Of a DNA stretch of 38,949 nt, positions 1 to 38,949 are shown in pieces. This DNA is from a virus. The stretch's first letter is position 1. Each line of letters opens with the position of its first letter. The stretch covers positions 1 through 38,949 of the IMG/VR virus record IMGVR_UViG_3300017963_000460; one strand, given 5' to 3'. Position numbers and translations under genes: made by a program. The notes under the pieces are model-generated. The model saw only the letters and a program-made list of their open reading frames with translations, had not been told where the DNA came from and searched no databases.

Positions 1-338
1 AGGTTCTTGATGATAGACTTAACTTTTTTGACTAAGTTAGTAGCCGTTTGAAGCTTGGTAGCAACGACAAGAATGTTCTTGTCTTTGTGAAACAACATCA
101 GCCACGCCACATACGCAGCACTAATAGTAGAAATGCCCAGCTGTCGGGCTTTAAGAATAATATTAAAACGATAATCGCGGAAGTCTTTTAAAAGATCCTG
201 TTGATAATCGAATGCTTTGAAAGGAATTAGACCTTTCTGCGGGTGTGAGATGCGACAGTAGTTTGTTGTAAAGTAAACCGGATCTTTGCCGGCTTTAACA
301 ATCTCTTTTAGAATCTCTTTCTTTGTAAGCGCAGCCAT
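1..338 (-). CDS. terL: Terminase large subunit, N-terminal part (cut by window edge)
   Basis: This is the motor ATPase/nuclease that pumps DNA into the prohead (T4 gp17 type). Only the first 112 codons are present; the ATG is at 338-336 and the gene runs off the left edge. The visible part is the start of the ATPase domain: an adenine-binding Q-motif region (FKAFDYQQDLLKDF, residues 40-53) and a Walker A-like loop (LKARQLGIST, residues 62-71). The usual lysine of GKT is isoleucine here, and a lysine sits at the front of the loop (K63), a layout I know from other phage terminases. The start codon lies one nucleotide after the stop of the upstream gene (TAATATG), so translation is probably coupled. 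The Walker B motif and the nuclease domain are outside the window. Confidence 0.9.
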   Translation of the reverse strand, partial: MAALTKKEILKEIVKAGKDPVYFTTNYCRISHPQKGLIPFKAFDYQQDLLKDFRDYRFNIILKARQLGISTISAAYVAWLMLFHKDKNILVVATKLQTATNLVKKVKSIIKN

Positions 339-339
339 A

Positions 340-882
340 TTAGACCTTCACATTTGAAGGCTTCTTAGCTTTGTCTCTCCCTAGTGCAAGAAAATCTCTG
401 ATTGCTTTATCAACGCGCTCTTCATCAGAGCCACCGTTAACCTCAACAACGTCAGTTAAACCGCCGATGCGATAATCACAATGAGCCTGTGTATCAGTGC
501 GGTAGTTAGAAATGCGCTGAACGAGAATGTGTGGCTCACCTTCTTTTGTTAAGGTTAGTGTATCACCCGTGACGGCTTTGTATTCTTTCTTTAGGAAGTT
601 AGCAATGTCTTGTAGACGCTGCTCAATCTCGCCTTCAAAGCCTTTGTCTTGGACTTCTTTAATTCTTGTCTCTGCTTGGTAAGTAATGCGGAGAATTGGA
701 CCGTGGAACTTAACACCAAAACCATCCATTACGCGGCGATCGTGAATGTAGTGTCCGTTCTCTCTTTTAAGACCTACTTCTCTTGCTCTGTCATCTGCCT
801 GTAACGTAGCGTCGTGGGCTCCGTCATAAGCATTTGCAGCCGCTTGGCTGATTCCTTTTACAATGTCGTATACTGATGCCAT
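340..882 (-). CDS. Conserved phage protein of unknown function, next to terL (180 aa)
   Basis: I do not recognise a named domain. The protein is soluble, has no signal peptide or membrane segment, and carries a mixed helical region (VQDKGFEGEIEQRLQDI) in its middle. The start MASVYDIV at 882 is preferred because AGGAA lies 7 nt upstream and the gene then begins one nucleotide after the stop of its neighbour. An in-frame ATG at 975 would give 211 aa but would overlap the upstream zinc-finger gene by 92 nt. Its position immediately before terL is where many phages keep the small terminase subunit, so a packaging or head-completion role is possible. That is inference from position only; no helix-turn-helix is obvious. 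Confidence 0.75.
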   Translation of the reverse strand: MASVYDIVKGISQAAANAYDGAHDATLQADDRAREVGLKRENGHYIHDRRVMDGFGVKFHGPILRITYQAETRIKEVQDKGFEGEIEQRLQDIANFLKKEYKAVTGDTLTLTKEGEPHILVQRISNYRTDTQAHCDYRIGGLTDVVEVNGGSDEERVDKAIRDFLALGRDKAKKPSNVKV

Positions 883-883
883 T

Positions 884-1270
884 TTATTGTTCCTTGTTTG
901 GTCTCCACCCGTTCTTCCATCTTTCTTCTCTTCCGCCATCAATGTATTGAATGTAACATTTAAAGCAAGCTTCAAACTTATTCATATACAAATCATCCCG
1001 AGGATGAAAAGAATATTTGGAACAAACAGGACAAGTCCTATTATTATCTCTATTAAGTAGTTTTTTGTTTATTAAAAATCCATCTGCTTCTATTTTGTCT
1101 TGAGATTCAGCATTCTTCGCAAACTTCTGCTGTTCTAACTGGGATTGCTGGATATATTCTTTTTCTTTGTCCTCGTCCCAATAGCGTCTTGGATTGTGTG
1201 TGGCTTCTTCGCCATACTTTTGTGAAATAGCTTTTTCTAACTTAACGATGTAATCTTGTTTATCGCTCAT
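884..1270 (-). CDS. Small zinc-finger protein (128 aa), function unknown
   Basis: The C-terminal half has two Cys-x2-Cys pairs, C80-P-V-C83 and C102-F-K-C105, separated by 18 residues, the layout of a zinc ribbon or treble clef. It is followed by a conserved-looking basic/aromatic tail (EERWKNGWRP). The N-terminal half is charged and helical. The start MSDKQDY at 1270 is chosen because it forms an ATGA overlap with the stop of the upstream gene. A longer reading from 1348 would add 26 residues rich in Cys, Trp and Tyr that look non-coding and overlap the neighbour by about 80 nt. It sits between lysis-type genes and the packaging genes. A nucleic-acid-binding role is plausible but unproven. 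Confidence 0.7.
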   Translation of the reverse strand: MSDKQDYIVKLEKAISQKYGEEATHNPRRYWDEDKEKEYIQQSQLEQQKFAKNAESQDKIEADGFLINKKLLNRDNNRTCPVCSKYSFHPRDDLYMNKFEACFKCYIQYIDGGREERWKNGWRPNKEQ

Positions 1271-1716
1271 TGCTTTACAATCTCCGTAGATAAAGCAAAG
1301 ATACCTAATGAAGTAAGAGTACCAACACCAAACCCTAACGCAACCCATAGTGGGCCCTGACTTGGCTTTTGTTTTACAATCAAATCTGTTAAGCGATCAT
1401 TCTCTGCTGCCTTCAATATCATCATTGACTCGTATCTATCTTTCCAAGATGTAATCTCAATATCTTTAAAGTCAAGTTGTAGCTCATAGTTTTCTTTTAG
1501 AAGGCTTAGCTGATACTCTAAACGCAGATCGCACTCTTCGTCTGTAAATCTTTTATCGTTTAGAACCTTTGCCGCAGCGTCCAAAGATAGTAAGACACCA
1601 TCAAAAGGAACAGGGTCGCCTTTCTTCACTGAAAGAACTGTGTTGTCTTGGGCATATGCTACGTTTGGTGCTAATAAGCTAAGAACCAAACAAAAAAGTA
1701 ATAATTTTTTAACCAT
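1267..1716 (-). CDS. Exported coiled-coil protein with C-terminal membrane anchor (149 aa), spanin-like
   Basis: Residues 1-22 form a classical signal peptide: a KK start, a Leu-rich core and an AYA|QD cleavage site. A charged helical segment (about 45-115) follows. A hydrophobic stretch near the C-terminus (LWVALGFGVGTLTSLGIFAL, about 123-142) would be a membrane segment. This layout (exported, coiled coil, inner-membrane anchor) fits a periplasmic lysis or spanin-type protein, but I see no lipobox cysteine after the signal sequence, so it is not a classical o-spanin. The start overlaps the stop of the upstream membrane protein by 8 nt, and its own stop overlaps the next start as ATGA. The lysis role is inferred from topology and from the holin-like neighbour. 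Confidence 0.6.
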   Translation of the reverse strand: MVKKLLLFCLVLSLLAPNVAYAQDNTVLSVKKGDPVPFDGVLLSLDAAAKVLNDKRFTDEECDLRLEYQLSLLKENYELQLDFKDIEITSWKDRYESMMILKAAENDRLTDLIVKQKPSQGPLWVALGFGVGTLTSLGIFALSTEIVKQ

Positions 1717-2116
1717 TTTCTAATCCAAAAGCGTCGGCTATTTCCTTAGCCAACTTCTCTGGATCATTATAACTTTCATCTACAAGCTTTTTAAGTTCTG
1801 CTTCTTTTCTTCTATCCAAAAGCTTGCCTTCTTTTTCGTATTGCTCTTTAACTTGCTTTGTAATCTTTAGGTGCTGCTCAAGTCTAAGGTTCTTCTCGGA
1901 CACTTCCGTATTGTGAATATGCGAGAGTGTTTCCATTTCTTGATCGTGCTGGTCTCTCTTAGCTTGAAGAAGATCCATAACTCGCGCTAGTAGCACTCCG
2001 TTTCTCATAAGAGCAGAAGCTAATGCTGCGCCTATAAACAATAGGACAATAATGATTGCCCACCAAAACTTTTTGGCCCATAGCCAAGCTTGTTTTGCAA
2101 GTAATTTAAGTTTCAT
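1709..2116 (-). CDS. Membrane-anchored coiled-coil protein (135 aa), Rz/i-spanin-like
   Basis: A basic N-terminus leads into one strong transmembrane helix (about residues 19-38, FWWAIIIVLLFIGAALASAL). A long, highly charged coiled coil (about 45-110) and a short helical tail (DPEKLAKEIADAFGL) follow. One N-terminal membrane anchor plus a periplasmic coiled coil is the layout of Rz-type inner-membrane spanins. The sequence is too generic to prove that role. It starts inside the holin-like gene's stop codon (ATGA, 2116-2113) with GGGG just upstream, and overlaps the next gene by 8 nt. These three genes are therefore one translationally coupled cassette. It could also be a structural membrane protein. 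Confidence 0.6.
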   Translation of the reverse strand: MKLKLLAKQAWLWAKKFWWAIIIVLLFIGAALASALMRNGVLLARVMDLLQAKRDQHDQEMETLSHIHNTEVSEKNLRLEQHLKITKQVKEQYEKEGKLLDRRKEAELKKLVDESYNDPEKLAKEIADAFGLENG

Positions 2117-2313
2117 CGGTCCCCAAATCCTTTAAGTTTGGTTACGGCATCAATAACAGTTTGACCACCAATGTAAACAGTAGTGATTATAACCCAATCC
2201 GCTGATTGTAAATCAGAAAATAAAAGCAAGCCAGTTGCTGTTGCCCAAGCTAAAAGCTTTCTTGAAACTACCTTCTCTAATCCTTTATCTATTGCGTGTC
2301 TCATGCGTCCCAT
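2113..2313 (-). CDS. Small membrane protein, candidate holin (66 aa)
   Basis: The protein is short, with a basic N-terminus (MGRMRHAIDKGLEKVVSRK). Two hydrophobic stretches follow, about residues 20-33 (LLAWATATGLLLF) and 40-56 (WVIITTVYIGGQTVIDA), ahead of a charged tail. Size, charge pattern and two potential membrane helices fit a small class II holin, which would permeabilise the inner membrane at lysis. The start has a strong ribosome binding site (AAGGAG at 2325-2320, 6 nt spacing). The following genes are membrane/coiled-coil proteins, as in a lysis cassette. No separate endolysin is found nearby. The holin assignment rests on topology and context, not on a recognised family signature. 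Confidence 0.55.
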   Translation of the reverse strand: MGRMRHAIDKGLEKVVSRKLLAWATATGLLLFSDLQSADWVIITTVYIGGQTVIDAVTKLKGFGDR

Positions 2314-2368
2314 TATGCACTCCTTCGTAAATAATTAGAATCAGTTACTTGAGTTGGAACGTATTAAT

Positions 2369-2431
2369 TTATTTCTTCTTTTTCTTAAAAGACAAGCCGC
2401 CTAAAAGCGCTTCCCAAAATGCTGCGTTCAT
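2369..2431 (-). CDS. 20-residue microprotein between the SbcCD fusion and the holin-like gene
   Basis: A 20-codon reading frame encodes MNAAFWEALLGGLSFKKKKK: a short hydrophobic/amphipathic helix with a lysine-only tail. Its ATG overlaps the TGA stop of the SbcCD gene (ATGA, 2431-2428). A good ribosome binding site (GAGGA at 2443-2439) lies exactly 7 nt upstream, inside the end of the SbcCD gene. That is better support than several of the larger genes have. The composition resembles a membrane-active peptide or a peptide that sits on the inner face of the membrane. With the holin-like gene 55 nt downstream, a role in lysis timing is conceivable. Its function is unknown. Confidence 0.5.
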   Translation of the reverse strand: MNAAFWEALLGGLSFKKKKK

Positions 2432-5400
2432 TGGTTAATCCTCGCGTATCCCTTGTCCTTCTCAATGGTTATCTCCATATCAACGATATCTTTTAGAGAA
2501 TCCAAGTGAGAAATAAGAATGACTGTCTTGAAATACGTTTTGACTAGATCAAGCATCCGAATAAAGCCTTCCATATTCTCTGCGTCCAAAGCTGTTCCTG
2601 GCTCGTCTAGAATAAAGATGTTACCCTTCGGCAACGACGACACAGATAGAAGCGCCAAACGTATACCCATTGATGCTAGAGTCTTCTCTGCACCTGAGCC
2701 CATCTCAATAGGACGTGCTTCGTAGTTAGGATGCTTGATAAGCACGTCCAACTTGTTACCAGACTCTTGGAAGAAAACTTCAAAGTCAACAATGTTTGAG
2801 ATTGTCTTTGCAATCTCTTCGTTAATAACAGGCAGTCGTCTCTTAATAATATCGTAAGCAATACCGTTGGAATGCATGCAACGCATAAACAAATCATAAG
2901 CAGCGAATTCAGCACGAATATCAAGTAGCTCCTGCTTTTTATCTTTAAGTGTCTCTACCTTCTGCTCTAGTGAGCCGATTGTTCTGTTGTGAGTTGATAG
3001 ACCTTCCTCAAAAGCTTCGATGTCTCTCTTATTAGCCTCAATCATCTCCGCAACCTCATTCCGCGAAGAAATAAGATTTTCGATATTCTGGATAGCTTCT
3101 TTGTTGTCCTCGTACAATGCAATCTTTTCATTTGTCTCGGACAAATCAGAGGTCATCGTTTTAATCTTTGCGAACTGCTTCTCAATTGAAACCTTGTTGT
3201 CTCGCTTCTTAATCTCAATAGCATTCTTCGCAATGATTGTTTCATTGTATCTATCAATCAACTCAACCATCTCGGCAGAGTTAACTGACACTATCTTCTC
3301 TTTGTAGCCCTTAGCTTCCTCAATCTTCTTAACGATCTTCTTCTCAAGCAGAGGCAACTCCAATGAAGCGCTGTGAGCATCTGAAATAAACTTACAAGAC
3401 GAAACATAAGCACTGCCGCAAGGAACCTCATCAAGAAGTGTGAGTTTCTTAGACATAGTCTTATAATCGTTGTCCATAATGCGCGCACGGTTTACGGTGC
3501 TGTCGTAACGTTGCTTGAAGTCGTCGTACTGCTTCTTCTCTTCTAGCAACTCCTCAATGTTGATCGTTGTTAGGAAATCATCATAAGTCTTAAGCTTGTC
3601 GTCAAACTCTGAGATCTCATTCTTAAGCTCGGAAATATTTTCCTTTGTGTCCTCGATATTGTTGGTTAGCTGCGTTCTTCTCTCAACCAGCTCCTTGATG
3701 TTTAGACGCTCAGTCGGGATTGAATCAATCTGTTCAGTCAAATCTCTATATGTTTGTTCGTTTTGAGCCAACTGTAGACGTATTGCATCGCATCTTTCGG
3801 TGTCAGCTTGTAGTTCCTTCTGTGCCTCTTCGCAATGAACCTCTGCAATTGCTATGTCTTTATCATAGTCTACGTCACCAATACGTCGTAGGACAGCTTT
3901 TAAGTCAGAAGAGTCTTCTTTTGCCAGCTTAAACTTCTTCTCAAAGATCTCTAAATCCAAGAACTTAGCAAGGATCTCCTTTCGTTTTGTAGACCCTTCC
4001 TTGATAAAGCTTAAGGAATCAAGCTGGCTAGCCATTGACGTCAGCAAAAAGTCTTCAATCGTGCCAAACTGCTTGCGAATGTTGGCATCAGTTTCGTTAC
4101 GGGTTGTGCCGTTAAGACTCAAATCACTGTCCTGTGTAAAGTCCAAGAATGTTCTGGCCTCATTAGTTTCCACACCCTTGAGGCGCTTTACATACTTCTC
4201 TGACTTCCTCTCAATGGTATAAGTCTTCTCGCCAATCTGAAGCTCTATCGTACCACTACAGTTCTTTTTGTTTTGATTGATGATGTTATAGTTCTTGCGC
4301 TCGTTCTTTGACGTTGTATTGAACATAGTGTAAAGCATTCCATCAATAACAGATGACTTGCCTGAATAGTTCTTTCCAAAGATCCCGACAATACCGTTGA
4401 GATTTGTAAAGTCAAGAGTGTTGTCTTCACCGTAGTTGAACAGATTGTCCCACTCAAAGCGGTTGATATTCCAGTTTACGTTTCTCGCAATGTCTTCGTT
4501 CTCTTCAATATGAGAGTTATACTTGCGGTTTAGTTCGTAAACTTTCTGTAAGACAGCCTCAGAAGGCTCGTAATCTTGTAGATACTCACGAATATGCTCT
4601 TCCTGAACTGCTACATCTCGTAAGTTCTCAATCTTGAAGTTCTTTCCAAGACTAATATCACCTCTTTCGCCTGCTGCTCTGTTTAGGAACGAGATTGATT
4701 CCGGCTTGAAACGAGACTTTGCGACCTCAACAGCCTTGCGCATTACGTCCAGAGGCAGATTGTTGTTACTTACAAGACGCAGACGCGCACCAGAAGGAAT
4801 ATTTGTGCCCTTCGGCATCCGACCCTTTGGTGTTAGTTCAATAGTAACGAAAGGCTTGGGGTTTAAAAGAACGTGATGTTTGACAGTAAAGTCATCTTTA
4901 CTACGAATTTCCCAAGTTAAGAATCCTTTATCATTAGTTTCGCCGTGGTTCTGCTGGACGGTTGAGCCTGGATAAATCGCGAGGCATTGTGCTTTTCTAA
5001 TCTTGTTTTCTTCTACTATCTCCCAACCGTCTTCAAGGTATTTATCAAGATCTTTTTCATCAACGATTTCTTCTTTCCATTTTGACTGAACTACCTGATT
5101 TGTTTTGTGGATGTCTCCAAGCATCGCATAATCGTGACCAGCAAACACCCCAATGTCGTGATCGCCGTGATCCATTACCCAGCCAACGTCAGTTGAGACA
5201 CCACCAATAGCACCGTGATACAAAGCAATATTGATGCGTGTTGGATCGCTTGGAGCAACCCAGTTCTCCTCATCAAATACAGACAGCACATTGAGCGCGA
5301 GATCGGGCTCTAAGATCGTTTCACCAGCATCTTTGAGTAGGTGAAGGTTAGGGAGGTTCAAAGCGCTTACAATGGGCGACAGAGCGTCCTGACGGCTGCT

Positions 5401-5664
5401 GTTCTTTAGGTTTCCGTCGTGGTTTCCAAGCAGAACATAAGTTGGTGCGATTGCTTCAAGATTTCTAAAAAAATCTGAGCACAACTCAACGAACTCCGGA
5501 GAGATTTGTGTTTTTGTGTGGGCAATATCACCAGTATGAACAATGTAGTCCACATTTTCCTCACGAAGTTTTTGATAAAGTTGCTCAAAAACAACACGAT
5601 ATTCGTAGTGGTATTTTAGATTTTTGATGTGGGTATCACTAATATGTCCAAATTTGTATCCCAA
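2428..5664 (-). CDS. Fused Mre11-Rad50 / SbcD-SbcC-type recombination nuclease (T4 gp47-gp46 fusion)
   Basis: One 1078-aa polypeptide carries both subunits of the DNA end-processing complex used in phage recombination and replication restart. Residues 1-190 are a calcineurin-type metallophosphoesterase: D10-T-H12, GD46, GNH82D, H150, GH177D and a final H186. Residues 200-390 are a linker/capping region. The Rad50-like ATPase begins at about 400, with Walker A GKNYSGKS (430-437). Long coiled-coil arms follow (about 570-945), with a C749-x7-C757 turn at the apex. The C-terminal lobe holds the signature GSGAEK (989-994), Walker B FILDEP (D1020, E1021) and the switch H1053. The start is TTG: an in-frame TAA lies two codons upstream, no ATG precedes the catalytic DTH, and GGGAG is 6 nt upstream. 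T4 encodes the two subunits as separate genes 47 and 46. Confidence 0.93.
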   Translation of the reverse strand: MGYKFGHISDTHIKNLKYHYEYRVVFEQLYQKLREENVDYIVHTGDIAHTKTQISPEFVELCSDFFRNLEAIAPTYVLLGNHDGNLKNSSRQDALSPIVSALNLPNLHLLKDAGETILEPDLALNVLSVFDEENWVAPSDPTRINIALYHGAIGGVSTDVGWVMDHGDHDIGVFAGHDYAMLGDIHKTNQVVQSKWKEEIVDEKDLDKYLEDGWEIVEENKIRKAQCLAIYPGSTVQQNHGETNDKGFLTWEIRSKDDFTVKHHVLLNPKPFVTIELTPKGRMPKGTNIPSGARLRLVSNNNLPLDVMRKAVEVAKSRFKPESISFLNRAAGERGDISLGKNFKIENLRDVAVQEEHIREYLQDYEPSEAVLQKVYELNRKYNSHIEENEDIARNVNWNINRFEWDNLFNYGEDNTLDFTNLNGIVGIFGKNYSGKSSVIDGMLYTMFNTTSKNERKNYNIINQNKKNCSGTIELQIGEKTYTIERKSEKYVKRLKGVETNEARTFLDFTQDSDLSLNGTTRNETDANIRKQFGTIEDFLLTSMASQLDSLSFIKEGSTKRKEILAKFLDLEIFEKKFKLAKEDSSDLKAVLRRIGDVDYDKDIAIAEVHCEEAQKELQADTERCDAIRLQLAQNEQTYRDLTEQIDSIPTERLNIKELVERRTQLTNNIEDTKENISELKNEISEFDDKLKTYDDFLTTINIEELLEEKKQYDDFKQRYDSTVNRARIMDNDYKTMSKKLTLLDEVPCGSAYVSSCKFISDAHSASLELPLLEKKIVKKIEEAKGYKEKIVSVNSAEMVELIDRYNETIIAKNAIEIKKRDNKVSIEKQFAKIKTMTSDLSETNEKIALYEDNKEAIQNIENLISSRNEVAEMIEANKRDIEAFEEGLSTHNRTIGSLEQKVETLKDKKQELLDIRAEFAAYDLFMRCMHSNGIAYDIIKRRLPVINEEIAKTISNIVDFEVFFQESGNKLDVLIKHPNYEARPIEMGSGAEKTLASMGIRLALLSVSSLPKGNIFILDEPGTALDAENMEGFIRMLDLVKTYFKTVILISHLDSLKDIVDMEITIEKDKGYARINQ
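2439..2443 (-). promoter_or_regulatory. Ribosome binding site of the 20-aa microprotein
   Basis: On the minus strand GAGGA is followed by 7 nt and the ATG at 2431. It lies inside the last codons of the SbcCD fusion gene, so its presence is not required by that gene's function. It is the main support for translation of the microprotein. Confidence 0.55.
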
Positions 5665-5670
5665 GATTTA

Positions 5671-5675
5671 CTCCC
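5671..5675 (-). promoter_or_regulatory. Ribosome binding site fixing the TTG start of the SbcCD fusion
   Basis: GGGAG on the minus strand lies 6 nt before the TTG at 5664-5662. An in-frame TAA lies between the two, so no start further upstream is possible. The first catalytic motif (DTH) begins at residue 10 with no ATG before it. Together these leave TTG as the start. Confidence 0.75.
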
Positions 5676-5678
5676 AAT

Positions 5679-5716
5679 AAAAAACTCTACCGTCAGTATA
5701 TACCAACGGTAGAGTT
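5679..5716 (-). terminator. Intrinsic terminator at the end of the structural/replication block
   Basis: On the minus strand an 11-bp perfect stem (AACTCTACCGT at 5716-5706 pairing with ACGGTAGAGTT at 5693-5683) encloses a 12-nt loop. The downstream arm runs directly into six T residues ending at 5679. In RNA the loop could add two G-U and two Watson-Crick pairs, leaving an AUAU tetraloop. It lies 20 nt after the stop of the 118-aa gene and 14 nt before the SbcCD start codon. Read in the plus direction there is no T-run after the stem, so it acts only on minus-strand transcripts. Confidence 0.85.
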
Positions 5717-5722
5717 AGTCAA
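5695..5722 (-). promoter_or_regulatory. Sigma70-like promoter nested in the terminator, driving the SbcCD-lysis-terminase block
   Basis: On the minus strand TTGACT (5722-5717, 5 of 6 to the -35 consensus) and TATACT (5700-5695, 5 of 6 to the -10 consensus) are separated by 16 nt. The -35 box abuts the outer edge of the terminator stem, one stem arm forms the spacer, and the -10 box is in the hairpin loop. Initiation would fall near 5688, inside the second arm. A new transcript would therefore lack the first arm and could not form the terminator. The leader would be about 24 nt and contain the GGGAG site. It is inferred from sequence only. Confidence 0.6.
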
Positions 5723-5735
5723 GTGTTATTTTAGA

Positions 5736-6092
5736 TTATAAAGGACTTTGATCTCGTGGATCATCACCGATCTGTGGAAGCATATCTGAGTCGCCCGTTG
5801 GAGCATACATCTTATCAGAAAGAATATGGCGAAGTGTAGCAACCATCGACGCATCCAAATCTGTAGCAAGATCTTCCAACTCGGCGCGGGTCATATTACC
5901 CAGAGCTTCCCGGGCTCTGATAAGAGTAAGAAGACGTCCTTCCGGAGAGTCGAATGCTCGGTCACGGTCAACAGTCTCTTCATCCTCTGGCTGAGGAATG
6001 TCTTCAATGCCTGCGCCTAGGCGGTCAGCACCGAGCATAGCGTCTTCCTCTTCGTTGATGAACTTTTTAAAGTTTTCCATTATAAGTTTCAT
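5736..6092 (-). CDS. Small acidic protein of unknown function (118 aa)
   Basis: I do not recognise a domain. The N-terminus (MKLIMENFKKFINEEE) is a short amphipathic helix followed by a very acidic, probably disordered segment (about 15-50) with repeated Asp/Glu and Pro. A helical region follows (about 52-95), then a Pro/Asp-rich tail. Similar 'MENFKKFxNEE' starts occur on several small proteins of T4-like marine phages, as far as I recall, but no function follows from that. The ATG at 6092 has AGAAGGA upstream; an internal ATG at 6080 is an alternative. It is the last gene before the terminator and follows the primase gene by 15 nt. An assembly-scaffold or partner-binding role is possible. 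Confidence 0.65.
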   Translation of the reverse strand: MKLIMENFKKFINEEEDAMLGADRLGAGIEDIPQPEDEETVDRDRAFDSPEGRLLTLIRAREALGNMTRAELEDLATDLDASMVATLRHILSDKMYAPTGDSDMLPQIGDDPRDQSPL

Positions 6093-6107
6093 TTTTATGT
6101 TTCCTTC

Positions 6108-7043
6108 TTACACCGACATAGCGAGCGTCAGAAGTAAATAGTTGTCTGATGTGATAAGGGTCGCTTTGTTCAAACATTTCTGGAAGTTGTCTTTTGACAT
6201 TGACCCAACATCTTCGTTCTCTCCGATGTTTACTTTCCAAACTTCAATATCAAAATCCAACAAAGTTTTGATGATCTCCAACTCTTTCTTTCTTGCGTCA
6301 GGATCCAAAGCGATATAAACGCCTGCATCTTTCTTAACAATCTTTTGCAGAAGAGCAGAGTTTTGATTTAGTGTGGATCCAAGAAGAGGTACAGAATTAC
6401 GACCGGCAACCACAGCATCAAACACCCCCTCCACCAAAATAATGTCCGAACTCCAATCCACAAACAAATCGTTGAATATAATGTTCTTGCTTGCTGGCGG
6501 GTTCTTATACTTTGGATACGCTTTTCTATCATAGGACCGAGAAACAAAGTAGTTCAAATCGCCTTCATCATCAAACGAAGGAATGACGATACGATTTTCA
6601 TACTCTCCTTTGCTACAATAGCCCATCTTCCACCAAACAATATCTTGCTTTGTGATACCGCGCTTTCGCAGATAGTTTCGGGCAGCAAATCCGGTAGGTG
6701 GAATATCTTTATTCGCCAAAGACACAAAGCCTTCGGGCATATCAAGTATTTGTTTTTCTTCTACTTTCTCGGCAAAAAGATCTTCAAGCTTCTCATAATC
6801 AACGGTGCCTGTGATATCACGCCATTGAGACTTGTGATTGTGGGTTCCATACTTCCGTATTATCCTGTAAAGATTTTTACCTCGTGTATCGCACGTCCAA
6901 CATTTGAAATATCCCTTATCAAGGTTGATAGACATTTTCTTTTTATGATGATTACAATAAGGGCAGTGAAAAAGAAACTCATTGTTTGAGCGATAAGGTG
7001 CTCCGAGAACATTAGTTAGGATTTTGAGCTTCTTGTCTTTCAT
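6108..7043 (-). CDS. DNA primase with CHC2 zinc finger and Toprim domain (DnaG / T4 gp61 type)
   Basis: It makes RNA primers for lagging-strand synthesis. The N-terminal zinc finger has C27-P-Y-C30 and C48-W-T-C51, the CHC2-type ligand spacing of phage and bacterial primases. The Toprim core begins at about residue 145. Its metal-binding glutamate is in ILVEGVFDA (E205), and the DxD motif is ALDPDA (D247, D249). At 311 aa it is close to T4 gp61 in size and has no helicase domain, so it should pair with a separate helicase outside the window. Its start overlaps the end of the ruvC-like gene by 32 nt, with GGGG 9 nt upstream of the ATG. Confidence 0.92.
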   Translation of the reverse strand: MKDKKLKILTNVLGAPYRSNNEFLFHCPYCNHHKKKMSINLDKGYFKCWTCDTRGKNLYRIIRKYGTHNHKSQWRDITGTVDYEKLEDLFAEKVEEKQILDMPEGFVSLANKDIPPTGFAARNYLRKRGITKQDIVWWKMGYCSKGEYENRIVIPSFDDEGDLNYFVSRSYDRKAYPKYKNPPASKNIIFNDLFVDWSSDIILVEGVFDAVVAGRNSVPLLGSTLNQNSALLQKIVKKDAGVYIALDPDARKKELEIIKTLLDFDIEVWKVNIGENEDVGSMSKDNFQKCLNKATLITSDNYLLLTLAMSV

Positions 7044-7548
7044 TTATATACCCCGCTTTTGCTATCACGTAACTGTCGGCGCGGTCAGCATAACCGGGCT
7101 TTGGATTACCGTGACGGGTATACTCTACAGTAAAGTCTTCCACGTTGTCAATAACAAACTTCATAACGACTTCTTTCGCTTTCTGGCCCTTGGGAACTTT
7201 GATGCCGACCAACTTTCTAGCAGATATGGCTGCGAGATATTGAGGTTGTAAGCCAAAGATCTTATAACATTGCCAAGAAACTATACCATTGATCTTTGAT
7301 AAAAGCGAAAGCGTTTGTGCTGATGAGAACCCTGAACGAAATGATTGAAGCGATTGCTCTACGTAAACTTTGCTTATATGAAAACGATGTGAGATATAAT
7401 CAAGTTTCTTCTCAATCATTTCGGCTTTCTTAAAGAAGTTCTTTTCTTTGCGCATATCAACATGATCGCAGTAAAGAATGTCGCCAGTTTCGGGGTCCAA
7501 TATTGTTAAGCCAGTAATACTGGTTGAGATGTCAAGTCCTAAAATCAT
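7012..7548 (-). CDS. RuvC-like Holliday junction resolvase
   Basis: This is an RNase H-fold endonuclease that resolves branched DNA before packaging. The four acidic residues of the RuvC active site are all visible: D6 in LGLDIS, E64 in VYVEQS, and D155 and D158 in YADRADSYVIA. The region around residues 72-88 (SGFSSAQTLSLLSKING) matches the RuvC pattern after the second acidic residue. Its length of 178 aa is close to bacterial RuvC (about 173). T4 uses the unrelated endonuclease VII (gp49), so this phage has replaced that function. The ribosome binding site is weak (CGGAT close to the ATG). The gene overlaps primase by 32 nt and follows the structural genes by 12 nt. Confidence 0.9.
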   Translation of the reverse strand: MILGLDISTSITGLTILDPETGDILYCDHVDMRKEKNFFKKAEMIEKKLDYISHRFHISKVYVEQSLQSFRSGFSSAQTLSLLSKINGIVSWQCYKIFGLQPQYLAAISARKLVGIKVPKGQKAKEVVMKFVIDNVEDFTVEYTRHGNPKPGYADRADSYVIAKAGYINERQEAQNPN

Positions 7549-7560
7549 ATCCGAATAATA

Positions 7561-8769
7561 TCAGATGTCAAGCTTGATCTTAAATGTGAAATCTCGCTCT
7601 ACAGTTTTCTTTACTGGTGTTGCGACCTTAGCAATGCCGATAAGGTTTTTGTCTTCATCGTAGATACCGATCTTTGAGATGTATGTTGTTTTCTCGAATG
7701 ATCCGGTTGGGTCAGCGTAAGCGGAGCTAACGACGTTTTTAACTTTTCTTGTCGCCAATTCCAAATAAGCTTGAGAACTTGTGGCCGCGTAGTTGCCTGC
7801 TCCGTACTCTAAATACGTTGGGTTGTTTGAATGGTTCAGATCACCCTTCTGTGCTGTCGCAAACATAGTTAGTGTTTGGGTGTAGGATGTGCCACTCAGC
7901 TGCATGATATAAGATGAACTCGGAGCTGTGATAGACCCAGAAATTGATTGAGCAAAATATACCCACTTCGGATTATCGTTCCCTGGTAGGTAAGCATCAC
8001 TGCTTCCGTTTAAGTTTTCTGAACCTGTTAAGATCAGTATTCCCTCAGAATATAAAGCCAGCCCTATAGCGCTGCCTGAGCCCACACCATATGTAGAATA
8101 CAGAACTCCATCTCTGTTTGTGTCCTGTGCTCTTCCGATCAAGGTCCCGGTGAAGTAATATTCAAGGTTAATTGATCCTTTCTTAATCTGCGAACCATAA
8201 AATACAGTCGGTATATTTACTAATCCAACTTCTGCTGTATCGAGATCTCTTTGGTACAAAGAAGAGGAATAAGCAAAGTGCGGATTTACATAATTGTAGT
8301 GATTGATGGTGTTTTTGAGAGCACGAAGATGAGAAACGTAACCATCCGTTAACGTTGAGACCGTTCCTATTCTAGGCGTTGCAGTATCGTAATATTCTTT
8401 TGCTATACTTGATGTGTAGGGGTAAGAGCTTGCCAGAACATCGCCATAGGATGCCGAATTAAAAGAAGGTTCTGTAGATGTTCTAAAATCTATTCTTGTG
8501 CCATTCTTGACCACAAAAGGAAAAATTAAGCCATTGTCATTGACTTGCCCAATGGATCTCCCCGTAGAAGAAGAAACTCTATCAATGTTTAATTCGTATA
8601 ACGATACATTTCCGGCATCTGTTAACCTGATGGGATTAGCAAATGCACCGGATATGTTAGGGGTGTTATTGTAATACGCAGAGCCAGAGTAAACTACAAA
8701 TTTAACGCTTGGATAAGTCTTTAAAGTATTTTTGAATACTTCATTTCGTTTAAACTTGTAGTAAGGCAT
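7561..8769 (-). CDS. Virion structural protein, paralogue of the next upstream gene (402 aa)
   Basis: The protein is rich in Ser, Thr, Gly, Asn and Tyr, with alternating beta-strand patterns and no signal peptide or membrane helix: a typical tail or baseplate component. Its C-terminal 45 residues (YISKIGIYDEDKNLIGIAKV, then TPVKK and a strand ending KIKLDI) align with those of the 355-aa neighbour (YVTSVGLYSPDNELLAVAKL, EPLKK, VRLDY). A second shared patch is D-x-N-x-S-x-N-x-T-Y-L. The two therefore arose by duplication. The exact position in the virion is unknown. It is the last structural gene of the block. The ribosome binding site is weak, so it may rely on read-through translation. Confidence 0.7.
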   Translation of the reverse strand: MPYYKFKRNEVFKNTLKTYPSVKFVVYSGSAYYNNTPNISGAFANPIRLTDAGNVSLYELNIDRVSSSTGRSIGQVNDNGLIFPFVVKNGTRIDFRTSTEPSFNSASYGDVLASSYPYTSSIAKEYYDTATPRIGTVSTLTDGYVSHLRALKNTINHYNYVNPHFAYSSSLYQRDLDTAEVGLVNIPTVFYGSQIKKGSINLEYYFTGTLIGRAQDTNRDGVLYSTYGVGSGSAIGLALYSEGILILTGSENLNGSSDAYLPGNDNPKWVYFAQSISGSITAPSSSYIMQLSGTSYTQTLTMFATAQKGDLNHSNNPTYLEYGAGNYAATSSQAYLELATRKVKNVVSSAYADPTGSFEKTTYISKIGIYDEDKNLIGIAKVATPVKKTVERDFTFKIKLDI

Positions 8770-8789
8770 AACATAACCGTTTAACCACT

Positions 8790-9857
8790 TTAGTAATCAA
8801 GTCTTACTCTGATTGTAAACTCGGTGCTTGGATCTTTCTTGAGAGGCTCGGACAACTTCGCGACCGCAAGCAACTCGTTGTCTGGCGAGTAAAGACCAAC
8901 CGAAGTCACATAAGATACTGGAAGATCCTGTGAGTTTGTCTTAACAACCATCTTACTTGATGAAAGATAAGTTTGGTTTGCAGAGTAATTGAAATCAGTG
9001 TTGTTCGCTCTGCAGAAGTAAACTGTGGAGTTTAGTTCGGTTGTATTGTTGAAAGACACATTCTGAACTCTATGGCGAATACCATCAGCGTTACCAGAGA
9101 TTGCGGTGCCGCTCAAGAACTGATCGATTCCACTTGGGTTTGCTGTACTCATGCTTACCGGAGTTGTTAATAGTGAACTAAATACAGAAGCTGTCACTAC
9201 AGCTATGCCTGCTTGGTAGTAAAGCAAGCCAGCCGGTACTCTACCAGAACCGTCTACTGCAGAGGCTGTCAACGCAGAGCCAGTAGCATATAGGATACCA
9301 TATTCGCCTGCAGGGGAATTTACTTTGTAACCGTTCGAGCCACTGGAGTCAACCAAGTCGATCGTTGTTCCGCCACCAAACGGAGTGCCATAGGCACCGC
9401 TGACACCCAATGTTAGTGTAAACGAACCTTTCTTGATCTCGTCCTTAACAAGAAGTCTTGTAAAGTTAAAGAAATAAGCTTCATTTATCTTTGTTCCGCC
9501 AGACAAATCACCGTCTTCATCAAAGCGACGGACGGCGCCGTTCTCATCAAATCCAACTAGAACCTGTGCCATCTGATTGTAGATATTAATCTTTTTAGCA
9601 TTCTGCGTAGATGTGGCGCCGGAAAGACCAGAGACTGCGGCATAACCACAAGTTAAATCAATAATGTGGTTTGCTGAAGAGCTTAAGTAAGGATAATCGT
9701 AAACCGACTGGAACATACCATGAGCGAAGTTTTTGATGTTTCCATCTGCATAAGTGCCTGATAGTATAGATCCAGTGATTGGAATCGCTTCATGGAGGAG
9801 GTTCCTCGTAACAACGGAATCTCTTGATGATTCTAATTCTTTAAATGAAGTTGCCAT
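8790..9857 (-). CDS. Virion structural protein, paralogue of the next downstream gene (355 aa)
   Basis: A Ser/Thr/Gly-rich beta-type protein. The C-terminal module (SYVTSVGLYSPDNELLAVAK, then SEPLKK and a final strand RVRLDY) is shared with the 402-aa neighbour. I recall the 'GLY..DNELLAVAKLS.P..K' ending from virion proteins of other T4-like marine phages, where its role is also undefined. Internal segments such as KKGSFTLTLGVSG and GLLYYQAGIAVVTASVF have counterparts in the paralogue. The start at 9857 has a good ribosome binding site (AAGGA, 7 nt spacing). It lies at the end of the baseplate operon. Confidence 0.7.
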   Translation of the reverse strand: MATSFKELESSRDSVVTRNLLHEAIPITGSILSGTYADGNIKNFAHGMFQSVYDYPYLSSSANHIIDLTCGYAAVSGLSGATSTQNAKKINIYNQMAQVLVGFDENGAVRRFDEDGDLSGGTKINEAYFFNFTRLLVKDEIKKGSFTLTLGVSGAYGTPFGGGTTIDLVDSSGSNGYKVNSPAGEYGILYATGSALTASAVDGSGRVPAGLLYYQAGIAVVTASVFSSLLTTPVSMSTANPSGIDQFLSGTAISGNADGIRHRVQNVSFNNTTELNSTVYFCRANNTDFNYSANQTYLSSSKMVVKTNSQDLPVSYVTSVGLYSPDNELLAVAKLSEPLKKDPSTEFTIRVRLDY

Positions 9858-9872
9858 TATAATATCCTTTTA

Positions 9873-10823
9873 TTAACTAGTCTTCTTAACAAATCTTACT
9901 GGAACATCCAGAGTGTAGCCCGTAGAAACACCCGAGATTCTTACTGTTGAATCAATAAATCTGTAGTTTGCAGCCAGCAAAGTATTGGTGCCACTAGTGA
10001 TGTTAGAGGTTCCGGCAGAACCTAACTGATTGAATAAGAATGTACTTGTTCTTAAGTCTAATGATGCCGCAATCTTAAATTGAACTCTAGTTCCTAGAGG
10101 TCCGTTTATGGATGATGCTGCGCCGGCGCCCGGAGAACTGATGATTCCCGTATCATCGTTTGAAGAAAAGATGTAAGTTGCGATGTTATCATCATCTATA
10201 GAAGAAGGCTGAATTCTGGCGTTCTGCCCTTCAGTCTGACTGCCTCTACTTCGTAGTTGTCCAAGTCGGTTGTCGATCTGAACAAAATATTGTGTCTCTA
10301 CAAGAGTGGAGTCAATATCTGCTAGCGTCTGCTGATTGCTTACCTCTGTCGTATCCAGTCCCTGGTCCGCTGCTACGTAACGGGCGCCTTGGGTTGGCTC
10401 ATAGCCATTTAAGATACCATTAGCTAGAGAGGAACCGTTTGTTGGAGTTAAAGCGTCAACCGTGGTTTCATCAACCAAAACAACATAAGAGTTTAGTCCG
10501 GACAAGAAAGGCTGTAGATCTGTGTTGGTCAATATAACCGGCAAGTAAAGAAGGTCACTTCTAGAATAAGAAAGCAATCGGGACTTCATGCTTGACATGT
10601 TATTGGTGAATGATTCCAAAACAGGAGTTTGTAGAATGTTTAGATCGTAGTAAGATGAGCCACTTGGATGGTTTTTATCGTATAGACCGTAATCTATCTC
10701 ATCATCTCCTAAAGCAAACTTTGTAATTTTAAATCTGCCATTTCCTTCTGCTAGGCGCTTTCTACCTAAATCGGTTAAAACAGCGTCTAAAATAATATCA
10801 CCTGAATTGTCTAAGAATCCCAT
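9873..10823 (-). CDS. Structural protein with N-terminal 'LTxxGRxxLA' module (316 aa)
   Basis: Residues 1-50 carry a module, IILDAVLTDLGRKRLAEG followed by FKITKFALGDDEIDYG. It is shared with the 306-aa protein encoded 6 kb upstream (VLEVVLTNYGRDKLAAG, then FYAFFDDDILYD). The rest is a Ser/Thr/Asn-rich, beta-type region ending in TLDVPVRFVKKTS. The shared module is probably an attachment or oligomerisation unit that docks different proteins to the same tail or baseplate site; this is inference. The ATG at 10823 has AGAGGA 7 nt upstream. The 40-nt gap before it shows no hairpin or clear promoter. Confidence 0.7.
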   Translation of the reverse strand: MGFLDNSGDIILDAVLTDLGRKRLAEGNGRFKITKFALGDDEIDYGLYDKNHPSGSSYYDLNILQTPVLESFTNNMSSMKSRLLSYSRSDLLYLPVILTNTDLQPFLSGLNSYVVLVDETTVDALTPTNGSSLANGILNGYEPTQGARYVAADQGLDTTEVSNQQTLADIDSTLVETQYFVQIDNRLGQLRSRGSQTEGQNARIQPSSIDDDNIATYIFSSNDDTGIISSPGAGAASSINGPLGTRVQFKIAASLDLRTSTFLFNQLGSAGTSNITSGTNTLLAANYRFIDSTVRISGVSTGYTLDVPVRFVKKTS

Positions 10824-10863
10824 ACTATTGTCCTCTTCATATAAATAGTGTTAAAATTTGTTA

Positions 10864-13524
10864 TTAACTTGGATTTGTAACCCCTGAATTTTTGAAGGTA
10901 ATATTTAAATCCATTTTCCTGCCGGTCTTTTTGCTTGTAACTCTAATTTTAAACTTTTCCTGCCAGCATTTACTTTCAGCAACTCCCAACAAACTGTCCT
11001 GCGGTATTTCGTCTAAATCTGATGGAGCCGGTATTGTTGTGTTTGGATCCAAAGCAACTTGTTGGAAACTTGGCTCTATGTAAATAAATCTTCTGCCCTG
11101 CTTGATGTAAGTTGGCTTTTCCTGTTTAAAAGTAAATACCTGCTGTCTTAAATAGATTTGACCTTCGTTATTAAACATCTCTATCTCAAAAATATAAGTT
11201 GGGTTAGAGATATTCCCATGAACGTCTACAGATCTAGCGCAGTAATAATACTTTCTATTTGGAATAATGATATCTTCAAAATAGCCTGGAGTGCCAACAT
11301 CTGGGTCTATCTCGACAAAGTTGTTATTAAAGTCCTCGTAAGAAGTTGGTTCAGCATTGATTCTAAATAACTGATATTTGTCGACCGGATCATCGGATGT
11401 ATATCTAATTTTAGATCCCGACGATCTTATTTCTTCGTATGTCTTATCGATGCCTGTTTGTCCAGAATATTCCTCTTCAATAAACTGTTTATCAGAGTCT
11501 AGGATGGCAATCGGCTTATCCATGTAGTCTCCGGTGCTAGAATTCAAGAGCACCTTTACTCTCGTATCCACGCCCTTCAGGGGGTAAAAAGAGAGTTCTG
11601 GGGACACAGGTGGCTTATCAATGACTGAAGCTTGAATTCCCTCAAAAGAATAGGGAACCAGCAAAGCCTTTATAGACAAATCGTTTTTGTAATCAGCGAC
11701 AACCCCACCATTAAGGATCGCGAATTCACCGCCCAAACCTTGGTATACTTTCACATTGTCGAACTCATAGCGGTTTCCAAATACGAGAACGACTTTCTTA
11801 AAATCATAACGATACTTTTGATTATATTTTACTTGCGAATCATAATAGACCGTATCTAGTGGTGCTGATGGCGTAAGTTTTGGAGATATGTAAAAGGTTT
11901 GAACTTTCTCTTCTGTGTTGCCGGTTACTCTATATTTTTCTATAACATAAAGCAATGTCTCTGTATGGCACGGGTCTCCGCTATAAACCTGCTCTAATGT
12001 CCTTTTAAACTTTGAAAGATCGCCAGCACCATAATCGACCGATGCCTCAACCGCTGAAAGCGGATCTAAATCAAGTTCAGTTTTTCCAAAGTAATCTCTT
12101 AAATATTTAACGTTTGGAAGTGTGTTGTCTTCAACATCGCTGGCAATGACGGGCGGAAGCGTATAAATGGTCGGGCCTGACGGGTTTAGCAGAAGTCCTA
12201 AATCAAACAATATTGGATAGTTTCTTTCTTGTGAATTAAGAGATACGTTGGGTTGTGAAACTAATCTTGTTACTTCCTTTGTGAAAAATTGAGGTCCAGA
12301 GTTACTGTCAAAATTCACATTTGAAATTGCTCTAACACATATAGCTTGCAGAATATCGACAAAATCTTTAGTTAGAGGGTCATTAATCAAAGTCTGTAGA
12401 TATGAATCTGGCTCAGGTCCCGGCTGGACCGATTCGGCTTCGTAACCAATGGTTATCTTATTATAAAATGGTATCGTTTCTGTCGCGATAGAATCTTCAT
12501 TTAAAACTGCGAGATCTGAATGCAAGACTGCCAAGTCCCCATTATTTGATTTCATAAGATCGAGCGTGGTTGTATCTCCACCCAGGTTAAGAATGTTATC
12601 GGAATACCTGTTGTAGTAGCTATCATTGTCAATTTCACTATTTGTATCAGCGCTAAACCATTGCACATTGTTATTAACAGTCAAGGCTACATTGTGGTAT
12701 TGATTTAGATAGGTAGAAGAGGTGTTTCGCAATTCTAGTTGCAAATAATAGGAATTTGGAATCAAATACTCTTCAACACTTGGATCCGCAATCACGTCTT
12801 CGTAATCCGGATTTGAAGCAACATAAAAATTATAAACCGGTTCAATATCGGTTGTCATGCCCGAGTCTTGTCTGATTGATCGATCAGAAGAAATCAAGTA
12901 ATGCAAAGAGGTATGATCAAATTTGCCTTTCTTAATAAAATTGTCATCGTTTAGAAGACCGGGCCATGTTGTTTGAGCGCCTGTTATGAGATCAGCTATT
13001 GTTGCAGAGCCCTGAACATACTGAACAAAATTATTTTCGAACCAGCTTGAACCTTCTCGTGGGGCGCCATATGAATCCCACCCCTCTTCGGACAAAACAA
13101 AAGTTAACTGTCCCTGTGCCTCATCGAAATTAACATTTTGAAATATAATATTTGTATTATCGTTCCCGCCAGCTAACTGCCTGGGCAACTTACCAGTTCG
13201 TGCTGTTCCATTCTCATTTCGATCAAAGGCGCCAATACTAGGGTCGCGACCATCTCTTAGTTCCTGCAGGGTAACAGAATAATTTATTAACGTTTCGCCC
13301 AGTAGCCCTCTATATTGTGTGTAGTAGCTTCCTAATGCTCCTCTTAAGGGGTCGTCCGTGCCCCAATTTTCCCTAACCATTGGATGGAATGTAAACGGAC
13401 TAATACCATCAACTATGGCATTGTTCGGTGTATAAGGCTCCACGCCACGGTCTCTAATACCAATTTGAGAGGCGTCTACAATTAGAAGTTGGTTTTTAAA
13501 GTTCTTATTTTGTGTAATAGCCAT
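10864..13524 (-). CDS. Large structural protein, probably baseplate/tail periphery (886 aa)
   Basis: I do not recognise the family. The sequence is beta-rich with many Tyr, Asn and Asp residues and lacks signal or membrane segments. A region at about residues 690-785 looks like a fibronectin type III-like fold (IIPNRKYYYCARSVDVHGNI, followed by NP and a final strand), which in phages often serves as a spacer or surface-binding module. The C-terminal 40 residues (KFKIRVTSKKTGRKMDLNIT) form a basic strand pair. It starts 3 nt after the stop of the 893-aa gene. Its place among baseplate wedge genes suggests a tail-tip or fibre-network part. Confidence 0.65.
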   Translation of the reverse strand: MAITQNKNFKNQLLIVDASQIGIRDRGVEPYTPNNAIVDGISPFTFHPMVRENWGTDDPLRGALGSYYTQYRGLLGETLINYSVTLQELRDGRDPSIGAFDRNENGTARTGKLPRQLAGGNDNTNIIFQNVNFDEAQGQLTFVLSEEGWDSYGAPREGSSWFENNFVQYVQGSATIADLITGAQTTWPGLLNDDNFIKKGKFDHTSLHYLISSDRSIRQDSGMTTDIEPVYNFYVASNPDYEDVIADPSVEEYLIPNSYYLQLELRNTSSTYLNQYHNVALTVNNNVQWFSADTNSEIDNDSYYNRYSDNILNLGGDTTTLDLMKSNNGDLAVLHSDLAVLNEDSIATETIPFYNKITIGYEAESVQPGPEPDSYLQTLINDPLTKDFVDILQAICVRAISNVNFDSNSGPQFFTKEVTRLVSQPNVSLNSQERNYPILFDLGLLLNPSGPTIYTLPPVIASDVEDNTLPNVKYLRDYFGKTELDLDPLSAVEASVDYGAGDLSKFKRTLEQVYSGDPCHTETLLYVIEKYRVTGNTEEKVQTFYISPKLTPSAPLDTVYYDSQVKYNQKYRYDFKKVVLVFGNRYEFDNVKVYQGLGGEFAILNGGVVADYKNDLSIKALLVPYSFEGIQASVIDKPPVSPELSFYPLKGVDTRVKVLLNSSTGDYMDKPIAILDSDKQFIEEEYSGQTGIDKTYEEIRSSGSKIRYTSDDPVDKYQLFRINAEPTSYEDFNNNFVEIDPDVGTPGYFEDIIIPNRKYYYCARSVDVHGNISNPTYIFEIEMFNNEGQIYLRQQVFTFKQEKPTYIKQGRRFIYIEPSFQQVALDPNTTIPAPSDLDEIPQDSLLGVAESKCWQEKFKIRVTSKKTGRKMDLNITFKNSGVTNPS

Positions 13525-13527
13525 ATC

Positions 13528-16209
13528 TTAATAGCCCGTGCTTGATGGAGTTGTCGTTGTTATATTAAATAGCGCTGTATTCAAATTGTTAGTTTCTAAA
13601 GCCTGTTGCGTTGTGGTCTGAGAACTCACCATACTCATTGGCAAACTCTTGGAATATAAAATATTAACATTATTCAAATCACCCGAAATAGCTGATTCTC
13701 TAATGTTTTGCTTTGTTGATCGAACCAAATCGTTTATTTTTATCAATGGTGCGCCGCTTCTTACTTCAGGACTACCCAAAACAAATAAACTAGACATTGG
13801 TTCAACGTCTAAAATATCATTTGTTCCTATGGCATCAGAAACTTTAACAAGTTTGCAAACCAAGGCTTGTGATCTTTGTTGAACATCGTTGTATTTCTGC
13901 TCTGTAAGAAGCTTCCAATTTTGCTTTCCCACTCCATTTAAAGAGTCGTAAGAATCCAAGTAGTGTACTCGTGCGACAGAATTGAAGTTTATTGCTTTAG
14001 TAGCAGCGGTTGAAGTTTCCAAGAAATCGCTCTGCTCATTTAACTTTTGAGATGCCGGGGAGCCTTCAAGCATTTCTTTGTTTGTAATCACGGTTGGCTC
14101 GTTGAATAGCGTGATTGTGTTATCAATTATCTTGCTGGCCAAAGAACTGTTAAAAATAGAACTTATTTTTTCAAACTCTATATTGCCTTGCTTGGAGCCA
14201 GACACAGCCTCACTAGGCTTCGTTTCATATACAAATTCAGATGTGGCCGATAAATACTCTTCCGAATCAAGAGTTCTGTAAAGTCTTTTTCTTCTCGCCA
14301 GATTATCTTTCAATGAGATTTGATTTTTTCTAAATCCCACGCCAAGAGAGCTAAAAATATCTCTTTTTTGGTTTTCGTTTGTCAAGCTCTTATTGACTTC
14401 AAAACTTTTTCTGTTGCTAACCTTATTAGAAACAATTGATAAAACGCTATCGTTAGCGATTGACGAGCTAGCAGCACTCACCATCATAGGATTTGGAGTC
14501 ATATTCAATGTTGCAGGAGACAAAAATCCATAAGGGTTAAGTGTAGCAATTTGAGTATTAACAATTTCATACTTAGATACTTCAGTGGATGCTCTCTCGC
14601 CGTAAGCGCCAAATGAAATACTTGGAACCACCTTTGCACTTTCGCCTATTGTCTGATCAACATAATCAAAACCGTAGTTTTTTGTGCCCACAAATTGATA
14701 TATTTCCTTAAATTCTTTCATGGCTCTAAGGAGTCTATCTTTCTTTGAGCGATATATCTTGGAGTCATTTTTGATCTTTGATTCGGACGGAGTATACTGC
14801 GCCACTATGTCCTCCAGTTTGGAGACATAATCTCTCATAATAGATAGAAATAGATACTTATCTGAGTCGTAGTTTGGGTTGAACTGGTTTATGAGAGATA
14901 GTAAGTTTTTTCTCCAGAACAAAGTTGAAAATGTAGAAAACGGTAAATTACCAAATATGCTTCTCACAGAAGCAAGATAATCAACAATTATGTCATCATA
15001 AACATCTGGATCATCAGCAATCTGCTTTACATCGCTGATCATTTTAAGGTTTCGCTTAAGAGGATTTATGGAGTCTATTACTAGTTTGTCCGTGTTATCG
15101 TCCAAAATAATCTCTACCTCATATTCAGCTTGACCTGAATTAATTTCTTCAGTTGTCTCATCTAGGAAGAATATTTCATAATACTCTGCCTGATTCTCAT
15201 TGATATTTCGAACTATTTGACAATTGGAATTTAAACTTGCCACTTTTTTAAAGGGATTAGCTTCTTTTAAGCCACACAACTCACTTGTGCCGGGTGTTAA
15301 TGAATTACCTCTCGCATCTCTACCAACTATTCTCTGGTAAATGATAATATCTTTTATGGATACCGACGCCAACAAAGAAGTTCGATTTTGTATTAGCCCG
15401 CCAAGTTTAGAATTGTTTTTAGTAAAATTAAATAAATTAAACGTAAAAGATCCATTTATTGCACCGGACTTGCCTCTTGATAGAGTTAGCGGAGAAAAAT
15501 AAGACTCTTGCACCGTTGTGAAATCAAAATTCAGTCCTCGTGCTGCCTGAACAACTCTTAAATCTTTCAACCTTACGTTTAATACGCCAGTCCTAGACAA
15601 GTTAGGATGCTGCTGTGCTACGTGAGTGTTGCCGGCCATAATTTGATCGTTTTGGATGTGAGCAGAGCCGGGCCACACAGAATTTATTGAACCATACGAC
15701 TGAATGGTTTCTGCCAGGGAGTACACGTCAGCAGTAACAGGGCTCAAACTATTGTTTAGTATTGTTTCCTTGATAATGTTTCCAATAACAAAGTTGTTTG
15801 ATCTTTCAATAAAAATGCATGCCAAGACATACAAATTTGTAGTTTGCTCTAATTTGAACTCCTTTTGGTGAAAAAAGTTATAAATCTTTCTGCCGCCCTC
15901 GGCGTCTGCTTTGTATTTGAAGTCTTTTTTGCCAACGTTGAAAAAGTATTTGTTTTTCGGGTTTCGCTTTATCGTTTCTATCAATGCGGGCAGATCGGAA
16001 GCTATGGCATCTATTTCTGACTTATCCGAAGAGAAATAAATAAAATTACCAAAAGCCATTTCTCTCTGCTTTTTGCCAGTTTTTACGATTTTCTCATTAG
16101 ATAACCCAACAGTGAGCAGATAATCATTTTCTTTATTGATATCAAAACGAATATCTTGAATTGTGAGAAATGGAAGCCCTCTCTGATAAGGTCCAAGTGA
16201 AACAGTCAT
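13528..16209 (-). CDS. Large structural protein of unknown family (893 aa)
   Basis: No recognised domain. The N-terminal third is beta-rich with a basic stretch (KNKYFFNVGKKDFKYKADAE). The middle (about 400-520) is helical (YDDIIVDYLASVRSIFGNLP, and KKDRLLRAMKEFKEIY). The C-terminal part is Ser/Asn-rich and helical. The start is placed at the ATG at 16209, which shares its A with the upstream TAA stop (TAATG) and has GAGGAG upstream; a TTG two codons earlier is less likely. This makes 893 aa starting MTVSLGPYQRGL. Tight coupling to the 306-aa gene suggests the two products assemble together, perhaps in the baseplate wedge or tail periphery. The function is unproven. Confidence 0.65.
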   Translation of the reverse strand: MTVSLGPYQRGLPFLTIQDIRFDINKENDYLLTVGLSNEKIVKTGKKQREMAFGNFIYFSSDKSEIDAIASDLPALIETIKRNPKNKYFFNVGKKDFKYKADAEGGRKIYNFFHQKEFKLEQTTNLYVLACIFIERSNNFVIGNIIKETILNNSLSPVTADVYSLAETIQSYGSINSVWPGSAHIQNDQIMAGNTHVAQQHPNLSRTGVLNVRLKDLRVVQAARGLNFDFTTVQESYFSPLTLSRGKSGAINGSFTFNLFNFTKNNSKLGGLIQNRTSLLASVSIKDIIIYQRIVGRDARGNSLTPGTSELCGLKEANPFKKVASLNSNCQIVRNINENQAEYYEIFFLDETTEEINSGQAEYEVEIILDDNTDKLVIDSINPLKRNLKMISDVKQIADDPDVYDDIIVDYLASVRSIFGNLPFSTFSTLFWRKNLLSLINQFNPNYDSDKYLFLSIMRDYVSKLEDIVAQYTPSESKIKNDSKIYRSKKDRLLRAMKEFKEIYQFVGTKNYGFDYVDQTIGESAKVVPSISFGAYGERASTEVSKYEIVNTQIATLNPYGFLSPATLNMTPNPMMVSAASSSIANDSVLSIVSNKVSNRKSFEVNKSLTNENQKRDIFSSLGVGFRKNQISLKDNLARRKRLYRTLDSEEYLSATSEFVYETKPSEAVSGSKQGNIEFEKISSIFNSSLASKIIDNTITLFNEPTVITNKEMLEGSPASQKLNEQSDFLETSTAATKAINFNSVARVHYLDSYDSLNGVGKQNWKLLTEQKYNDVQQRSQALVCKLVKVSDAIGTNDILDVEPMSSLFVLGSPEVRSGAPLIKINDLVRSTKQNIRESAISGDLNNVNILYSKSLPMSMVSSQTTTQQALETNNLNTALFNITTTTPSSTGY

Positions 16210-17129
16210 TAGCAAGGCTCCTCATTTTCTGTAGAGTATAGATCTCTATTAAGTTTGATTCTGCTGGCATTCGTAGAGACAGCATTATCGTTAATATCTA
16301 GTTCTCTGATAACCTCTTGTGGAATTTCGTTATCCACCAAAACATTCATCCAATATTCAATGTTACCCTCTGTGGGTGCAATGAATTCGGTATCGCTCTG
16401 CGGGGTAGAGCTTAATTGAACATACTGCCCATCGGAACCAGATAGAAAAACTTCAATTTCAAAGTTTTCTTTTTCAAAAGGCGTATTACTCTCTAAAAGC
16501 TCTATCATTAAATAATTTTCTTTCAAAGCTAAAAAGAAGTTACCCGGAGGGTCACCGAGATATCCAGTAATAGAATCAGATGTTATCTCTCCCTGCTTGA
16601 AAAATGTCTCGTAATCAATTGTTATATTGATTTGTGGGATGGGCTGTATAAAATCATCTTCGTTTAGAAATCTCTGCCCCAAAGATAAGGTAGGGTTAGA
16701 AAGTATTTCCATCTGCCAAGCAGGGGCATTTTGTGTGCTATAAGACGAACGACCGAGCGGGTATGCGTCTAACTTACCTTTATCTCCATAAGTTTGTTCT
16801 TGAAAGATCTCAACGTTATTGGCTGGGTCTGATGTGTGCCCGCCAATCACGGCATTGAAAGAAGAAGAAACATTATCAACAAATCTATTGACTCTTGTTT
16901 CGGCGCCCTCTCTGGTCGGGATAATCTTTATCTTTGGAGTGTCGCTTTGAATTCTGGATTCAGCGAGGTTCTGATCCTCGGTGTATCCAGAGCCACTTAC
17001 ATCATACAGAATATCATCATCAAAGAAGGCATAAAAGGCTGGGTTAAATTGACCGGCAGCTAACTTATCTCTTCCATAGTTTGTAAGCACAACTTCCAAG
17101 ACTTCTTCTTTTTTGTTAAAGAATTCCAT
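16209..17129 (-). CDS. Structural protein with N-terminal 'LTxxGRxxLA' module (306 aa)
   Basis: The N-terminus (VLEVVLTNYGRDKLAAGQF, then AFFDDDILYD) is a paralogue of the module at the start of the 316-aa protein downstream. The remainder is acidic and beta-type, with several possible strand pairs (PQINITIDYETFFKQGEI; FEIEVFLSGSDGQYVQLS) and an acidic tail ending in ENEEPC. It is joined to both neighbours by single-nucleotide stop/start overlaps (TAATG at 17129 and at 16209). It sits directly after the giant gp7-like gene, where T4 has gp8, but I see no sequence reason to call it gp8. A baseplate-wedge role is likely from position. Confidence 0.7.
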   Translation of the reverse strand: MEFFNKKEEVLEVVLTNYGRDKLAAGQFNPAFYAFFDDDILYDVSGSGYTEDQNLAESRIQSDTPKIKIIPTREGAETRVNRFVDNVSSSFNAVIGGHTSDPANNVEIFQEQTYGDKGKLDAYPLGRSSYSTQNAPAWQMEILSNPTLSLGQRFLNEDDFIQPIPQINITIDYETFFKQGEITSDSITGYLGDPPGNFFLALKENYLMIELLESNTPFEKENFEIEVFLSGSDGQYVQLSSTPQSDTEFIAPTEGNIEYWMNVLVDNEIPQEVIRELDINDNAVSTNASRIKLNRDLYSTENEEPC

Positions 17130-20100
17130 TATTCGAGATCCCCGATATCAGGCGTTATTGTATTGTCCGGCAATACATCGCTAGATGCGTACTGCACTGT
17201 TTCGTCAATCTTAACTAGTTCTACGAGCGAGAAGTAATCGTATGGCCAGTTGTAAGAGTATGCCCCTACAGTGTCTGGGAAAGCACTTGTATCCTCTGTG
17301 ACTAGAGACCTTCTGTACTTCTCGAAAGATTTCTTGGCGCGTTTCTTGACCTTGAATACCATCCACTGAATATCTTCTGAGTTGTTGATTAATAGGTCAA
17401 GAACTTGCTTGTCGTCTACAATGACTTCTTTTTGCTCAAACTTTTCATTGATATCGGGTGGTAAGTTCTGCCACATATCAGCAATGTCCTGTTGTGTAAC
17501 CTTTGCAGAGAACTCGAATGTATACATCAGAATTGGATCTACCGTGTCGTTTATTACGAAGTCAAACTTTGGCGGGTACACATACTTCTCAAGACTTCTC
17601 TTAATGTTGTCGTATTCCGAATTGTTTTTGTTAATACCAAAGAACTTTCTTCTGTTATTGACAGTCTTGAATGGAACTGCAACAACTGCCTCTTCAAGAA
17701 GATTCTGCTTCTTCACGGAACCAACTCTGAATATTGCATTTGTAGGCATCCCAACTACGTCTGCTAGTGATTCTCCGCTAGCATCTTCAATAGTTACAAA
17801 GAATCCAGCATCTGATGCTGTTGGAACAGAGCCATATTGATGCCATAGTCCTCTCAAAGAAATCTTATCGGCACTACTTGTTCCAGCGCTCACTGTCGTT
17901 GCTGGTGGAGTCGTAAAGTCAACGCCAGCAAGATTTAGAACAGGAGTTTCAAACTTAGATTGAATTAGCCATCTCTTCTTTTGTGTAACAGTATTATCTG
18001 GAACATCTGTGTAGAAATCCAAAAGATTAAAGCAACTATCCATTTGCATTCTTGGGTCGTGATCTGGCACTGACGCTGTAGAAACGACATAGTCGACTGT
18101 TTGATCTCTAGAGAAACTTAATGTTGTGTTTGCAAATATTTGATCTAACGAAGGCTGACCATTTTCAGATGCTGTATATGTAAACGTGACCTCGCCCCTT
18201 CCGGCATACGCAGGGCTTGTTAGATGTGTGAAACTACCCGAGCGAGCGTTGCCGGTGCCTCGTGGACCTGATGCTAGAGGCCAACCAAATGCAGAAACTC
18301 TTGTATACATATCAAACTTAGCTCTATCGACTTCTGGATCAGCAGCAGCAGACCCGGTGGTAAGAGGGCGATAAAACTTCATTCTCATTTGATACACGTT
18401 GCCACTTACGACGGAAGCAAACTCGTCTTCTCTTCTAGATTTTATTGAAGTTAATCTATCATTGAAGAACTCAACTGTTTCGCACAAGAAGTTATCGATG
18501 GCAAGCTCATAAAGCTTTGTACCTCTCAAATCCGGCGTTAAAGGTCCATCGTTTGGATTGATGCTTGGATGTCCTGCTTGCGATGGAAGCTGGTAGAATT
18601 TATCATACAAGAGACCGCCAGTGATATACTCTGTGTTGAAGTATGCAGATGGCTTATACAGTGCCTCGAAAGGAAGTTTTTGTGGCGTGTAGCCCAATGA
18701 ATCAACCGAGGAAGTTGTTACGTTTAAGAGTTTTTTGAATACTATGTTTCCTTCAGGCAATTCTGTAACACTGCCGGTCTCATATACCGGGCTTAGAGTC
18801 GGATTTGAAGAAGTATTCGTCAAAACCCAGTTGCCAACAGCGATTCCAGATTTGATCGTGTTATACATAATTCCCGGGGCAAAAAGTGGTTGGCTTATTA
18901 TTCTAGAAGCCAATGTGTAATTGTTTGTTTCTGCATTCAACTTATCCGTAAAGTACGATTGTGAAAGTAACGTTGCCAACTCTAGAGTACGCTCAGCAGG
19001 ATAGAATCCCTTGTATGGTAGGAACTTAAGAAGTGCGTTACAACGAAGTGATACTTTATCTCTTTGGATTTTAAGATCTCCCGAACGCTGGCCATTAAGG
19101 TCCTCGTCAACAACGGAGAAGTATTTCAAGAAATCAGAGGTTGAGTAAGTTTTGTAAAAATCTGTCTGAGAGCTGTCACTGATTGCTGCACCAGTTAGAT
19201 TAAAGACATTATCAATATCAGCTAAGAAATCGCCTCCATTATCTTCTACATATGTTTCTATAAGTTCGCTTATTCTAAACTCCGGAACGATAGAGTGGTC
19301 TTTACCTACCAGAGCAATCTTTTCAGCATATGTAGAATAACTTTCATATGGTTTCTTGCCTGATTGTATGCCAGCTTCCCATAGAGCATCGCCAGCATAA
19401 ACCGGTATTGAGGAAGTTGTGCCAGCAAAGACACGTAGTGCATAAGCTGCACCTACGTTGATTCTCGATGCTCCAGCAACACTACCTGAGTAAGAAGTGT
19501 AGAAGTTCATTAGCTCACCAGCACCATCATCGATTCTGACTGATGAAGTGGAGGCAAAGTTTAGGTGCCCATCAAGGGGCCATGTAGAAGCAGTGCCGAA
19601 TCTTAGTCCCTGAGAGTTGGGGTTGCCTCCGTATGTTACAGAGCGTTTTGTTCTATCATCGTCCCAGATATTTGTGATCGAGTAGTTAGTTCTTCTACGA
19701 ACTGTATTAGAAAACGTATTAATATCTGATGGATATAAGTTTTCTGTGTATAGGATCGCCACACTCATGCTACTGCTTAATGTGTAGTCAAGTATGGAGC
19801 GATAAGATTTAAGCCTATCTACGTTGGATTTCAATCCATAGAAGTTGTTTAATTCGTTGTGCGAGAAGTAATCAATTTCGTTTCTGAATGGGACAGAAAC
19901 CTCAATGTTATTTTTGGTCTCCGATTCTTCTGTGTTATCCTCAAAGATAAATGTAATTGGAGAAGAATTCTTTGAATAAGGAGCCTCAAAGAAATCAACA
20001 AAAGAATTTGGTCGTTTAGGAATTACCGCTCCATTGTCGTTTATCAATCTCTTTGGCGGAATAGCGTAACCAATCTTATTCGTTTCTCTTAACTTTCTCG

Positions 20101-23100
20101 CGATCTTGGTCTCGCCAGTGCGGATTTGTTTCCAAGTTGGGTATCCGTATGGACCATTGCGGTTTGTATTGAGAACATTTAGATAATCTTCATCATTATC
20201 AAATGCTGGTGATTCCCAGTAGTCTGCATTGATGTAAGAGGAAATAGCGTTTGCTGATAGCGGGAATCCTACAATGTGAGAAGACGCTGTAACAGGATCT
20301 ATCAACGCAGTTGTTAAGCCTACGAATGTTGTATCTTCATAAGTGCCTGAAACAATAAGTTGACTTAAAACACTTGCGCTAAAGCAAGATGGTCTATCGT
20401 TGCCGTAAATAATCTGACCCTCAGCCAACGATGCAGTCACCCAAGAGTATTGCTGTGTGGAGCGCGGGATAGCGTGCTGAATGAAGAGATTATCGTATAC
20501 GGACGCCGTGATGTATGTTGTTCCAGACAACTCTATTCTGCGGCGCCGGTTTCTGTTTGTCTTGTGCCAAGATGGTGTTGTAACGTATGTTAGCTCTGGA
20601 ACAGAACCATACGCTGCATCAGAACCAAACGGTCCAGCGTGGAGTGAGGTTCTTTGGTTAAGACCACGATTCTTATTAATCTGGTCTACTACTGCAATTG
20701 TATTAGCCTCTACAGGATCCAAAGAGGCAGATTCCTGCTGTCCTCTGGTGATTACACCAAGATTGCGATATGGTGAAGCATTGTAAACTGAAAGTTCTTC
20801 GTGCGCTGGATCTCTATATCCGCGTGACAAAACCTCATATGAACCAGGGGACGAGAACAAATTGACAAATACAGTTTCGTTAGAGTTCGCGCCGGAGCGG
20901 TCTGGCAGTTCATAATCTAAATCACCCCCAACGTTTTCCGTAGAAGAGGTAAGAGGTAGTCTGCCTCTTGTAGCAAGTGTTTCCGGGTTTGGAGCGAAAC
21001 TGAATGTTTGCTCACGGAAAAATAGATCATTTGCAGTTCTGCCAGTAGTCTGAACAACTTGATAGTTCTTTTGATAGTTGCCGATTTGGTTATGAACAAC
21101 TGTCCCTGAAAGGCGCGTTCCAACCGAAGCTGTGGTCATCAAAATGTTCTTGATGTTCACAGGACGCTTTGCTGTTTCGTCGCGGAAGCGCTGTGCCGTA
21201 GGAAGCGCTGGGAGCCATCCTAAAGGCGCGGAGCCAGCCGGTGAGTCAAGGAACGGATAATTTGGCGGAACCACTCCCAGGGCACCAGAGGCGCCAGCAG
21301 GGATATTAGAGCTACTTGGGTTAAGACCAAGAGCTAGGCGGAAACCTTCTGCTCTTGACTCTCTTGTATCATTACCGTCATTGATTTCTGTATGTCGGTA
21401 GTATCTGCCGCCAACAAACTTCTCTGTGAACGGACCCTGTGCAGGAATTACTGTATCAAAAACTAAATCGTGGTGAAGGTTGGTAACCATCGTTCCGGAT
21501 TTGTAGTTCTGTACAACCTTGCTGTTATACCCTGTTGTTACAGATGAGCTATAAAGGCTAAATGGACCATAGCTTTTACCATAGTAGTTTAGATCTTCTG
21601 ACTCAGACTTGTTTATAGAGGGGTTGATCCCGTAAGAAAGTTTCGTTTTTCCTCTAGGGTTTCTAATATCTGTGGTGTTTAAGAGTTCTTCGACATCAAT
21701 ATCGAATGACAACATAATGTTTTTAGGAATATTTGTTGCCGCGATTGTAGGACCGTAAGGCTGCGTTGCTTGGAAAACAAAATTAGGATCATAATTTGAA
21801 TTCTTTGTTACGCCGTCGTAGGGGAAAGAATAATTTGTCTTAAGTTTGGCAGTAGATTTAGTATATCTGTTATACGTTGACTTTACTACTTCAAAAATAC
21901 CCTCTCTATCACCAGTCTTTTCTCTTCTGTATTTTTGCCATGGTCTGTTTTCAGTATCAGAGCCATCCGTAGGAGGAGCCTCATAAGGGCCCAATTCTAT
22001 TTCTGAACTAGCGTTAGTGTCACCACCATAGTTGGATCCCCCGGGCACTTCAGGACCGCCAGGAATTGTCTCTTCAGAAGGCGGAATGGGGGGTATCACA
22101 GTTCCCTCTATATCAGTCGCCCCGACGCGCTCCAAGAATGGGAAGATATTTCTATATTTTGGTCTCTCTAGGACGTGATTCTCAATAACTGTTTTTACGT
22201 TGTCGGAGAAGTCAGCAGAAGCTGGTACCAATTGCCCCAACATAAGTGATAAGGAAGAATCAAACCACTTGTAGAACTCGTAGAACTTATCGAAATCTAG
22301 TTCGTCATTGCCGACCTTCTCAAAGAATTTCTGGCGCATGAACTTCATTTGTTTGTATTCAGGTCGCCAGCGTTCTACAGGATCACCTATAAGGTTGTGT
22401 AGATCCTTTAAGGTAGCAAAATAATTGATCATCTCTTCTGAGATGGTCTGATACATACTCTTCTCGAACGCAAAGAAGTAATTTATTGGGCGTGTCTCGG
22501 TCGTAAATACATCTTGATCTTCCGTGGACAAAACCCTAACCATATCTTCTGCTTGGATATTTTCGGGAAGATTCAACTTTGAAGAAACAACAAAATCTTT
22601 ATCAATGGCATTTGTAGAAGATGCTTGGAAGAAGTCTCCTCTAGCAGTGTACTGCTTGTTTAGGATGTTTCCTAGATCTCCAAATCTTGTTAATGCAGCA
22701 GAACCAGAGCTTATATCATCAACAACAAACTGTCCGCTAGCGTTGGAGCCTGTATTGTTCAAAAACTCCCAGTTAAACACTAGGGTGTCAAGTTTTGTTA
22801 TATCTCCGTAAGACGCAGTTGTATCAAATGGGTAAGCATAAAGATGCGGCTGTGCAGCGCCATGATTTTCAGTATCAAGTAAGTGTCCTGTTAAGGCTCC
22901 ATCTTCAATGTAATCTAGCCAGTAACGACAAGCATTTACCTTAACGTCTGATGTCTGAAGCAAGGTGCCCGTAAAGTTAGTTCTGTGCGCGCCAACAAAT
23001 ACTCTCTTGCTGCCAGTCACAAAGCCAGCGGGAGGGTTCGTTATGGTGCCAGATACTGTGAACTCCTGCAGAACCTCCCCAGCTTCTACTTGGACACCGT

Positions 23101-25495
23101 GAAGCTCAACGATGTAGTCAGAGTCTGTGCCTGTTACGAGTCCCTTTAATGGAAATTGTTCTGGCTTAATTCGTACCGCCAAATTCCATCTGGTGTTATC
23201 GTATACTTCCTCATACAAGGATGAAGAAATTTCTGGCATATAGCCGCCAGCAGTGCCGGTCAAAACAAACTTAACATTTGCTGATCTTAATTCATCTCTG
23301 ACGGCAAAAACTTGGAAGTTTACCGCATCCGAGGAAGCCCAAGTTGTATCGGTTCCCGAATCTACTGTGCCGTGGACACCGAATAAAGATGCGCTAATTG
23401 TATTTGTATCAACATAAACAACAGAGGTTTCATCTAACTTTTTGGGGAATAGAATCTCAGCTTCTAGCGTTGTAGCATAGCCATCTGTTAGACCAGAACT
23501 TGATGTGATAAAACCAACAGAATTAGCGTTTGATGCGTCAGTGTAGTTGTAAACTACAGCACTCTGCCCTGTAGCTGTATTAAAGTTGGCAAACTTATCA
23601 CCAACAATAATATTTCTTCTATTGTTCCTCATCTCATATTCAACGTTATTTGCATAAATGTTGAATTTGACTAATTCATCGTCAATACCAAAACAGCGGA
23701 TAAGGTTTCTAAATGCTTTTTCTGTTCCCTTTGACTTATAAATGTAGTTAAGGTTATTGTAGATGTTCTGGTAAATAATATTTTTAATATCGTGAAGGGA
23801 CTTTTCATAAACCCTATCTTCACTTCTATCAGCTAGCTTCTCTAAAACATCAGCATCTAGGAATATCTCTGGTGCCACAAACCCATAAGAAGAAAGAAGT
23901 TTCTCTGCAAATGGAAGCGGCTTATCGCTACCACTAGGGTATTGGATATCCTTTAGGTGGTTTAGGCTGTCGATTTGTAGATGCAGAGTATCAAAGTAGC
24001 TTGAAATAATCTGTGTTAGATACTTAACATTACTTGTGCCCTCTGTGTCTTCCTCCGTGATCCAAGAAGGTATAGAGTTGTAGATAGAAGCGTTGTTGTT
24101 AACATCGTGCGCAGAACCAGAAGTTTCCAGATCCGACGATAACGACACAACGTCCGGATGGAAAGAATAAATAATTGGATCTCGGAATTCGCTTATGGCT
24201 GCATTTGATAAGACAATAGCTGATCCTGTGTTTCTTGAGTTGGATGTGTATCCAGTCCACGAACCGTTAGAGAAGCGACCAGAGTAATCTAAAACAGTGC
24301 TATCTGTTGATGTTCTGCCTGTGATGCCTTCGTTAAACTTGAAGTAAACACCCAGATCTACGTTTGCAGATTCTTCTGTTGTTGTAAACGGGGTTGGGTC
24401 TGTATTTACACCACCGCCTACTTGCGTAAACCAAAAGCGTCCGATTTCTTTAGAAGATCTTTGTGTCTTCCAGTATCTTAATTCGTCAAGAGAACCAGAG
24501 AGCTTACCTGCACCAGCAGAGGCAGAAGAGCCAGAAGGTGCAGCAATGAGAGCACCAACATAAGCTCTTAAAGCAGAGCTGTCCGTATCATTGATGCCAG
24601 TAGTCCCCAAAGTTGATTCGTTATTTAGATTTCCATCAACATAAAATCTTGTTGTGACGCCCGCAGAGGCTGACCTAACCGATACTGCATAATGGTGCCA
24701 GTTACCATCAGCTACTGAAGCAGTGGTAAAAGTAGAAGCGGCGATGCTTTGCTGTGAAAAACCAGTGGTACCGGAAAGAACCGTCAGTAGGAAAGGATCA
24801 GATCCATCAGCCGCACCTGTTAGTTCCAACCTAAAGCGAAGGTAAGTAGCAGAAGAAGATAGCTCTCCATTCCAAAGATCAAAAATAACCTCTTTTTCTG
24901 TTAAGCCCGTAATGAACGTAGACTTGTTAAGCCAGAACTCTAATGAAGCACCTTGAGATGCCAAATCAAATTCTAAATTTGAGCCTCTGTTTTTATCTGG
25001 TTCGTAGTAGTTTGAGCCTGTAAACTTTGTAGATTTTGGCGAATTACCGTTTGGATTAGGATTAGGTCCACCTTTTACATAAATGTATTCTAAATCACCA
25101 GAAAGTCCGTAGCCGTCTGAGCTAGTTGTTTGAGTCCCCCACCCATCAGCAGAGAAAATCGCATAACCGTTTGTTCTTGGGTAAAGATTATCAAAGATAT
25201 GTAAATCAATGTAAGTTGATTCATTACGCCATTCTAACTTTTCCCTTAACGATCCATCATAAGGATATTCGTTGTAAATTCTTTTAATTGATTGATCATA
25301 GTATTCTACAGCCGAACCATAACGAGCAAAATTAGCCGGGTCAGAAAAGTCTACTCTTGGAATAAACCTTTCTTCTTCTATAATATCTTGTTCGTGGTAT
25401 GCGACAGACTCTACTTGAGAGCCTATTTCATCTGCTGTCTTACCGGAGAGCGCCTTGATGTTCTCCGTAATTTCAAAATACTTTTTAAGACTCAT
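17129..25495 (-). CDS. Giant baseplate wedge protein, gp7 / P2 gpI-like, with a LamG domain (2788 aa)
   Basis: It is nearly three times the size of T4 gp7 (about 1030 aa). Residues 170-355 form a LamG / concanavalin A-like jelly roll (GNWHHYAVSV at about 265, RFYVDGNL at 283, GSLDELRYW at 334), a fold that often binds glycans. At about 575-600 the sequence YIYKSKGTEKAFRNLIRCFG resembles the 'KGT..al..ll..fG' motif of P2 gpI-type tail proteins, which match the conserved core of gp7. A Pro/Gly/Glu-rich linker (about 1130-1190) divides the protein, and the rest is Ser/Tyr/Asn-rich and beta-type. Its position after gp25 and gp6 supports the wedge assignment. In the virion it would clamp the gp6 dimer and extend outward. 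The LamG module may contact host surface sugars. Confidence 0.7.
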   Translation of the reverse strand: MSLKKYFEITENIKALSGKTADEIGSQVESVAYHEQDIIEEERFIPRVDFSDPANFARYGSAVEYYDQSIKRIYNEYPYDGSLREKLEWRNESTYIDLHIFDNLYPRTNGYAIFSADGWGTQTTSSDGYGLSGDLEYIYVKGGPNPNPNGNSPKSTKFTGSNYYEPDKNRGSNLEFDLASQGASLEFWLNKSTFITGLTEKEVIFDLWNGELSSSATYLRFRLELTGAADGSDPFLLTVLSGTTGFSQQSIAASTFTTASVADGNWHHYAVSVRSASAGVTTRFYVDGNLNNESTLGTTGINDTDSSALRAYVGALIAAPSGSSASAGAGKLSGSLDELRYWKTQRSSKEIGRFWFTQVGGGVNTDPTPFTTTEESANVDLGVYFKFNEGITGRTSTDSTVLDYSGRFSNGSWTGYTSNSRNTGSAIVLSNAAISEFRDPIIYSFHPDVVSLSSDLETSGSAHDVNNNASIYNSIPSWITEEDTEGTSNVKYLTQIISSYFDTLHLQIDSLNHLKDIQYPSGSDKPLPFAEKLLSSYGFVAPEIFLDADVLEKLADRSEDRVYEKSLHDIKNIIYQNIYNNLNYIYKSKGTEKAFRNLIRCFGIDDELVKFNIYANNVEYEMRNNRRNIIVGDKFANFNTATGQSAVVYNYTDASNANSVGFITSSSGLTDGYATTLEAEILFPKKLDETSVVYVDTNTISASLFGVHGTVDSGTDTTWASSDAVNFQVFAVRDELRSANVKFVLTGTAGGYMPEISSSLYEEVYDNTRWNLAVRIKPEQFPLKGLVTGTDSDYIVELHGVQVEAGEVLQEFTVSGTITNPPAGFVTGSKRVFVGAHRTNFTGTLLQTSDVKVNACRYWLDYIEDGALTGHLLDTENHGAAQPHLYAYPFDTTASYGDITKLDTLVFNWEFLNNTGSNASGQFVVDDISSGSAALTRFGDLGNILNKQYTARGDFFQASSTNAIDKDFVVSSKLNLPENIQAEDMVRVLSTEDQDVFTTETRPINYFFAFEKSMYQTISEEMINYFATLKDLHNLIGDPVERWRPEYKQMKFMRQKFFEKVGNDELDFDKFYEFYKWFDSSLSLMLGQLVPASADFSDNVKTVIENHVLERPKYRNIFPFLERVGATDIEGTVIPPIPPSEETIPGGPEVPGGSNYGGDTNASSEIELGPYEAPPTDGSDTENRPWQKYRREKTGDREGIFEVVKSTYNRYTKSTAKLKTNYSFPYDGVTKNSNYDPNFVFQATQPYGPTIAATNIPKNIMLSFDIDVEELLNTTDIRNPRGKTKLSYGINPSINKSESEDLNYYGKSYGPFSLYSSSVTTGYNSKVVQNYKSGTMVTNLHHDLVFDTVIPAQGPFTEKFVGGRYYRHTEINDGNDTRESRAEGFRLALGLNPSSSNIPAGASGALGVVPPNYPFLDSPAGSAPLGWLPALPTAQRFRDETAKRPVNIKNILMTTASVGTRLSGTVVHNQIGNYQKNYQVVQTTGRTANDLFFREQTFSFAPNPETLATRGRLPLTSSTENVGGDLDYELPDRSGANSNETVFVNLFSSPGSYEVLSRGYRDPAHEELSVYNASPYRNLGVITRGQQESASLDPVEANTIAVVDQINKNRGLNQRTSLHAGPFGSDAAYGSVPELTYVTTPSWHKTNRNRRRRIELSGTTYITASVYDNLFIQHAIPRSTQQYSWVTASLAEGQIIYGNDRPSCFSASVLSQLIVSGTYEDTTFVGLTTALIDPVTASSHIVGFPLSANAISSYINADYWESPAFDNDEDYLNVLNTNRNGPYGYPTWKQIRTGETKIARKLRETNKIGYAIPPKRLINDNGAVIPKRPNSFVDFFEAPYSKNSSPITFIFEDNTEESETKNNIEVSVPFRNEIDYFSHNELNNFYGLKSNVDRLKSYRSILDYTLSSSMSVAILYTENLYPSDINTFSNTVRRRTNYSITNIWDDDRTKRSVTYGGNPNSQGLRFGTASTWPLDGHLNFASTSSVRIDDGAGELMNFYTSYSGSVAGASRINVGAAYALRVFAGTTSSIPVYAGDALWEAGIQSGKKPYESYSTYAEKIALVGKDHSIVPEFRISELIETYVEDNGGDFLADIDNVFNLTGAAISDSSQTDFYKTYSTSDFLKYFSVVDEDLNGQRSGDLKIQRDKVSLRCNALLKFLPYKGFYPAERTLELATLLSQSYFTDKLNAETNNYTLASRIISQPLFAPGIMYNTIKSGIAVGNWVLTNTSSNPTLSPVYETGSVTELPEGNIVFKKLLNVTTSSVDSLGYTPQKLPFEALYKPSAYFNTEYITGGLLYDKFYQLPSQAGHPSINPNDGPLTPDLRGTKLYELAIDNFLCETVEFFNDRLTSIKSRREDEFASVVSGNVYQMRMKFYRPLTTGSAAADPEVDRAKFDMYTRVSAFGWPLASGPRGTGNARSGSFTHLTSPAYAGRGEVTFTYTASENGQPSLDQIFANTTLSFSRDQTVDYVVSTASVPDHDPRMQMDSCFNLLDFYTDVPDNTVTQKKRWLIQSKFETPVLNLAGVDFTTPPATTVSAGTSSADKISLRGLWHQYGSVPTASDAGFFVTIEDASGESLADVVGMPTNAIFRVGSVKKQNLLEEAVVAVPFKTVNNRRKFFGINKNNSEYDNIKRSLEKYVYPPKFDFVINDTVDPILMYTFEFSAKVTQQDIADMWQNLPPDINEKFEQKEVIVDDKQVLDLLINNSEDIQWMVFKVKKRAKKSFEKYRRSLVTEDTSAFPDTVGAYSYNWPYDYFSLVELVKIDETVQYASSDVLPDNTITPDIGDLE

Positions 25496-25502
25496 ACTTT
25501 AA

Positions 25503-27032
25503 TTATTCTTCAACTCTAAATTTGAACGTCTGAGTTTGTTCTTGCCAGTCGCCAATACTGTCGTTGTAATAAGACAATCTTATCTCATACATATAATCTG
25601 GCTCTAGAAGCGACATGTCCAAGTCAAAGAAGTTACCTTCTTTATCATATGACAAATAAGTGCTCAAATCCGACCCAGTACCATATGGGATAGCTGCCAA
25701 GTTATCCGTGACACGATAAATGCTGTATGAAGCACTCTCGATAATATCAGTTGGATTGTTTGCTGTTGCGACTGTGTAGATGGTAGGGGACCAATCTCTG
25801 TCGCGGACAAAGAATCTAAATCTTGCCGTATCTTTTGTGGAATACTTTTTTTTAAGATTCTTGCAGGATGTAATTCTGTTAAATGTCGGAGCGCTGTCAT
25901 AAGTCGGCATCAATTCAGGGAAGAATGACCCTGTAAAGAATTCTACACCGTTAGAATGCCATACATCGTGTATCTCCTGTAAAGGCGTAGCAGCCGCTGT
26001 AAGCGATACTTGACAAGAATATATGCCAGTGCTCACGTAACTTCCTGTAGCGTTTCTATCGCCCGTAGAGACGACGCTACCACCAGCCTGGAGAGATAGT
26101 TTTGAGCCAGTTGGAGAACCGTTGGAGCTAGAGTAAAACGAAACTAGAATGCTTCCTGTACCAACTGATGGGATATTACGAAGGCGACCCTTAATGTAGT
26201 TGTAAAGCTGCAGAGTGTTTAAGTTGTCAGATGCTGGCGCTCTAGATGAAGAGAAAAAGAAGTTCTCTCTATCATCCATTGTTCGAGAATCCCAACGTGC
26301 CTCAAGGACCGGGCGCTTAAAGAAGAACTCACTTGAGCGAGCAAAGAATTTCTTTGTGTAATACGATTGGGTTGCCCCTACTGTATTCTGGATTACAGAG
26401 CCAGAGTCTGTACCGAGAGATGATGAAAAGTAAGCTTCCTGTGAGGCAGTTAGACGAATACCGAATCCGTAGTTGTTGTACCCGCCGCCAGCTGCACCCG
26501 TAATCCAGTTTTCTACAACAGTTGTAACATCGACTTCTAGGTTCTCATAACCTTTTTCAAATCTAACATTATAATTGTCTTGAGATAGATAATCACCTCC
26601 GACGCTAGACCAAGACGTGCTCGAATCAGACTTTAACCAATTGGAAACACCTATATCTTGATAATTATCCATATCAAGTCCGGTGCCCTCTGACCACGAA
26701 CGAGATACCGGGGCGACGACCAAGTTGAAGTCTTGCGGAAGCGTGAATGGATGCTCTGCATTGAACATCTTAAGATAGAAAGATACAGAACCAGATGCTG
26801 GGATTGTGCCGGCAGTTCTATCGGTAGAAATCTGGTTTACTGGGAACTGGATTAGAATTCTTGAAAGCTCTTGTGATTGGCCATTAGAGCCTGACTCTTG
26901 TCCATAGATTGAGAAAACTTCAAGAGAATCGGCATATCCCATATTGGAGCCAGTGCCTCTTGTGACCAAGTTGGCTTCATATGCGTTTGTAATTGTGTTG
27001 TCTGCGCTGGCTGTGTATCTTAAAATTGCCAT
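25503..27032 (-). CDS. Baseplate-associated protein with DNRLRE / CBM-like domain (509 aa)
   Basis: Residues about 10-195 match the layout of the DNRLRE (disaggregatase-related, carbohydrate-binding-like) domain: SRILIQFPV, SVSFYLKMFNAE, VSRSWSEGTGLD, GVSNWLK, LEVDVTTVVENWITG and NNYGFGIRL. In bacteria such domains sit on secreted polysaccharide-binding proteins. The C-terminal half contains further beta modules and ends with FDLDMSLLEPDYMYEIRLSY, a fibronectin-like strand set. Because the gene lies between gp6 and the gp7-like gene and overlaps gp6 by one nucleotide (TAATG), the protein is probably a fixed part of the wedge. The sugar-binding role is inferred from the fold. Confidence 0.7.
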   Translation of the reverse strand: MAILRYTASADNTITNAYEANLVTRGTGSNMGYADSLEVFSIYGQESGSNGQSQELSRILIQFPVNQISTDRTAGTIPASGSVSFYLKMFNAEHPFTLPQDFNLVVAPVSRSWSEGTGLDMDNYQDIGVSNWLKSDSSTSWSSVGGDYLSQDNYNVRFEKGYENLEVDVTTVVENWITGAAGGGYNNYGFGIRLTASQEAYFSSSLGTDSGSVIQNTVGATQSYYTKKFFARSSEFFFKRPVLEARWDSRTMDDRENFFFSSSRAPASDNLNTLQLYNYIKGRLRNIPSVGTGSILVSFYSSSNGSPTGSKLSLQAGGSVVSTGDRNATGSYVSTGIYSCQVSLTAAATPLQEIHDVWHSNGVEFFTGSFFPELMPTYDSAPTFNRITSCKNLKKKYSTKDTARFRFFVRDRDWSPTIYTVATANNPTDIIESASYSIYRVTDNLAAIPYGTGSDLSTYLSYDKEGNFFDLDMSLLEPDYMYEIRLSYYNDSIGDWQEQTQTFKFRVEE

Positions 27033-28831
27033 TACTGGATAGCTCCCTTAATATCCACATTTGGAAACTTAAGTTCAAAGATTGCGTTATTTTCGCCTTC
27101 TATTCTACGTCCATCAGCCGACAACCGTTCCTCAAAATCGAATGAAGAAGATGCGTAGGAGACGCCAGATTTTCCAACTATCTCCAAATCAATAACATCG
27201 ATAATTCCGTTGACCTTTTGGAGAACTTTGTAGAAATCTGTTATCAAAATCGATTCGCCAATCTCGTATTGGTTTTTCAAAAGATAATCTCTCAAAGCTG
27301 CGTTAGCTCTGTTGATTACTGTGAAGCGGTTTGCATTTAGATCCACCGCAACGACATAATTAATTCCAAAATTAACAATTTGAGCATCTAAAATATCAAT
27401 TGTATCATTTACTACTTTATACTGCAAAAGCCAATTTCTTAAGTTATTTTTAAGAGTTATGTTGGCTGGAAGTAATTTTCCACTTGTGTCCTCTGAGATA
27501 ACATAGACATTTAAGTTTCTTCTAAACTCATCAAAGTCTCTAACAACAGCCGCTCTCTTAATAGATCCAAATTTAGCGGGCATGCCATAGCAGATAGACT
27601 GGTAATCCTGAATTGTTACAGCCCTGTTCTGAGTAGCATAGAAGCCGAACACTCTTTGCTTAATCTCTTCTGAGGAAGGCAATGATATATCACCAACAAA
27701 TGGCTCTTCGTTCAAAACCTCTATTGAGGAAATGACCGTATTTCTAATAGCCTGCGACAAGGATCCTTGGGATGCGAATCTAAATAGCGGTCTATCAACT
27801 CCAACAATTGTATTCACAGCGGCATTTACGTCATTATTTAAATTGACTCTGTAACCAATTCTCAAAGTTGTGTTTGCTGGGGCAATACCAAATTTGTCTG
27901 TGCTGATTAGATTCGTTGGATCAAAATCCAAGTCCGTAACATAATCGCGTCCATTCAAATCTAAAACTAGATTTGTTGGGTCTACAACAGAATTTGATAG
28001 CAATTCAGAATCTGAACCGTATCCAAACTGTAAGTAAGTCGCTTGCCCTTCTCTCTCGACTACAAATCTTCTTGCTACCGGAACTGCTTTAAGTAGATTT
28101 CTGACTGTCGAGTTAGTAGCTGTGTTTGTATTGCGAATTGCTTTGTAAATAACATTCTGGGAAAGGTGATCAACCTCAACGTATTCATGACCTTCCGAGT
28201 CTGTCACAGACAAGACTTCTGCGACTCGTGACGTTTCCAAATCTACTCTTAAGAATCTTTGAAAGTTTCCAACCTCAACTTCTTTAAACAAAGTTCTTCC
28301 CGAAACGGCACGTCCCTGGGCTCTAATAACAAAGTTCGTTGGATTACCAGTGGTAGAATCGACAGTGCCCACAACCACTTGGTTTGTTGATATGGAAAAA
28401 TCCACATCTTCTATCAGGGTATATAAACCACCACCTGTTGAGGAGAAGACGGATCCCGCACGAAGAACAGGAGCATAATCTAAATTAGGTCCAGCTGTGT
28501 TGTTGTCAGAAGGAACCTGAATGTAGAATGTTAAAATGCCATATGAAGAGGGGCTCGTGTTTAGCTTGAATCCCATCTGTCGCGCTAAGCGAATGACATT
28601 GTTATACTCAATCGATGTTTCTAAAAACGATTCGTTTGTTTGATAATCCAAGTAAAACGATAGAATGTCTCCGATGTAGGAGACAGTATCCAACATCAAG
28701 GAGCCAAAAGAGGCTTTGTTAAAGTCTTTGTACGAATCGGGGTAGTATCTTTTCGCGTAGTTCTCTAAATCTCTGCGAATAGAATCAAAGTCTCGACTTG
28801 TGTAATCAATTGGTTGTAATTTTTTGGCCAT
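27032..28831 (-). CDS. Baseplate wedge protein gp6 (baseplate J family)
   Basis: This is the core wedge subunit; in T4, gp6 dimers form the inner baseplate ring that controls sheath contraction. The N-terminus (DYTSRDFDSIRRDLENYAKR, then FGSLMLDTVSYIGDILSFYL and QTNESFLETS) is typical of gp6-like proteins. The segment at about 385-415 (EEIKQRVFGFYATQNRAVTI followed by DY) is the conserved J-family core. At 599 aa it is close to T4 gp6 (660). It follows gp25 by 11 nt, as W and J are adjacent in P2-like phages, and ends in a TAATG overlap with the next gene. No signal or membrane segments are present. Confidence 0.92.
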   Translation of the reverse strand: MAKKLQPIDYTSRDFDSIRRDLENYAKRYYPDSYKDFNKASFGSLMLDTVSYIGDILSFYLDYQTNESFLETSIEYNNVIRLARQMGFKLNTSPSSYGILTFYIQVPSDNNTAGPNLDYAPVLRAGSVFSSTGGGLYTLIEDVDFSISTNQVVVGTVDSTTGNPTNFVIRAQGRAVSGRTLFKEVEVGNFQRFLRVDLETSRVAEVLSVTDSEGHEYVEVDHLSQNVIYKAIRNTNTATNSTVRNLLKAVPVARRFVVEREGQATYLQFGYGSDSELLSNSVVDPTNLVLDLNGRDYVTDLDFDPTNLISTDKFGIAPANTTLRIGYRVNLNNDVNAAVNTIVGVDRPLFRFASQGSLSQAIRNTVISSIEVLNEEPFVGDISLPSSEEIKQRVFGFYATQNRAVTIQDYQSICYGMPAKFGSIKRAAVVRDFDEFRRNLNVYVISEDTSGKLLPANITLKNNLRNWLLQYKVVNDTIDILDAQIVNFGINYVVAVDLNANRFTVINRANAALRDYLLKNQYEIGESILITDFYKVLQKVNGIIDVIDLEIVGKSGVSYASSSFDFEERLSADGRRIEGENNAIFELKFPNVDIKGAIQ

Positions 28832-28842
28832 AATTTATTTCT

Positions 28843-29241
28843 CTAAATAGGTTGGTCAACATCAATTTGTAGCAATGTCGACAATTGAAGTGGCAATATT
28901 GTGAAAGATATAGAGACAGAAAGATTATGCGGAAATAAATCAGGGTTTCCTTCAGGAATTTGAAACTGTATGTCGTCTATCTGGATATAATTCAAATATC
29001 TTTGAACCTGCTCATTAATTTTTGAGGAGATGGCAGAATAAGTATTGCTATCGTTTAGTTCGAATAGATACCTTCTTAATCCAACACCGAAATTAGGATC
29101 CATTATCCTTTCCCCCGGGATGGTCAAAATAAGCATTTTAAGATTTTGTTTTGCTAAATCCTCAAAATTTGTATTTAAGTTATAAGCACCAAATACTTCA
29201 CTTACGACAAGCGGCAGCTGCGGCGATAATCCAGAGGCCAT
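28843..29241 (-). CDS. Baseplate wedge protein gp25 (GPW/gp25 family)
   Basis: A 132-aa protein of the same length as T4 gp25. The conserved core is LTIPGERIMDPNFGVGLRRY followed by LFE (residues 39-61). The E-R pair (E44, R45) and the following Gly/Phe cluster match the hallmark of this family (gp25 in T4, gpW in P2, TssE in type VI secretion). Gp25 sits at the wedge-sheath junction and helps nucleate the sheath. The gene has a good ribosome binding site (GGGAGG) and lies directly upstream of gp6, the same order as W-J in other contractile injection systems. This is the most certain structural call in the window. Confidence 0.95.
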   Translation of the reverse strand: MASGLSPQLPLVVSEVFGAYNLNTNFEDLAKQNLKMLILTIPGERIMDPNFGVGLRRYLFELNDSNTYSAISSKINEQVQRYLNYIQIDDIQFQIPEGNPDLFPHNLSVSISFTILPLQLSTLLQIDVDQPI

Positions 29242-29257
29242 TTAAAAGACCCTCCCG

Positions 29258-31138
29258 TTATTCTGTGTCGTCACAAGGTTCTGGCAATAAGTTCTGCGGC
29301 TCTGGAGTGCATTCGACTGCATCAGCACTTTCTGTATTAGCGTTCGAAATATTTTCAGTTTGGTTTGTGACATCATTCTTAAGTAGTTCCAATAATAGAT
29401 AAATTAACCCTAGAGGTGATGGCGGCATCATAAGCATTCCAGAAACAGTACCGGTGAAATCTACACCATCTATAGAAACTCTCGGGAAGAAGTTTTCTGG
29501 TACTGGTGGCGAGCCTTCGCGCTGGTCGTTAGCAGCTTCTGCTCCTTCTTTCATCGCGGCGTCGACAATACAAAGTAACAAACTTACTAGGTCTTCCCCA
29601 TTAAGATTTGGCTCAATGGGAACAGGAAATTCCTGAGTGGCATTTGCTATCTCTTCGTTTAGCGTTGGCGTAACAGTGTCAATGACCCCCGCTAACTCGT
29701 TAAAGGCAAACCCTGTACCTGTTTTAATAACTTTTGATATAGCAACGTGCGGGTCAACCAACTCTACCAAGCCCTTTAGAATATCGATTGGGGTCTTGAT
29801 TAACATCTTTAGAATAAAGTCACGGGCAGCTGAATTAAATGCTGCTTGTTGATCTTGACCGGTAGCATTAGAGATTGTGGAATTGGCTGTAGGACGACGA
29901 AGATCCGGAGTGGAATCAAAATTATTATCATTCGCTATCGTAGAAATAATAATGTCCAGTACTCTATCTTTTGGATTTTGGAATGCCTCATCAATCCCTG
30001 AAAAATATTCAGATGTTAAGTAGAAATTATAAATCAAAGGCGCCATCGCGATGAGTTCGCTGTTAAACGTATTTGTAAAAAATCTATTTGCAGCATTGTT
30101 TTGATCAGAAAGTATTTGCCCTTTAACACTCCTTGGTAGGCTAATAACTGTGAATCCTGCAGCAGCCGCTTCTTCTACTTCTTGCTGTTGAGACGCTTGT
30201 TCGGCGGCGAGGAAGGCTTCTTGAGCCAAATTAGTTTGATTTACTATATCATCGTGCAAGCCTCCGGGGGAATCGATTCCACGAACAATGTTTATAAATA
30301 ATCTTGCTGCCGTTACCGGGTTTCCGGATGGTCGGGGCTTAGCGTCGAAGCCATTAACAACCATCGGCATGCGATCGTAGCCACTTCGAACGTTGTGCCC
30401 ATACAAGGAGGTATGAAGAGCTACCAATTTAGCCCAAACCGCATAAATATACCAGTCTGTAGAGGGGCCAGTTTCTAACTTGAAACGACCACCAGTGCCG
30501 CTAGCGGACCTAAGAGGTGCGTGAATAAACCCATCAATTTGTGGACTAACATCGTCAAAATGGACCTTCTCAACCGACCCCAGCACTGGACGCAATGGGA
30601 ATCCCTCGGCGCGGCGCTGGCGCTGACCAAAAACTTGCTGACCTGTTCCCCATGGGTCGCGCACATTTGAGTCTGCAATTTTATCTCTAGCTTCGTCCCA
30701 GTTAATATAATAGGCGTTCAATATTTGTTCGCCACGGTCCCGGACTGTCGGAGCGTTTGGAAACCGAAGAACTGGTGCTCCATTCCCATCAAGTTCATAT
30801 ATTTCAAGATGCCTAACATCCAAATATTGACTACCGTCATAACTTAAAACTGAACTGGGACCTGTTCCAAGATCCTCTTCGAAATCTACGGTGCCGGTGT
30901 TTCCGCGAAGATAGTTGTTAAAGTGTATTAATACTTTTGCCCACAGTTTCCTAACACGAGTGTTGGGAGGTTGGAGCGTAGACTCAATTTTAGGATTGTT
31001 GTCCGGACTAAGGTCGGCATCGCCGCGATTAAATTTATCTGTTATGTTCCCTTGTGCCAGATCATCAAAAAGCAATCCCTCGCTTACGAGGGAATCAATT
31101 TGTTCTTTAGTTAAAATATAATTTCCGTAGTTTGCCAT
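29258..31138 (-). CDS. Structural protein of unknown family, baseplate cluster (626 aa)
   Basis: No recognised domain. The N-terminal half is mixed, with motifs such as RKLWAKVLIHFNNYLRG and AVWAKLVALHTSLYG that look helical. A Gln/Glu/Ala-rich coiled-coil patch follows at about 305-325. The C-terminal third is helical with amphipathic segments (DFILKMLIKTPIDILKGLVE) and an acidic end containing two cysteines (VECTPEP and EPCDD). It has a good ribosome binding site (AAGGA, 7 nt). It lies between the 1481-aa gene and gp25, so a tail-tip or wedge-hub connector role is plausible, but nothing in the sequence proves it. Confidence 0.65.
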   Translation of the reverse strand: MANYGNYILTKEQIDSLVSEGLLFDDLAQGNITDKFNRGDADLSPDNNPKIESTLQPPNTRVRKLWAKVLIHFNNYLRGNTGTVDFEEDLGTGPSSVLSYDGSQYLDVRHLEIYELDGNGAPVLRFPNAPTVRDRGEQILNAYYINWDEARDKIADSNVRDPWGTGQQVFGQRQRRAEGFPLRPVLGSVEKVHFDDVSPQIDGFIHAPLRSASGTGGRFKLETGPSTDWYIYAVWAKLVALHTSLYGHNVRSGYDRMPMVVNGFDAKPRPSGNPVTAARLFINIVRGIDSPGGLHDDIVNQTNLAQEAFLAAEQASQQQEVEEAAAAGFTVISLPRSVKGQILSDQNNAANRFFTNTFNSELIAMAPLIYNFYLTSEYFSGIDEAFQNPKDRVLDIIISTIANDNNFDSTPDLRRPTANSTISNATGQDQQAAFNSAARDFILKMLIKTPIDILKGLVELVDPHVAISKVIKTGTGFAFNELAGVIDTVTPTLNEEIANATQEFPVPIEPNLNGEDLVSLLLCIVDAAMKEGAEAANDQREGSPPVPENFFPRVSIDGVDFTGTVSGMLMMPPSPLGLIYLLLELLKNDVTNQTENISNANTESADAVECTPEPQNLLPEPCDDTE

Positions 31139-31147
31139 ATCTTTTCC

Positions 31148-34100
31148 TTATGAGATCTCCCCGGCATTTTCAATGACTCCAGCTTCCGTAGCTATTTGAT
31201 TGATTACATTGAAAAGCATACCATTTTCAGAATTTTGATTAATATAACACCATAAAGAATATACCTTTAGATTGGGCACCGGGGCGGCTGATGTACTGCT
31301 GGATTTTAAGATGTAAAATCCTTCTCTACTATCAAATAAGTCTCTAATAACTTCATTTTTAAGATTGGTCTCCCAAGTATCTCGTTCAGACGCGTCTATC
31401 GCTGGGATGGCACTGTCATATTTAATAACTGGAATTTGGCTCAACAGCGCTTCAGCAAAGGAAGCCCTTTTCTTGCCCGGTATTGCTTTTTGCAATGCAT
31501 TATTAATAGACTGTCGGCTTCTTTGCAATCTATCATTAACCAAATAATCAATGATATCATCAAATCCAATAAAGGTGTCTTCATCGGTAACCGAGAACTG
31601 CGTTCCTGCTGGGAACGCAACCGTCCCATCGGCATAAGTTATTCCACCTTTATTAATGACAGATTGTCTTTGTATTTTAAGATTGAAATAGCTCGCTAAG
31701 TCTTGTCTTATTAAGCTGTCTTGAAACTGTTCAATATTATCAAAATACCTCGTTAAAGAACTTAATATTTGTGTCTTTACAAATCTAAAGTAGAAACTGT
31801 CCGGACTTAAAATATTGTTCAAGTTAAATGCGGTCATTACAAATATGTTTTTTATTATTGTTTCAGCAACATGAATTTGAGCCAAAAGCAAATACATACC
31901 AAATTTTATAACGTTCCTAATCTTTGATGCCAAAGGAATATCATCGCCGTTACAAGCCGCTTCCTTATATTCCTCTAACATCTGCTCTATAATGCCGTCT
32001 ATATCAAGAAAGTCCGCTAATTCGGATGGTGGGCATCCTTCGTTTAGAGTAAATAAATTTAAGGATTGTAAGGTGGCAGCATCAAACACACCATTACGCA
32101 AAATGTAATTGATCATCTCTTGGACTTGAATTCCAAAGATATAAGCATAATCTTGGTAATATGCCTCTTTATATTCCTCTAATACATCTCCGCTAGCTCC
32201 GGACTCAACAAGTCTTTTCTGTGCCAAAGGAGCAGCAAATTTTGATACATACAAATTGCCTTGTTCAAAGTTTTCGCTAACTTCGCTGTTAAGATTTTCA
32301 TACTGATTAGACTGATAGAAAGACAATTCTGACTCTGAAACAGAAGAATTAAACGTAGCAGCCGCTAGGTCCTCCGGACTTGCAAACCGGTCTACAATAA
32401 TCAACTCCTGGGTTCCGGCAGACTGACCCTCGGAGAATAATCCCAGATTAAGAAGAACTCTTAATTGTTCATTACTTGAAGATTGATTAATATACTTTGG
32501 ATAAACCAACGTCATATTGTTATTTTGCGTATTACTATTAAACCCAAAATCTAATAATAGGTCTTGATATGTATCAGACTCTACAGCAGTTAATAGTGCT
32601 TCGCTTGTCTCTGTCGTTATTAGCTGCTGTGATGGTAGAAGTTCAAAAGTTCCTTGATTGTATATTTTTGTAAGTGGATGCTCGTGCTGAACATATTCTC
32701 CATCTGGCATCGTTACTTCGTGAATTGAGTCATTGGCAATATCAGCGGGTGCTTCCGTATTGCTGTGGACTACCGGGTCTAGATCGGGAAAATTCACAAA
32801 CCCATGAGTGTGTTCCGTAGATGAGATCGTCGTAAACGTGTAAGAAGACCCAGCTGTCGATGTGTAAAATTTTTCTGTTCGCGTGCTATACGGCGTGTCA
32901 TCATCGAATGTTGTCATATCAATATAGTTTCTGAAGTTGTTCAGAAACGCTTGATTGAATTGATATGTTGTAAAGACGGGATTCCCAGCGGTTTCGGAAC
33001 CACTTAATTGATTAATCTTTTCTCCGATGCCATTTATTGCGTTGGCAAAGTTCGGATCACTAAGTGTTCCGGCAACAACTTCCAAAGCTTGACTTACTGC
33101 ATCCACACCAGCTGCAGTATCAAAACCTAAAAGTTCTGGTATGTCAATCGTAGGGCATGACTCTGTAAGGTTTGTAATATTTGATACGCTCTGAAGCGCA
33201 CTAACTATAGCAGCCAAGAAAGTTGGGTCTATGGAGGGACCGATGGAGCCAGTGATGCCGGCGTTTTTAAGATCATTCAGTACCCTAGAATCATTCTTCA
33301 ACACAGGTTCCAACAAAATTTCCTTTGCCGATTCGGCTGAAGATATAAACTGAAGCTGGACCGATTCAGCTAGAGCATTGAAGGTTTCAGGAATTGACTT
33401 TTGAATTGTTGGATCTAAAAACTTCGAGTCTGGGCAATCCAAATCAAGACTTGGCGGATCGACTACCAGACCATTCTCAATTAAATCTAAAAGCTCTTGA
33501 ATATTTTCGTCTTGGAGATCCCCTTCTGTTAAACAAACGTTATCTTGATTAATGTTATAAAGTTCGTTTGCTATCTGATTGCAGAGATCTGTGACATCTA
33601 CTATCGCTGACAAGTCAGCAAAGAAGCCCATTATTGCAGATCTAGAGACCAAATCAGTTCTTACGACTTCTAGACTGTAGTTTTGATTAAACTCAATGAT
33701 TCTATCAATTAAGTCATCAGATGCATCTTCTCTGTTCAAAAAAAGAATACAAATATCTATTGAACTTAATATAGAAGATAAGGAACTTAAATAATCAAAT
33801 ATTTGCTGATTTGACATCTTGTTCTTTGACGCTATCTGGTCTATCCCTGAACCAGCACCAACTATTGGAAGTAAAGAATTTTCTGGGTTGGGGTTATTAT
33901 CAATAAAATCTGTTAAGTCATTGCTTCCATAGTCAGTAGATCGTGGAGAATTTAAGTCACAATTTTCTCTTAAAAGTTCTGCCAGCTTCTTAACAACCTC
34001 AAGAACAACTTGTTGGATAGCATCGACAATTGCTTTTTCGATTTCTTTCCATAAGTCGCCTGAAATAGTAAAAGGCTTAAATTGCTCTAAATCTATCTTT

Positions 34101-35593
34101 GGTTTATTGATAGGGGAAGATTTTGGAAGATCAGGCGGATAGTAGATAGATGACGAAGCACGAACAAGGGAATTCTGAACGGCTTGGTTGATTCTTCCCG
34201 CCTCGACATTAAATCCAAATGTTAAACAAAGGAATGCTTCTTTTGCTAACTCATCTATTCCCAATTGTCTAAAAAGATATGCAAGTTGCGAATTGTCATC
34301 AATAAACCCGAAGGGGCCCTGCTCTAATATTCCCCCTATGGCTCTCGTAACATCTACGCCGGTGTTAAGTACCTTTGCTGTTTGGGCTGCTTTAACTCTC
34401 TTATAAACGTCAGGGTTTTCGGCCACTTGTTGTCTTATTTTCTGTATCTCTTCTGACGTAAAGAACGTTGTGAATCCTTTTTCTAGTGCCTCCGTGTTGT
34501 TTATGTCGATAAGTCCCTGCTCGGCAGCAACTCTTAGTAATTCATTATCTAAATCTTTTTTTGGTTGAGGGTTGAAGTTATTAAACAAGGATCCGGTTGC
34601 TGGAAGTGCTAGTGAATCCTTAACATCATCATCATCTAAGAATTCAAAAAATGAATAATTGGATCTATTGTCTTTGGTAGTTTGGATAGAATCCAATAAC
34701 TGCCGATAATTTCTCAATATTGCTAAAGTTAACGGATCTTGAAATAGCTTGTTATATTTTGCTATTGAAAAATATCCGATCTTCAGTGGCTGGCTTTGGA
34801 TTGATTCCTCAATCAAAAGATAATCCATCCCATAGATCGCTAGTTGATTATTTTTCTTACCAAATAACAAGGTGATCGTGTCAGCCTCGGAGAAGTCGTA
34901 GCTTGGAGTTTGGATTCGTAGTTGCTTTGTTAGTTCTGTGACTATAATGTTGAGTATCTTTGTCGCGGCAATGCTCATATATCCAAAGTCAACATTTAGA
35001 TCTATCTGTCCTTCAAAGCCTTTATATTGCGAGTCAAATGTTCTTAACCCGTTGTTTAGCAACTTATTCTCAGAGCCAATTGTTCCTACCGTCAAAGTAG
35101 TTTCTGCCACTGGTCCCAAAATGTTCTGCTGTTCATTAAAAAACAGTAAATTAGGCTCATAGAGGGGCATATTCTTGTCTGCCTCTAACTGTTCTCTTTT
35201 GGAGTCAAAATCAAAAGACGTTCTTAAGATGACAATACTCTTTGAACTTGGTGGGCTAGTATCAAACCAAGATTCAATTGAGATTTGCTCTTTTAGTTCA
35301 TTTTCAAGATTTCTTGCTACATCAAGTATGTTGTCTCCACAAGTCTCGTCGGGGTCACAATTATCTTCAAAATAATCTTCATCAAACAAATAAGAATAGA
35401 ATTCGGGTAGAAAAGATGTTACGAACTCTCGAAAGCCCAAAGAAGTTATGTTATCTCTTCTATCGTTCAACTCATCATCAGAGTTGATTTTATCAACCTT
35501 AATTTTTACTTTATACGTCTGCGTCTGGCTTTCGTAAAAAGGTATATTGAAGTCTTTGCTTTGATATTTTTGAGTTAGAAGTAATTCAGCCAT
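31148..35593 (-). CDS. Very large structural protein of unknown family (1481 aa)
   Basis: It is not recognised as a known family. The protein is acidic and largely helical, with long Leu/Ile/Asn-rich segments. Examples are WKEIEKAIVDAIQQVVLEVV with KKLAELL at about 515-540, and EYKEAYYQDYAYIFGIQVQE at about 1140. A histidine-rich stretch carries two HxH motifs, EHTHGF near residue 928 and QHEHPL near 968. Such motifs in other phage tail proteins coordinate metal in spikes or fibres. No transmembrane helix or signal is convincing. It begins 2 nt after the stop of the spike-like gene and precedes the 626-aa gene. Length and position would also fit a tail-hub or baseplate organiser. A tape-measure role is less likely because of the placement next to spike and gp25. 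Confidence 0.65.
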   Translation of the reverse strand: MAELLLTQKYQSKDFNIPFYESQTQTYKVKIKVDKINSDDELNDRRDNITSLGFREFVTSFLPEFYSYLFDEDYFEDNCDPDETCGDNILDVARNLENELKEQISIESWFDTSPPSSKSIVILRTSFDFDSKREQLEADKNMPLYEPNLLFFNEQQNILGPVAETTLTVGTIGSENKLLNNGLRTFDSQYKGFEGQIDLNVDFGYMSIAATKILNIIVTELTKQLRIQTPSYDFSEADTITLLFGKKNNQLAIYGMDYLLIEESIQSQPLKIGYFSIAKYNKLFQDPLTLAILRNYRQLLDSIQTTKDNRSNYSFFEFLDDDDVKDSLALPATGSLFNNFNPQPKKDLDNELLRVAAEQGLIDINNTEALEKGFTTFFTSEEIQKIRQQVAENPDVYKRVKAAQTAKVLNTGVDVTRAIGGILEQGPFGFIDDNSQLAYLFRQLGIDELAKEAFLCLTFGFNVEAGRINQAVQNSLVRASSSIYYPPDLPKSSPINKPKIDLEQFKPFTISGDLWKEIEKAIVDAIQQVVLEVVKKLAELLRENCDLNSPRSTDYGSNDLTDFIDNNPNPENSLLPIVGAGSGIDQIASKNKMSNQQIFDYLSSLSSILSSIDICILFLNREDASDDLIDRIIEFNQNYSLEVVRTDLVSRSAIMGFFADLSAIVDVTDLCNQIANELYNINQDNVCLTEGDLQDENIQELLDLIENGLVVDPPSLDLDCPDSKFLDPTIQKSIPETFNALAESVQLQFISSAESAKEILLEPVLKNDSRVLNDLKNAGITGSIGPSIDPTFLAAIVSALQSVSNITNLTESCPTIDIPELLGFDTAAGVDAVSQALEVVAGTLSDPNFANAINGIGEKINQLSGSETAGNPVFTTYQFNQAFLNNFRNYIDMTTFDDDTPYSTRTEKFYTSTAGSSYTFTTISSTEHTHGFVNFPDLDPVVHSNTEAPADIANDSIHEVTMPDGEYVQHEHPLTKIYNQGTFELLPSQQLITTETSEALLTAVESDTYQDLLLDFGFNSNTQNNNMTLVYPKYINQSSSNEQLRVLLNLGLFSEGQSAGTQELIIVDRFASPEDLAAATFNSSVSESELSFYQSNQYENLNSEVSENFEQGNLYVSKFAAPLAQKRLVESGASGDVLEEYKEAYYQDYAYIFGIQVQEMINYILRNGVFDAATLQSLNLFTLNEGCPPSELADFLDIDGIIEQMLEEYKEAACNGDDIPLASKIRNVIKFGMYLLLAQIHVAETIIKNIFVMTAFNLNNILSPDSFYFRFVKTQILSSLTRYFDNIEQFQDSLIRQDLASYFNLKIQRQSVINKGGITYADGTVAFPAGTQFSVTDEDTFIGFDDIIDYLVNDRLQRSRQSINNALQKAIPGKKRASFAEALLSQIPVIKYDSAIPAIDASERDTWETNLKNEVIRDLFDSREGFYILKSSSTSAAPVPNLKVYSLWCYINQNSENGMLFNVINQIATEAGVIENAGEIS

Positions 35594-35595
35594 GA

Positions 35596-36582
35596 TTAAT
35601 TTGTACTATTGTATTTGCTTAATATAAATAGACCTTTACCATCTTCTGTTGCTTCGGCGCCGCCAGGAGTGTCCAAATAATTTTGTTTAATGCCGCTCAT
35701 CTTTTGCATGTGCAGCATTAGCTGTGCCTCTACGTTTGTTAGAGTGTTGATGAGAACGTCAACGCCTTTAGGCAGAAGATTTTCAAAATCAGGGGATGTT
35801 AATTGTCCATAGAACGGTGATCGGTGTGTGTGATTTAAGAGAGCTTGCGTTAAGGTTCTATTGTATTCTAAAAAGTTCTTAAACAACTCTCTTAGGTCAT
35901 GCACAGCATCGATTGTTTCAGTCAGGCATTTCTGCAAGTTCGTTCCCTTAACTAGGGGCTGTAGGTCTGAGTCGTCGTTCATCGCTATCAAATCGATACC
36001 ATAACCTTGCGTTGTAGCGTTTGTTAAATCGCCACCTTGTGAGTTTTGCTTATCAGTTCTTGTAACCAGCTTGATGTTCTCTCTTGCCACAAATCTTAAA
36101 GTATCGGCTTTCAAAGCGACTGTTGACCTAGGACTGTCTTTTGTTGTGTTCCCAACTTTACCTTCGGGCAATCCAAAATAAGAATCTACGTTTGACTTCT
36201 GAGAAAGGTAGATTCTTGCAGCATCCAACTTAAAGTTTGGATCTACGTTATAAAGCCTGCCTTTGTTGTCTCTTCGGCGCGCTCTGTATCCCAGCCTACC
36301 AGCAACAATATCTATAGAAGCACAGTGAGTATCCTTTGATCCGCCATAGCCTGATAGAATATTACTTGGACGGTCTAATCCGAGAACGATAGATGAATTT
36401 CCTTTATCAAGAATTTTCTCTTCCTTTACAGAGATATATTGAGGGACATCTATGTCTTTTCTTGTTCCTTTGCCGAAACCAAAGAACTCTGCTTTTCCTT
36501 GTTCAGAGAGGGTATCATATACAGCCCGATCTGCTGGGGGGATAAGGTTCTCATCAATTGCTGGTTTTTTGTTGTTTGCCAT
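35596..36582 (-). CDS. Spike-like structural protein with HxH motif (328 aa)
   Basis: The middle of the protein has short alternating strands (STVALKADTLRFVARENIKL, then VTR, about 153-175), similar in style to the beta-prism/helix sections of phage spike proteins. A long amphipathic helix (about 210-248) leads into H251-T-H253 (LLNHTHRSP). In P2 gpV-type spikes an HxH motif binds iron near the tip. The C-terminus (about 265-328) is helical. It sits between the amidase hub gene and the 1481-aa gene, where a central-spike component would be expected. The spike role is inferred and moderately supported. AGAGGGA upstream overlaps the previous stop. Confidence 0.6.
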   Translation of the reverse strand: MANNKKPAIDENLIPPADRAVYDTLSEQGKAEFFGFGKGTRKDIDVPQYISVKEEKILDKGNSSIVLGLDRPSNILSGYGGSKDTHCASIDIVAGRLGYRARRRDNKGRLYNVDPNFKLDAARIYLSQKSNVDSYFGLPEGKVGNTTKDSPRSTVALKADTLRFVARENIKLVTRTDKQNSQGGDLTNATTQGYGIDLIAMNDDSDLQPLVKGTNLQKCLTETIDAVHDLRELFKNFLEYNRTLTQALLNHTHRSPFYGQLTSPDFENLLPKGVDVLINTLTNVEAQLMLHMQKMSGIKQNYLDTPGGAEATEDGKGLFILSKYNSTN

Positions 36583-36598
36583 ATATTATGTTGTCCCT

Positions 36599-37807
36599 CT
36601 ATCGCTTTTCAAGTTGTTCGCGAATACGATCCCAGGGAAAATAAATACCCGGATCATATCTACGACCCTCCAAGGTTGACTTAGCGTGTGCTATTATACC
36701 AGACTGTAATTTCCTCTGGTCGCCCGTGCCTTCGGTTCTCACTCCAGCATATGTGCCCGGGGGGAGTCCCTCATAAGCGATAGGGATATTGTATTCCTTA
36801 GTTAAGTATTTTAATAGCCCGATCAATGCATTAACATTTTGATCACTCCAAGTGCTCGGATTTTTTGAATATCCAACGACTTCAATCCCTATTGAATTGG
36901 CTCCTGTCACTCTGCCGTCTCCTGATTTGCCGGCATGCCAAGACACATCTGTATCAGCAACCATGTTATATATTTCTCCTTGCGGTCCTACGACATAGTG
37001 TGCGCTCACTCTTCTTTCCATGAATTCGCCCTTATTATCATCATACCCACTCAATACTCTTCTGGATGCCTCTAAGGTCGGGATCTCTGTAGTATGCATA
37101 ACAATCCACTTTATGTTTTGTGGTCTTTTACTTGATTTGCTCCAGTTGTAGCTTGGCTTAAACTCAGATTCAGGATATCTAGCTCCTTCGGGAGCCAATT
37201 CTCTAGATCCATCAGACAAACTACCTATACGCGCAGGAATTCCTTGTTTAAACTTCTTATTAAGATCTTCCGAGGCAACGTTTTCAATTTGGATAGGCCC
37301 GCCAACTTTTCTTACAATTCTAGGATTGAAAAGGTTTTCTACGTCTTCGTATTTAACAGAAACCAAAGTTCCCAATTCAAGTGGCGTAAATTCATACCCC
37401 TCAATGTCACAATATACGTCTGGGTATGTAACTAAAACTGGATCGTTGTTGCTTATGGGGGCTGGACGCGGTTCTAGCTCTGGGATATATACTTTATAAG
37501 CAAAAGTAGCATACTTTTGAGGCTTTTCATTTGTGTCCCCTCCCTCGGAGCCACTCTTAATCAAATACTCCTCAAACAATGCTGTCTTGTTTGAATAAGA
37601 AGGGTAAGAGACAGGGCGATAACTAACAACAACTCCGTTAAATTCTGTTATGTTATTTAAAGTATCCTTCGCAAACACCGACTCAACAGCCATTCTAATT
37701 GCCGTTGTTGGTGAGGTTCTTCTTCTATCGCCAGATTCGCCTGAGTTTCCGTCTTGAATGTTATTCAAAGATCCGAAACCCAAGTCGGACATTTTTATGT
37801 TAGCCAT
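36599..37807 (-). CDS. Baseplate hub/spike protein with C-terminal N-acetylmuramoyl-L-alanine amidase domain (402 aa)
   Basis: The C-terminal domain (about 215-402) is an Amidase_2 / PGRP-fold peptidoglycan amidase. The zinc ligands are H238 (IVMHTTE), H374 (IIAHAKS) and D385 (RRYDPGIYFPW). SAHYVV (268-273), SWHAGK (289-294) and IGIEVVG (306-312) are the other conserved blocks. The N-terminal ~170 residues are beta-rich (NGVVVSYRP; VLVTYPD; LGTLVSVKYED) and fit an OB-type hub domain like that at the start of T4 gp5. T4 gp5 carries a lysozyme domain on the central spike; here an amidase would play that part, cutting the wall during injection. The gene overlaps the upstream gene by 8 nt. An internal ATG at 37792 is an alternative start. 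The amidase call is firm, the hub role is inferred. Confidence 0.85.
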   Translation of the reverse strand: MANIKMSDLGFGSLNNIQDGNSGESGDRRRTSPTTAIRMAVESVFAKDTLNNITEFNGVVVSYRPVSYPSYSNKTALFEEYLIKSGSEGGDTNEKPQKYATFAYKVYIPELEPRPAPISNNDPVLVTYPDVYCDIEGYEFTPLELGTLVSVKYEDVENLFNPRIVRKVGGPIQIENVASEDLNKKFKQGIPARIGSLSDGSRELAPEGARYPESEFKPSYNWSKSSKRPQNIKWIVMHTTEIPTLEASRRVLSGYDDNKGEFMERRVSAHYVVGPQGEIYNMVADTDVSWHAGKSGDGRVTGANSIGIEVVGYSKNPSTWSDQNVNALIGLLKYLTKEYNIPIAYEGLPPGTYAGVRTEGTGDQRKLQSGIIAHAKSTLEGRRYDPGIYFPWDRIREQLEKR

Positions 37808-38108
37808 CTTCTTTGCTCTCGTTTAGCAAATCAAACAACTGCTCTTTGTCGTCGGCTGTGAGACCTACTTGGCCTGTCTTTTGACGTTGAAGGATCGCAG
37901 CGAGCTTCACCATCTGCTCATTGGATCTTTGAAGATTTTCTACATACTTGGCTGCGATTGGTCCCATCTCTCTTCTATCGGCGGGAGAGGCTTTCATATC
38001 AGCCATTACATCCATTAGCAACGACTTGGCCATCGCACGATCTTCTTTGATGTTTGTCGTGGTTTCTTCTATGTAATGCTCTAAACTTAGATCTCGCTGT
38101 TTTCCCAT
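37800..38108 (-). CDS. Small coiled-coil protein of unknown function (102 aa)
   Basis: The protein is almost entirely helical and charged, with heptad-like spacing in KSLLMDVMADMK and YVENLQRSNEQMVKLAAILQ, and an acidic C-terminus. No domain is recognised. Its ATG and first residues (MGKQRDL) lie in a duplicated copy of the 3' end of the sigma gene, read in a different frame. The reading frame cannot extend further upstream because of an in-frame TAA. A ribosome binding site is weak there, so M26 (MAKSLLMDV) is an alternative start. It could be a chaperone or connector for baseplate assembly given its overlap with the hub gene. A small terminase-like function cannot be excluded. Confidence 0.65.
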   Translation of the reverse strand: MGKQRDLSLEHYIEETTTNIKEDRAMAKSLLMDVMADMKASPADRREMGPIAAKYVENLQRSNEQMVKLAAILQRQKTGQVGLTADDKEQLFDLLNESKEDG

Positions 38109-38137
38109 TTTTCTTTAAATGCCCTCTTTGTCAGCAT
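38087..38137 (-). pseudogene. Relic copy of the sigma factor C-terminus (16 codons)
   Basis: On the minus strand ATG at 38137 opens MLTKRAFKEKWENSEI followed by TAA. The last 12 residues match the sigma factor's C-terminus (RTFKTKWENSEI) at 10 positions, in frame and ending at the same point. There is no ribosome binding site and the tail overlaps the start of the 102-aa gene. It looks like the remains of a duplicated or replaced gp55-like gene rather than an active peptide gene. Confidence 0.55.
38088..38111. repeat. Direct repeat copy A (24 bp), intergenic
   Basis: This 24-bp stretch is identical to 38167-38190, with a 79-bp offset. By codon alignment the similarity continues into 38112-38126 at 10 of 15 positions. 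It contains the start codon of the 102-aa gene (38108-38106). Confidence 0.9.
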
Positions 38138-38165
38138 TAGTAAGTAGAATCTTATGCGAAAAATA

Positions 38166-38852
38166 CTAGATCTCGCTGTTTTCCCATTTTGTCTTAAACG
38201 TCCTGTACCTCTTGCGAAGCTTATTAAGATTATTAACAACCTGTTTTGTATTAAGTCCTGTAATTTCTCTCAAATATAGATAGATTGCCTTCTTATTAAA
38301 AATTTCTATTTGATCAGCGGAGTCTAAAAGAATACGAACGGCCATTAGAACCTTTTTCTCGTTCTCTTTAATCATGAAAGAATCCCAGGTGTCTATCTCA
38401 TTGTTGAGAGACATCCAAAATTCTAATTCTGATCTTTTCTCATAGTAGCTTGGCTCGTCTGATACTAAATTTTCATCAGCCTCATTGAGAACATCCTCCA
38501 TAAAAACCTCAGTCTGAAGTCTCTTTTTGGTTCTCTTAACTTTGTGGATAAACCAGTTCTTGGTTACAACTGAAAAATATGAAAAGGCTTTGGAACCTTT
38601 GTTTGGATCATATTTGTTTAAGATGGTTGTTAACCAAACCTTACAATCTGCTCTGAGATAATCAATGTTTGGTAAGGTTGTGAAACGATAAGTGTAGATT
38701 ATCTTGTCTACCATATCGTCAAATGCAGGCTGTATGTACTCTTCGTATAACTTGGATCGAAGTTCTCGATCTTCCGTCGACGCATACTTAACTATTGCGT
38801 CTTCGTGTACCTGCGTAAAATAGTGATTTTTCTTGCTCTTCTTCCTCGGCAT
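38166..38852 (-). CDS. Late-transcription sigma factor, T4 gp55-like (228 aa)
   Basis: It redirects host RNA polymerase to phage late promoters. The central segment (about 60-112) is a sigma region 2 core: DYLRADCKVWLTTILNKYDP, NKGSKAFSYFSVVTKNWFIH and KVKRTKKR. The 'KAFSYF...NW' pattern is typical of gp55-type phage sigma factors. A helical C-terminal part follows (about 160-225) with a possible helix-turn-helix (KKAIYLYLREITGLNTKQVV). At 228 aa it is longer than T4 gp55 (185). The start has a strong ribosome binding site (AGAGGAA at 38866-38860, 7 nt). In T4 gene 55 lies near 47/46; here it is separated from them by about 33 kb and heads the structural block. The final codons are duplicated downstream. 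Confidence 0.85.
   Translation of the reverse strand: MPRKKSKKNHYFTQVHEDAIVKYASTEDRELRSKLYEEYIQPAFDDMVDKIIYTYRFTTLPNIDYLRADCKVWLTTILNKYDPNKGSKAFSYFSVVTKNWFIHKVKRTKKRLQTEVFMEDVLNEADENLVSDEPSYYEKRSELEFWMSLNNEIDTWDSFMIKENEKKVLMAVRILLDSADQIEIFNKKAIYLYLREITGLNTKQVVNNLNKLRKRYRTFKTKWENSEI
38167..38190. repeat. Direct repeat copy B (24 bp), end of the sigma gene
   Basis: Identical to 38088-38111. In this copy the bases encode the last residues of the sigma factor (KWENSEI) and its TAG stop. Confidence 0.9.
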
Positions 38853-38949
38853 TTAGTGCTTCCTCTAGTTCTTGTTCTAATTCGGCATCTATTGTATATT
38901 CAAATATCTCTCTAAAATTAGACAATTCTTCATTTACTTCTCTTATGCG
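38788..38949 (-). CDS. C-terminal part of an unidentified acidic protein (cut by window edge)
   Basis: An open frame enters at the right edge and runs 53 codons to a TAA at 38790-38788. The visible end is a Glu-rich amphipathic helix (ELEQELEEALNAEEEEQEKS) followed by a basic tail. It overlaps the sigma start by 65 nt in another frame, which is longer than any other overlap here. The stop may therefore not be the natural one, or the overlap may couple translation of the sigma. The frame outside the overlap (about 32 codons) reads like real coding sequence. The family is not recognisable from this fragment. Confidence 0.45.
   Translation of the reverse strand, partial: RIREVNEELSNFREIFEYTIDAELEQELEEALNAEEEEQEKSLFYAGTRRRNS

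Follow-up and report, generated by a model that had tools for sequence, protein, structure and literature searches.

A 44-base element (5722-5679) on the - strand of the viral DNA analysed here (38,949 nt in full, the window) consists of an intrinsic-terminator hairpin interlocked with a sigma70-type promoter ahead of a gene for a fused SbcD-SbcC protein, and by comparative evidence it is a real, conserved dual element. We consider it likely that it works as a fused terminator-promoter, in which RNA arriving from upstream would be terminated while RNA begun at the element's own promoter would escape.

On the - strand the window reads TTGACT AACTCTACCGTTGGTA TATACT GACGGTAGAGTTTTTTATTGGGAGTAAATCTTGGG. 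The promoter scan places the -35 hexamer, TTGACT, at 5722-5717, a 16-nt spacer at 5716-5701, and the -10 hexamer, TATACT, at 5700-5695; 10 of the 12 hexamer bases match, as in a sigma70-type -35/-10 pair separated by 16-18 nt. Folding, together with covariation between the arms, puts the 5' arm of the hairpin at 5716-5702, i.e. over nearly the whole spacer and with the -35 immediately outside the stem, and the 3' arm at 5697-5683, which holds the predicted transcription start near 5688, a position that we infer as 7 nt past the -10. The stem comprises 11 Watson-Crick pairs (5716-5706 with 5693-5683), two inner G·U wobbles, and two further pairs, making 15 pairs across 5716-5683 around a 4-nt loop, ATAT, at 5701-5698; a run of six T at 5684-5679 forms the terminator tail, its first two T also being paired in the stem. 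Like ordinary intrinsic terminators, the element has a stable stem-loop with a U-rich tract directly 3' of the stem; the difference is that here the loop and both arms double as -10, spacer, and start region. A first-pass annotation had proposed that a T6-tailed hairpin and TTGACT-16-TATACT share the same 44 bp on the same strand, with one stem arm serving as the promoter spacer, and both points are borne out on the - strand; its description of the -10 box as the hairpin loop holds for the 11-bp stem, where the box lies wholly in the loop, but not for the 15-pair stem, where three of its bases are in the loop and ACT belongs to the 3' arm. The SD-like GGGAG (5675-5671) of the SbcD-SbcC gene lies outside the hairpin and is followed by the TTG start codon at 5664-5662, and with a leader of 24 nt from ~5688 the distances are fitting, as had also been anticipated.

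The promoter match alone is unremarkable, since the first 20 kb of the window contain 43 promoter-like sites versus 45 expected. In the same 20 kb the 15-pair stem followed by TTTT is the top terminator-like match, the next-longest stem among the matches listed having 10 pairs, and the element region folds on the - strand at -22.8 kcal/mol (z = -4.2), with none of 200 shuffles equally stable. What lifts the element above chance is, on the sequence evidence, its comparison with relatives. The read-through RNA is predicted to take up the -22.8 kcal/mol fold, whereas AGAGUU is all that remains of the 3' arm in RNA from 5688, whose predicted fold is weak (-6.4 kcal/mol) and has no terminator stem; the SD is free in both.

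The source phage is a distant T4-like virus, uncultured and marine, for which no close cultured relative was found in the collection searched, and the main ORFs of this region lie on the - strand. The gene served by the promoter (2428-5664) has a TTG start and carries SbcD and SbcC, the counterparts of T4 gp47 and gp46, in one 1078-aa ORF, a fusion common to the relatives. Upstream on the same strand are a 118-aa ORF with no family match (5736-6092, stop at 5736), a primase-like gene (6108-7043), and a RuvC-like gene (7012-7548), and genes for a baseplate wedge protein, an endolysin, and a gp55-like late sigma factor are found farther upstream of the element. The earlier suggestion that the element provides insulation from a late structural block is not borne out as worded, the adjacent upstream genes not being structural; any late-versus-early purpose is speculation. 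The T4 gp55-like sigma factor gene (38166-38852, - strand) has its nearest annotated-record matches in Flavobacterium phages and a Microcystis phage, at 25-34% identity. The T4 late (gp55) promoter consensus is TATAAATA, without a -35, whereas the element has TATACT together with a conserved TTGAC -35. An N4-type hairpin promoter was considered, in view of the very large ORFs of the window, and rejected: the 2788-aa ORF (17129-25495, - strand), probably a giant virion or adhesion protein, has a LamG-like domain (Laminin_G_3, residues 177-351) as its sole Pfam match, a 1481-aa ORF gave no match in the domain/family search, and the promoter has a sigma70 -35.

Relatives of SbcCD were collected by protein similarity, independently of the element, and comparison of their upstream regions reveals three main kinds. 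Kind (a) has TTGAC-16-TATACT with the nested hairpin and T-run; kind (b) shares this promoter and its position ahead of sbcCD but has no hairpin and no T-run (e.g. TTGACACCACCTACCCATCCTGTATACTAGTATCATAGACTAGGGG); and kind (c), from more distant relatives, has another promoter or none that is recognisable. Kind (a) is represented by 12 distinct sequences, two of them (L234 and L237) retrieved through a DNA pattern search; none deviates in TTGAC, in TATACT, or in the four T that follow AGAG, and all hairpin-bearing relatives have a hairpin of -10 to -20 kcal/mol with a T-rich tail. Stem pairing is kept in 98.3% of cells versus 92.0% in shuffles, and changes on both sides of a pair are seen in 13 cells at 4 pairs versus 3.4 in shuffles (0 of 500 as high, with kinship remaining in the counts); slid-window controls gave 0-2 such cells. 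At one stem pair L234 has U-G, which is intermediate between the states U-A and C-G, and the occurrence of several pair types at the same stem positions argues for repeated events, though the shuffles keep relatedness. Covarying arms alongside conserved hexamers had been proposed as the comparative mark of a dual element, and the proposal of such an element, whose own transcripts would escape, passes this comparison, with the T-run always accompanying the stem. Because promoter and terminator are both kept through compensating mutations, a two-in-one switch is very likely real.

Twelve relatives keep the promoter while hairpin and T-run are absent. TATACT is invariant across all aligned hairpin-bearing and promoter-only relatives, and TTGAC is kept in the latter as well. 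The longest T run within 30 nt past the -10 separates the two groups completely: every one of the 12 kind (a) sequences has 4-8 T, and every one of the 12 kind (b) sequences has 1-2. In a maximum-likelihood SbcCD tree the two kinds interleave, with at least three changes forced by well-supported branches (the long branch of L008, a copy with a broken frame, is an artefact); this interleaving, together with the linkage of stem and T-run, indicates that hairpin and T-run are gained and lost as a unit, possibly through recombination, while the promoter stays. As far as these alignments show, the promoter is the more widely kept part, and the putative terminator is an optional addition, superimposed on it through the sequence of the spacer and start region. 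About half of the close relatives lack a terminator at this site, and within 500 bp upstream in the promoter-only relatives no other terminator was found bar one weak candidate (L013, 493 bp upstream). Since these relatives have no nearby replacement, insulation appears to be dispensable or optional; essential insulation, which predicts a separate upstream terminator in them, was rejected on the same finding.

The promoter is not confined to this locus. TTGAC-N16-19-TATACT occurs at 27 sites in four related genomes versus 0-5 for wrong-spacing, reversed, and scrambled patterns, and a start codon with an SD follows within 5-90 nt at 13 of the 27 and at none of those control sites; judged by these counts, TTGAC-TATACT is a real genome-wide class of predicted promoters. 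A scan of 2.2 Mb of related phage DNA for helices of at least 10 Watson-Crick pairs that surround the -10 and cross the predicted start found them at 9 of 69 TTGAC-TATACT sites, and none of these sites has a helix of 8 or 9 pairs; no such helix was seen at any of the 71 TTGAC-TATAAT sites or of the ~1150 TATACT sites lacking a -35, the latter result leaving out five sites re-matched one base off. The nine helix-bearing sites represent three designs: the sbcCD element of kind (a) (five), that of a distant sbcCD relative, G030 (one), and a second site family (three).

This second family, TTGAC...GAAGCTCCTRTG ... TATACT CATAGGAGCTTC, is a promoter-in-loop hairpin without a T tail that stands ahead of at least four different ORFs (L239-L277; G002:C1:5804 (-), G003:C1:15565 (-), G010:C1:13858 (-), and G011:C1:89967 (+)). 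Pairing holds in 97.2% of the cells at its 12 pairs; one pair is compensated and wobbles are numerous, and the covariation is not significant by itself. The family resembles a mobile, hairpin-bearing promoter cassette. DNA-level searches of annotated phage records with the sbcCD locus and with the second element gave no match, and a protein search with SbcCD returned distant relatives only, none covering 80% of the query; these searches led to no applicable published transcriptome. Three relatives of kind (c), L151, L158, and L189, also have a promoter-in-loop hairpin without a T-run upstream of sbcCD; it is formed by an independent long palindrome around the -10, GCCTCTATTGACAG...CTGTCAATAGAGGC, with a weak T tract at most. 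Given the T-less hairpins of the second family and of the distant sbcCD relatives, termination may not be the sole function of such hairpins, and there may be room for an additional role at the DNA or RNA level. Terminators without U tails are known in phage phiC31. At three other sites (G009:C1:21498 (-), G011:C1:106034 (+), and G003:C1:191972 (-)) the promoter -10 abuts the 5' arm of a T-tailed terminator, an arrangement that puts the predicted start within the arm; between these genomes the stem sequence varies and the pairing is kept. Predicted starts inside terminators number 12 in the central 40 nt versus ~1.7 from the flanking density, homologous copies included.

In the mechanism that we propose, polymerase coming from the upstream genes (the 118-aa ORF and those before it) would copy both arms, the hairpin would fold, and the U-rich tract would release the read-through transcript before sbcCD. 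Host sigma70-type polymerase would bind TTGACT/TATACT and start near 5688, inside the 3' arm; its RNA (AGAGUUUUUUAUUGGGAG...) would lack the 5' arm, could form no hairpin, and would not be terminated. We infer the start site, the termination itself, and the escape of the promoter's own RNA from sequence features.

In design the closest precedent is a group of T4 genes, namely e, soc, 49, and those of intron endonucleases (I-TevI), in which the late promoter is embedded in a hairpin that masks the ribosome site (PMC3014915, PMC2988022). There, as here, the promoter is inside hairpin-coding DNA, so that the full hairpin occurs only in RNA started upstream and RNA from the internal promoter escapes it; in T4, however, the ribosome site is hidden and the promoter is gp55-dependent, whereas here ribosome site and start codon are both outside 5716-5683, the hairpin is T-tailed, and a sigma70-type promoter with a -35 takes the place of the gp55-dependent one. 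The likeness in geometry, a promoter within a hairpin near a start codon, is the main argument for a reading in which the hairpin controls translation, read-through RNA being folded beside the sbcCD ribosome site and poorly translated while internal-promoter RNA is translated. The T4 cases are established (PMC3014915, PMC2988022), and seg43 of Aeromonas phage 25 has a hairpin, of unknown effect, just upstream of a free ribosome site; but with SD and start codon outside the stem, and with a conserved T-run that translational control does not require, we regard this reading as very improbable. Sequestration of the ribosome site as the main role was rejected on the position of the SD, and action on termination rather than translation is most likely.

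It is also conceivable, though we think it unlikely, that the palindrome is a DNA operator over the spacer, -10, and start, bound by a dimeric repressor or activator of the phage or its host, and that the RNA hairpin is incidental. Inverted repeats across the -10 and start occupy classic operator positions, and palindromes without a T-run are found again at this promoter position at a second site and in distant relatives; against this, a search of five genomes found no other place where the half-sites form an inverted pair, the sequence varies freely while the pairing is kept, G-U steps included, and the T-run, for which an operator has no need, appears and disappears with the stem. A plain terminator that carries a promoter match by chance deserves hardly any credence: promoter-like matches in the window are indeed not above chance, but the hexamers are the most conserved part of the element, they persist in relatives without the terminator, and as a promoter class TTGAC-TATACT is significantly represented in these genomes. 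The existence of promoter-only relatives largely refutes it.

Phrase searches of the open-access literature, a weak instrument with subscription papers outside its scope, found no direct precedent for terminators containing promoters, and the remaining known systems resemble a fused terminator-promoter in part. At penA/nlpD1 of Burkholderia, a mutant penA promoter lies right before a terminator-attenuator, and RNA from the upstream gene is terminated while the promoter's RNA escapes (PMC6045580); that promoter arose as a mutation just upstream of the stem, whereas in the present element the -10 sits in the loop, and conservation extends to both functions. The frd terminator/ampC attenuator of E. 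coli, so far as it is cited in PMC6045580, likewise has the terminator of an upstream operon at the point where the transcription unit of the following gene begins; there ampC appears to be transcribed from a promoter within the upstream gene, ahead of the hairpin, and the resulting RNA includes the entire attenuator, which RNA begun at the present promoter could not.

We tentatively put forward, as an idea that may well prove wrong, that promoter-in-loop hairpins are a general device in these phages, in which the fate of an RNA is set by whether it starts upstream of or within the element; T-tailed versions (at sbcCD) and T-less ones (in the second family and the distant sbcCD relatives) would have evolved on sigma70-type promoters on more than one occasion, and a trick that T4 late promoters apply to translation would have been carried over to transcription termination. 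If true, the device would decide whether a transcript is terminated or processed, or else expressed, by where that transcript began. The sbcCD element would in any event place terminator and promoter on the same bases under simultaneous selection, with relatives having switched the terminator on and off while keeping the promoter. As a putative minimal insulator of ~44 bp it bears on how transcription units are separated in tightly packed phage genomes, and it could serve as a compact part for laboratory gene circuits.

Two observations concern individual relatives. In L008 (4001-7388), a 98%-identical relative, the sbcCD frame is broken, with 98 stops when read in one frame, which we read as a frameshift, an insertion, or an assembly error. 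The sequence just before the element differs between relatives; L064 is nearly identical upstream to the window (compared with 5660-5800) yet has the terminator-promoter element of L030, which suggests a recombination or exchange boundary at the element.
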